64,000 nucleotides of DNA from Tubiluchus corallicola. Taxonomy: Eukaryota > Priapulida > Priapulimorpha > Priapulimorphida > Tubiluchidae. Below the pieces are notes generated by a model. It was not told where the DNA came from. It saw only the letters and a program-made list of their open reading frames with translations, and searched no databases. Below are positions 1 through 64,000 of the stretch, piece by piece. Made by a program: the position numbers and the translations under genes. Location of the stretch: NCBI GenBank assembly GCA_030141605.1, contig JAQGDQ010000131.1, positions 434,001 to 498,000 on the forward strand, given 5' to 3'. How positions within the stretch are numbered: the first letter of the stretch is position 1; each line of letters begins with the position of its first letter.

Positions 1-486
1 AATAAAAAGGTGTTATACAACAAAAGCTGGCAAAAAGGACAAGTCACCAAAAATTGGGGGTCACATTGTCAATCTACAAGTGGACAGATGACTAGCACTT
101 CAATAGAGGAAGATCATGGCAATAAACGGACATCCATTGTCTTCCATCATGGTTGTTATTTAAGACACTGAACATGTTGCGGCTTTGTGTACTTGGGTAA
201 CAAGAGAGCTAGTGATGACAATGCAGATGCTGATTTTTGTGTAAGACTAGTCAGAGCAACAGCAATCTACCAAAAACTAGGGCTTATCTTGTCAAAGGCA
301 AGCATCACGAGACAAGAGTGAAACTCGAGCAATGCTGCTAGGCTAAAAATGGGTTTGCCAGGCCCAGTGCAACCCATGCAATGACATAATGACATCAGAT
401 GGCACTACAATGTTATGTGAAAAAATAAAAAGTGAATTAGTTCTTATGGCAGACACTCACTATACCATTTGGTGTTTATCTAAAAA
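1..486. other. Unassigned left edge, no gene seen
   Basis: No convincing coding frame, RNA gene or inverted repeat was found here. It lies just upstream of a degenerate gag reading frame, so it may be the 5' part of the same retroelement, but no long terminal repeat could be identified because the window starts here. Confidence 0.4.
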
Positions 487-839
487 TTGAGCAGTACATT
501 ATATGGCATCATAATAAATTTATTTTTGTCTCCTGTTGAAACTTCATCACAAAGGATTATCGAATCGCTAACAGCTTCCAAAGCTTTGCGATTTGATGCA
601 GGGAATGTTGCAGATCCATGGGAAAAGAGGAAAGCTCGCTTTGAAACCTACCTAATTGCAAATGGTATCAGTGAAAAGTCAAAAGCTCAGAAATGTGACG
701 TATTGTTCCATGTGATAGGTGATACAGCACAGAAATTTACAAAATGTTTGCGTTCGAAGAAAAATAAACTACTTGGGTGTGTTACTACAAAAATATGATA
801 TTTATTCTGAACCAATTAAAAATGAGACTGTAGAGTGGT
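487..839 (+). pseudogene. Ty3/gypsy-like gag remnant, 5' part
   Basis: An open frame of about 100 codons from 487 to 798 resembles the start of the capsid region in Ty3/gypsy-type gag proteins of invertebrates. It shows the pattern of a DPWEKRKARFETYL stretch, a lysine-rich segment and a VLFHVIGDTA stretch. The frame shifts near 780 and continues in another frame to about 839 (KYDIYSEPIKN). The first codon is TTG, so no true start is visible. Similarity resumes at about 4080, on the far side of the inserted Merlin-like element. No protease, reverse transcriptase or integrase is seen. This is recognition by pattern only; a profile search would settle the clade. Confidence 0.6.
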
Positions 840-848
840 ATAAAATTT
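840..848. repeat. Target-site duplication, left copy (9 bp)
   Basis: The sequence ATAAAATTT occurs here and again at 4071-4079, exactly flanking the Merlin-like element. Merlin elements and related IS1595/ISXO2 insertion sequences make 8-9 bp duplications, so the length fits. Confidence 0.75.
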
Positions 849-892
849 TAAGGAGTTAACGATTCTCCACACAATCTAAATTTAGTTTTCAG

Positions 893-1575
893 GTTGACAG
901 TTTGTAAATAGAAGAGGCAACTAAGAATGAGAGGGAGAGGGTGAGAGAAAGAGAAGGGAGAGAGTGATTTTTAGACAAAAAGAAGAGAGAAAGGACCAGC
1001 AGAAAAGGAGCTTGTTGGTACACAGGTTGATAGGCTGACAGCCTGCAATAAAGAAGGCAGCTGAGAAAAACTGGGAGGTGAGAGAAAAAGGAGAAGGGAG
1101 AGACTGATAGACAAAAAGAAGAGAAATGGTGAGTAGAAAATAATTTTGGTAGACAGATCAACAGGTTGACAGTTTGCAAATTGAGAAGGCAACTGAAAAG
1201 GAGAAGGAAAGCATGAGAGAAAGAGGAGAAAGGAAAGAGTAACTGTCAGACAAAAAGTAGAGACAAAGGGTGAACAGAAAAAGAGCTTGGTAGACAAGTT
1301 GACAGGTTCACTGTTTGCAAATAGAAAAGGCAAATGAGATGGAGAGGATGAGAGAAAGAGGGGAAGAGAGAGCCTGATGGACAAAAAGGTGAACAGAAAA
1401 ATACCTTAGCAGACAGGTCGAAAGAGAAGGCAACTGAGGAGAGGCACTGGGTGAGAGAAAGAGAAGGGGGAGAGAGACTGACAGACAAAATGGAGAGAGA
1501 AATGGGTGAACAAAAAAGAGTTTGATTCACAGGTCGACAGGTGGATAGTTTGCAAACAGAGAAGGAACTGAGAGA
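893..1575 (+). repeat. GA-rich tandem array, left arm
   Basis: About five imperfect units of roughly 130-140 bp are present. Each has a GACAGTTTGCAAAT-like segment, then AGAAGGCAACTGAGA, a purine-rich stretch with GAGAGAAAGAG, GACAAAAAGAAGAGA and GAACAGAAAAAGAGCTTGGT. Unit starts fall near 893, 1035, 1166, 1306 and 1540. The opposite strand gives long serine/leucine-rich open frames, which are composition artefacts. The same units recur inverted at 3588-4020. Confidence 0.85.
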
Positions 1576-2535
1576 AGATGTATTCTATGCATTTTTAATG
1601 TCATGCCATTCATACAATCTACTCATGCATCAATAATCGATTATATCTCAGACGGTAATAGATTTTTCGAAAAACAACTCTCTCTTGAGCATTCCTAAGG
1701 GTATGACGATCCCTATTGGGCATTGCTAGGTATGACATGCATTTCAAGATTTAGTACATAACCCTATGTACTACGCCCTTACATATGCACAAGCGTTCGG
1801 CTCCAATACATCAGATGCACATCGCATAGGATTCTAAATACAGCAATACTTCCAAACTTGAAAGCTTTTAATTTCTGATGGAATTTTCATGCTTATGTAA
1901 GATGTAGGTTTTGTGTTTGCATTTTTGTTTACTAATATGTGTTTTTCAAAGTTAAAATAACTGAACTCGCTTGACGTTTTCAAACTTATAAATCTGCTTA
2001 TTCTGTCAAAATTCCCTTGGAAAGACATTCTTGGTGAAGACTTGCACAGATGGCCAGAAATTTCTGAAAAACTGCAATATAAGCCTAGCAATGAGCAGTT
2101 TGATTTCATTGGTTGGCAGCGTTAGTGGAGCGAAGGTGTCCACACATAATGGTTCACACAGGTCAAGCTTGAACTCATATGTCATAGCCGTATGTAATCT
2201 TGCAGTTGCAATAAAAGTTGCAGGAAGAATAGATCTACCAATGTCCATTTTATGGTCTGCCAGAGAAGAGTTAACAAGAAGTTTCACCAAGTGGAAAAGA
2301 GTATTCGGGAGGGTTATTTGTTTGAAAATTCCAACTGAACTTTATAAGTACTGATGTGTTCGATCTGCTTCTGGAGCCAAAACTTGTAAGCTTTAACTCC
2401 AACATTTTTTGAATGTTTGTTTTGTTAAAATGCAATAGGTATGCTATCCAATAAAGTATTTTGATTTTTCATGCATTCAAAACCTAATATTAGTCACATT
2501 TTAATAATTATTTCAGTTGAAACACGAGATTAAAT

Positions 2536-3288
2536 TATGATCTGTGGCACAGTTAATTTTGAAGAAAAATGTCACAAACTTTGTGAAATGGTTTGTATGG
2601 AAAATGACAAACTAATAGGAGGTCATGACATTGAAGTAGAAATCAACAAATGCAAAATAAGAAAATGAAAATATCACTGCAGACATGTGACAAATGGGTT
2701 TTTGGTGCCGGTGAAAAACAAGCACAGCAAAAAATTTCCTAGTAGCGCTGAAAATCGATCAAAAAAGATATTATAACCGTTGATTGAAAAATGGATTATG
2801 CCGGGTACAATATTATTTCTGGTAATAATTTCAATAACAAAATAAATTAAACTTTAAAATTTTAATTAATGAACTATTGCAATAGTAGTCTGGTTTTCTC
2901 ACAGGTCTCCATTTTTTACTGTCCATATGTAAATTTGTATAACGATGCTTTAGTTTTCTATCGTGTTTTAGCAGCTTCTGTTCTAATAATATAGGTTGCT
3001 GGAAATCATACTGCGTCATTGAAAAGCGGCAGTCAGGTTTTTTCATAAAACTGTCAATCATTCTGTGGAATTAGTAATGGTACATGTACTAATAGCATAG
3101 AGGACATGTGGCGACACCTCAAAACATCTCTGCCGCTGAGCATTCATCGGGGATATTATGACAGCTACTTCACTGAATTTTTGTGGCACAAAATGCGCAG
3201 GAGCGAACTGACAAAATGCAAAATGACAAAAGCAGAAGTCCGCTCCTGTGCATTTTGTGCTTCACAGGTGATCTTGCAGAATGTGTAA
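2536..3288 (+). pseudogene. Decayed Merlin/ISXO2-like DDE transposase
   Basis: Family landmarks appear in order but in broken frames. A block LIGGHDIEVEINKCKIRK occurs where the family has GG...VEIDESKF. Next come KWVFGAGEK (family WVFGG.E) and ENRSKKIL...IEKWIMPGTI (family RS..TL...I...I.PGT). VNHSVELV (family VNHS..FV) follows, and then TNSIEDMWRHLK with a terminal YYDSYFTEFLWHKMRR. At least two in-frame stops and frameshifts interrupt it, and the first catalytic aspartate is replaced by asparagine (EIN for EID). The final exon-like frame from 3106 to 3288 is intact. It is therefore inactive and could only be moved in trans. The Merlin/IS1595 assignment rests on motif order. Confidence 0.75.
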
Positions 3289-3587
3289 AAATTTCTTGAT
3301 TTCAACAATTTTTTTAACTAACAAGCAAATGACTGTACAAAAAATGAAGTGATAAATGCAAGAAAAAGAATGAATGAATGAATGTATGTATTAATGATTC
3401 CCCAACTGAATAATCGACTGATTGTTTGATGTATTTATTGACTAAGTGACCAATTGACTGACTGACCGACTCCTTTTTTTAAATGTTTGTTTTGACACGA
3501 TTAACTCCATTTTCAGAGTTAAGCTTTAACATTGTTTTGCAACTGTCAAACTGTGATTTATAACTTTGCAATATTTTGTCTTTATTA

Positions 3588-4020
3588 TAGTCAACTTCCC
3601 CTCTTCCTCTCCTTCTCCTTCCCATTTGACACCTCTATTTCCAAACTGACAAGCTAGTGACCTGTCTACCAAGCACTTTTCTGTTCACTCTTTCTCTCTT
3701 CTTTTTGTCTATGAGTCTCTCTCTCCCTTTCCCCCTTTCTCTCACCATCTCCCTCTTCTTCTCAGTTGCTTTCTAAATTTGCAAACTGGCAACCTGCCGA
3801 CCTATCTACCAAACTCTTTTTGTTCACCATTTCTCTATTCCTTTTGTCAAAAATCACTCTCTCTTCATGCTTTCTTTCTGTCACTCCCTCCCTCTCTCCT
3901 CAGTTGCAAACTGTCTGTTTCTGTTTCCTCTTTCTCTCATTTCTTTTCCATCACACTCTTCTCTTACTTCTTTTTCTCTCAATCTCTCCCTTTCTTTCTC
4001 AATTCCTTCTCTATCTGAAA
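3588..4020 (-). repeat. GA-rich tandem array, right arm (inverted)
   Basis: About three units of the left-arm repeat occur in reverse complement. CT-rich stretches alternate with CTCAGTTGC, TTTGCAAACTGGCAACCTG and CTACCAAACTC-like segments. Together with the left arm this forms long inverted repeats that could fold into a stem. Frames at 3766-4094 are translations of this simple sequence and are not genes. Confidence 0.85.
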
Positions 4021-4070
4021 GTGGTTTGGAAAAACAAATTTCTTGTGTATGGAGAATTGTACACTTTAGC

Positions 4071-4250
4071 ATAAAATTTAATGTTAGAATGTAGCAGCAA
4101 GGTGACTCATTTGATTCATTTTTAATAGCTGTCAAGATCATATGAGTACCAGAATGACCTTCAGCATTGGCTTCTAAAAGCTAATAGCACATGTGGAAAC
4201 CTGAAATACCTTCACGCCATCTCGTGTGAACAAGCCAAGAAAACATACAG
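4071..4250 (+). pseudogene. Ty3/gypsy-like gag remnant, 3' part
   Basis: After the right target-site duplication (4071-4079) the gag frame resumes with a QQGDSFDSFL block. This corresponds to the conserved segment after the interrupted region in gypsy-type gag proteins. A stop codon lies just before it, and similarity fades after about 4250 (a possible LKYLHAISCEQAK block). It supports the view that the Merlin-like element inserted into a pre-existing gag copy. Confidence 0.55.
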
Positions 4251-4838
4251 ACATTAATTAACACAAAGTTGGTCTTAAACAACTTTTGATGAGTATCAAG
4301 TTACCGGCTTAACTAAGAAAGCTAATATTAGTTTTCTTAATGACTCATTTGACTGTATGAAAATACAAATGAAAACCAAGTTTTGACTGATGGCTTGGTT
4401 TTCATTTTGTCAGAGAAACTACCCACAATTTTGATTTTAATAGAGCAAAAATGTGATATCTAGCTAGAAACATCACAAAAAGGCATATAGTTGAATCTGC
4501 CTTAATTGTAAAAAATTATAACTTAACTGCAAATTAAAATCAGGGTTTTGCTCCACAGAACGTTTTGTTATCTAAATATATCGCTCCTTTAATTAGTCAT
4601 TAGTGTTTATTTACATGTTTTGTTTTTCCCCTTTATGATTATTGTTTCCATAAATACTCATAGTTTTGTCATAATGTTTTTCTTTTGTTACGAATATTAA
4701 ATCATTTTTTTATATATCACTTGAAATGCTTCAATGAAAATTTTGGGTATAGCTTTATAAAACGAAAACTGGTGTGTGCGGAGCATGCAAGGAGCTGAAA
4801 GTGAAGATGCATATGTGGCAAAGAATACAATGCAACAA
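4251..4838. other. AT-rich intergenic DNA, nothing assigned
   Basis: No coding frame, RNA gene or clear repeat boundary was found. The stretch is AT-rich and separates the gag/Merlin nest from a second transposase remnant. Confidence 0.4.
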
Positions 4839-5190
4839 GGGGCGTGAATGAAGTAATTACTTGTCTTGGTGATTTTTTGACATCGAACATTTCAGCTTCC
4901 GTGAAAAAACAGAACTTGTTTAGTGATGGTTGTCATGGCCAAAACAAGAACCTGACAATGATAAGGTTCTTGCAGTCACTGGTACTGCCAGGTCACTTTT
5001 AAGAAGTGACACATCAAGTATCTTTACGAGGTAATTTGTATTTACCGGTAATACACCCGAGATATTTCGGAGTCACTGAAAAAATTCAAAGGCATGTTGA
5101 AAGAGCAGAAATAGCAAAATGCCGGGAAGACACGATGGGAAAAAGTTCAAAGTTAAGGCATGCAAGGATCTCTCTTCAAAGACTTTAAAG
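4839..5190 (+). pseudogene. Transposon-encoded protein remnant with SDGCxGQNKN motif
   Basis: One plus-strand frame from about 4839 to 4999 reads RGVNEVITCLGDFL, then LFSDGCHGQNKNLTMIRFLQSL, and ends at a stop. A second frame from 5006 to 5188 (GTG first codon) reads THQVSLRGNLYLPVIHPRYFG followed by EKIQRH. Multi-copy transposon-like proteins of invertebrates share the order GxNE, SDxCxGQNKN, a hydrophobic stretch, H.F..RGH...P.D..FG and IE. The superfamily name is not certain. The aspartate in SDGC is a plausible catalytic residue. A frameshift and stops show it is a fossil. Confidence 0.5.
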
Positions 5191-5598
5191 GACATTTAGA
5201 AAGGTTTTGTAAGACTGCAATTCAAAATTAGCAAAAATTCAAGGTTTGTGAGTACCACTTGTTTGTCTTCAAGAAAGTTCAGACAAAAGCTGTCAGTTTC
5301 TTGTCAGATGTCAAGAGCATTGTAAAAAAGTCTTTTGTTTTGCTGCGGGCAAACATTGGTGATTATCTTCCATGTAAAAAAATTTTGGTTGCCTGTATTG
5401 GGAAAACAAAATTCAATGAATGTTAAACGGTTAATCTTTAAAATTTAATGTTTCTATAAAAACAAGTTTTACAGCATGATAGAGACATAAACTACTACGC
5501 AAAAAACTTAACATATTAATAAAAGTTCAAAATCAAACAACTTACCAAAGCTAATAAGATGTTACCTACAACTGCAGTATCATGTGTGTCAGGACAAG
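5191..5598. other. Caspase 3' flank, nothing assigned
   Basis: This lies directly downstream of the caspase stop codon (5599-5601, minus strand) and should include the caspase 3' UTR. No AATAAA on the minus strand was seen close to the stop. No independent feature was recognised. Confidence 0.35.
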
Positions 5599-8500
5599 TT
5601 AACTGCTACCTGGCATCAAGTAAAGTTTCTTGGTGAGCGATGATACCTGACATGGCATTTGCTTAACACCTTGCTGTACAAGTTCCGATCCCGCTGTCTG
5701 CTCGCATGATACCTGACGGTTCACTATAGTTAGCATGTCCATGACGTGCTCGCTTTGGTAACATTGTTGAAAGGTTTGTGTCAGATGATGTATGAACCAC
5801 GAGCCTTTCTCCTCCCTTCTCCACGAACGGTAACCTAAAATATATTTATTTCATTTCTAGTGCATGCATGTTTGCTATGTCAGTCTAAACAAGTATGAGA
5901 AAGCTGAAGTCCTAGCAGCTACGCACTATACATGCTCTATATAGATACTGAATGATAAATAAATGAGTGATACCTCAGCACCAGAAAAAATTTAGAAATG
6001 TGTATGCAATCTGGTGATTACTTGATTGCAGTAATTAATTTCTAAAATTTCTTGATTAATTGTTGTCGTTGCAGCAAAATGTACCTGTTAGTGAAGGCGG
6101 TAGCAGAACAACAGATAACTCACATGCTGCCAGGTTTTAAAATCCAATCTTTTTGTGTGTCAAACAAATGTAATGATCTGATCTAGTTGTGGCTGCATTG
6201 TTTAAATAAAAGTAAACAGATATGCCGTTTCTGACTGTATTAGTTTTTAAAAGGCGCTGTACTAATCTTGCACTTTGATTTTAAACTGCACTGAATACCT
6301 AGTATTGATTTTTGCTGGTTGTACTGCATTTGTTAATAGGCTTAACCTGTTTGAGCCTGTTTCCTAGGTTGCTTATCAAAATGGTGCAAAAAACATCAAA
6401 TGTACCTTCAGTTGTAGCATAAGCAATCAATTCATCAGCATCCACCGGTGTAGTCATAGGAACAGGCGCATCTTCCTCCCTGTCATCACTTTGTAGCATC
6501 ACACCTTGTTGATCTAGCTCTCCCCTGCAGGCTTGTACCAGGAAAACTTTTGGCTTTCCTACAGAAATGACAAACAGTGACATAATTGCCATAAGAGCTC
6601 GCTGGGTGTACTATGCACCCAATTTTTTTAACTGGTGTACAAATTAAAACACAACTGGAAGTCCTTGCTCACAGGATTATAACATTAATATACAAAACAA
6701 AATACCAAAAAGTAAACCTACATCCCACTGTAGTGTATCTATAGCAAGAATATAGATATACAAGTGCAAATGCTTACCAGCCATTTGTGGAAGTCTATCA
6801 CCTTTGAAATATGAGGCTATATCATTTAGTGGAACATATGTTCCATTAATTGTCTTGATGCCATCCTTTAAAAAAGAAATGATCAATAGTGCAGTACATA
6901 TTATACTGAAGACTTCAGCATCAGATGACTACTTATGACTACTTGACTTTATGACCAGACTAAAACTTCATTAATTAATTATAAGAAACTAATTATAGCT
7001 CATATTTCCTTCTATTTTTTCAAGCAAATTAATTTTAAATTTTAATGAATTGCTGTTTCGATAAATTCAACTGTAAGCAATGCCTTAATAGTGTGCACAC
7101 ACACACACATAACATCTTACATGTAGGGGAAAAATCACTCGAGCATATGGGTGTTGCTTGCTTCGAAATCGTCTTACGGCCAATCAGCCATTGTAGTCGT
7201 AATCGACTACTACCTATACTGTATATTCCTAAAAAAATTATATCTAAACATAGTACAAAATCTGCGGTATAAGATCTTGCTGGGCGCGAATCTAAATCGT
7301 GAGAATTTCAAAATCCCAATGATGAAAACACAGCAAGTGCCGTAGAAAATGCGGAAATGTTTCAAATATACCAAGCGGCCATTAATCCAAAAAATCTACA
7401 AATGAACAAAACCAGATAACACTTGCGCAAAAATACGAGATTTTAGGCAGATGTTTGTATGTTAGTATTTTTGTGTTGGTGATTTACTAATGCCATGTAG
7501 TACAGTAAATTCATTTTTTATGGTTATTGTTGAAAGTGATTGATCATCATTTGCAAATAATTAACCTTCTAAAATTATAATTTTTGACCATGTGTTTTTT
7601 TACATTTTTACAGTCAATCGACGGCAAATTTGCAATAATAGGGTCGTAGAGAATTTTCTTATTTTCTTTAAGTAATGCTTGTAGATTTAGTCTGTTTATG
7701 TTATTTACTTGTAGATTGTTTGGGGGGATTGATAGTGACCATTTATCGTGATTTGCAAATTTTGTGAATAGATGCCAACAGGCACTATGTTTATTACAGC
7801 GTTAGTGATTTTGTTTATATTAGTTATTGGACATGTATTACCTTGTTTCCGTGACTTAAAATAGCACAGAAGAACTGTGAGTAAGTCTTTATTTCACTTC
7901 CTCTTTGTATGCCCCTCTTTAGAAGCTGCTGTGCAGATGAAAGAGATGTTTGCAACTGCTCAAAGATTAGGTCCCGTTTTATATCAACATCAAAACGCAG
8001 TGTACCTTGGAAAAACTTGAGCAGGTTTCGTTCATCAATTTCTGTCCCTATAAAACAGCCAATGCTGTTAAGGCTTTACAATACTTTATAACAAAAATCA
8101 ATACAATGTGTGAAATAACTAGTAGTTTTGTTCAAGTTTTCAATCTTGAAGCAAATGAAATGAAAACTATAACAAACAAAAGCTAGCCCCTGCGGCCCAT
8201 GAGTGCTGGCAATTATGGGTTAGCAAATTAAAATTAAAAAATTTTACCTCACATGACAAACTATAGTTAAGCACTAAGATTATCATTTAATATTGTCACT
8301 AGCCTTTAGCTGACTAGTAAATTGGGCATAAAACACATTATAATATTACAGTCTCAGGCCGCAATTCCACTGTGTGCGTAGTGGAAATGCGGCCTCAGTC
8401 ACCTCAACAACTCAAAATATCAAATACACATTGCGAATATTATTGAACAGTAATAAATAATGTATAATCAAGAATTCAAATACATTTTTTTTCAATTTTT

Positions 8501-11439
8501 TTTGAAAAAACTTGCAAAATTAAAATGAACATGTCTAGAAATAGTCTCAAGAGGGCTGCAAAAATGCACCTATTATTAGTAAGGTCACCAAGATGCTTGG
8601 AATACTAACAAGGTACTCATTAGAATGTCATAATATCTAAATTAAATGTGACAGTTTATATTTGGTTACTGAATAGCTAAAACTAAACACGTGACACAGA
8701 ATCTTTTCAGTAGAAAACTACTGCTAAATACCTGTTCTGGTTGCAGTGAAATTATTTATTAATAATAAGTATCCCTTTCCAGTTGAATAGCACTCATCAT
8801 CAGCAGCAAAAGGTCTGCCTACTGCTACTGGCCTAATGTCCTACAGAAAAGTAAAATTGTTAGCAAACATATTTAAAACCAACCAAAAAAAAATTATACT
8901 TAGGACTACAGTTGTCTCAATATATATATATATATATGTCTACTAATGCGAAAAGATAGATAACACACAGATGTATTTAACAATATTGTTTCAGAAAATA
9001 ACACAAACTGCCTTTTACGTCATCAAGTTACATGGAGATAGAAAGACATCCTTTCAAAACTACTGATAAAGGATGCACATACTTTTGTATAACACTTCTT
9101 TTGATCAGATAAGAACTTTTTGCTTACCTGGCTTGGTGCATGCTGAACTGTTACTAATGATGAAGTGCTTTTTGTTTCTGAAAAGGCAAGCAAGATTTAA
9201 TAAATAAATCCAACTTACAAAGATCTATCTTTACATTTCATCAATGCTAAGTGACCACTCACATATCAATAGTTTAAAATTAACAGCATCAACTATTCTG
9301 CCTCTGCTAGTTTTCTGGCTCATATCAGTGGTTTATCCTTGACAATGAACTACAAAAGAGACAAAGAAATTGACTGCTGAAAAGTATGTGCTAACAGGAC
9401 AACAGTGTTAATTAAACGTTTAGGGAGCTTTGAAATATTTTAAATATCTTAACATATCTCAAACAGTAATAGATTGCAACTATTGTACTTCACATATTAA
9501 TAACTCTAACAGCTTATAACGAAGACCAGTTAAAATAATGGCTAAGTTTTTGAAAGAAATGACAAGATGAAAAAGTGTGAAACATCAGGATTTAAACCCA
9601 AAAGCTAGTACATACAAGCTGAACACAATGCGAATCCTGGTTCAACACCTCAGAAATGTTACAGATCATTACACTATCAGGGAACTCCACTTATAGTTAC
9701 AAAACATCAAATGGCAGTAATTAATTAATTTTTTCTTGTTACTTATCTTATTACTGTAAATAAGCAGCATTTTTAACAAAGCATTAATTAAAATTTTGGG
9801 CAATGGTATGTCGCACACAGGCTTTCAAGGCAAAGCTATATAACTAATATAACTGCTAATATATAACTGATATAAATTCTGTTTTTTCCAAGCCCCATTT
9901 ATCTTATGTTAATACAAATTTAGCCACGATATATGTTTGTAAAAAACAAAACTGTTGACTTTATTATTAGCAAGGCAGTCAAACTGGTTTACTTTACTGT
10001 CATTACTATAAATATCATTAACAATGTAATCAGTTCAAAAGTAACAGGTTCAGAGACTAAATTTTCTTGGCAAACTGTGGCATGTCTCATAATGAAGGCC
10101 TTCTTTAAACTATATTCAAATACTTTACAATGCTGCATCCCCTTTCTAATTTCAATAATTTTTAATAACTAAATACTTCACACATGAAATTTTCACATAC
10201 AAAAAGTATGCATGTGAGAAAGTTTTTTTTTAAATATACCTGGGAGCCATGGTTTGTTCTGACCAGCAGTAAGTGACAGAGCTCTCATTTTCTCCTCAAT
10301 GTCCAGAACATAGTCATTAAATGCAGGACTATCCATGTCATCAGCAAATATTTGCTTGAGGTCATCATATTTATTAATACCAATTATACCTTTTGTTTCC
10401 ATTGCATTAAGAATCTAAGAAAAGAAAATAAGACAATGAGAAATGATTTCAAAAATTTGGAGACAAACTGCTGTAGAGTAGATCCTCGTTTAATGACTTT
10501 TCATTTACAATGATTTGCTTCAGCGGTTAACAAGCTTTTGCCACCTCTGTTAACGACAGACGTTTTATTTTAATGATAATTTCTAAATTTCCTATATAGA
10601 AGTTTCGTTTTAACGATCACTTCTAAATTTGCTACATAGAATACATTACCCCATGCAGAAAAACTTATCTGGGTCTATCAGATCTATAACTATGAAAGAC
10701 TGCTACTAAAAGCATTGGTATTTTTATCTGTGACCTATTTTCAAAAATAAGTTGTTTTAAGCAAATTTTGAGCAGTTAAATGATTAACTTTGAGAGACTA
10801 GCACGGCCTTGGCTGAAACCTCTAATAGCCAGCAGTAGTATCTTAGCTAAATGCGTATGCATGCAAAACATCCTTCTCGAGTGAGGCAACTTGTCGAAAA
10901 CAGTATAGTAGACGAAACTACCCATAAACTGTTTTTCCAGTAGTCACTTAACCACTTACTAGACTTGTCATTTCTTTAACTTAATAAGCACACAAAGTAA
11001 GCACTCAGCTAAATCACATACCCTGAAACACAAAACCTAGGAGACTATAAAACATCCTGTAGAAAATGTGGAAGTTATGGCCACAATAGTGATGCCCTGT
11101 GATCTCTAAATCTAGAAACAAGTTCACCAATTGCCACATCAAACATGCTTGTTCATTTGCGTTTATCACACTCTGACCCAACATTTGTACCAACTTGCTA
11201 CACTAGTCACAAAAAACTTGTCTGTGACAAACTATCTGATGTAAACCATTTCAGACAAAATTTGCCTGCAAAAGGCAATCTATGTCATGGGTAACCTCAG
11301 GAGATATTTCCTAGATAACACGCGGCAAAATGATTGCTTTTTCGGTCTGATATGGTTTTGTCTGATACAAATTGTTTTGCCCAGCCCAAACATGGGAGCA
11401 TGAAGAAAATACATATACAGATATTAGATGAAAATTAAA

Positions 11440-11475
<36 letters not shown>

Positions 11476-11730
11476 ATGCTAAAAACCAATCAATAGTAAG
11501 ACATCCTAGTTGTTAAAACAAAATGCAACACAACTGCACGCAGAAACAGTTATGTTACTGTGAGTCATGTACCAGTTGAATACCTCTGTAAGGTTCCTCA
11601 TCCGTGATACTTCTCCTCTTCGTAACCCACGAGCAAGTGCATGGTTTTTAAATGCAGCCACATCTTCATCTGTCAGCTCTTTTTGCAAAATGTCAAACAG
11701 ACGATGGTGTAGCTCTTTTTGGGTTGCCAT
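5599..11730 (-). CDS. DED-containing caspase (initiator-type cysteine protease), complete
   Basis: This encodes an aspartate-specific cysteine protease of the apoptosis pathway. There are eight exons in transcript order: 11584-11730, 10240-10414, 9128-9177, 8732-8840, 7842-8047, 6778-6865, 6406-6558 and 5599-5834. All introns are GT-AG with matching phases, giving 387 residues. Residues 1 to about 95 look like one death effector domain (LFDILQKEL, NLTEILNAMETKGII, YDDLKQIF). The p20 part has GYLLLINN, the S1-pocket arginine in RTGTEID (R159), catalytic histidine in SHG (H226) and catalytic cysteine in QACRG (C269). An Asp-rich linker (QSDDREEDAP, PVDAD) could be the cleavage site. The p10 part starts GYRSWRREEKGSWF and ends TKKLYL plus a short tail. 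It resembles caspase-8 but has one DED rather than two. Whether the prodomain is a DED or a CARD needs a profile search. Confidence 0.9.
7098..7110. repeat. (CA)n microsatellite
   Basis: A short CA-dinucleotide run lies in the caspase intron between exons 7842-8047 and 6778-6865. Confidence 0.7.
8919..8937. repeat. (TA)n microsatellite
   Basis: A short TA run lies in the caspase intron between exons 9128-9177 and 8732-8840. Confidence 0.8.
9577..9668 (-). repeat. tRNA-like SINE fragment
   Basis: On the minus strand there is a GGGTTTAAATCC box, close to the RNA polymerase III B box, preceded by a GTTCAGCTTGTATG-like stretch. Similar boxes occur at 50285-50345, 60370-60470 and, on the minus strand, at 48750-48835. 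No complete tRNA fold was found, so this is a probable degenerate tRNA-derived SINE. Confidence 0.4.
10475..10645. repeat. Possible pogo/Tigger-like fragment with 40-bp internal duplication
   Basis: In caspase intron 1, the sequence GTAGATCCTCGTTTAATGAC resembles terminal repeats of pogo/Tigger-type elements. It is followed by two imperfect tandem copies of a 40-bp unit (about 10567-10602 and 10607-10642, TTTTAAYGATMAYTTCTAAATTT). The opposite terminus was not found, so the boundaries are unknown. Confidence 0.35.
11445..11470. repeat. (TA)n microsatellite
   Basis: About 13 TA repeats lie in intron 1 of the caspase gene. Confidence 0.9.
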
Positions 11731-11788
11731 CTTTTACTTTTCTAACAACTGCAAAATTTAAATGACAGGTAAAACACATACACTAGTA

Positions 11789-12149
11789 TCTCGGTTTGCC
11801 AACCAAAAGCGGGGGGACGTCGGTCCGAATTTACCAATACTAACTAATACGCTAGGCGCTGTTTTTTAGACCACGGTAATGTAGAATCAATCGTCTAATT
11901 GTCTCAAAAATGTCTAGTACGGGACGCTCTTATGAAAAGTATATAAAAACTGTCGGCAATTGACTCAAATGACTCCGCATAATTTACTATACAGTGTACA
12001 CGTGGTTGCACTAATCTAATGATGTAAACAAAGTGACGGCCTGCCAACTATTGGTCAGCTTGCGAAACAACGGACTGTGTCCATAGTATGCGGGATTTTT
12101 TAACCGTCCAGTTCCCGATTCCGTAAAAGCGAGGTTAGGGAAACCGAGA
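11789..12149. mobile_element. MITE with TA duplication, caspase promoter
   Basis: A 361-bp unit starts TCTCGGTTTGCCAACC and ends with the near-complement GGTTAGGGAAACCGAGA. It is flanked on both sides by TA, as expected for Tc1/mariner/pogo-type elements. It contains no coding frame. Its left end is 59 bp upstream of the caspase start codon at 11730, so it occupies the proximal promoter or 5' UTR. An internal stretch (about 11883-11990) is shared with 61980-62110. Confidence 0.65.
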
Positions 12150-12729
12150 TATGTAACCGTGTCTATTCTATCAACTCAGCTAGTGCAATTTCAGTTAGAG
12201 CTTCCGATTGTAAGACTTCCCTGGAGAAGTTGTACGAAATTGTGATTCACACGGGCCTGTCACTCAGAAAATATTTATGAAGCACCAAGTGCATCTATTT
12301 AGGTTTGAATTATTTAGTTATATAGGTACATTTTAGACCTAAACAAACAGAATTTAAAGAAAAGTTAATATGACACAAGCCTAACTGAGTGCTTAGTATA
12401 GATAATAGCAGCAAGTGACTCAGAGGGTCTATGTATGCAAATGTTTTCATGCTTTTTAAACATTTTTGCCTTAATTCAAAATTAGCATCAAAGCATTTAG
12501 GTGATGAGATCAAGTTTTTTCAGGAGTAATTATTCTGACAAAACTTGTTATTCCATGAAAGTAGACTACACATGAAAATTAGGCCTAATATATTTTTCAA
12601 GCTATATCTTCTGGGGAAAATTTTCCTGTGTAATAATATTAATTTTTTAATGGGAAATATTTTTGTGCAAGTATTTCCAATTTCTCTGCTGTATGTATAT
12701 AGGCTAAATTATTAATTTCCTTAACTTAT
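12150..12729. other. Intergenic DNA, nothing assigned
   Basis: This lies between the caspase promoter and the duplicated block. A minus-strand frame at 12310-12513 is short, resembles no known family and has no splice context, so it is not annotated. No RNA gene or inverted repeat was seen. Confidence 0.4.
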
Positions 12730-13800
12730 TTTATAAATAAACCTATCAATATTTGCAAGATACGAATATAATTTTTTTAATTAAACTAGTGATAAGTGCT
12801 TCATTCTTACTTCGAAGTAATAATTTTAAAAAATTACAGTTGCTACAAATTGCCATGAACAAATGTATGCCTACGCCTACTTGAGCCTTATAAAGTCTTT
12901 GCTTAGTGTACAAATATTAATTTACTACCAAACACTGTTATAATTAAAAAATACAGGTTACAGTTTCAGCTGTCTGCTTCAGCACATCAGTGCGCGAAAA
13001 TTATTCGACTGTCTTTAATGCTCCACCGCTAGGGCCACACTAATTGCGTGAATTGCTCCGCAATGTATTCTTACTTTCTGTGGTCTCTACTTTCTCTCCT
13101 CTATCAAAGTTTAGGAAAAGGAATTGGCGAAATTCTATTGTTACGTATTTCGTTTTTGCGATTAGCGGCTATGCTGGCGGCATCAAATGGCGGATGATTA
13201 AAAAGTTTTGAGCCGCGCACTGACTGTAATAGCCCTTCAAACACTTCAGCATTGATCCTTAGAAATAAATGTACTTGGGGCATTGAGGCAAGCAGGAAGT
13301 CCTGGCATGAGCCAGGTATTGCAACCTTTCTCTATGATCAACTTTCTTTACTTCTTTTGTAAATAAGCCCGTTACTTTTCATGAGATATGAATATAATAG
13401 TTTTACTACTAATTATTCTTAGGGCCTTATGCTTGCTTTAAATAATATTCAAAAATATAACAGCTGCTATAAATCGCCAAAGACAGATGTAGGCCTTGCA
13501 GTCTTTGCTTAGTGTTCAAATATTTATATTGTAACAAAAGTTACAAAACTGTGTTATAATTAGCATTTTGTTATAATTACCTGGCTGCATCCTCGGGAAA
13601 TTTAAAAAGATATTTTTATTTGTGCTTTTGCAACTCACCGCTGAGCAAGTTATGAGCGCCTGCGACCGGCCTGGCTTTGGTGGTCTCATGAATTCATAGC
13701 TTGCGCTATAGCGTACCTGACAACAACAATCCGTACTGCTTTGCCGCTAGGGCGACACTAGCTGCGCGAACTGCTGCGCAGTAAATTTCTATACTTTCGG
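12730..13800 (+). repeat. Diverged direct duplication of about 370-430 bp
   Basis: Two direct copies lie about 600-720 bp apart (about 12730-13100 and 13370-13800). Both contain, in the same order, TACGAATATAAT-like sequence, GCTATAAATYGCCA, GTCTTTGCTTAGTGT, CACTGTTATAATTA-like sequence, CCGCTAGGGC and ACACTA, then TGCGTGAATTGCTCCGCA or TGCGCGAACTGCTGCGCA, and TTTCGGTGGTC. The copies are strongly diverged. Between them is a GC-richer stretch with two AATGGCGG/GGCGGCATC motifs. Neither copy is coding. They may be fragments of an unknown repeat family. Confidence 0.6.
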
Positions 13801-15063
13801 TGGTCAGGCTGATGCAAAAAGTGTAGTCCTTGATTAAAATATCGTTAAATTTGGAATAGCAATTTATTTTTTAGAGCTTTCTCACAATATTATTTACAAT
13901 TAATTAAATGTGTAGTAGTACTCACGAATGACTGCAAAAGTATGCAATGCACAATCATTCACTGATTTATCAATTATAGAAGTACTAACTGTCTAAACTA
14001 AATAGTGGACTGATTCAGTTTTAATTTATGTAATTATCGATTCTCTTTACGGAGACTATTTGTGATAGTCTCACAATTGTTTTTTACAGCAGATGAGTCT
14101 CTGTATTGATTGCAATGTGTCCAGATGGGCACCTCAGGTCCATAATCCAGAGATGGGGGAATTAGCCTAAATGCTATTTGCCCCTCCACTATACTGAACT
14201 AACAAACTGATAGGTTGGATGTGATGTAAAGCGCTGCTTGCTTATCTCGCAATAAAATCATATGATCTAGCTTAAAATATACGATCCAGAAATCATAAAT
14301 TAAGCACCTGCTGCCACTATAAGTAGCTGCAATGAGTTTCTAAATTGCTTGCGTTGTTTTTCGTATAATGTAATATGTTAAGACAATTCAATGTAAAATG
14401 CTTTCCAGATTTAGGTGGAAAATCGTGAACTTAATAACACCAAATCAATAGCCCACCACTTAGGTACATTTCACAAGTTTGTTATACAAATTGCTTAGTG
14501 TATGACATTCATTACTTGAAACTTATAAAGTTTATTTGTGGAAGAATTTTCTCCAGAGTGGCAAACAGCAGTAACACATTACTTATCATGTAATTCCATT
14601 AAATAAGGGCCTACAGCAGGAGTGAAAGCTAACAAATTCGATAAATTCAAGAGCTACAAATCCAAATGTGCACAATATTTAGCCATACAATACTAAATGA
14701 AAATATTTGATGCATACATGTTTTGAACTACTATTAGGTCATTTTAGAGCTAAAGCTATAGGACATCATTTAACATATTTATAAAAATCAGTAAACATTT
14801 TGAGTGAGTGAACTAAATTTCCTCATTTGCTGGTTGTTTGTCCAATAAGACGTGCTTTTCTAAATTGTTGGGGGCATGTCCTTCATCGTAAAGGACTATG
14901 TATATATCTCAAGGCTTTTTTCAAAGTAGTCCGTTATAATGAGGGTTTACTGCATTGTATATGAAGTTCCTAAATTTTAGGTCAACTTGTGGAAATACCT
15001 GTAAATATTTCCTATAACAAATAATGGTATTATAGCAAAGGTAAATATATGTGATGGTGCAGT
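13801..15063. other. Intergenic DNA between caspase and MED27
   Basis: No gene was recognised. Around 14920-14955 the sequence GTCCGTTATAATGAGGGTTTACTGCA resembles the right end of a pogo/Tigger-type transposon, but no partner terminus was found. Confidence 0.35.
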
Positions 15064-15116
15064 ACTACTACTGTTGCTGCTGCTGCTACTACTACTACTA
15101 CTACTATACTACTACT

Positions 15117-15214
<98 letters not shown>
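15064..15214. repeat. (ACT)n trinucleotide microsatellite
   Basis: About 45 near-perfect ACT repeats, with a short TGC-rich prefix, lie 230 bp upstream of the MED27 start codon. The apparent poly-leucine frame across it is an artefact. Confidence 0.95.
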
Positions 15215-15445
15215 GCTTCTATACGTGTATAGGCAATGTTGTTAGATTGACATTTTATTGGCTGAATAATATGAGACTCACCATTCTGTATGAAATGAGT
15301 TTGTGTTAGAAATTTCTAAAAATTTTATAAAATAATATGTGTGTTTCGATTTTTATCAGAGTATTTAGTTTACTTGTGGGTGATGTTTGAAAATGCATCT
15401 TGAAAACGGAGACATCTAACAACAGTAAGCACAAGATCATTGACA

Positions 15446-18400
15446 ATGGCAGAATCGACAGTAAATAGCGATTCCTTAGTTCAAGGAATAAAATGCATCC
15501 AAGACCTGAGATTCAATGTGGGAGAGCTGTTTAAAAAAATGTCGGATGGCGTAAAGGGTCCTGACGATCGAGATGGAAAGGAAAAAGAATTCCTGACAGA
15601 TGTACATCATACAATTGTGGGAGTGCACAAGAATCTTGTGTAAATTACTATAGTGTTTTAGTATTTTCTATTATCTTTGCTAGGTATCGAGTGTGTTTGA
15701 GTATTAATGCTATATTGAGTGTTTGAGTACTAAGTATCCATAACTTTGTATTCAGTATGTGTAAAATGTTGTTTAAAGCAAAACCGGACCCAGTCTTAAA
15801 CAGTAGGTCAAAACAATCTACTCTTTAAAATATTAAAAGGAAACTTACTATTTTTTCAAAAATGACTTATGTGAAAGAGCAGTTCTCCACTGTTACATGC
15901 ATTTTGCCATTCACTAGTTAGGCGAGCACTAGCACTTGCATTTCGGAACTGAATTGCACAAAAAACAGGTGCTGTACCTTTCAGTTCAGATGTGTTAATT
16001 TGTGACAAACTACACACATTCAACAGCTCGTGCGTGAGCATAGAGGTAAATTTGAATTTTTATCTTAAAACTTGTCTAGTCTTAGTAGAACACACTAAAT
16101 ACATTACAGTAGCACTGTACTTCAATTTTCGCTTTGCAAACACGTGGAATATTTTTGCTGTTGAAAATTATGTTAGTTAGTGATGTCATCAATAGTTAGG
16201 CTTGCCCGCCGTTAGTTCAGTTTTTAATTTAATGATTATTTAATTATCAGAAATGCTTTTGCAATATTAATTCAGTTAAAATGTATTCTTTTTATCCGAC
16301 TTGAAAATGTGGTAGTATATGAAAAATCATCCTTTTTTCCTTTGATGTTATCACTAATTAGATTAATGCTAGTCTTAATTGTGCCATTCTTTTTAGGTGC
16401 ATGACATGTAAATTGTAACTTTTAATTGATTAATGTATTTGTGTAATTGTAGAGAGATTGAAAAGATTACAAATGAATTACCAGATCGCTGTGGTCCGTC
16501 TTTGTCACTGGGAAATATGGGCTTACTTTATCAAGATCCAGTTCAGGACAGGGAAACACTTTACAACCAACTTCTCAATGCCTATAAATGGTCAGACAAG
16601 GTATAAATGCATCCTGAGTCAGTGTGCCATCTTCTGTAATATTGTTTTTATACATGAATATATAGTAAATCTTTCAATTTATTCTTTGTTAATCAAAAAA
16701 TACATTCAAAATTAGTAGTTTGAAGAGTGGCAGAGAATCTGTGATTGTTCAAATTTGTAAATCCATACAAAATTACATTGCATCTCCAAGTGCATTTAAA
16801 AGTTCGTTAGTCTTGTATGAACTTCTCTTGATCAAGTTGCATTCCTGTCTTGTTGTGGCACTTAGGAACTAATCAAATTCGATCAACTGCAGAAAATCAC
16901 CTGTATATTTGCAGGTCAGGTGGGAGCCATTGGTAAAACAATGAACTACAAGAATAATTAATTATTCCTGATTAAGATCGTGAAATGCATGTGTGCAAAA
17001 AGTTGCAAGAGTCATTGACCTGTTGACAGTCTATTCAGACTCACTTAACATTGCAGCTTGTTTCCTTTTTGTGTACGTTTTTATGTAGTTTTTATTTTCA
17101 GTTGCATGATCAGTCACAGGTTGCTGCATCAGTACAGACTGCTAATTCATTGAAGAGAACCGCCACTATGTCAGTGAATACCGCAAAACGTTTACGGCGA
17201 CCCGGTCCCACCATACATGCTGTTCCACCTCAGTAAGTCTCACATTTTTTGGCAGTTTACGACGATTGTCCATATTCGGGGTTGCTTGATTGCACTGTCA
17301 CAGCACAAGATGTGGTTCAAAATTCTTGTTACGAAGACCCTACTGTTATTTGTGTAAAGTTTGGATAAACTTTTACGGTCACGATTTATACACATCACTT
17401 GATCGTACTGTTAAACTAGTAGAAATGAAAAGATAAATATAAGTAGCCAATTTTTGTGGAACTAGTTATGTAAGTTAATGATAAAGCTTTTTGTGGCTTT
17501 TTTTGGTTTTGTTGTTTTCACAGAATTGCAAACATAATTTTTCCATTTTTGACTTCTGCTAAGCAATTTAAAATTGAGGGCAAGTAAAAAATAGAAAGTT
17601 TATTGAGAATGTTCTTAAATTTTTATGCAGTAATGTTACTATATTTGATAGAAATTTTAGCTATGGAAGGTCTTCTACGCCTTGTGTGCACACTAATTAC
17701 CAAATACTGGGCAAACTTTTGGCAGAATGAAACATTTGAATATTTCTTGATTTCAGGAACTTAAATCAATTGTTGTGCTGTATGATTTCAAATAGAATGT
17801 GAGTTCTACCCTTAATATTCTAACTTGAATCATTTTTGAAGTGCATATTTTGTTTCAGTATTGTTGATACGACTTTGGCAAGTCTCAATCACCTGTTCCC
17901 TAATGAAATGACTGTACAACTTACACGGCCAATGGGTTCGTCTGCTATTCTAAAAGTAAGTTTCGAAATACAAGGTGCCTCAAAAGTCACTGTATACTTT
18001 GACTTCTAATTTTCTTTTTAAACTTTTTCTCCAATCTTAGGAAGCACTTACTTGAATCAGGAGAGGCTGTTGGCAATTTTGTATGCATTCTTTAACTGTT
18101 GCTATGGTGATGACATTAACGTTAGAAATGAGATACAAAATCAGTCTAGCTTGAGGTCCTTCAATGACTAACTGAAGTTTAGCATGCCATATGGACAACA
18201 CTATTAACAATGTAGTTTTGCAACAAGGTGCAGCCCTTCCTCACTACTGTTGGATGGTCAACTTGCCATTAAATTGGTCCCTGAGGCTTTAGGTGTCACT
18301 GAAGAAGGTTCAATAATAGCAAAGCCAACTATTGCAGTAGTTCTTTGCAGATTTTTGTCTGATTTGACCAAAAGAATTGCCTATGGTTTTAGTTCACCTG

Positions 18401-21400
18401 TGCCAATTTTCAAACATGTCACTTTGTTTGTTAAAAAATTTAAAAAATGTATAGTGACTTCTGAAACACCTTGGGCAAGTACTTCAATGGCACAAGTAAT
18501 CTTCAATGTCAAGAACTGCCGTCAAGCATTCAGATTCAGACCCTTTATTTCTTTGCAAGCATTGCTTTATGGTGTGTTCAGACTAGCGAGTTTTCAGGCA
18601 AGTTAAGTTGCCCAGTAACTCCGACTATAGAACAAAACTTGTTGCGAGTTACTTTCCGACAGTAAGTACGAGCTGTCACTCCCTTCTTTATTCACTGCAA
18701 GAAGTGTCAAGAGTAACTCGCATAGGGGTTCACGCTAGACAGTAACTCACAGTTTCTAATAGCTTGTCGACGGTCACTTGCAAAATGGTTCACACTTGCA
18801 AGTTTGCAAGTTGTCAGTCTACTGCTTTGTTGATCAGAAATTGGAGTATAAATTTCTTTTGGTGATTTTACCCTGTTTACTATATTACTCTGGTTGTAAT
18901 GAGCTTAGCAGGTTTGAAATTAACTTTGAATAGATAGGATGTGTTTATCCTTGCTTAAGAAATTAGTCAAAGAGAGTCAGACAGAACTTTATAACACACA
19001 ATCTTAATCATGATTCTAGATCACTTGGGCAGTGGCACTTGTGCAGTATTACATTTGGCCAGTGGACATTTGGTAGGACAGTGGAAAGTTGGGCAGTGGA
19101 CACAACTAGGCAGTGTATTCTTGGGCAGCACTTAATTACTATAAGCAGTATGTGCTACAAGAAAATTTACTTACGTGCCTGCTCATTTACCTACCTAACT
19201 ACCTATTTACTTGTCTACCCACCTACCTACGTACATACATACCTACTTTCCTGCCTACCCACCCCACCACCCACCTAATTATCAATTTACCTATCTACCT
19301 CCCTGTTTGCCTACCTGCAACCTACCTACCTATACCCAATTACCCACCCAACAAGTGAACAAATTTCACAGAGAACAGAAACATTTAAATCGTCACCGAA
19401 CTATCACACTCACACAAAATTTAACAGGACTGTTTAGAAAAATCAGTAATCATGTAACAAGTAGATATGTAAGTAGATTTACAGATAGGCAGACAAGTAG
19501 GTGAGACTGACAATGTCCCATGTAAAAATGTTTTGGCACTTGTGCCGCTCAAAGTGTCCATAGTCTAGGAAACACTGCCCAAGTGTGCACAGTCCGACTA
19601 TTCACTGCCCAAATGTTTTACTACCCAAATGTCCACTGTCCCAAGTGTCTTCTGCCCAAGTGTCCACTGCCCAAGTGTCCACTGACCAAATGTCGCACTG
19701 CCCAAATGTCCATTGCCCAAATGTCCTCTGCCCAAGTGACCGTGATTGCTTAAGCATGAGGACAACGTCACTTAATACTTCGAGTTTCTGTGCAAGCTAA
19801 AAGAACACAGTCACACAGACTTGTTGGTTTCAAGGTGTGGCGAATAGACTTGAACTGTTTTTTTTATTTACATGACTTTCTCTAAACTCATTATTTGCAC
19901 ATACTGTCTTTTTCTTGAGTGCAAGCACCAACTTTAGTCAAACAACTGGACCATAATGACCAAAATTAATACCAGAAAAATGATTAGCTCCTTTTTTCTG
20001 TAGATTACACTTGGCCAGACTTTGAGAGCAGTTGTGGTGTTGCGAAGCTTAATCATCGAGTGGGTTGTGGTAAAAGGTTATGCAGAAGACTTGCACTTAG
20101 ACTATAGAAAACCAGAAGCCATTTGGTCATTATCTCGTTACAAAGTGTTTCAAAAGGTCTGTGATATCCAAGTGATTCTGTTGTGGAGAAGTTGATTTTG
20201 CTGTTCTATATCCATAAGGAGTAGTTTTTTTCTTATGAATAAATTAATTTGAGAATATTTTAAAGGGAATTTCTGGGTTGTAAGGGAACTTAGTTCAAAG
20301 AAAATGTTAGTTTAATGGAGCTACAAACCTGTATAAGTTTTTTTGTCGTAGAAGAAAATGAAACTAAAATGAGCTCCCTTCCTAATTTCTACCTAGAATT
20401 ACACACGTTTTTCATTTTTTAGCTGCTTTCTTTGGTTAATTGCACTGAAGAAAAAAAATCAAAATTTGTCTTTGTTGAGAATACTTAACAAATACCTGCT
20501 GATTTAGAATCCACTATTGATTATTCTGTGTATAATGGACAGAAACATTTCTACAATTTCTGTATTTTCTACAATTTCTTGCCATCCATTTAAATTTAAT
20601 TAATTCTTTGCCTATTTATTATTTATTTTTTGCTATAATTATGGTGACTCACTATGCATAGATTGGCAGTTTCACAAGTTATGGATGGCAGACTAGATGA
20701 CCATTTTGTTCGTTCGCCAGCCCGCCCTTCTTTAAATATTGTTGAATATTGCTATATAGGTTTTTTATATTTATTTGGAAGACAAACAAATAAATTAAAA
20801 AATTATTCTAAAACACTGCAAAGGAACTATGAGCAGGAACTGAACTAAGTTCCTTTTTGGTGGAAATGAACCAGAACTCGAATTAGTTCTTTTTTGACCT
20901 GAGTACTAAGAACTGGAGCTAGTTCCTACAGCTGAGGAAATTTTTAAAACCCTTGAAATTTAGTAATAAAACTAAGTGCATGTAAACTAGACATACTGTG
21001 GTGTTTGTGGCATGTTACAAACAAATAAAAAAAGGCAAAAACACATTGGATTAGGTTTATGAATGAAAGTTTAATGTGTACTTGTTTATCACATACATTT
21101 TGTAATTGATTCGACGATATTAAATTCTTTTATTTCCACCTCTTTACATTACACATACTGCATGCCAAAAAGTGCTTCACCAAATAGATGTTTCTCTTCC
21201 AAGACCAATTCTAATTCTTGTCCAAATATAGAACCTTTATACAGTTTCTTGAACGCTGTGCAACATTTTTAACGATAATAATGCTTTACATGATTTATTA
21301 ATGCAGTAAAATTGCATCTTCCATGCTTTCAATTTAAGATGAAACATCTGTTTCAGTTAGATATTTTGCAAAACTGGTATATTGCAAAAGTCACTTCACT

Positions 21401-22502
21401 ATTCAAGAACAGATCTGCAAGACCAGTGCACTTGTTTATATATATTTAAAACTCGCTTGATTATTCAACATGGCCTGCAGGATTCAGAAACTTGTGTAAT
21501 GGGTATCATTTTATTATTCAGTGACTTCATTTTGTCTAGATTACAGACCACGCCAATTCTGCCATGTTGCACTTTTGTTCACCTACAATGCCTGAGATTG
21601 CCGTCAAGTCATTTATGGTAAGCTACACGTGCATCTTATCTATAAAACTGTCTGTTTGTAGTAATCAGTTCGGTCACGCTCCAGTGCTCAGCCTGAGCAG
21701 GGCGTAATTCTAGTTTAACCCTTCAATCCTTGTAAAACTTTTGCAGACAGATCTTTTTCAGTAGCTGGCCCCAGAGAATGGAACAAACTCTCACTCGACT
21801 TGCTTGTTTACTTTAGTGTTTTCGAACTAAATTCGCTAGTTTAAATTCACTGGGTTTTAACTGTGATTTGTTTAAATTTTAGTTAGAATGCTGATACTTT
21901 TATTTAATTGTTGTTAGGCACCATAGAATACTAATTGTATTTAACGTCATTTATAAATTTGTGTAATAATAATAATAATAATCAGTACCCTAAGAAAATA
22001 CAGTTTAGCTATTCATTATGTTTGTCATTGCTACAAATTTACCTAGTTAGTACTTATACTATTTGCATTTGTCTGGTCTTTTATTTAGCAGACCCTAACA
22101 GTAGGTTGTTAGTTAACTTGAAACTCTCATGCAAGTTGTCCAACTGTAAAAGTACTGTTATAGTAACTATTCTTTATAGTTTGTCTTTAAAATTGTAACA
22201 CATAATGGTTTGTATGATCACGCATGGAACCGTGAAACAGCTCGAATGCAAATGACAGATTACAATCGCCCAATGGCTTGAAGGTTTATACCAAACCGAG
22301 TGTACAGTACTGTGCTAATTTACTATGTACAAATTTACTATGCCAATTTTGTTTTTAATATTTGCAGACATGGTTTAAAAGCTACATTACCTTGTTCAAT
22401 CAACCGTGTGCTCGATGCGGTAAAATTCTCAGCGAGAACTTACCACCGACATGGCGTGATCTTCGAACAACAACTGCTTACCATGAAAAATGCAAACAGT
22501 AA
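15446..22502 (+). CDS. MED27: Mediator complex subunit 27, complete
   Basis: This is a subunit of the Mediator co-activator that links transcription factors to RNA polymerase II. There are seven exons: 15446-15639, 16453-16600, 17102-17232, 17859-17955, 20004-20156, 21540-21617 and 22368-22502. All have GT-AG introns and matching phases, giving 311 residues, the same length as human MED27. The start is the ATG at 15446 (MAEST). Landmarks include DPVQDRETLYNQLLNAYKWS, SLKRTATMSVNTAKR, VVVLRSLIIEWVVVKGY, YKVFQKITDHANSAMLHF and a C-terminal TWFKSYITLFNQPCARCGK with PPTWRDLR and H..C near the end. That last part is the Cys/His-containing MED27 C-terminal domain. A possible AATAAA signal lies at 22851-22856. 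The gene diverges from the caspase and converges on TFIIB. Confidence 0.95.
15780..16195 (-). repeat. Dispersed repeat R1, copy 1 (MED27 intron 1)
   Basis: This 0.4 kb block is repeated in the opposite orientation at 37425-37875. It starts with AACCGGACCCA and ends near CATCAATAGTTAGG. The minus-strand frame at 15856-16041 (THELLNVCS, SELKGTAPVFCA, FRNASASARLT, ACNSGEL) matches the plus-strand frame of the second copy. No terminal inverted repeat was established, so the type of element is unknown. Confidence 0.7.
17972..18472 (+). mobile_element. Mariner-like remnant with degenerate transposase, MED27 intron 4
   Basis: The ends are imperfect inverted repeats: left AAGGTGCCTCAAAAGTCACT and right the complement of AAGGTGTTTCAGAAGTCACT. 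This GGTGY.YCA.AAGTC type is found in Tc1/mariner relatives. Near 18215 a frame reads VLQQGAALPHY, matching the QQDGAPxHY region of mariner-type DDE transposases with the catalytic aspartate lost. The body is only about 500 bp, so it is internally deleted as well as frameshifted. Confidence 0.6.
18565..18830. repeat. Dispersed repeat fragment with TTCAGACTAGC end
   Basis: GTGTTCAGACTAGCGAGTTTTC at the left edge matches GTGCATTCAGACTAGCAAGTTTTC at about 63720-63743. A related, partly inverted CACTTGCAAGTTTGCAAG motif lies near 18790. This suggests a non-autonomous DNA element, but no target duplication could be defined. Confidence 0.4.
19003..19754. mobile_element. Second foldback-like element (inverted tandem-repeat arms), MED27 intron 4
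   Basis: The left arm (19021-19130) contains repeats of CTTGGGCAGTGGACA type. The right arm (19515-19740) contains about ten reverse-complement units (TGTCCACTGCCCAAG type). Inside these, a (CTAC/ACCT)n tract at 19175-19345 faces its complement at 19468-19505. Outside them, CTTAATCATGATT and a near-complementary GATTGCTTAAG extend the symmetry. The whole is therefore a nested inverted repeat of about 750 bp with no coding capacity. Frames over it are repeat translations. Confidence 0.7.
21661..21985 (+). mobile_element. LINE 3' end, MED27 intron 6
   Basis: A frame from about 21743 reads ADRSFSVAGPREWNKLSLDL. This is the conserved end of the non-LTR retrotransposon ORF2 in the CR1/L2/jockey-like groups (SFSVAGPxxWNxLP). 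The sequence then runs into an AT-rich 3' region and a terminal (AAT)n tail at 21964-21983. It is a 5'-truncated, dead insertion in the same orientation as the host gene. Confidence 0.6.
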
Positions 22503-24125
22503 TGAAATTACCGGAACGGTGACTTATAAACAGCATCATGTTGAATTGTTATATGTATATAAAACCATGAGGAAGTTGTACATTTCTGTAAATACAACGT
22601 ACATAAATTAAATGATTATTAATTCTTCAATCTCTGTGTGACAATTATTGTTTTTATTGAAATCATTTTAGTTATTTACAGCAGATAGCAAAACTTAATA
22701 GCAAATCTAGGTTAAAATTAGCTTAGTGCAATTTATTCTCGCCCCTTCTACATGTAAAAAACAAAACATGAACTAATCGCAGAGTCTGGCCTACTACAGA
22801 TTAAACATGCCAAAATTCACAGCGATAAGCTAAATGTAAACACAATATGTAATAAAGGTCTGCTGCATTGATACACATCTTTACAAATGTACTGGCGAAC
22901 AACATTTAGCTATATTGTCATAGTAAAATAATTGCTATTCTAGAGAGTAGTGTCATAATGAAGCAATGCAGGTTTAATAGTAATGCCCAGAGATATGTGG
23001 GCCCTCTATTGGAGTTTCAAGAATAGTACTACAGACTCACCGGAGTCCCATCTCTATGGGTATCCGCCAAAAACCCATAATTTTCAAACGCAAGATGCAG
23101 AGTTAACGTAATCGGGTCGTTTGTGAAACTGTCAGCATTTGTTAGGCATGAAACAAATTGTGTTTCACAAAACAATAATTAAGAAACAAGATTGGTTTTG
23201 CAGCTGCATCAGGTTGGGAAGCAGTGTAGATGTGCACCGCTACAAACTGCCAAAAAATATTGCAGATCCGCATCTGCGACTACGCAGATCTGGCGAATCT
23301 GTGGTCAGTGTAAAAATCCGTATATCGCATTAAAATCTACACAGATTTTACATGAGAATCTAAGCGGTGAACTTTCTGTAAACTACATATTTTTCCTCCT
23401 TAATTTAAATGCATTCAATAACTGTCATTTTCTACAGTTTGCTACGTACAAACTACCAAACTTAGCAACAAAGTGCTTTACACTGATCAGGATTACATTA
23501 CCTGTACTTCTCAAGTTCCATCAGAATGACGAATACTCTTTTTTGAACATCTCAACGAAAGAGGTAAATTCATGACATGAGGGACTTACTAAACTCACTA
23601 AAGTTTGTTAGTACATTTTCCACAGTGCATAATTGATATAGGGCCTCATCTTAGAAGAATAATGTTGATAATGAGCTAGGTTCCGGTACCGCCTCAACCA
23701 TATACATCACATAGGTCCTTTAGATCTCAGCATGCAGAGTGGCAAATTATATCAATCAGACCAAATGTGCCATCAAACTGTGCTGCTCGGACAAAGTATT
23801 CTCTGGAGCAGGAAGAACATGTTGCTACACAATATATTGTATGTTTACTTCTAGATTTTCAAATGCAAATTGAAGCAAAGCTGGTAGACATATCAATGAT
23901 ACCACATGGTCTAAAGAATGAACAAGCTGTAAATCAAGCTTCTTTTCCTAAATGTAGTATTATAACACTATATATACTAGTTATACACTTTATACATCCA
24001 TATTTACATGGTTTTATCATTTTTATATCAGAACACTTAAATAATAAAAACAGAATGATACCAGCTAGTGCCCAACTATTGTAGAACCATTAGGTCATCA
24101 AATTTGGCAATCACCAAAGTTTGTA
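22503..24125. other. Convergent 3' flanks of MED27 and TFIIB
   Basis: This should hold both 3' UTRs. The open frames at 23139-23575 and 23767-24084 were inspected. They show no family resemblance, no splice context and biased composition, so no gene is called. A possible MED27 poly(A) signal (AATAAA) is at 22851-22856. Confidence 0.4.
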
Positions 24126-27100
24126 TCACTGTGATGGCAAATGCTCGATAGCTGTGTGAAACTTGAAGCCTTCTGGAAAGAGGTCAACAGCTCGTGGGTA
24201 CAGCAGCTTGTACGACTGCTTGATGGTGACTTCGGCGACTCCAGCTGTGTCTCCAATTTCTGAAAAAAAGTATCTTTTTATTGTCTAACGCGATTGCTAA
24301 AATTCCTACACTTTTGTAGTTTTGTTCAGTTACTTTTTGGGTTTAGTGGATAGCTCCTAACCTACAACGATAGATTCCTAGAAAAGAACACAGAAAGAAC
24401 ATGATGGCTTGACAGTAAATAATAAACATTCATAGAAAACTTTCTCCTTGCAGTGTATAATTGGCTACAGCAAAGCACAAACATGAAAACTGGCTGACAG
24501 TCAGCCTGAGGAGTTCAGTAATCAAGCTTATTAGCTTTATACTTGTATAGCTCAAACATGGATAAATGTTGGTTACTAACTTAAAAAATCTGCAGCTTTT
24601 GCATTCTAAACCCCTACCTCAAGCTTTAAACAGCAGACCGCAGTTTTTTACATTTGATGTCAGGGTGGTGCTTATAGACTATTATAATGAGAAGTGATCA
24701 TAGGTTAAAAGGTAAAGGCACCAGCAAGAATTCAATAACTTGAAACATGTATAAGCCAGTTTAGCTAAACGTCATGACAAGGACATAGTTCAGACGGCAG
24801 CTTACAATTTTCTAGTTAAGTAGTTTCAGAAATTACAGCAAATCTGTTTACAATATTAAAACCTAAAAACAAGCCTTGCCTTTTTGCGTCCTTTTATCTT
24901 CAGAGGCTTGAGATGCCATGTAAATTGCAGCAGCAGCAACAGATATAGGACTCCGGCTATAAACAAAATGTTAATTATAACTTGAGTATATTTAAATAAT
25001 TGCAGTTCTATGGGAAAAGGAAACAGTCGTGCATCGGTCAGAATTTAGACCCTCATTATTATTTCAACTTATTTTATTGTGATTTAAGGCAACTGATTAC
25101 AATGCAAGTCATTTTTAAATATAATGAAAAAGATAACTGCTGTATATCTGAAATAAATTCAGTTTCCCTGAGACCTTCAATAACTGTATGTATGCCATAA
25201 AGCATGGAAAGACTAGTATATAAACCTGGCTGCGGGAGTTTTTGTCAATCAAGTCACACCCGAAAATATAAAAAAAACAATGGGTAAAACTAGTGTACAG
25301 AAATTTCAAAATGATTTAAAATTTTTACGATAAGAACTAGGCTGCTTACCCTGGGACTAGATCAAACTCAACGGCCCTTTTGGCGACACATGTCGCAGCA
25401 CGCTGAACCGAAGTTGGAAGTTGCAGCAGTGAACAAAATCGAGACTAAAACAACAAACAAATAGATAACAATCATTTCAAAACAGATCGCAAAATTATCA
25501 AAAGAAGATTTCATATTATTATGTCCAAGATGTAGCAAGTGTAAAAAAGACATACCAAATAATAATAATATGTTAGCAATTCAATTAATTACTTATTATT
25601 CATTTTAAGTAAGACACTCTACTAAATTTTATTTATACAAATGTGCTGCCATGTACAAATTCCACAAAGAAATAATAAAAAATTTCGACGCAATAACACC
25701 AACCATAAAATCACTGGTAGTTATGAGATCAACGTTAGTTTCCAAGGCTTTCAGGATCAACTTAAAACACCGACCGATTTCCTTCTTTGATACTTTAGAC
25801 ACTGCACAGATTTCTGAAAGAACACAGTAATTATAACAGTTTGTTCAATCTGCTATTATCAGGGGCTGGTAAGTTTAGGAAATCTATTACTCGAGCATGT
25901 TTGCAAGCTATAACATATGTGCATATATCTAGACAAGGCACAAAATTTTATACCAGTCAGACCAACAAATGTGGAACAGTTTGGTAACTTGTAAATTTCG
26001 GTTACAGCACTTCATTCACTATTCAATAAAACTAAAACTCACATATTACTGCATTTTTAGAGCACCATTTGCAAAACACAAGTTCATGGCATTCAATGAT
26101 GTCTTTTACAGTTGGTGGATACATTGGTTTTTTAGACAAGTAAAAATGGTTGATAAATTGACAAAACTGAAACATTGAACTACCTTTAAATGTGCGAGGA
26201 ACACCCTCCTGTCGACAAGCGATGTACAAACATGCAGATGCAATTGCATCATTAGCCCGTCCTTTAAGTGACTTACTATCATGAACTTGTTTAAACAATG
26301 TGTTGGCTCTGTCCTAAAATTAAACAAAATGCTTAAAAATAAAACAAAACAATTATCAGCTTGGTGATTTTACACAGCATAGTGCTTTTTTAGCAAAAAA
26401 TTAATATATAATGCAGAAAACTTCAGATATTATAGCTAAAAAATCAAGCTCTAAAGACTGATTGACTGAAGATATCACAATCATGTACGTTACATGCACA
26501 TTCAGTAGCTAAAATAAGCATCAGATTTTAATGAACTGAAATCACTTATGAATAAGCAATTAACATTTAAGAATAAGCAAGCAAAGAGTGCAACTCTAAT
26601 ATACATAAATACTATACTCCAATGCCTATCACATGATTGCTACTTTATGACATCAAGGACTTTGCAAGTTCCGGCCAACAATTTAAAGGGGTGTTCACTC
26701 AGTTTATGCAAATCTTTTATTACTATACTTTGCTCAGACAAAGAACTCTTTGATGGCTATAGCAATTCACATTAGATATGAACAACTTAGACAGAATACA
26801 AATATGCCTGCTAACATATACATTAAACTATTCCCCAAAGCACACACTATATTTAAGTCTAACACCATTGTTTACACAAAAAATTAATACTCCTTCAACT
26901 AAAAAACATTAATAATAATGATAATAGTGTATACAGGTATAAAACAAAAAAAACAATAGTTGAGTGGTTAAGCTATGTGTATGACAACCAGTGGATGGTT
27001 AAAAACTGGTTCTCAGAGATTTCATTTCCCATACTGACCCAGATAATTCTGTTAGTGAGTTATAGCTAAATAAGGTTAAGATACCAGCTAGAAATGTTTG

Positions 27101-30100
27101 CTCAGTATCTAGCCTTAAAGGATTACAATTGACATTAAATTAGGTTCTTTTCCCCCCCACAACCATCAACATTAGCAGGACTTATTTTAAGTGCTGAATA
27201 TAGGTTTATAGTGTGTTAAGCTACACAAAAAAGTACATTAGCAGACATACCACGATTGTTCGAGGCAGATTAATTCTATCAGACATGTTATTTATTTCTC
27301 GGAATGCCGCAAGTAGCGCTCGGTCAGAACTATTCATCTGAAAAAAAGTGAAAAGAAATTTACAGTAACTATACAGCTGAGCTTAATTAAAATATGCAAA
27401 TTTCACTTTCATTACCAAAATATTCATTATACTTTTGAAAAAAGGGGAAAACTTTCTAATTTTTTTAAGTGCAGGCCAATATAATCTTAAGATTATTATA
27501 ATGATGGTACAAACCACAAATCATTAATAATAACTTTGACATTAAGATTGTAATAACTAATTAATCACCCAATTAAAATTAATGAAAATATAAAAAAATA
27601 ATTTAATTAGTTAGAATCACTCAAATGAGTGACCTAACATGGGAAATACTGAACATTGCTGGACACTTATAAAGGATGAACTTTGGACAGCTTTGACCAC
27701 TGATGTATATCATGGACCTAGTGGTTTAAAGTGGCTGCTTTGTAAGCAGAATGTCTCTACTTTAACCCTAGGCTGTAGTCCAACTATTTCATAGTTTCTG
27801 TCTTTTAAGTAGGGTGTCAATATGAACTAGCTGTGGGTTCGAGCCATCATTTAGTTTCTAAGTAAATAATGAATTTATGGAATTGCACTTTACAAAAATT
27901 TTTACTTTTATGGAATTAACCAAAATCACTGATATGTAATCCTAAGTGCAAGCTTTAGAAATTAGTGGTTACTAAATTTTCACAAGAATAAAGAGCCATG
28001 ACAGCAAATATCACAACAGTACTGCAGTGCGCCATTACACTTCTAAGACTGCAGTGTTCTATATGCTAATTTGCAGTTTAGAATTACAGTATTGCAGCAC
28101 TCTAAATTGCAGATGAGTACGGCGGTGACATACAGTGTGTCATGAACGCTTGAATGCCATCATTACACATTCATACTTACATTTCGTCTATTGGTTTGGT
28201 AGCGAGGCAATCCATTATCGTCGAAACCGGATGACCCAGTCGGCTTTCCTATCACAGTTGATAAATCACTGCCACTTAGAAGTGGATTCTGAAATTCAAT
28301 AAAATATTTTCTTCTGATTAATTACAATGTCTATCACTAGGTGGCAACACGAATTACATATACAGCATCTGCTGTTATGGAATAACAGAAATGACATACA
28401 TCAAAATAATTAACGTTACAGTGCAACAAGACTCAATTAAGTGTACAGTTATGATATACCAAACTCGTCTGTGTCACAAGTAACTTTACAAAAAGGATCA
28501 GCAAAAGCTCTTAAAGTCTACACAATTAAAAGGCAGGTTTCCAAATGACTTTCCCAACTTGTTTTCTATATTTTATATACACCACACAGAGCTTTATATA
28601 CATAGTAAAATCAATCAGTCATGTTTTACAAAAAATTATCAAGAATGTTTTTAGGCTTTAGCACACTTACCTCGGCTGCTCCAACACGATTGGGATCTGT
28701 ATTAGATTTGTCGTTGCTGAAGGTTCTCCACTCTGATCCAACATCGATGACTCTAAAAGCAATTTTAATTAAACATGTTGTAAGCAAATAAATCGCAAAA
28801 TTTAAAACAATGTAATTAGATTTAGACAAAGAAAAAAGTACCTCAAGTGATTGCAAAACAACACACCTAATTCCAAAAAAGATTTATGTCAAAAAAAGTT
28901 AATTTTTGGGTCACAGTCACTGCCAGTACACTATTTTCATTGCCAAATGACTAAACTTATTACTGGAAAATATAAAATACTACTAACTACTTATGATTTA
29001 CGAGGCACTTGAATGGTTTACTATAGTATATAGCAGTATTAAATGCACATATTTAAGGAAACTGTGATTATTAACTGCCTGTGTGGTGTGTTAGTGTAAA
29101 TATAAGCAGATTTCTAAGCATATGCTTGCTAGAGCACCTGAAGATTTAAACTTCTATCAAACATTCAATTCTTTAACACTTCATATAGCTTACATAAAAT
29201 CTTATCAAAATTTCAAAACGAGCTATCTTTTTAGTGCGGACCGTAAAGAGTAAGAAAATATCAGTACTATCGTTATCAGTGCCATCATGGTATATAGTTG
29301 TGCTGACAAACTCACCTGTCGCCAACAACAAGGCCACACTCAGAACACACCATATCACCAGCTCGGTAGTCTTCTATCAGAATAGCACTTGGATGGTGTG
29401 GGCAAGTGACCCGAGCCAATGCACTAAATGTACAATAATAATGGTAAACAAACAAGCAGGATAACAAAATGATCACTAAGCATCTTGGCTTCTAGGAAAG
29501 TAGAGTTAAACTCTTCCTGCAGAGTTCAAGGCTGAATGGTAAAAGCCAACGAATTCCTAGAGTTAGGGCAATAGGTTACAAATCCTCTCTTGAGAATTGA
29601 TTCAGCTGATTAAGATCTAGGAATCCAGACTAAAAATTTGGATGAGAAACTTTTTGTTTCGCCTTGGAGTCACTTCCAGTATTAATGCTTTTATTGTTTT
29701 CGACGGTTTGTAGCATGAGTGCTTAAGGTAAAAAGCTACAACTGTCGTACACATAGAGAACACTTTGTGGTATTAAAAATCTTAGCTTTTGTAAAGTGTA
29801 TGATAGATGTTTTAATGAAAGACACTTTAAAATACAAGCCACTATCTGATACAATGTCAACAATGCTCAGAAGTCATTGAAAAACGAAAGTAATGGTTAT
29901 TGTAGTGGCACTACTTTCATGCAGTAGTTATATTTGACTACTTTTTCAAAATGCAGCCACCAGTTTTTGTAGATTCAAGTAATTATATTTTTAGCGATGC
30001 ACTCTTAACAACCCATTGTGTATGTATCTGTGCTTTGTATTAATTACGTGCAATGGAAAAATATAAACAAATTGGTGCACGGACAATTTAGGTAATCCTC

Positions 30101-33023
30101 TCTCTGTTTGTTCTCTCTCTCTCTCAGCTTCACTCTGCCATATTTGCCACATATGTTCACATAATGCCACATTCTGCTCACATTGCCACATTCTCTCACA
30201 TATTACTCTATGCTGCTCTGCCACATTTATCTGCATCTGCACTGGTGGTTTACATATTTTTATTATTTCTATTTCTCCTCTCTCTGTTTGAATGAAAACA
30301 CCTAGTGGTATGAAACATGATAATCGGCATGAGTTTGCTGAGTCCATCAAAGAAGATAATAGCCGCAAAATTGTAACATAGTGCTGAAAGACTGCGCTTA
30401 TGACAATGCCACATGTGCGCAGAAGGTACGAAATGGTGGAGCTGAAATAGTCTTATGTAAGAAATTGTTTATGGGTATGTTGTGGCTTGATACAATAGTA
30501 AACGAAATTCATAACTTCATGGATATTGAAATGAAATGCTATCATTAAAACACCTAGTCGCCGTCCATATGCAAACCATTGACAGTAGGTCGTAAAAAAT
30601 CATTTTCCCATGTTATGTAGAGCCACTCTTTAAATCACTGTGTACATGTGTCTTAGTACTGTTTTCAACAATACCCCTTGTGAGTGCGTTTTAAAAAGGA
30701 ACCCCTAAACTGCAAACTAGCCAATAAATTGTGCCAATGCTACAATATAATGTAACAGTACTATAATGTAATAACCAATAGGCCAAGACATAAATTAGAC
30801 AGTATGCCCATTATAGGGCGCTATTACACTTTCGCACCGCCTAGCTTTTTATAGGTTATTACTCGTTTTTAGGCTCGTAAGTCATCATTCTATTATTCTT
30901 ACGTCATCAGTGAATGTTTCCGCTAATCTAATTGTAATTTAATAATATATTTAGGTATAATTACCAATAATTACGCTGTATTCACAGTTCTACACCTATA
31001 CAGGGCGTATCGCCATCTTGTTTGTGTGTGTAGTCACGTGACAAATTTCGTACTAGTTTATGCATTATCAGGGCCTAACTTAAAAGGCACGTGACACACT
31101 TTCATCTTCACCGCATTTACGAAATAAAGAAAAAACCTTTACTTTTTTATAATCTAATAGTAATAATACTACAGTAATAAATAAAATTAATGATAAATAA
31201 CTGTAGTGGGCTAAAATAATTTCCCGCGGTACGATACAAACTCACGTGGCTGCAACCCTAATAATCATAAATTATGCGAAGAAACTAAAAATACAGGTTA
31301 AGGGCCACACACGTCACTGCGCGAGAGCGATTGCGCATCAGTGGTGTAAACACGGTTATTCACGTGCAGCTTTTAATGGCGGCGGTAGGTAAGTAATGCA
31401 TGATTTTAATCTGATTTTAATCTGGACTTATAAAGCGTAAGAAGCAATAATATTATGGGAATATGGTGTATATTACGCCTGTTGGTCTGCTTTCTGGCCT
31501 GCAGGCATGAAAACAACCAATAGGCCAGGAAAAGCTAGGCGGTGCGAAAGTGTAATAGCGCCAAACGCGGTACCATGATAACCATGATCATGAACTGCTG
31601 TGTTAGTTTCATGACGTCATATGATGTAAAGCCCATTTTTCGTGACATCATGCTTTTAAGCAGTACTGTAACACCTATGCAAATGTGCTTGACGCGCATG
31701 GGAGGACGCCTACCATTGCACAAACTGAGGTTAGTTTATGACGTAAGCAATAGCTGTGTTCGGTTGCCGTTAATTAACTTTCTAAGCTAATTATTCAAAT
31801 ATAAAGAACAATTGCTAACTTTTATAAGCAAGAAAATGTATGTTTGGACAGTAAATTAAAATGAGATTGAGTCTAAACAATGGTCCGGTCTTCCTTTAAG
31901 TAAATGGCCCCATCAACCAAAAGAAAACTGTAGAATAACTTATACAACAACATCATCATTACATTAAAAAGAGTATAGCTGTTGGGAGCCGAGTGGACCA
32001 CTGCGCCAAGTAGACCACTTGATGCGCTAAAAGTAGTGTCCTACATGGCAGCCCAAGTAGGACACTAGCGATAAATGTAGGTGTTAGATGTAGGATTGTT
32101 TAGCTGTAGACTTAAATATTAAGTGAGAATATTCCAGTGTTTATGAACTTTTGTCAAGTTTTGCCTTTTGTCAAGTTTTGGTTTATTGTGTTACTAGTAA
32201 TAACTTTTTTGAGTCCCAACCAAAATGTTATTTTGTAATATTGTTGTAGCTTAGCCTGTTATTTACTTTGCTCGTATTTATTATTGTTTCCATAGTCATA
32301 TTTATTTTGTATTGCATTCCGTGAAAGTGCATTGCTAATTCAGTCAAATATTTTGCTACTTGAATTGCATAAACATGTTTATAAAAATGCAGCTGATAAA
32401 TTTTTCTAACATTAATTCCAAATCCTCAGTGTGGATGAAAAATATTGGTTTGTTATAGCGATGTTGCCCTATGAACAAACTGACATTTTCAAAACAAAAC
32501 GAAAATTGATTTTGAACTGAAATAGCAATCACTGTGTGTATGTATGAGTGGGCATAAACTGATCGCTTCAAAGGCAAGGTAGCCATCAAAACATTTTTTG
32601 CTGAGCTAATTAAGTCCAACCTCTCGACCTCCTCGCGGTGCTTCTACCAGCTCAGAATAAAATTCTTTTATTTTATTAGATGTATAATATTAATAAATTA
32701 TTCAACGTGTACTAACGTTTTTAATTATTATTATTACATAAACAAGCACAACGGACGGTGTCAGTACACTTAACGACTCAATTCGCGAACTGTCTCTAGT
32801 GCCCTACTTGGGCAGCCCAAGTAGACCGCGGTCTACTTGGGCTAGCCCAAGTAGACCAATTGGTCTACTTGGCGCAGTGGTCCACTCGGCTCCCAACATA
32901 GCTATATAAAGAAGTTAGTGAATTTTTAATTAACTAAATAAACTTTGATCTTCGCATCTTAAGTGTTTTAAATGTTACATTTGTTTACAGCTAAGAAAAG
33001 TACCACCTCGCGGGCGCAGACAT
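24126..33023 (-). CDS. GTF2B: Transcription initiation factor IIB (TFIIB)
   Basis: This general RNA polymerase II factor bridges TBP-bound promoter DNA and polymerase. Exons in transcript order: 33007-33023 (probable), 29316-29423, 28671-28752, 28181-28288, 27251-27337, 26184-26313, 25704-25813, 25350-25444, 24880-24956 and 24126-24259, giving 315 residues (human has 316). The zinc ribbon is C..H...C..C in [11 protein letters not shown] and [13 protein letters not shown]. The B-reader follows ([15 protein letters not shown]), then two cyclin-like repeats ([13 protein letters not shown] to [18 protein letters not shown] to LYPRA). Exons 2-10 are certain. Exon 1 (MSAPA) is chosen because its phase and length fit, but it implies a 3.6 kb first intron and a weak GTGGTA donor. 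The intron after exon 9 uses a GC donor. Confidence 0.93.
27711..27860 (+). repeat. Possible tRNA-derived SINE fragment
   Basis: In the TFIIB intron between exons 28181-28288 and 27251-27337, a TAGTGGTTTAAAGTGGCTGC stretch resembles a polymerase III A box. A GGGTTCGAGCC box downstream resembles a B box. The spacing is too large for a tRNA, so a degenerate SINE is the best guess. Confidence 0.3.
29424..30816. other. TFIIB first intron or upstream region, left part
   Basis: No gene was seen. A (CT)n-rich stretch at 30097-30125, the direct repeat CCTCTCTCTGTTTG (30097 and 30276) and GCCACAT-type short repeats (30140-30235) account for the long minus-strand frame at 29991-30368. That frame is not considered real. 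Confidence 0.4.
30817..31562. mobile_element. Non-autonomous DNA element with perfect 33-bp TIRs
   Basis: The 33 bp from 30817 (beginning GGCGCTATTACACTTTCGCA) are perfectly repeated in reverse complement at 31530-31562. The 746-bp element has no transposase. Its interior is unusually CpG-rich for this window (about 31000-31400). It carries GCCATCTTG, CACGTG and AATGGCGGCGG motifs and a consensus donor (GTAG|GTAAGT) at 31388. No target-site duplication was recognised, so the superfamily is open. It lies upstream of TFIIB exon 2. Confidence 0.75.
31981..32897. mobile_element. Non-autonomous DNA element with 37-bp TIRs and palindromes
   Basis: The ends match perfectly over 37 bp in inverted orientation, beginning GTTGGGAGCCGAGTGGACCA. 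They are flanked by ATAGCT on each side, a possible 6-bp target duplication. Next to the right end are two perfect palindromes built on CCAAGTAGACC: 28 bp at 32815-32842 and 26 bp at 32847-32872. Near the left end, GTGTCCTAC...GTAGGACAC forms another hairpin. There is no coding frame. It ends about 110 bp from the proposed TFIIB exon 1. Confidence 0.8.
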
Positions 33024-33260
33024 CTTGATAACTGGGAACTAGGATGGGAAGTGGGAATCTCAAAATCACAAAGGCAAGTACTTTTAAATTTCGCAAACGT
33101 TAATAGAAGTTTTAAAAAAATAAGTAGACGCATATTATATTTAGGATTTAAAATTTTTTATGTTGCATTAGTGCTTTTACACTAGTTTTATAATTAAAAT
33201 ATCATGTAGTGCCATCTTCCAACGGCTCTCGTTATTCGTCACTGCTGACTAGGAAAAACT
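33024..33260. promoter_or_regulatory. Probable bidirectional promoter, TFIIB/ATP13A1
   Basis: The proposed TFIIB start codon (33021-33023, minus) and the ATP13A1 start codon (33261, plus) are 237 bp apart and diverge. A GCCATCTT motif at 33211-33218, the reverse complement of AAGATGGC, matches the core of YY1-type sites often found near starts of housekeeping genes. The call depends on TFIIB exon 1 being correct. Confidence 0.4.
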
Positions 33261-36200
33261 ATGGCGTCTAAGTGTGTTGACGAAGAAATACAGAGTATAT
33301 CGTTGCATACTGTAAATCCTTTTTTATTTCATGGGTACATTGGGCCATTTCTACTAATATATACAATATGGATATATATATGGGAAACACGTTATGGAAT
33401 CACTGATTATTTTGAGGCAGGCTGTATCGTCATTGCTATTATTGGTCTTCTACAAATTCTCACATGTCTTTCTTGCCATTGGTCTGTCCACGTGAAATGC
33501 CTTCTCACATGCAAAAGAGTAAGTAAGAATTATACTAAATTATGATTACATGCAATAAGCATGTTTAAAAAGCACGCCTGTAGAAATATAGCTTAAAGAA
33601 ATTAGACAAAATGCATTACACTGATCCCAAGCCACGATGTCTATTATTATGCATACTTGATTGTTGATACTGCTAGTGTTCCTGATGACTCGGCTTCAAA
33701 AATATCTACGTTGTTGGCACTAATAACACTTTCATCAGGGTTGCGGCACTAATAACACTTTCATTAGGGTTGCGCCAGAATCATATCGCTGTATGTGTGA
33801 AGAAATCGTTTTTTAAATCTGCATGAGTACGCCCTGTTTAAAGAACTTGAGCTGGATGACCTCTTGTAACACGATTTAAAGTAAATTATTTTTCTCAAAG
33901 TAATGCATAAAAAATTACAATGTATTATCTTAATGGATTAGACATCGTTTGAAGCCGCTTATTTGTTTTTGTCACCTTACAGCAGCTTTTTGCCATGTAA
34001 TACATTTATTGTCTAGGTTTTATAGTATGGTAAATGAAGTATGTTCTTATAGGTAGTATTAGTGAATTCATCTACTGTTTTGTAGGTATCAGATGCTTCA
34101 AAGGCTGCAGTGGTCAAAGTAGTTCCAACTCCAAATAATGGTCTGCCGGAGCTAGTGAAACTGCACCATGAATGGGTGACTATTCAATTCAATTTTTAAT
34201 TTATTTATCTCTTTATAATACTACAATAAAACATGATTAATAAAAGAATCGCTAATAAATTTTGAAGAATGTTTAAAATGAATAGATAGATCTAGAACTA
34301 GAGAAAGAATAGCGAAAAGACTATAAAGTCACCTAGTCTGCGATGAACCTTGTTTTTTAGATGTGCTGATAATTACTATAGACACCATTGAAAAAAACAT
34401 ATGTACGAAGTAGTAAAATTTCTTTTAAAGGAGCGTTAAGGTCACTTTTTAGAAGTATGTGTTTTTAAATGTATCCATATCGTACTATAACCTGCCATGT
34501 GTGTCTCAGTCCGTAAACTCATTGTTTGGCCAATAAAGTTACTTCCAATTCGATGATGATGTCACACTGTACACAAGCGGCGATGGCTTACAATTCGCGC
34601 TCAGTAAATCAGGTGTGCTGTAGAAACATGTAAAGTTAGTTTACTTTTAACAAAGTCAACTTTATCAGAATTTTGCTAGGTCTATGTATAACTGGCAGTA
34701 GAAATGACTTTCAGACAGCATTTTTTAACTCTTTAAAAGAGTGCTTCTACACTTTAGATACTTGGGAAACATTTTCAACATTCAGTTTTTGGAAAGTGTA
34801 AATAAGTTCCAGAAAAGAAAAATTGCTTTAAACATTTAGGTCAAAACATTACATATAGTGTTTACTCTAAAATTTGGTTGCTGTATAATTTCTGTTTAAA
34901 CACGTAGTCGTATGTCAAAGCTTGCCATATTCTGACTTAACTCTGCATCTCAAACTGAATAAAAGTTTCCAACTTTAGCGGTTTTGCTAGCCAAAAGTTT
35001 AATGTAGGCCACACAATAATGAGAGTAACGTAAGTCTCTTTATTATGTCTTTATTCTGTGATGTAGGTATTATTACGATAGCTAAGTGCTCCTATACTAC
35101 GTACAGCGTTTCCGACATTTTATGCGTTGTCTAGCACCGTGGATGATTCTATTTTGGGCAGTGGAAGATGGTGTTCTGTGTTACTGTGTTTACTGTGTTC
35201 GCTTTTTGTGCTATATTCACATTAAAGTCAATTTTATCTGAATAGTTAGTCTGCCAAGTAAACAATGTTTTTATATTAAATTGTTATAGCACAATAAGAC
35301 ACCCACTATCTAAAAATATTTGTGATTATTGGTAAAAATATTCATTGCTTAAATTGTCAGCTGACTGTTTTAAACTTGCGCTCAACGATTTGCACCTAGG
35401 AATTCAGCGAAAGTGTCACAGAGTCGCATTATATTGCATTTAAAACACACACATAAAACTACATAATTTCAGTTAGTCTAAAATAGTTTAACGAATATAT
35501 ATATATATATACATTCATTAAAAGAGAATGTTTAGCTCTTATTGGCAAGAATAACAAGCCTGAATTGATTAGCTACGAGTCCGTTTGTACAGCTAGATAG
35601 TACTTGCTGTACATGTCGGAAGATGTACTTCTACCAGCTTTTGAGTTACGAAGCTTACATATACAAGCTAGTTGTGGATCAGAGCACTGGTTGGAGCAAA
35701 TTTTATGGCATGTGCGTTTTATAAAAATGAAAAAATAAATAAATAAATTGAGAGTCATCCACTGTTCCCATACAAATCAGTTCACATGCCTAAGAATTCT
35801 CTGACTTCCAATGATCTGTTCACCTGTAAATGACACAAAAATAAAAATAATTGCACAAAACAGTAAGCGTTTTGTCTGGCTGGCGAGTGTCGACATGGAT
35901 CCGTGTGACGCCACACTCAATAATAAACAGGTTGTTCAACGAGCACCAATGAAAAGAAAATCAGACAAAATTGATATTTAGTCTTATGCATATCATGAGC
36001 AGTATTTTACCCATACTTTCTAAAAGACTTCAATGTTCTTTTAAAGATGTGTGTTTTTACTTTCCATTTCACTGTGTTCAGTGTTCTCAGTTTCACCAAG
36101 GTTGTAAATGGTTGACCACAAAAATAATCTTAAGTGTTTATCAGTTTTTTGTTATGGTTACTACTAAGAATTTAGAAAATCTTGTTTACTTTTGCTAGTA

Positions 36201-39200
36201 GTGATTTTATACATGTTTTATCCATTTGCTAAGCAATATTCCTCAGGAAATACCAAAAAGGTTAATGCTGAAATATTGCACACCTTTCTCTTAGCATGGT
36301 ATTGTTTCGAATTGATTTTTTTCTATGTATTAGTATTGGTCTTAGTATTGTTGAAAATATTTCTCGCAAATTTTTATACTACTCTACATTAAAAATCTGT
36401 GAGGCAGAAAGACAAATTTTTCTGAAATTTAAAATGTCACATCCTGCACTATTAGCTTGTTCCTCTCGAGTTTCTCCTTCACATACGTATAGTAAATAGG
36501 GAAGGTTGAAGAACTTACTCTTGATCAGAACTGGTGCTGTATGTGAAATCTTTTTCAATAAACAAACTTCGACACTTTTCATCTATTGCAGCACAATTTT
36601 GCATGTAAATTTTGAGTAATATTCAAACTTTACCAATTCCTTTTTAAAGGACATCGCCAGGAAGCATCCGGAGACTTGGTTCGTCTTCCAGAAGATGAAG
36701 TATATGTATGATTGGGAAGAAAAGAAGCAGTTTTTTGCTGTTGAGTTTCCCATTGATTTATCAATGAAGGAGTACACTGACTGGAAGGGATATGTTGAGG
36801 AAACTAGTCTAGAAGCAGCTAAACGAAAATATGGAGACAATAAGTACGTAATTTGGCTTTTTTGTAAAATTGTAGTTTTCAAGCAGGATTCATGACACAT
36901 AAAACCACAATTCTATGAATATTTCATAATGCATTGACTCATTCAAGTATTAATGCAAGTCACTGTCATCACTAATAGTACTGCTAATATCATTGATTGG
37001 CTAGACTTTGTGTTTGTGTAAGTTTAAGGTGTTACTGTTTTAAAGTGTTAGTGTAAGAGCTGCTATTCTGTTAACGGATCTGTTCTTCGGGGGCCTTAAT
37101 TTGAGCTCATATTTTAGCTCAGTTTAAAGCAGGTGTTACATCGAATGCTGATAAATCTGTTAACAGATGTAGTCGTTTTTTACCCAAAGCCACTTTTCAA
37201 GAAATCCAGTGAATAATGGAACTTGGATAAAGTAGGCAGACTTAATGGAAAACAAAGTTAACGGAAAACAAGATAATTTTTCATATCCTTCCCCATTTTG
37301 AAGTATGGTAAAAAAAAGTATACATTTTAACACCAATTATACTGTAAAAACATGTTAATTTGATAATTAAATAATATATTAAAGCTTAGTAATAGCGGGG
37401 AGCTATTGATAGCATCACAAATGAACATGATTTTCAACAGCAAAAACATTCCATGAGCGTGTTACATGTGTTTGCAAAGCAAAAATGGAAAGACATTGCT
37501 ACTGTACGAGATACAATGTGTTATGCTAAAACTCGGCACCTTTTAAGATAATTCGTATTTCAAATTTATGACTGCACTTATGCATGAGCTCTCGTACGTG
37601 TGCACTACCTCACAAGCAAGCATCTCTGAACTGAAAGAAACAGCACCCGCTTTTTGTGCAACACGTTTCCGAAACGCAGGTATTAGTGCTTATCTGACTA
37701 ACGATGCATGTAACAGCGAAGAACTAGCCGCGCGAACGCGAAATTGCATCTATGTGGTAATAATTCTTTCACATGAATCATTTTTGAAAAAAAAATACAT
37801 TCCTTTTCAATATTTTATAGAGTAGATTGTTTTGACCTACAGTTTTAATTTGGGTCCGGTTTTCCTTTAACAGATTTGCCTTTGCTTAAGTTGAATACAT
37901 AGATTTGTTAAAAAGCCTTTTATAGGATGTAACAGAAGCTGTTGTGCTCGAAGCATTGTAAAACAATTAACTGGGATGCTTTTGATCAGGATCAAGACAA
38001 AAAGAATAAACTTTTCTATCTGTTACAGAATGGAGATGGTAGTTCCCGACTTTACCGAGCTTTTCAAAGAGCGTGCAACGGCTCCTTTTTTTGTTTTCCA
38101 AGTTTTCTGTGTTGGTTTGTGGTGTCTGGATGAGTACTGGTATTACTCTTTATTCACACTGTTCATGTTAATCGCATTTGAAGCTACTTTGGTTCAACAA
38201 CAGTTGCACAACATGAAAGAAATACGCAACATGAGCAACAAGCCTTACAACATTCAAGTAAGTTAATTAATTAATTTTCAGTTTTTAAATCTGTAAGCAT
38301 TTAACTAATTACTTTAGTTATGTATAAAGGCAGGTTAACAAAGAGTAAAATTTAGAATTGAGAATTAATAAGAGTTTTAGCGTAAGAAGTTAGTCTTTCA
38401 TCTAAGCTGATTTTTTTAAGCATGTTTCAAACAAATAAATGGATTTATGACTAATTAGTGGATAATAATTCTACAGTATGTGTCCTGTTGTTACAAAGTG
38501 GTTGTAGCTTTTTCTTATAATTTTGATTAACTATAATATCGCTGTTTATAGAACTTAGATTAAACACATGGTTTTAAGTTTAATTTTTCAACAAGTTGCA
38601 TCTTTTCAATGTTGTCTTTTTCTCCTTTAAACAATTAAATGTTACGTTTAACAGTCAGATCACAGTTATTCAAGCTTATTAAATTTTTCCTCATCCATTT
38701 TGTTGTTTTCTTGCTTGCTAGTTTGCATGTTTCCTTATCAATTTAGGTATATAGAAACAAAAGGTGGCGTCCTATCATGAGCAATGAGCTTATTGCTGGT
38801 GACATTGTTTCTGTTGGTAAGTATGAAATGTTGTTATACTTTTGAGTATTTTTATAGCCTTAATTGTGAAATTTGCGTAATTCTTGACTAAATGCACAGA
38901 TACATGTTATGCTTACTTAGTGGTATGAACTATTTCTTATATGTGTTTCACTTACCATTGCATTTTGTGTTTTCAAGTGTGATTCTTATGATATTGAAAC
39001 ATACAGTTGGACAATTGAGCAAGTGAATAGAACATTTTAAATTATTGTTTATTAACTAGTACCAAATGTTTATTATCTTATGTACAGTAAAGTCTTTTAA
39101 AACCTAGTAACATTGCCTGATTTCTGTTTCAGGTCGCTCTCATAATGAAAACCTGATACCTTGTGATATGCTTCTTATTAGAGGTCCCTGCATAGTAGAT

Positions 39201-41930
39201 GAATCCATGTTAACAGGAGAATCTGTGCCGCAGATGAAGGTATGGTCAATGTAATTCTTTTGTAATTTTTCAGGAGCTGTTAAGGAATTTTTTTCCATTG
39301 ACAAACCATTTGGCATCATAATGTTAGAAATATTTTTGATAAATTTAGGTGATTTATAAAAAAGTTCTTTTCTGAACGTTGTATTTTGCTAGATTTTTCC
39401 ACTGTCATTATATTTGCTTCATGGAAAATATGCATTAAAGTCTTTTGTGTGTCAAGTGTTAACATTATTATTATTATTATTATTTTTTTTTGTTTTGTTC
39501 ACTTATTGTTTGATAAAACTCTGTAACAGTCAAGCACTACAATGTCAGTTTTCGCTAAACTGACTTGTTGAATTTTTTTCATTTTGTTTGCAAATTAACG
39601 ATTTTTGGCAAAAAGCTTCATTGAATACAAAATAGCTGCTTAGTCTACATTAGAACATATCAAACATATATGTTTGTCCAAGAAACATGCATGTTTTTCA
39701 CTTCACAATTTAATTGTATTACATAATATGATATTTGCTTAGGAAGCAGTTGAAACCCTAGAGATGTCGCGAGTGCTAGATTTGGACTGTGATTCTCGAC
39801 TCCATGTTTTATTTGCTGGAACAAAGGTAGTTCAACATACACCACCCTCAAAAACTGCTCCCGGTATCAAAGGTAGCTAAGTATTTTTTGCACATTACAT
39901 GTATCAAATTATATATTTGTTACGTTTATTCGCATTTACATGCTCAATTAGTTAATGTGTCATAATGTGCAACAAACTTATTTGCTCTGTCAGTCAGTTT
40001 CGAAAACTGTTTAGAGCAGTCTATATTGTGATAATGTTTTCTGATTTTTCTGATGAATCTGTCCTTACATAACTAATCTGCACAGAGGTTTCAGGTATGT
40101 TATACATATGCACCTAAATTAAGCCATTATGATTGCTGCCTTACATATGTTCAATTTGGCAGTGTAATGTTAATTTGTAAAATCACCTTGCATTTAAATT
40201 CTAATGACAACATCTTTAAATCTAAGTAACTGTATTTTGTTTTCCTTTAATCAGTTGTTGCCAATAATGAATCTGTGCAATCATGGCAAAAGTTAACACG
40301 TCTGATTGCTCTATGGTTCCCGAATGAACGCAGTTGTTGTTTTAGAGAAACACAGCATTTTTAAGTCAGGCTAATTTAGCCATCCTCATAATTTATAGAT
40401 TTTTTTATATTTTTTCAGCTCCTGATAATGGTTGCGTAGCGTATGTCCTGCGCACAAGTTTCAACACATCGCAGGGCAAGTTGCTGCGTACTATCATGTT
40501 TGGTGTAAAGCAAGTGACTGCCAATAATCTTGAGACGTTCTGCTTTATTTTGTTCCTGTTGATCTTTGCTATAGCTGCAGCCAGCTATGTTTGGATTGAA
40601 GGTATGTTTCAGGTGGTGTGTTCATTTTTTCTTCAGAGATTGAGTTTTCTATCTAGAACTGATAAAGTTATGAATTAGAAAAAGTAGGATGAACTAATAA
40701 TGAACTAGTAAACTTCCTCAGTTGTGGTCTGGGAGTGAGTGATGGACTCTATTGCATTTTTTACATTTTTGAGATTTTCGAGCCTTTTGCCAACCGAGCC
40801 ATCCTAAATTCAAATGATTTATATGAATTTTGTAATTGTGTAAAATAATTATCGTCTACTTGATTATTCTTTAAATTTTTTTTATTACCTTTGCCAAGTA
40901 GATTACATTTTCTTTGCCATTGCTTTAATAAGCAGTTCAGTAGTTAGCAAAATTATGCAAAGACTTTCTAGAATGATGGGGCTAGGGGCAAGAAAGAATG
41001 ATTTCAGTCTTTTATAGCAAAATTTCATGAGCCGTCGCAATAGAGCATCGCAGAAAAATTACAAAAACAAGTGGTGAGGGTCGCACGTATGATGTCAGAA
41101 CAATTGATGACGTCGTAAACTAAGCACCTGTGTAGTTTGCTAAGCAGGTCTTGGGGAGGTCTACGCTCTACTGAATGCCACTCTAGACTGTTTAATGAAA
41201 TACAGCTAATTTAATTGAAGTAAATTCATTTCAGAAGCTTTCAGTTTTGAGAAGGCCTCTTATGGCTGGTATTGTTTGTTTTGTGCCCATGCAATTTTTG
41301 CCTTGGCTACCACATAATTAGATATATAACTCAAGCTTAGTTTTTGTTGCTTAGAAAGAGCCGGTGTTTCCAGTTGTACCTTCATGCTTTCTGACGTTTT
41401 GTCTAAATTTGGTTTTGTTTGCATTGAAAGGCAAGACATTAAATTGTTTTGGCTATTGCCTCAAATTTGGTTTTTTGGAAACTCCACTTCTCCATTCATT
41501 AATTAAATTATATTTTTGCTATCAATTTTAATTTTTTTACGTAGGTTTCCCTTTGCTATTTTTTCTTATTTGCACTTGGAAATTGTGTTGTAATTAATAA
41601 AGTTAAGTTTGCCAATTATCAGGCCAAAATAGGGTGCATTTCCCCAATGCTTGAATGAATTGTTGAAAAAGTGCTTATCAGTTTAGTCGGTAGCAGTGTT
41701 ATCGGCATTCCAGTGCGACCTAGGTAATCCAAGAGGCTTGGCAACTCGGGTCCATTTATTTTTGGTATTTTTGTTCCAATATTGTGCATCTGTCACAGTC
41801 ATTACGTTCTTGAGAAGGCAAATGAATCATGTTTAAATACTGTGTTTGGACAGAAAAGGAATGCAGAATACATACAGAAAACTTATTATTTACTATTATT
41901 ATTATAATTATTATTTATTATTATTATTAC

Positions 41931-42026
<96 letters not shown>

Positions 42027-45000
42027 TATTAGTGGCTGATTCTGAGCTAAATGTAAGTTACTGTTTTGAATAAGGTCGAGCTTAATGAAACAATTTTTGC
42101 TTTAGATAAATAATTAATTGACTGATTGTTTGAGTATGTGAGTATTTACTAGCAAATTTACTACTCATAAAATTTAGTTAGCAATGTAATTTAAACTTCT
42201 AAAAGTTGCATTGTTAATTGTTTCTCACAGTGTGTCACAGATATTTATTTTTTCCATAAAATATGAAAGATATTTTTGACTTAAGTCGCATTGCAGCCAT
42301 TTTAATTTATTAATATTCTTCTATATTCAGCTGTTTTTTCTTGCTATAGGTGGCAAGGATCCAAACAGAAATCGCTACAAACTATTTCTGGAATGTACAC
42401 TCATTCTGACATCGGTCGTGCCACCAGAATTACCAATAGAACTGTCACTGGCTGTCAACACATCGTTACTAGCTTTGACCAAGCTGGGTAAATCAATATT
42501 TATTAACACGCAGTGTACTCTGACAAAATGTTTAAGAAATATATGATTTTGGAAGACAAATTTCAAAAATTTAGACAACTTTCAGTTCTCTAGATGAGAT
42601 AATAAAATAGTAGGTCTGTCTGTGCTGCACTTAAATGTATATACCTAGAGGCAGTCTGGCATATGAAATCTCACAGAAGCGTTTAAACTAGGCCTAGTAT
42701 TGCCTAACTTAGGTTTGCTAAATACACACATTAAGGCTACCATAGCACCCTCCTAATGGATTTTTGCGTGAATTTTTGTATTACCTTCTGTTATTTTATG
42801 AATCGATTACATTTTAGGTGTTTATTGCACTGAACCATTTCGAATACCATTTGCGGGGAAGCTCGAAATCTGCTGCTTCGACAAAACGGGAACGTTGACC
42901 AGTGACAATCTGATTGTAGAGGGCGTAGCAGGACTGGCGTAAGTGCTAGTAGCTCAGTGAATAGTCTTTTGCAAAGCACCCTTAATAAAATGCTTCTTAG
43001 ACGTATAGCAGTTTACACGATAAATTTCCGAGTCTATTCGTTTGGTGATGAGTGTAGGCGCCACAGTTGTAAAAAGACCCATGTTTGGTTTGAAGACCGA
43101 GGCTAAGAGCTAAATTGATCAGGCTTTGCAGTTTATTTTTCTGATAAGTACCAAAGTTATCAGCCATAGTAAATTAACTTTGCCTTAAAAGAGCTTGGAC
43201 TATGTTTTCCTTGTTGACAAAACCGCAGCCAGTAGCTTATAAATATAGCTGTTTCTAGGCCTGAGTAACTTACATTATATTGTGGCATAAACATTAGCAT
43301 GAATGATTGGCATCAACAGATTGAACAGAGAATATTGGTGTGAGTCACATTGAAGAAATAAAATGTTTTGTGCTTGTAGTGGTAAGCCAAAGGTTTGCCC
43401 TGTTGCCGAGCTGCCTGGGGAGACAGTGCAAGTGTTGGCTACTTGTCACTCTTTGGCTCAGCTAGAAGATGGCTTGGTAGGAGATCCTTTGGAAAAAGCT
43501 ACGCTTACTGCCATTGATTGGAACCTGAGTAAAGGTACGAATAGACACTAGGAGAAAGCAGCATTTTGCTAGCTTTTCACATGAATTCATGACAGCATGA
43601 AAACATGTTATTTTATCCATTTTTTTATTTGATTTGATTTTGTTTTGTTTTATTTTTTGTTTTAATTTTACTTCATTTTGTTTTCATTTATTCTTGATAA
43701 GTCACTTCTGTTATGTGTTTTCTACAAGATTTGTTTATGCTTCCTATAGATAGATGATGTTGCAACTTTCTTTGTTTATCATGAATCATACATGACACTT
43801 TTCACAGACTAAAAAGTGTTAGCCTGCTGGGTTTTTTTTGGTTTTTCGCTTTGTTTAAAAAACTCTGCATTTTTTCTCTGACGTACAGATTTTTCTGTAA
43901 ATTTTTTAGTACACAAACTGATCCTGGTTAAGATAAATAAAGAAGCATTTTTGCAAAATCAGAAAACAGTTGATTTCTATTTTATTTTTGATATATCACA
44001 GTACTAGTCTGTGTAAAGTAGATCTTTATGATTGCTTCAATTTGTTCTATTTTTTTTGCAAAAAAACATGGTCTTAGCTGAATTATTCTCTAATTGCTGG
44101 CAGTAAATGTGTTAACATGTTTGGAAGTACTCAGTAAGATGGTACATTGCTTTGTAAACCAACTGCCTTTATAATTCTTAATTCAATAGTATTTTATCAG
44201 CTTATATTCAGTTGTGGTGCACAGCTTTGAAAGAGCAGTTTTTAACATTTCCAAAAGAGTAGTCTCTTATTTTACATGTTGTTCGTTGGGGCCTAATTAT
44301 TATAAGAAAATTTTGTCTAATTTTGACTTATTCCTTTGGTATAAAACTAAAATTGTACTCTATTTTTATGTTTTTTAGTATCTACAGCTCAGATTGTTTT
44401 TTTTTGTAAAATGTTAAGTTTGCTAAGAATCCTGATCTAAAAAGCATTTTTGATTTTTACAAAAAAGTGCGCAACTGCTGAACATTGGAGTGAGTGCACC
44501 TATTGTGATTAGGTAAGCTAGAACTTGATGCTCTTGACAGCCCTGCAATTTTTGGTGTTTTAAAAACAAATCTTTGTCTTTAATTAGGTGACTCTGTGCA
44601 TCCTAGAAAAGGTAAAGGCATCGGCATGAAGATATTTCATCGCAATCATTTTTCTAGTGCACTTAAGAGAATGTCTGTGATTGCTGGGTATACAGCACCT
44701 GGTACAACAGAGACTATGTACATTACTACGTTGAAGGGGGCGCCGGAAATTATGCAATCAATGGTTTGTAGTCTGATGTTCTGCTAGTATTAAAAGTGTC
44801 ATTCTATGATAAAATGTTGGTAGTGTTGCATTTATTGTTGAATTTACTGCTATTTTTGACATTGCAGTCTGGAATCTTGCTTCTAAAGTGTTTGCTGATG
44901 TTGATACTTAAGGCAAGACATGAGGGATCAATCCCTAAGATGTCAGATAGTAAGCAAGTAGATATGTTAAGTTTCTTGATCAACTAAAATAACTTGATTT

Positions 45001-48000
45001 CATTTGTAGTTTAGCCATCTTCCGGAAGACTACGATAGTGTATATTTGGAAATGTCACGTCAAGGAGCACGTGTTCTCGCCCTTGGTTACCGAAAGCTTG
45101 GCACATTATCACATCAGCAGGTAAGTTTTGCTTTTTTGAAACTGTAGTACTTGATACCCATGCATTAAACATATCACTATCATAACATTGTTATTTTTAT
45201 TTGAAATCTTTTATGTGCAAGATTACATTCAGTAGTGCTTCGGTAGTTGTTTCGCTTTGTTATGTAAAGTTATGAAGTATTTAACACAGATTGTGATCTA
45301 CTTTTGTATAACCCAGATTTTGTTGAATAAATCAAGAACCTTGAAGTTTTTGTGCGGACTTCGCAAGTTCGAAATGGGATATAGGAATTGCAAATTTGAT
45401 TTTTATTAAGTATAATATCAACTATGTCATTTAAAAGGTGAGAATGCTCTTGTGGGGTAACAGTATTAAACCTTTAGAGATACAGAATCAGTGATTCTCT
45501 AGAATATTAATTGTATTAGATTGAATTCTTGCTTTTTACAAGTTTTTGTTAATATATATTTAACTGTAATCAAATGTATTTCATAGGAAGCTGTTTTATG
45601 TCAATAAATCGTACTGATTTTTGCCTTTAATTTTTTTGTTTTAAGCGTGATAAAAATGATAGCCATACAGTTTGTTTTACTGTAAAATAGTGAGAGTTTG
45701 TTTTTCTAAAACTAAACTCGAAATTATTTTAAGGGAATAATGTAATAAATGTAGCTGTTTAAGTTGATAACAATTGGTTCTTTGGTGTTCTAAATTGTGC
45801 AGTGTATTACTCGTGCACAGTGGTATGATACACAAACTATACATTTTTAAAATACAGTTGTTAAAGTGGAGAAAACCTTGTTCATTTTCTTGTTGGTGTA
45901 ACATGTCTTTCTAGGTACGTGAATTGAGCCGAGAAGATCTGGAACATGATCTGGAGTTTGTTGGCTTTGTTATTATTTCTTGTCCGTTAAAGAGTGATTC
46001 TAAAGCAGTTATCAAAGAGATTCAGCACTCATCACATCATGTACGTTTTACAGTCTGAGATGTCTATATGTGAAGTGATGTCCCTGCATTTCCTTTGTAT
46101 GCCTAGTAGCTTTCCATTAATTGTCTAACTTAGTATGCATGCTGTATGGTCACACTGTCATTTTAATTACACTGTTATTACGTCTAGTATTACTGGAACC
46201 TCTATTTCAATTTTATGTGATTGATAAGACCGAACTATGACAACATGTTAATAGCTAATATTTTGCAATTATTTTAAATATTAGCGATTTTGGTACGTTT
46301 TATCTTTTTGTGCAGCCTATCAAAACAAAATTTACATCAGTTTCATTGATATCTATACTCTAATATAGTTGTAGTAAGTTATATTGACGATCATTTTTAT
46401 AACATCAATTTCAGGTGGTAATGATAACAGGAGACAATCCTCTCACTGCTTGTCACGTTGCACGAGAGCTGCATTTCACTAAGCAGTCGTCTACACTAAT
46501 TCTCACACCTGCAACTGAAAGTGGTAAATTTTTATTTGTATGATGGGAGAAAAGAATTTAACTGATTCCAATGTTGATCTTTTATAATTTTTCGGTATGT
46601 TTTGGCTTTTATTTGTAAACTTACAACAAAATAAGAAAAATAATGCATGATGATCATTTTTGTTTAACATATTAAACTGAACGTATGAATATGCTTTCAG
46701 GTAAGTATACACTTGAAAGGGTTTTGAGATCCAAAGATGTTTAGTTGTTTACATAAAACAAATAACAGATAAAGTATAAAGACTAATCTCCGCAAAGAAA
46801 CATTAGCGTGGTCCCCTACTAGTCAATCTGATACAGGTAGAGATCATATAGGGTGGAAGTAGGACAAGCAAACCGAAAGTAGGTTTTTACGCAGTTGCAT
46901 CTATGGTTTTAACAATTTATTTGCTACAATTTTGCTCAAATCTGTGTGGAATTATTAGGATTAATGTTGTACAGTATATATGCAAATTATAAACACTATC
47001 TTTATTTTCTTTTCTTTGTATTTCTAGAACCTGACTGGCACTGGTTATCAGTTGACGAGAGTATCGTTCTACCAGTGATTCCAGATGAGGGATATCGAGC
47101 TTTATGCAAAAATCATGATCTTTGTCTGACGGGAGAGGTAATCCAGAAAATGCTTTCACTTGAACACATATTAGCAGTGAAGAGACTGTTGCTACTTATT
47201 CAGCACTTAGTGTACTTAATTTAGGAATGATTACTAAGTCTAGAAATAAAATTAGTGAAAACAAGTTGAAAAACCATGCTGTAATGTCTTGCTTGATCGA
47301 ATTTGTTTTCTGATGTAATTTTTGCTGACTTTTATTGTTTAGGGCCTGACGTACTTGTCAGAAACGCACAGAAATTTCCTCAAGAAGATCATTCCATTTG
47401 TTCGGGTTTACGCTAGAGTAGCACCAACTCAAAAAGAAGGCATCATTACAAAGATGAAGGCATTGGGATTTGTCACACTAATGTGTGGTGATGGTACTAA
47501 TGACGTTGGAGCATTAAAGCATGCCCACTGTGGTACGTTACTAATTTTCTGGGAGCTTTTTTTTGTTTTTGACTCGAATTCTCATCAGCAAACTTGTTTG
47601 ATGGCAAAAATATGTTTCTATTCTGATATGATTGTTGTGGTCTACCACTAAGTCATTGCAAATATTTTGAAACATCAATGCGTGCATTTTCCATCTCAAG
47701 AAATAAAAGGCATAGTAATTGTCAGCTGCCTTTAATAATGCCATTAATTTTTTTGTCTAATTATTGGAATGCTTAATATTTTAGGTTTCTCACGTGAGGT
47801 TCTCTTGTAAAATGTTGTTGTTGTAAGTTTCCTCAACATCCTCGTCATTTTCATCATCATCGTCATCATCATCATCATCTAGCACCCATTACATCTATTA
47901 TAAACATTTGACAGGCAGAAATCTAAAATAAAAGGAAACTGCTCTCAAGACGAGTAAACATAGCAGTTAATCTAGAAAAACTAGGCACTGCTATGCTAGT

Positions 48001-51000
48001 GGCTTAACAGCACCACTTTCAAAAGTTTTCCAACAACATTGGGTAGCCAGGTAAAAACTAGTATTTTCTTACTCTCTTCGCAAGGCTTTTTGGTTTTTCT
48101 TATACCATCATATTGTTTTGATATTTGGTTGCACCATCTCTTATGATGATGATGTGTTTTTATAAATTACAGAAAAATCATAGTGCAAAACATGTGCATT
48201 TATGTATGAAATTATCATGTGTGCTGTCAAAGAGTTGTGATTGAATTTGTTTTTTATACCCTTGGGTGCACTGCAAGCTGAAATCCAGCATCAAAGACAG
48301 TGTCTACTCAACGAGATATTTGTGGCGTGACCATAGCCTAGTCAGTATCATGGATACACTTAGTCGCCTAGAACTTGAGCTGCAGTTGGTGGTGACCTTG
48401 TTTCCCCTGTGAAAAGTAGGAGTTTCAAAAGCAAACCCCTCGGGCTGGGCAAGTAATCAAATGTTTAGCTTCTAGAAACAACGATGTTAACCGATGGGGG
48501 AGCGGGTGACAGATTCAAAGCAAAACCGTTGTTATAGCATATTAGTGTTTGATAAACATACCTGTTTACAAACAAAGCTGTACTTAACATGCATTACAAT
48601 GCATTATACATTATTACTTGTATACATTTGAATTGGGGTAGCCCATGCCAAGCGTTTTTGAGTCAATGGAGCAACTGATTCTATTAACCATGAGTCTAAT
48701 AAATGGTGCCTACTGTAGTATGAGGTAAGCAGCCAAAGTCTACAAGCGATAACACCTGCTGAAACGAGTTGGCATCAAACCCAGATCATTCCACTTGCAC
48801 GAAAGCATTCCTATCCACTCAGTAGCCACAAAATTTTGCCACACCTTTATGTATAAGGTTGATGTTCAGGAGTTTATGTTGGACAGCTCTATAATATTAA
48901 GCAAAAATTAAGCTCATAGACTCAGATTCTTATCTTTATGTGAAATGTTTTATTTAGGTGTAGCGTTGATATCACACGCTCCTGAGAAACTCCCTGCAAA
49001 GGTTCAAAAGCCAAAAGAAGATGGCGCTAATGCTACGACTTCCAGTGAGCAAACGGGAAGTGATCGAATTGCCCAGCTGGCAGCTAAGGGAAAGCTGGGA
49101 AACAGACAGCAGTTGCGCAACAGGCAACCACTGACTCGGGAAGAGAAATCAGCTGAAATGCAGGTTTGTATTAAAGGGGCATTAGCTGATAATGCTACAT
49201 CTGCTTGTCTAAAGATGTCGTTGTATAATGTTTTCGCATCTACTAAAATTATTATTGAATTAACAGAAGCTGGTGTACTTTTAGGAGGACTTCGTTTGGT
49301 CAGTATCTTTGGTAGAGACTTATAAGAATTATCATTAGAATGCATTTCTTTGAAAATTATCAGAGGTGGTTTCACATTTGTAAGTTGCTTTTGAAAAATC
49401 TTGTCTTGCTGTAGAAGCAAGATACGGGGTAACATTCTAAAAAGTTGTGATGCAGACATATTATTACTTTATGGAATGATTCATTGCTGTCTTACTCTTT
49501 ATAGACATATTCTATATTTCAAGTTAACTAAAACCTGCTTGATTAAAAAGAAATCAAATTCTGTGTAACTTCTGAGACCTGCAGAATTAAAAATAAAATA
49601 TAAAAATATCTTTAATTTTTAGTTTATATTAACTACCTCTTTATTTTTATTATGGATGCACAACACCACTCATGAATGTCTGTAGATTAGTTTATTTAAT
49701 TACTGAATCAGATTGGAAACTAAATATCGATCTTGTTTTACAGAGAAAACTTAATGCAATGATGAAAGAACTTGAAGAACAAGAACAAGCACAGATAGTT
49801 AAACTGGGTGATGCCAGTATAGCTGCTCCGTTTACATCAAAATTGTCATCCGTACAATGTAGTGAGTACCTAGCACCTCATTCTTTCATTATCTGTTCAA
49901 GACAGCATTACTTGTACAGTGAAGTGTCTAAATTGTAATGTGAAGATTTTAGTCATTACAACATTGTCTCTGTAACATGTTACACTATTTGTGCAGAAAA
50001 ACAGTTTTCTGCACAAGGAACTTTCAACAAACACAAGGGAACTTTCTTTTCAAAATTAATCTTTCACCTTGTATTATACCTGAATTAAACACTGTTTTTT
50101 TGAAACACTATTTTCTTTTGTTCAACTACATAAAACAGTTTTTGTTGGAAAAACCGATCATAAAAGAAACTATCTTTTAATACAGACAATTAACAAAGAC
50201 TTTATCAACTGATATGTATTTTTATTTATGGCTCCACAAATAGTTTTTTTTTTAATTGCAAGAACTTTCTGTTGATCATGATATTGGGCTTGTAATCCAA
50301 AAATTCATGGGTTCAAATCCATACTCAGTACTGACTTAACATTTTTTGTCTTGGCCAAATTTTGTTTTACTAATTAAGATTTCATTTTTTTGTTATTTCT
50401 TCTCCAACTCTTTTTCTGTTTCAGTATGTCACATTATCAAACAAGGTCGTTGTACCCTGGTCACAACACTGCAGATGTTTAAAATACTTGCACTGAATGC
50501 ACTGATCTTGGCCTATAGTCAGTCAGTGCTGTACCTCGACGGAATTAAATTCTCTGATGCTCAGGCCACAATGCAAGGTCTTCTGCTTGCTGGATGCTTT
50601 CTGTTTATTTCACGTTCAAAGGTAAACACCATTGCTTAAGATTTGATGTACATTAAGCTAGCGAGCTGTTAAGTATTTGTTCACAACTGAAGAAGTTTGT
50701 GAAATGGATTTCTAACTTCAGTTATTCCAACAGGGTTTTTAAAAGCTTGTTTTTTAATCACTTTTATCTTTTTTTATTAGATTTGACAATTCAACATGTT
50801 GGGACCCATAGGCGGGACAAAGTTATAAACATGTATTAGTTGCTAACCAGACTATTTTATGCTTTCTTTAACTGAGTTATTATATCAATTACTAGCACTT
50901 TTGATTTTACTGTTTGTCTGTCTTTCAGCCATTAAAAACATTGTCCAGGAGTAGACCATTGCCAAACATATTTAACATTTACACAATTACCACTGTTATG

Positions 51001-53727
51001 CTGCAGTTTGCTGTACATTTTAGCTGTTTATTCTACCTAGTTCAAGAAGCCAAAGCCCGGTCACCTGGCAGGTATGTTTTGACTGTAATTAATAACTACT
51101 TACAGTACAGGTATAGCGTTAGTGGTATGACATTTTAATGTCATCTATGACATGTGAACAAATATCGGAAGGTATAGTTAGTTATAAAGCTCATTCCTTA
51201 TGTAGACTGGCAATCCTAATTTGCACTGAAACTAATATTAAGAAGTCTAGTATAGCTTTTGCACTAGGTGTAGACCTAGTTATAGTATCGCCCCGTTATT
51301 TGTATAAACAGTATTTTCAGCATGGACATGTACTGAACTATGATTGGATGTAGTCCTCCGCAATATAAACTGAGTATGGTTTTTGCTGCTTTCAGCATTT
51401 TACTACAACAGTAAAATGCAAAATGTAGAATTTAATTTTGAACATTTTTTGTGGGACAAAATCCTATTTATGAAAATATGCTATTAATTGATGTTAGGTG
51501 ACAAACTTAATCATTGATTCAGCTTACAGTATTTTTATTCTTTTTTGGACTTAGGGAGGAAGCTGTGATAGACTTAGAAGAAGATTTTAAGCCAGATCTG
51601 TTAAACAGTACGGTGTATATCATTTCCATGTTTCTACAAGTGTCTACCTTTGCTACTAACTATAAGGTAATGTTACGAAACATCTTTATTAACTTGTAGC
51701 TATTGTGTTTTTGTAGGGGGTTCCAGGAAATGTTTGCCTCGCTGTACAGAAAGAGCCAAAAAGAATAGATAAAAACTAACATCATAAATAGCATTTAATT
51801 TTGAGTGAAGAATGCTTAACTAAGTTGTCTTAATATCTAGCATCTTAGTATGTTAACAGCTAAGCCTGAAACACTGCAGGACAGAAATGAACGGGTATGA
51901 TTCACGTTGGTATCTCAATGGAAATGGTGTCACTACTGCTTTCTTTTTCTCACTTCGTTACTTTTTGATTTCCGACAATCAGTAGCGGAACGAACTTTAA
52001 AAAACAAACTAAAAAGAAATGATATAATGACTAAAATGTCAAATATATGTTTGCATCTACTTGTGTTTACTTTTATGTTAATTTGGCCATCATTTCTTGA
52101 CACCCTATACATAAGATTTGTTAATTTTTATTGTGCCAAGCTAATCATTTCCATCAACTTCAATGATTTTTTGCTGCCAGATGCACTTTCACTCTTTTAT
52201 TCACTGGTGAACTGTATTTCTGTGCATTTTAATTGCAACTTACTAGTGCTGCATTTTTCAGTTCGTTTGTTAAGTTTTTTGTATGCAGCTTGTTTCTCAT
52301 TCATATCATTTCTCATGTAAGCTGTAAAATTACTACCAAATAGTAATAAGTAGCTGTAGCAAGTCAATGCCAAAGTACCTGTGCATATAAGTACTTTGAG
52401 TGACGTGTTTGCGACCATTAGTACGACCATTGTGCTAGTAAAACAACTGATTTGTATTAAACGTGTCGGAATTTTTTTTACCTATTATTGCACTATACTC
52501 AGAGTGATTCTAAAATTCTACATCATGCTAAAAATTGTAAACACTAGCATTTCAAGAACCTGTGCTACATTTGAAGCAATAACAGATATTACTTTTATTG
52601 GCTGAGTTGCTAAATATTTTTATAAAAAATTATTAGAATTACATCTTAATAGAAATGCCAGTTGTAAATTTTTCATTGTTAATACAGTACATGTATATTG
52701 CAAGACATTTTTGTTTGGTCAACAACTCAGCTGCGTGTATTTTGCTATTTGCAGCTAAAATAATAATGTTATTGCTATTTTAGTGCGTAAGTCTTAAGTC
52801 TTCTAATTCTGTATAATGCTTTATACAGGGTCATCCTTTTATGGAAAGTCTTCTAGAAAATAAACCGCTACTGTACAGCTTGTTGTTTTCTGGTAGTGTC
52901 ATCGTCTCTTTAGCCGCAGGCCTGATGCCTGAGTTTTCCAAGTATTTTGAGATAGAAGAATTTCCAAATGATGTAAGTAATTTACTGGACTATATATGAT
53001 ATTGTAGACAATCTAAAGGTTTGTCACTCGATCACAGTGACAGTGTACATTTCGTTCATGCAGATCACACAAAAATGCCACTGTCCATGTAAAATAAGGA
53101 ACTACTGGCTACTCATAAGAAGAAGAATGTGAATATAGGCTCAAAGAACTAGAAGTTCTTGTAACTAATTTGCCAGGGACATGAGGTCTCAGTTGCCGTT
53201 CTTATTGAAGAGAGGTTTCATTAGCTACGAAATAATTTTTACGGGAAAAGAATCCCACAGACAGGAGGCACAGGGCATGAAGGAAACATCAGATTTAGAC
53301 TGCCTCACACCTAGGAATGACCTTGCAGCTTGTGCGTTTTTGTTACTTTTGTGCGATTTGCATCAAAATAGTGCTAAGCATCAACAGTTCATGTGGGTTT
53401 AAGTGAACCTATGAATACTAAATAATTGTGGGTCAATTTAAAAAACCCATCCTGCTTAAAATCCTGTCAAGTTTTCTCAGTGGTCACCCGTCCATTTACT
53501 AATCAAGCTAGCTTAACTGTCATAGCATGCCATGACCACTCAGTTATTTCTGTGTGCCTATTCAATCCTGTACATATTTGATGTAAAAGTTAAGTAAAAA
53601 ATGAAATTTTATTTTTCAGTTCAAATGGATTCTACTACAAGTGTTATTAGTCGACTTGGTTGTTGCATTTGTGATTGACAGAGCGTTGCAGTTCCTTTTT
53701 GGACGAGCCAAGTTACGACAAGAGTAA
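33261..53727 (+). CDS. ATP13A1: P5A-type ATPase (ER transmembrane-helix dislocase), complete
   Basis: This P-type ATPase of the ER removes misinserted tail-anchored and signal helices. It has 24 exons and 1174 residues (human 1204). Exons 1-12: 33261-33518, 34086-34175, 36650-36843, 38029-38257, 38747-38816, 39133-39239, 39743-39872, 40419-40601, 42350-42487, 42818-42938, 43380-43534, 44588-44763. Exons 13-24: 45010-45120, 45915-46040, 46415-46523, 47028-47137, 47343-47532, 48958-49163, 49744-49861, 50425-50621, 50929-51071, 51555-51666, 52829-52972, 53620-53727. Phases agree throughout. Key residues: LTGES (308-311), the P5A signature PPELP (445-449), phosphorylated D488 in DKTGT, and GDGTND (818-823). 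[38 protein letters not shown], split at 38029, is highly conserved. Poly(A) signal AATAAA is at 53951. Confidence 0.96.
33716..33773 (+). repeat. 29-bp tandem duplication, ATP13A1 intron 1
   Basis: Two adjacent copies of a 29-bp unit beginning GGCACTAATAACACTTTCAT differ at one base. This is probably a local slippage duplication. Confidence 0.85.
35488..35510. repeat. (TA)n microsatellite, ATP13A1 intron 2
   Basis: This is a short TA run. The rest of intron 2 (34176-36649) holds no recognised feature. The frames at 35971-36582 have no splice context or family resemblance. Confidence 0.8.
37425..37875 (+). repeat. Dispersed repeat R1, copy 2 (ATP13A1 intron 3)
   Basis: This is an inverted copy of the 15780-16195 block, beginning CTATTGATAGCATCAC and ending GGGTCCGGTTTTCC. 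Its plus-strand frame at 37568-37825 ([39 protein letters not shown]) parallels the minus-strand frame in copy 1. Similarity covers the whole block and is not restricted to the frame. Confidence 0.7.
41886..42031. repeat. (TTA)n trinucleotide microsatellite, ATP13A1 intron 8
   Basis: About 45-48 TTA repeats with few interruptions lie in the 1.75 kb intron 8. The apparent poly-Tyr and poly-Leu frames are artefacts. Confidence 0.95.
47846..47881. repeat. (ATC)n microsatellite, ATP13A1 intron 17
   Basis: A short CATCAT run lies in the 1.4 kb intron 17 (47533-48957). Confidence 0.8.
48750..48835 (-). repeat. tRNA-like SINE fragment, ATP13A1 intron 17
   Basis: On the minus strand, GTGGCTACTGAGTGGATAGG is followed about 30 bp later by CTGGGTTTGATGCC. 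This resembles the A-box and B-box order of a tRNA-derived SINE. Confidence 0.4.
50281..50345 (+). repeat. tRNA-like SINE fragment, ATP13A1 intron 19
   Basis: TTGGGCTTGTAATCCAA, then TTCATGGGTTCAAATCCATA, looks like an anticodon arm followed by a T arm/B box. The 5' half of a tRNA is not recognisable, so a tRNA-derived SINE or pseudogene is likely. Confidence 0.4.
53474..53548 (-). repeat. 5S-rRNA-like SINE fragment, ATP13A1 intron 23
   Basis: On the minus strand, AGTTAAGCTAGC is followed by GATTAGTAAATGGACGGGTGACC. This resembles the 5S rRNA internal promoter region, where AAGCTAAGCA is followed by GGTTAGTACTTGGATGGGWGACC. Related copies are at 57505-57590 and 59931-60000. Confidence 0.5.
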
Positions 53728-55225
53728 CGTCATGCACGCTTTTAGGAAATCTTATACAATTTTTAACTTTTAAAGATTTTTATTTATTTTGTCAACTATA
53801 TTACATGGTCAACATTTGTGCAATGGTTCAAAGAGATACTTATTTTTGTTTATGAACATTTGATTTATCATGCAAGGTACGAGACTGTATGTTTGCCCGT
53901 TCTTGTTGCTGTGTTGTCCAAGAAAAGAACTGTAACATGTAGAGCGGTGAAATAAATGTTATGCTGTAAATAAGCAATTCGTTCTATTTTGTTGTTATAA
54001 ATGATAATAATAAATGCATATTTCACATTAGAATAGAATTTGCCAATGTGTTTAAATATGTAGGCCCTTCTGTTAACACATTGTTTTTTGTACAAGTTTA
54101 TTAAATTTCTGCTAAGTGTGCAAAGATGCTGGTGTGTTTGGCAACTCTGACTCGAATCAATGGCAACAACTGTTTATGTTTTACTTCACTTATGAAGAGG
54201 CTGTGTAGTGTCATACACCTGCAATTTATAATTAATCTGCTCTAACCTATTGTGGTTTTTAAAGCTAATTAGAATAATTATGACACTCGCATAATAACTT
54301 GAACAATGGGCTTAACAAAATTAAATAATTGATTTTGTTAAGTCAACAAAAGTCAGTCTTCAACAAATAGTGCAGCAATATATCACTGAAATTTCATTTT
54401 TTATTATACAGCTTTTAAGCTGTTTAAAATGTTTACAATAATGCTGTATGTACATTTTCGACAACAAAAAAGCATCTTTATTAGTGTGACTTGCATCTCC
54501 AATTTTTTGTACATTGCACTGACAGAATTTTCTTACAATAATCCAAACCATATTCTTTGCGCAATTAGATTTTGCAAAGATAAACAAAGACATTAATGGG
54601 CACTTCATATTCAAAATCGTTTCCAAATTTAACATCTTTTCAGTTGAATTTGCATGTCTAAGACAAGCAGTGTTCATCATGTTGAGTGTGCCTTAATTAT
54701 TACCCTGTTACAACCCAAGAATATTAAACTATGCAAAATAATGACATTCAGCTTAGAACTCTGACAAGAAACTTTTGTCGATGCTCTTATAAACCTTTAA
54801 CTCTCTTCCCAACCTAAACGAAAAACAAGAGTATAATCACGAGATATTATTGTTTACATGTTATTCATTAGGCCTGTGTAGGTGTGTACTTAACATGCTG
54901 ACACAAGTTAATGCAATCAATGAACAGAAGATGGTTAAGTAATCCAATGAGACCGCCAGTTAACATGTTAAATTGAAACAGTAAATGTAAGAAAATAGTT
55001 TTTCTTTATAAAAGCAAATCTGCCAACTCTCATGCTTTAGGTGCGTGTCACAAGCATTCAGTTGTCAAGCATTTCACACACAAGTTTGCAAGTCACCTGG
55101 TTTTCTTTGCTGTCAGCAGCAATTGTGACACTAGTAGCACTACTGTCAATAATACAATAGTGTTCATACGTTTCACGACATATATTATACTAAGGTATTA
55201 AAATTAAAAATTAAGCATAAATGTA
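53728..55225. other. ATP13A1 3' UTR and intergenic DNA
   Basis: ATP13A1 transcripts probably end shortly after the AATAAA at 53951-53956. The minus-strand frame at 54360-54680 has no family resemblance and is not annotated. No other feature was found. Confidence 0.4.
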
Positions 55226-56230
55226 CAATCTAGCCTCGTTATCTCGCCCCTCGTTATGCCGCCAAACTCGTCTCTCACCATAGAAAGTACCAGGACGGAT
55301 TTTCTGCTTTGATATTTACCTCGTTAAGTCACCACCCTCGCTTCTCGCCCTCATCACGTCATGCTAGGATGAGTGCTTATGTAAACTATATTCGTTATGT
55401 CGCCAAACAGACAAACTCAGAGGTGAATCGATCAATACATATACCGCGTGTCGATCGATATAACCGCAGTATGCAGACAATGCTGCTGTACTCGATAGAC
55501 AGACATAATTAATCTAGTGTGTGTCTCACCAGGATTAGATTAGGAGTGCTGTGGTTGGTTAATGCACAGAGAAACTAAAGCGTCACCGATATCCTTACTC
55601 TATAACACCAAAGCTGCGTTTAAGTTTGAGTTTCCACAAAGTGTGAGCAACTTTACATGATGTCTCTGAAGCGAAAAATGTTTTGTCTTAATCCTGAACA
55701 AAAAAAGGAAATTTGTATTTATCATACGAATAATTCTTCAAAGACACAGCAGGAAATTGCTACTGTATTTAGTGCGAAATTTGGTGACACTGTTAGCCGG
55801 AGAAGTGTAGGACATATAATAGCGAGTAAAGAAAAATGGATGCAAAGTCATGGTCACAGTGGCTCAACGAAATTGTGACATGGACAGCATTCCAATCTGA
55901 ATTATTTCAGTCGTCAGTAACTCATTTGTGAACATTTCTAAATCTTTCGCTAAGTTTATTGCATTTAAGTGTATACTCGAAAAAGGTTTTTTAAATAAAA
56001 AAGTAACATTTTAAGATTATTTTTATGACATTTTTTCATTTCTGATTTAATGTTGATTGGTATCATAATGCGAAATATATTTTATATGTACATAGAGGAA
56101 CACTATGTTAATCAACTATTATGTATATACATATAGACTAACTTCGTTATATTCCCGTTATCTCGCCATACTCGCCTCTCGCCAAAAATTTGCCCTAGAC
56201 GGACAGTGGCGAGATAACGAGGCTAGACTG
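55226..56230 (+). mobile_element. Pogo/Tigger-like element with truncated transposase
   Basis: This 1005-bp unit has inverted ends CARTCTAGCCTCGTTATCTC and flanking TA on both sides. A plus-strand frame at 55657-55878 reads LNPEQKKEICIYHTNNSSKTQQEIATVF and then VSRRSVGHII. This is the N-terminal helix-turn-helix of Tigger/CENP-B-type transposases. The frame stops after 73 codons and the DDE domain is missing. Sub-terminal segments repeat the CTCGCC and CGTTAT motifs. Confidence 0.8.
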
Positions 56231-56451
56231 TATATATAAAGCATAACGAACTGTAATAAATGCATAAGAATGCTCAGCAGTATACAAAAATAGATTTAGT
56301 TTTTTTATTTTCCTTTAACTTTTTCTGCAGCCAACCTCAACATTATGAAATTTGCTGGGCCTAATGGCATGAATTAACTATTGCAGGTTTCACTAGAAAT
56401 GAACTGCATAAAATGCTTTTATATTTGCTACCTAATTCAAAATTGTAGATA

Positions 56452-56903
56452 CAGTTATACCTCCGTTGTTTCGACCAGAAAATTTGAGCTGAAATTGTCT
56501 CCGCTCTCGACCAAAATTTTGGTACTCGACCAACCGCCAAACACGTGATGAACATATGCACAGCGAGGAGTAGAGCCGAGCGTAACCGACAGCAACCGAG
56601 AGTAGTCACGCACGTGTTTCCGATCTTGCCTACGTATGCCATCACACCGTTACCAACACGTAAGGTTTTCATGCAGGAATAATTATGTTTTTCTTATCTA
56701 TTATATCATATCTACTGTTTGAATAAACATTTTTGCATTATTATATTTCGTTTTAGTAATACTTTACAGTTCATTTGGTGCTTCAGAACAGATTATTTGC
56801 TTTTACGTTATTTCTTATGGGAATAAATGATTCGGTACTCGACCAAATCGGTTTTCAAACGCTTTTTAGGAACGAATTATGGTCAAAAACAGAGGTATGA
56901 CTG
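56452..56903. mobile_element. Pogo/Tigger-like MITE
   Basis: This 452-bp unit starts CAGTTATACCTCCGTTGTTTCGACC-like and ends with the near-complement GGTCAAAAACAGAGGTATGACTG. It is flanked by TA on both sides and has no coding frame. The motif TACTCGACCAA occurs near both ends (about 56523 and 56836). It lies 220 bp from the previous element. Confidence 0.75.
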
Positions 56904-57319
56904 TATATACAGTAATTATTGTTTTGTATATATTTCCATTGTTACTCATTATCTATATCTTTGAATTGTGTATTGCATTATTTTGCAAAATAAATGACAT
57001 ATAGCTGATTAAATCAAAAACTTTTTAATTATTGATACAAACGAATTCTGTTTTAATACTAGACTAGGCTAGTTTTTGGCTTTGCTTACTGTATTTTTAG
57101 CATAAAACAGATCTCATTGCACTTTTCACTCTTATGGTAGATATCAAGCAGTAACTGTTTGTTAGATGACGGTGCACAAAATAAATATTCATATATCTGC
57201 TATCAGTATATTAACCAAGCAAATCACATTAATTTGCATAAAACGACTACTTTATTGTCAAAGAGCGAAAAATGCAAGGTGATATCTCATGAAATGACTT
57301 GTAAAATGTTATGCACAGA
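56904..57319. other. 3' flank of the M16 metallopeptidase gene
   Basis: A minus-strand AATAAA (57251-57256) lies 64 bp beyond the proposed stop codon, consistent with a short 3' UTR. Nothing else was recognised. Confidence 0.45.
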
Positions 57320-60300
57320 TTACCTCTGAAAACCTTGCTGAATCTCGTCAATGCGAGTCGGGTTGACGCACACTGCACATTTGGACTTGCCTGGGTCAAA
57401 CAGGGCCGCCATGTGCTCATTGCCAATGCGAGTCAGATCAGCTTCCGTGACTTTAGTTATGCTGTCCATAAACTCTCTAAAATAACATTCAAAGCAACTG
57501 AGTAGCTAAGTGGTCAAATCAGCACATGAAGTCAAGCACCTCTGAACCCGATTAGTAAATGGATGGGTAACAGCCACAAAAGCTTCAAAGTGTTTCATAT
57601 ATTGCGGTGAACATACATCAAAAAGTGACAAAGACACAGCCACCGGTTCAGCATCTCATTTTAAAGACTATTTGTTGATATTCAAGTAGCTTTAAGTGAT
57701 GTCATCACAACCACCATAATAACATAAGTCCTGCTGTTAGAGTGTTGAAAATGAACTTGCAGTGTGACTATAACAAACATTGTGTTCAAGATACATAATG
57801 CAGTTTATTAAATTGCATACAGAATATTTCATTTAAATTCGAGTTGTACAAAATTAAATCCTTCACTAATTAGAATAAAGAACCCCAAAAAACTAATTCC
57901 ATGTAGCTGTAATCAATAAATTAGCACTTGATTGTTGTTTAGGTAACTTTTTGATTGTTGATCTTAATAAAACCTTACTGGCACTCAGACACATCCTCTA
58001 AATCTACAATGAACTGATGCACATTGTGTATCATCTACTAGAGCACTTGTAGAACATCTTGTAGAACACTCACTGTCGAAAACTGTTCCTGATAATACAA
58101 TCAGGAAAGTATTTAGGCACCAGCTAAGCAAAAAATTTCAGCAACACAATTAAGTGAAGTCCACTAAAATACTAAACTGAAATAAACCATTACAATGTCA
58201 AGGAATTGAAATAATGAATATAATAGTTGATAATTAGCCCTTTTCTGTTTATCACTGTAATCAATTTTATACTAAAGACTTCTATGCGAAACAAGCTGGT
58301 ATATATAGTTTAAGAGAATACACTACCCGATAGTACCTGTTGCAGTCATTATCTACCTCAAATTGCTTTAGTCATTATTAAGCGACTATAGGCCTCACTG
58401 TTAAATACATTAGCTCTTTTATCTGGACCTAAATGCATCTCCGATACAACATGCCTTTTGCTTATCCTTTGTTGTGAATTCTATACCTCTTAAACTTTTT
58501 GTCTGTGTCAAAGTAGAATGCCAGTAGTGATTGTTCGGACGCCAATGTAACCGTCTTTTCCTCATCAATCAATTCAAATAAAAGACTGCTTTTACAAGAT
58601 TCAAGCTGGACAGGATCCCAGCCTGCTTTTCCTGATATATGGTCATCCTAAAATAATAAAGCACATAAATATTTAACATTGTACTTGCACTTTACAATAA
58701 AAAAATACAAATTATCTTGTAAAATATATTAGTAGTATCATGAATATCTCACAGATGGCACCAAATTCCTACAAAAAATGCTAATTAGTGTCCTTTATAA
58801 ATGACTTCTACGGATTCTCATCATGAAAATAATAATAATCATACTAGAACACCACTTTAATATTTCATGCACAGTTTTTCAGTTTCTAGCATTATTTACA
58901 CTATATGAACTATTACGCTTTCTATAAATTATCGTGAATAATGCAAGTTGGTAATTTTTCGGGAACAATATATACACTTTTTAAGCAAAATGGAGAAGCA
59001 TAAATGCAACATTTTAGATAAATGAAAGCACAGACAAGGAACAGTTTTGACAGTTAACTCTGTCATTAACAACCTAGAAATTTATTATTGCACAGAACAT
59101 CTTAATATTCAAATAACATACGATCAACAGTAACAGCTACTTACAACAATGGCTTTAGCTCGTTTGTATGCACTGACTATATGTGATGATTTACACAACA
59201 TAAACTGCAGTAGTCCAACTGGTGGTCGTACTTTTATACTGAAAGAAGAATTTAGAATTGTAGAACCATTTTTAAAAAATTGAACAATTCATTTGTGTTT
59301 CACCAGAATTTTTACACCCATAATACATGTTTAAAACTCTTATACTTTATGCATGTTTGGAATAGAAATTGACAGAATGAAAATCTTAAAAATAAACTTA
59401 CAAATATTATTTTCTGTACACATTTTCAGCATTTTTTTATATTTAACCAGCTACTACCATTTTACATATTCACTTACTATATATGTTTGCTAGCTTGGAA
59501 ATCGCTTCAAAAAGAGTTTAAATGAAGAATAATTAAAATGACTTTACCAGCACAAGAAAATCTACTCTATTTTATTTATCACCGAAAGCTGAATAAAAAG
59601 ACTATCAGGACACAAGATGCTGAAAGGGCCAACAACAAAATGCTGTTGTCGTAACTTGCATCCTAGTGCTACTTAAAGTAATGTCAATCAGAAAAATGAG
59701 GTCACATAATACCGTACGTGTAATGGTATGACAAGCCGTGACCGCGTATTTGTCTCCACATTGGACCCTAAAATAGCAAACATTTGACAAATCATGAATA
59801 ATCATTAGAAATAATCATAAACAATCTAGGTCATTCAAATTGAATTTTGAAAAATATAAATTTATTTCACCTTAAAATTCATAATATAGACAAAATTGCA
59901 GATGTCGAGTTTTTTATTAGAATGGCTGTAGCTTGTGGTTAGCAGTCAAAGTTAGCAGTGTCAAGGTTAGCCGATAAATGGATAACCTAATTTCAACAGT
60001 GTCCCGCCATATGTCTAGCATGTTAGTCCACTTACTTCTAACTGTGTTAGGTACTGTATGAACACCATGATGGCAGGCAGGTCAGGGTGTCTGTGTGAAG
60101 TAATGCACTTAACAGTTTGTGATAAGAAAGCCGACTCTAATGCGCCAACGCCTATGATGACACCAGTTGCCAGTCCTTCATCAGGTGAATTGAGTAAATC
60201 TGAGCACTTCTTAACAGGAGACAATCTAGAAGAATGAAAAATTCTCTTCAATGTCTTCACTTTAGCTAGCCATAACTCAATGATAAATTTTTACATAAAG

Positions 60301-63300
60301 AACTGTGACAAGACAGAATTAATTCGTGTCACCCTACAACTGATCTAAATGATTGCACCTTACTATATGTTCGTAAGTGTGAGCTGATAACATCAATTGG
60401 GAGAACATTCGGGCTATAAACAGAAGGTACTGGGTTTAAATCCGGATCAAGCTGACTCACAATTTTTCAGATTAATCAGTGGTTTGATAAAAACTGTTAG
60501 GTTTGTTATTTCTGGTTTATCAAAGTTCATTATCTAAAAAGAAATGTTTTTTATAATTAGTTACAAAAGCAGATACACTACAAAATAGATGCAAGGATGC
60601 GTGAACTTCTCAAATCGCATACAACCACATAGTTACTACAGTTGGCACCATATAAGGAACAATGTTTCTGTTTCAAGTGCAAAGAAAACGTTTAAATAAA
60701 ACAGTGCTGCTAAAAGATTTGTTATTTTGAATAAACTAAGAGCATTAGCACAGGCAATTGCTTATTTACAGGATAAAATCTAGGTATAATATTATCGCCA
60801 TAACTATGTAGCCACGCATCATTTAACATCTGACGAAAAATTTGATATCTCAAGGTATTGCTTAAAAAGCTGATAGCTCTCATGAGGTAAGTAAATAATT
60901 TATAAATCTTAAAAGAAATGCAATTTTATTATCAGATTTTGGAAGTAGTAATTCTCTTTAAAAGTTACTACGTTTTGGATGCTTTTTCAAATCTAAAAAA
61001 ATTCGAATGCCAGGCTTTGCATCTCCTTAAAATACAAAGTAGTCCCTAATGTCTTAGAAAATACTGAATGCTTAATTTTGCTCTGGTAAAAGCTGTTTAG
61101 AAGATTACTACTTACTTCCTAATTGTGCACTTGATATTGTCTGGAAGAAATTCGTTTTTCCATATTGATACGGGGTCAGGATGAACATCAGCCAACCGTG
61201 CTACGTTAGCTGTCATGTGAACAGTGACATTCTCCGGCTGAGTAATATGAGAAATCAGCTTCTCGAACTTGCCTACAATCTGTCAAAATGTTAAATGCTT
61301 GATAATTTAATAATACTTGATAAACAAATTTGCGAATGGGGAAGCGAAGCTTAATGAAAAAAGCAAATGAGAGTACCAGGACACACAGAGAGACATCTTT
61401 CACTATCTTTAGGTTCCAAAGTCTTCTACTACAACCAGTGATTTTATTTGGTTATAGATGCTGAAACATAAAGGCAAATTAAGATGTACATAAAAATGTC
61501 TCTTTAGTGTGGATGCTCTTCATCACTTTTCAGATCATATTTGATAAATGTCAAAAAACAAATTTCGAAGCTGTTGATTATTGTAACCTCTTAAAAGTCA
61601 AGTAATAATCAGTAATTTTATCAAATGCAATAATTGCTTTAAGGTAATAAACATACATGCTAAGAGCCTTAAAGAACTTATTACTTCTGCCATTCAACTA
61701 CCACAGATTTGCACCACATGCCACTGCATGCTGCTTAGAAAAGTCCTGAAAATACCGCACAAAAATTTGCTATTGGACAATGAGACTCCTACATTGTCCT
61801 ATAACTAAGGTTTGAACACAGCTGATTTAACTCTACTTCTAGAATTTTAATGACTGGCTGTTAGAGCAATGCTGACTGAGTGAATCAGCATGTAGTAAAA
61901 TTTTGTTACTTTCTGAGTCTTCTACACACATTAGTAACGCTCGGTATTACTATAAAAACAAATTACAGTGGGTGCCAATTATTAGACTCGCAGTTAATAG
62001 AATCAGTCGCCTAACTGACTCAAAAATATCTGGTAAGGGACACTCCTACACTCCTACTCAAATGTATATAAAAACTATCGGCAATTAAAACTAAAATAAC
62101 TCTGCATAATTGACTCAATATTTTTGCTTCACATACTTAAAATAACACACTTGCATGTGACCAGAGAGCTTTTTACCTTTATGCAACCTGTAAAGCTATA
62201 TTTCGTTTTGTACATTATAATGGACTTAGAACTTTAGAAGCAATTGGGTTAAGTACGTTTAAGAAAGTTTTACATGAGCTGATATTCTAGCAATTTATAG
62301 AAGCTAAACTTTTAATTACGATCTTAGCGATTTCTTGTTGAAACTTTTGCTGCTTTTCACAGAACTCTTAAATCAATCAATTATTATGTGACCGATGCAG
62401 TGACAATAACCTGTTAGTGTTCTTTGTGACTTTACAAGCGTAGAGTTAATTTTGAAAAATACAATATAAGCATGAAGACCTAACATTTACAGTGCAGCTG
62501 AAGAGTGATGACTCTTCTATCTTAGTAATACTACACCCATCAGCTAATAGGTTTGGTCGGTTAATTGGGTCAAAACCCTTCCATCCCAATGTGATTCTAC
62601 AGTAATACAAAGTATGTGCAATGATTGCTCATTCATCAAATACAATTATAGAATATACAAAAGGACACCTTCTTTTCATTCAGTTCTAGCTCTTCCAACA
62701 TGAGGCTTAAAAACTTGTGCTGGCGCATCATACCGCTAATGTACCGGTTACTCTCTACAAAATAAATAAACCAAATTCACATACAAATAACAATTATTAG
62801 CAAAATTTAGAATTTACACAATGGCACTAATTGGGAGCATTAGAACGTCTTGCATACAAGAAGATGTGCCAATTTCATTATCTAATCTCAAGACACTGAA
62901 CAAAAATTTGGTTGCAAGCTGAAGAATTTACAACAAATTTCGTGAACTGTTGCATACGGATTTACTAGTAATGTTTGTAGTAATAAATTTCTTTGTTTTT
63001 CAGTAATTTTATTGTGATCCTGAAGATTGGAGAAATCCAGAAATATTGATAAAAAGTCAGCAAGGAGTTTTTAACATCAAAACTTCGTTGTTTGATTATT
63101 TTTGGCTCGAAGAAGCAAATAACAGTAAAATTGAGAATATTTTATTTCATATTTATACTAATCAGCACTCACAAATGAGGCATAAGCTATGCTACAAATT
63201 TTGTAAAGTAATTTGTCAGTTGCACAATACCATGTGTTATAAAATGGGTCTTTTTTGGAAAAAATGTCACACAAGACAATTTAACTTGCAAAAATTTGAT

Positions 63301-64000
63301 CTGGTAACAAAAGAAACGAACCTACATTCTTGAAAAAATCTGCATCTCAACAGATTATATTTGTTCAATTTAAACACTCACCTTTACAAAAATTTAAGTC
63401 TTTTACAGCAGATTGGCATATTTTCTGTCCGCTACGCTTCATTCGTGACACATCGCTCACCATTTTGCCAGCTATAATACGTATGCGCTCGGCAGTAAAG
63501 ATGACATCATATAACAATGCTCTTGCCCATTTCACACCTTTCTTGTATTTTTCATGTTCCACCTGTAAAACATAACCTAGGGATGCACAAAAGTAATAAA
63601 CACAACTTTCTACAATGATTTCATTTATTAGTCTTACAAAATGTAATTTACAAGTTTTCATTTCCAGTATTAATTTATAAACATTATCAAGTTAAAAAAA
63701 GGCCAAAAACTCTTTACAGTGCATTCAGACTAGCAAGTTTTCTCGCCAACTAAACTGATCAAACATGAATCACATTATACAGTTTGAAATCTTTCTCATT
63801 CGCTCATTTGTGGGAAATGTACAGTCCTGCAAAACACAAATGTACACATTTCTTTTCTTCTACCCTCTAGGTGTGCTAGGTATTTTGTTCAAATTCCTTA
63901 CTCACCTTTAATGTCACAGCAATTAATTCAGAAACATGTCCACACTTGAACCTCTTTCCTCCTATGCCTATCTCGGTATCAAAGTCCAAAGTGTCATCGC
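57320..64000 (-). CDS. M16 zinc metallopeptidase, C05D11.1-like, C-terminal part
   Basis: This resembles the insulinase/presequence-protease-type proteins related to nematode C05D11.1, about 1000 residues long. Only about the last 390 residues are in the window. Exons in transcript order: 63906-64000 (continues off the edge), 63382-63562, 62669-62754, 61116-61279, 60036-60225, 59718-59767, 59145-59238, 58487-58647 and 57320-57476. Phases agree. Landmarks are [67 protein letters not shown] and SSLLFELIDEEKT. The end is LFDPGKSKCAVCVNPTRIDEI and a TAA at 57320-57322. The HxxEH zinc site would lie upstream, outside the window. The stop overlaps a GAG|GTAAT donor-like site, so another terminal exon cannot be excluded, but a nearby AATAAA favours this end. 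Confidence 0.85.
57505..57590 (+). repeat. 5S-rRNA-like SINE fragment
   Basis: GAAGTCAAGCACCTCTGAAC is followed by CCGATTAGTAAATGGATGGG and TAACAGCC. This matches the order and spacing of the 5S rRNA internal promoter (AAGTTAAGCA...GGTTAGTACTTGGATGGGTGACC). The preceding GTAGCTAAGTGGTCAAATCA may be a separate head. It lies in an intron of the M16 gene. Confidence 0.55.
59931..60000 (+). repeat. 5S-rRNA-like SINE fragment, diverged
   Basis: CAAAGTTAGCAGTGTCAAGG is followed by TTAGCCGATAAATGGATAACC. It shares the layout of the 57505-57590 copy but is more diverged. It lies in the M16 intron between exons 60036-60225 and 59718-59767. Confidence 0.4.
60370..60470 (+). repeat. tRNA-like SINE fragment
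   Basis: TACTGGGTTTAAATCCGGATC is a good polymerase III B-box-like segment, preceded by GGGCTATAAACAGAAGG. Other copies of similar layout are at 9577-9668 (minus) and 50281-50345. Confidence 0.4.
61966..62120. repeat. Dispersed repeat R2, shared with the caspase MITE
   Basis: The stretch from TAGAATCAGTCGCCTAACTG through GTATATAAAAACTATCGGCA to CTCTGCATAATTGAC parallels 11894-11990 base for base with substitutions. The left edge, TACAGTGGGTGCCAATTATT, looks like a transposon terminus after a TA. The right end was not located. Confidence 0.55.
63715..63745. repeat. Repeat end shared with 18565
   Basis: GTGCATTCAGACTAGCAAGTTTTC nearly matches the left edge of the repeat at 18565 in MED27. It is probably one terminus of a non-autonomous element in the first complete M16 intron of the window. 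Confidence 0.4.

Follow-up and report, generated by a model that had tools for sequence, protein, structure and literature searches.

In cut-and-paste elements, the transposase recognises the ends of the element, excises it, inserts it elsewhere and mobilises gene-less copies in trans. The foldback layout, in which long inverted repeats consist largely of tandem units, is reportedly tied to Mutator in the case of Tm1. A further foldback layout belongs to the P superfamily, that of Galileo in Drosophila (PMC3688188). As in the family described here, the accessible accounts of Galileo (PMC3688188, PMC3573991) report long, internally repetitive terminal inverted repeats (TIRs) with unit numbers that differ between the arms, and near-complete, two-TIR and solo-TIR forms. 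Galileo differs in having a THAP-domain P-type transposase and 7-bp target duplications (PMC3688188, PMC3573991), and its copies are recent, with mean TIR identities of ∼97% in one table (PMC3573991). Tetris of Drosophila virilis, apparently a non-autonomous foldback, likewise has a terminal segment and, after it, tandem units of ∼220 bp in varying number, according to the available part of its description (PMC4079207). There, however, 37 bp of the unit recur in the terminal segment, and the element has seeded satellite arrays (PMC4079207), whereas unit and terminus are unalike in our element and no long array was present in it or in the 19 further loci that we read.

Merlin elements, as described in 2021 in the accessible portion of PMC8101967, have a GG terminus, produce 8-9-bp duplications and carry TIRs of 24-462 bp; the families reported include Sy.m_F1 and Sy.k_F2 of Symbiodinium. 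Some Merlin families have internal tandem repeats, in one case 52-bp units in a region of which a second, oppositely oriented copy lies on the 5′ side, and in another 163-bp units in 4 or 3 copies (PMC8101967). Going by these sources, Merlin elements with tandem repeats are already known, and so are foldback arms in elements of other superfamilies. A literature search, mostly at the level of titles and abstracts, found no Merlin element described as a foldback. The remark in a preliminary description of this DNA that its author knew of no Merlin with such arms has to be qualified in view of the published tandem repeats.

Here we describe an element in a 64-kb window, by which we mean the whole stretch of DNA that was analysed. 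We conclude that positions 849-4071 are probably an old, inactivated Merlin (IS1016/IS1595-like) copy in which the terminal inverted repeats have been enlarged to foldback arms. It resembles the Merlin superfamily in its PF12762 transposase and in its 8-bp duplications; GG, the Merlin terminus, is found at most of its relatives' ends but not at its own. Unlike the Merlins in the accessible portion of PMC8101967, it has arrays mirrored at both ends just inside the terminal repeats, with arms of ∼0.5-0.7 kb, and its core-less derivatives keep this mirrored layout. A foldback Merlin family, if true, would add an unrelated transposase to the foldback layouts, and it would make it more credible that arms of tandem repeats originate by convergence and perhaps assist cut-and-paste transposases in locating their ends.

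Facing arrays and element ends

Two tandem arrays of one GA-rich unit of ∼140 bp face each other in the window. The left arm (890-1576, plus strand; delimited by TRF and unit boundaries) holds ∼5.3 units, at 890-1030, 1031-1161, 1162-1302, 1303-1415 and 1416-1537 with a partial unit at 1538-1576, and TRF reported 890-1345 as an array of period 141. The right arm (3595-4031, minus strand; delimited by an inverted-repeat search, BLAST and unit boundaries) holds ∼3.4 units, which read from the outside in as 4031-3922 (decayed), 3921-3797, 3796-3657 and a partial unit at 3656-3595. The inverted-repeat search paired 1110-1281 with 3677-3848 (172 nt ungapped, 77%), along with many overlapping stretches, and BLAST aligned 1073-1366 with 3888-3595 at 76% identity over 302 columns. 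At E ≤ 1e-3, the arms matched only each other within the 64-kb window. The arm-to-arm Smith-Waterman score was 244, whereas 300 dinucleotide-shuffled pairs averaged 37 and did not exceed 66; since it lies so far above the shuffle maximum, the similarity goes beyond GA-richness, and a chance likeness of two GA-rich sequences is ruled out. The facing arrays and the unit counts of about five and three given in the preliminary description were confirmed. The arrays span 890-4031, slightly more than the 893-4020 stated there, and the whole element with ends and target duplication occupies 841-4079. The window thus contains inverted repeats that are long and consist mainly of tandem units, and facing units were also seen at three other loci (L016, L017 and L021). 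Folded as a single strand, the left arm gave a z score of −1.77, and 1 of 20 shuffles (the full number made) folded as well. An exact 22-base pattern from the unit had no match in viral contigs.

On their outer sides the arrays abut a pair of imperfect terminal repeats of ∼39 bp, so that they do lie inside short terminal repeats as had been claimed. The left repeat (849-887, plus strand) belongs to a subtype that we call TL (nhmmer 849-886, E = 1.6e-7) and the right one (4033-4071, minus strand) to a subtype TR (nhmmer 4029-4070, E = 2.5e-10), with models that in both cases include the window copy. They are flanked by a probable target-site duplication, TAAAATTT, which is identical at 841-848 and 4072-4079. 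This match was found before the element ends were fixed; it is 8/8 with the element at 849-4071, assuming that one base was lost at the left end, and only 5/8 if the left end is set at 848 by strict analogy to the relatives. An identical 9-mer is present at 840-848 and 4071-4079, and 41 of 5,000 random pairs were as good. Among ∼20,000 randomly drawn window pairs, 4 scored as high as the flanks 840-889 against 4085-4031, whose alignment includes AT-rich flank. In the relatives, TL starts with GGAAG (matched in L010, L011, L013, L017 and L021) and TR with GGCTAAAG (matched in L011, L012, L014, L019, L021, L022, L024, L025 and L027). Leaving out two spurious-looking matches, 10 of the 15 ends at other loci start with GG, whereas the ends of the window copy read TA and TG. 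The unit and the terminal 39 bp showed no similarity above that of shuffles, and a Tetris-like origin of the unit out of the terminal repeat was rejected for this reason.

Relatives of the arms elsewhere in the genome

The genome searched comprises 343.5 Mb in 2344 contigs, with the window in contig C1793. With the left arm as query we obtained at least 26 matches; because they come from this one query, copy numbers are lower bounds. We read a 9.9-kb stretch from each of the 19 other contigs with a listed match. Units were detected in 18 of the 19 at E ≤ 0.01 with the unit model and in all 19 at E ≤ 0.1 with a refined model, which answers the earlier proposal to count units in other genomic copies: 14 loci hold two or more units, and five gave a single unit match. 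Across the window and these loci, unit number varies from one to about five per arm.

A terminal match adjoins the units in the expected orientation at 11 of the 19 loci (L010, L012, L013, L014, L017, L019, L021, L022, L023 [weakly], L025 and L027), and none adjoins them at the other eight (L009, L011, L015, L016, L018, L020, L024 and L026). Consensus ends, used as query, gave 17 matches, 12 of which adjoin units correctly; these consensus ends were partly built from the matches themselves, and the least circular test is a query with the window's two terminal repeats alone. At E ≤ 0.05 this returned nine matches among the 19 other loci. Five of them are correctly oriented and immediately adjoin units on the outer side (L010, L012, L013, L014 and L019), where the chance of correct adjoining is 0.022 per match. 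Most TR copies have a spacer of ∼40 bp before the units, which the window copy and L021 lack. The family therefore includes at least two subfamilies, with the window copy differing in this respect from most TR copies.

Two of the loci contain two-ended foldbacks. The copy at L021 (4437-5174) is 738 bp long, with both ends, facing units and a duplication, CACTAACT/CATTAATT, that matches at 6/8 positions. The copy at L017 (2379-6505) is 4127 bp long and also has both ends, the left one a terminal match of 20 bp at E = 0.056, facing units and a duplication, GATATGAC/CATATTAC, matching at 6/8. The search for partner ends kept only candidates whose duplication matched at 6/8 or better, a level reached by 0.75% of 8-mer pairs drawn at random from the same loci. 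In neither copy did tblastn find a transposase match, and no listed open reading frame in the core of L017 looked transposase-like by eye. At L016, two arrays of three units face each other across a loop of 203 bp, with no recognised terminal ends. For nine one-ended copies (L010, L012, L013, L014, L019, L022, L024, L025 and L027), no credible partner end was found.

Some loci share more than the arms. L011, L013 and L015 have several kilobases in common beyond the units, in pieces at 73-93% identity (L011 5165-9724, L013 5209-9725, L015 67-4881, with a ∼63-bp tandem repeat in L011). The stretch is either a larger dispersed repeat or a duplication containing a foldback remnant, and these three loci are copies of one larger repeat and not independent insertions. 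Separate from its units, L011 also contains a 184-bp element (1384-1567) with both terminal subtypes and no unit, whose flanks agree at 4/8 and whose interior contains TAACCC-like, telomere-type repeats. Short inner segments are common to L010, L016, L017 and L024.

Identity between units averaged 0.707 within elements (84 pairs) and 0.698 between elements (1130 pairs); 55 of 57 aligned rows were used, and L011 and L015 were then left out. The window units are 0.736 identical among themselves and 0.712 to those of other loci. Within the window, the left units share 0.768 among themselves and 0.737 with the right units, and the right units 0.670 among themselves. Since divergence within elements is about the same as between them, giving a near-star pattern, these values suggest one old burst that started from a copy whose units were nearly identical and whose descendants then decayed independently. 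The two arms would then have been near-identical at insertion. With its two terminal subtypes and its unit, the family is a testable repeat family that can be searched for in related species.

The transposase relic and its connection to the arms

Between the arms lie the remains of a transposase gene on the plus strand, consisting of an N-terminal part with internal stops (2090-2335), a middle part with stops and frameshifts (2528-2815) and a further segment at 2997-3204. Frame breaks and splice-like ends point to two possible introns, at 2386-2516 (GTAAGC..TTTCAG) and 2822-2994 (GTAATA..ATATAG), and the gene was probably split by introns. A read-through, for which pieces were taken in order from three frames and X was set at the junctions, matched PF12762 (DDE_Tnp_IS1595) with E = 2.7e-8 and 34.4 bits, above the Pfam cut-off of 27; the match covers read-through residues 143-224 and supports the segment at 2997-3204. 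None of the five single open pieces tried had a Merlin match in Pfam, and the relic matched nothing in NCBIfam. On the strength of the profile match, the core is a relic of a Merlin/IS1016-type transposase, as had been proposed. To judge from its stops and frameshifts, the window copy is dead. By hand reading, the DDE triad is not intact, with the first two acidic positions changed and the E kept, and we take this alteration to mean lost activity and not a different descent. Within the 3′ part of the core, a stretch rich in ATGA/ACTG (3327-3471) matches many sites in the genome and is the source of many weak core hits.

The inner left flank of the core (1577-1908, plus strand), which is continuous with the array, recurs at L009 on contig C792, as seen by nhmmer and local alignment. 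There the similarity runs from the last partial unit into the core (1541 to ∼1908), with a local score of 269.5, to which ∼36 bp of unit contribute; none of 50 letter shuffles scored above 151. Searches with the core only gave E = 6.8e-11 for 1578-1765 and E = 5.5e-4 for 1809-1908. Array and core flank must therefore have been joined before these copies parted. Other relics of the core are present on C97 (covering 1886-2071), C1652 (2625-2897) and C1730 (2412-3329), the last with 65% identity to the window in its coding part. In the 8 kb read at C1730, units gave no match and none of the terminal matches fell below E = 0.079. A second locus that joins arrays to transposase-coding sequence was not found, L009 reaching only 1577-1908 of the core, and this missing copy is the main gap in the case for a native gene.

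A genome-wide search with PF12762 gave seven matches (G000 C2335:84509-84928, C1923, C763, C827, C2089, C158 and C1677), with the window relic not among them. The matched stretch is free of stops in six of the seven loci, and five align to the window transposase at 27-32% identity. No unit or terminal match was present within ∼1.5 kb on each side of any of the seven. One of these loci, L043, is a weak candidate for a short element; its exact 8-bp duplication came from a free search over many pairs, and the same search gave no short-element candidate at the other six.

The preliminary description had named a result that would speak for independent satellites flanking the gene by accident, namely arrays that occur throughout the genome without the Merlin core. 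Units do occur without transposase at the 19 further sites, eight of which have no adjoining terminal repeat. However, such GA-rich satellite or minisatellite arrays next to a Merlin relic are very improbable, given that the arrays are short, that the family's own terminal repeat adjoins them in the correct orientation at the 11 other sites, that units face each other at three loci and that L017 and L021 have both ends and 8-bp duplications. The adjoining ends, the two-ended copies and the placement tests all disfavour free satellites. Since the units without the core so often carry the same ends, they are better understood as gene-less derivatives.

A different view would separate the arms from the gene, making the arms a foldback element of another superfamily that also produces 8-bp duplications, with a Merlin gene inserted or captured in one copy. 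The window is the sole copy, of those read, in which arrays and Merlin coding sequence are joined, tblastn matched no such sequence in any of the 19 other loci, and the Merlin relic on C1730 shows no units, all of which such a capture would lead one to expect. We nevertheless consider it unlikely. The array-core junction recurs at C792 with ∼330 bp of core flank, so that an insertion private to the window does not account for this flank, and the GG starts of most other ends and the 8-bp duplications fit Merlin. That the arrays are part of the same element as the gene is supported by their abutting the terminal repeats, the recurrence of the layout, the two two-ended foldbacks and the junction at L009. 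The foldback architecture of a Merlin-like element, the central claim of the preliminary description, is thus supported by terminal repeats and units that recur together at other loci and by a shared array-core junction, and the gene-less relatives indicate that this transposon family appears to have evolved the layout.

Proposed mobilisation and further features of the window

In such a Merlin foldback, each end would consist of a terminus of ∼39 bp followed inward by the tandem array of ∼140-bp GA-rich units, the whole mirrored around a probably intron-split gene. An active transposase would recognise the ends through the terminal 39 bp, possibly aided by sites in the units, excise the element and reinsert it elsewhere with 8-bp duplications. 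Gene-less copies with ends and units could be mobilised in trans, giving rise to small foldbacks and one-ended remnants. The 8-bp duplications are an indirect sign that elements with these arms have moved. Mobilisation by this transposase, the introns and any role of the arrays in binding are what we infer, as distinct from the observed arrays, ends, transposase relic, core-less relatives that share the ends, and array-core junction common to two loci.

A 13-mer motif within the unit, GACAGTTTGCAAA, had been put forward as a repeated transposase-binding site. It is exact in one unit (at 1168), and eight of the ten window units have it with 0-3 mismatches. Over the units of other loci its conservation is 0.869, compared with a unit mean of 0.813 and 0.878 for the best window of the unit. 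It is therefore among the best-conserved windows, yet within what shuffled columns give, the 95% level for the best window in column-shuffled profiles being 0.904. This test is weak, because copies are expected to decay neutrally once they have inserted. As a tentative addition to the Merlin foldback reading, the arrays may have been selected as multiple binding sites of this kind, as in Galileo, where tandem repeats in the long TIRs are described as holding extra transposase-binding sites (PMC3688188). The retention of the motif in most window units and its rank within the unit are consistent with this idea; its failure to exceed the shuffled level and the absence of any likeness between unit and terminal 39 bp above shuffles count against it, leaving the motif a possible site only. 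A fuller scenario, which we regard as speculative and rather doubtful, is that a Merlin with an IS1595-type transposase convergently evolved arms with multiple binding sites, that array length tuned transposition and that gene-less foldbacks came to outnumber the autonomous form.

The window contains other features as well. An unrelated dispersed repeat forms an inverted pair at 15773-16343 and 37260-37870 (68% over 632 columns), in which no clear protein was apparent by eye. Of the 46 window open reading frames of at least 90 amino acids, 20 were compared with Pfam, and none of these exceeded a cut-off. A reading frame at 47343-47546 points to a eukaryotic host; it resembles a P5A-type ATPase (endoplasmic reticulum transmembrane helix translocase; best E = 1.5e-20 among PDB sequences) and is either a host exon or a pseudogene.
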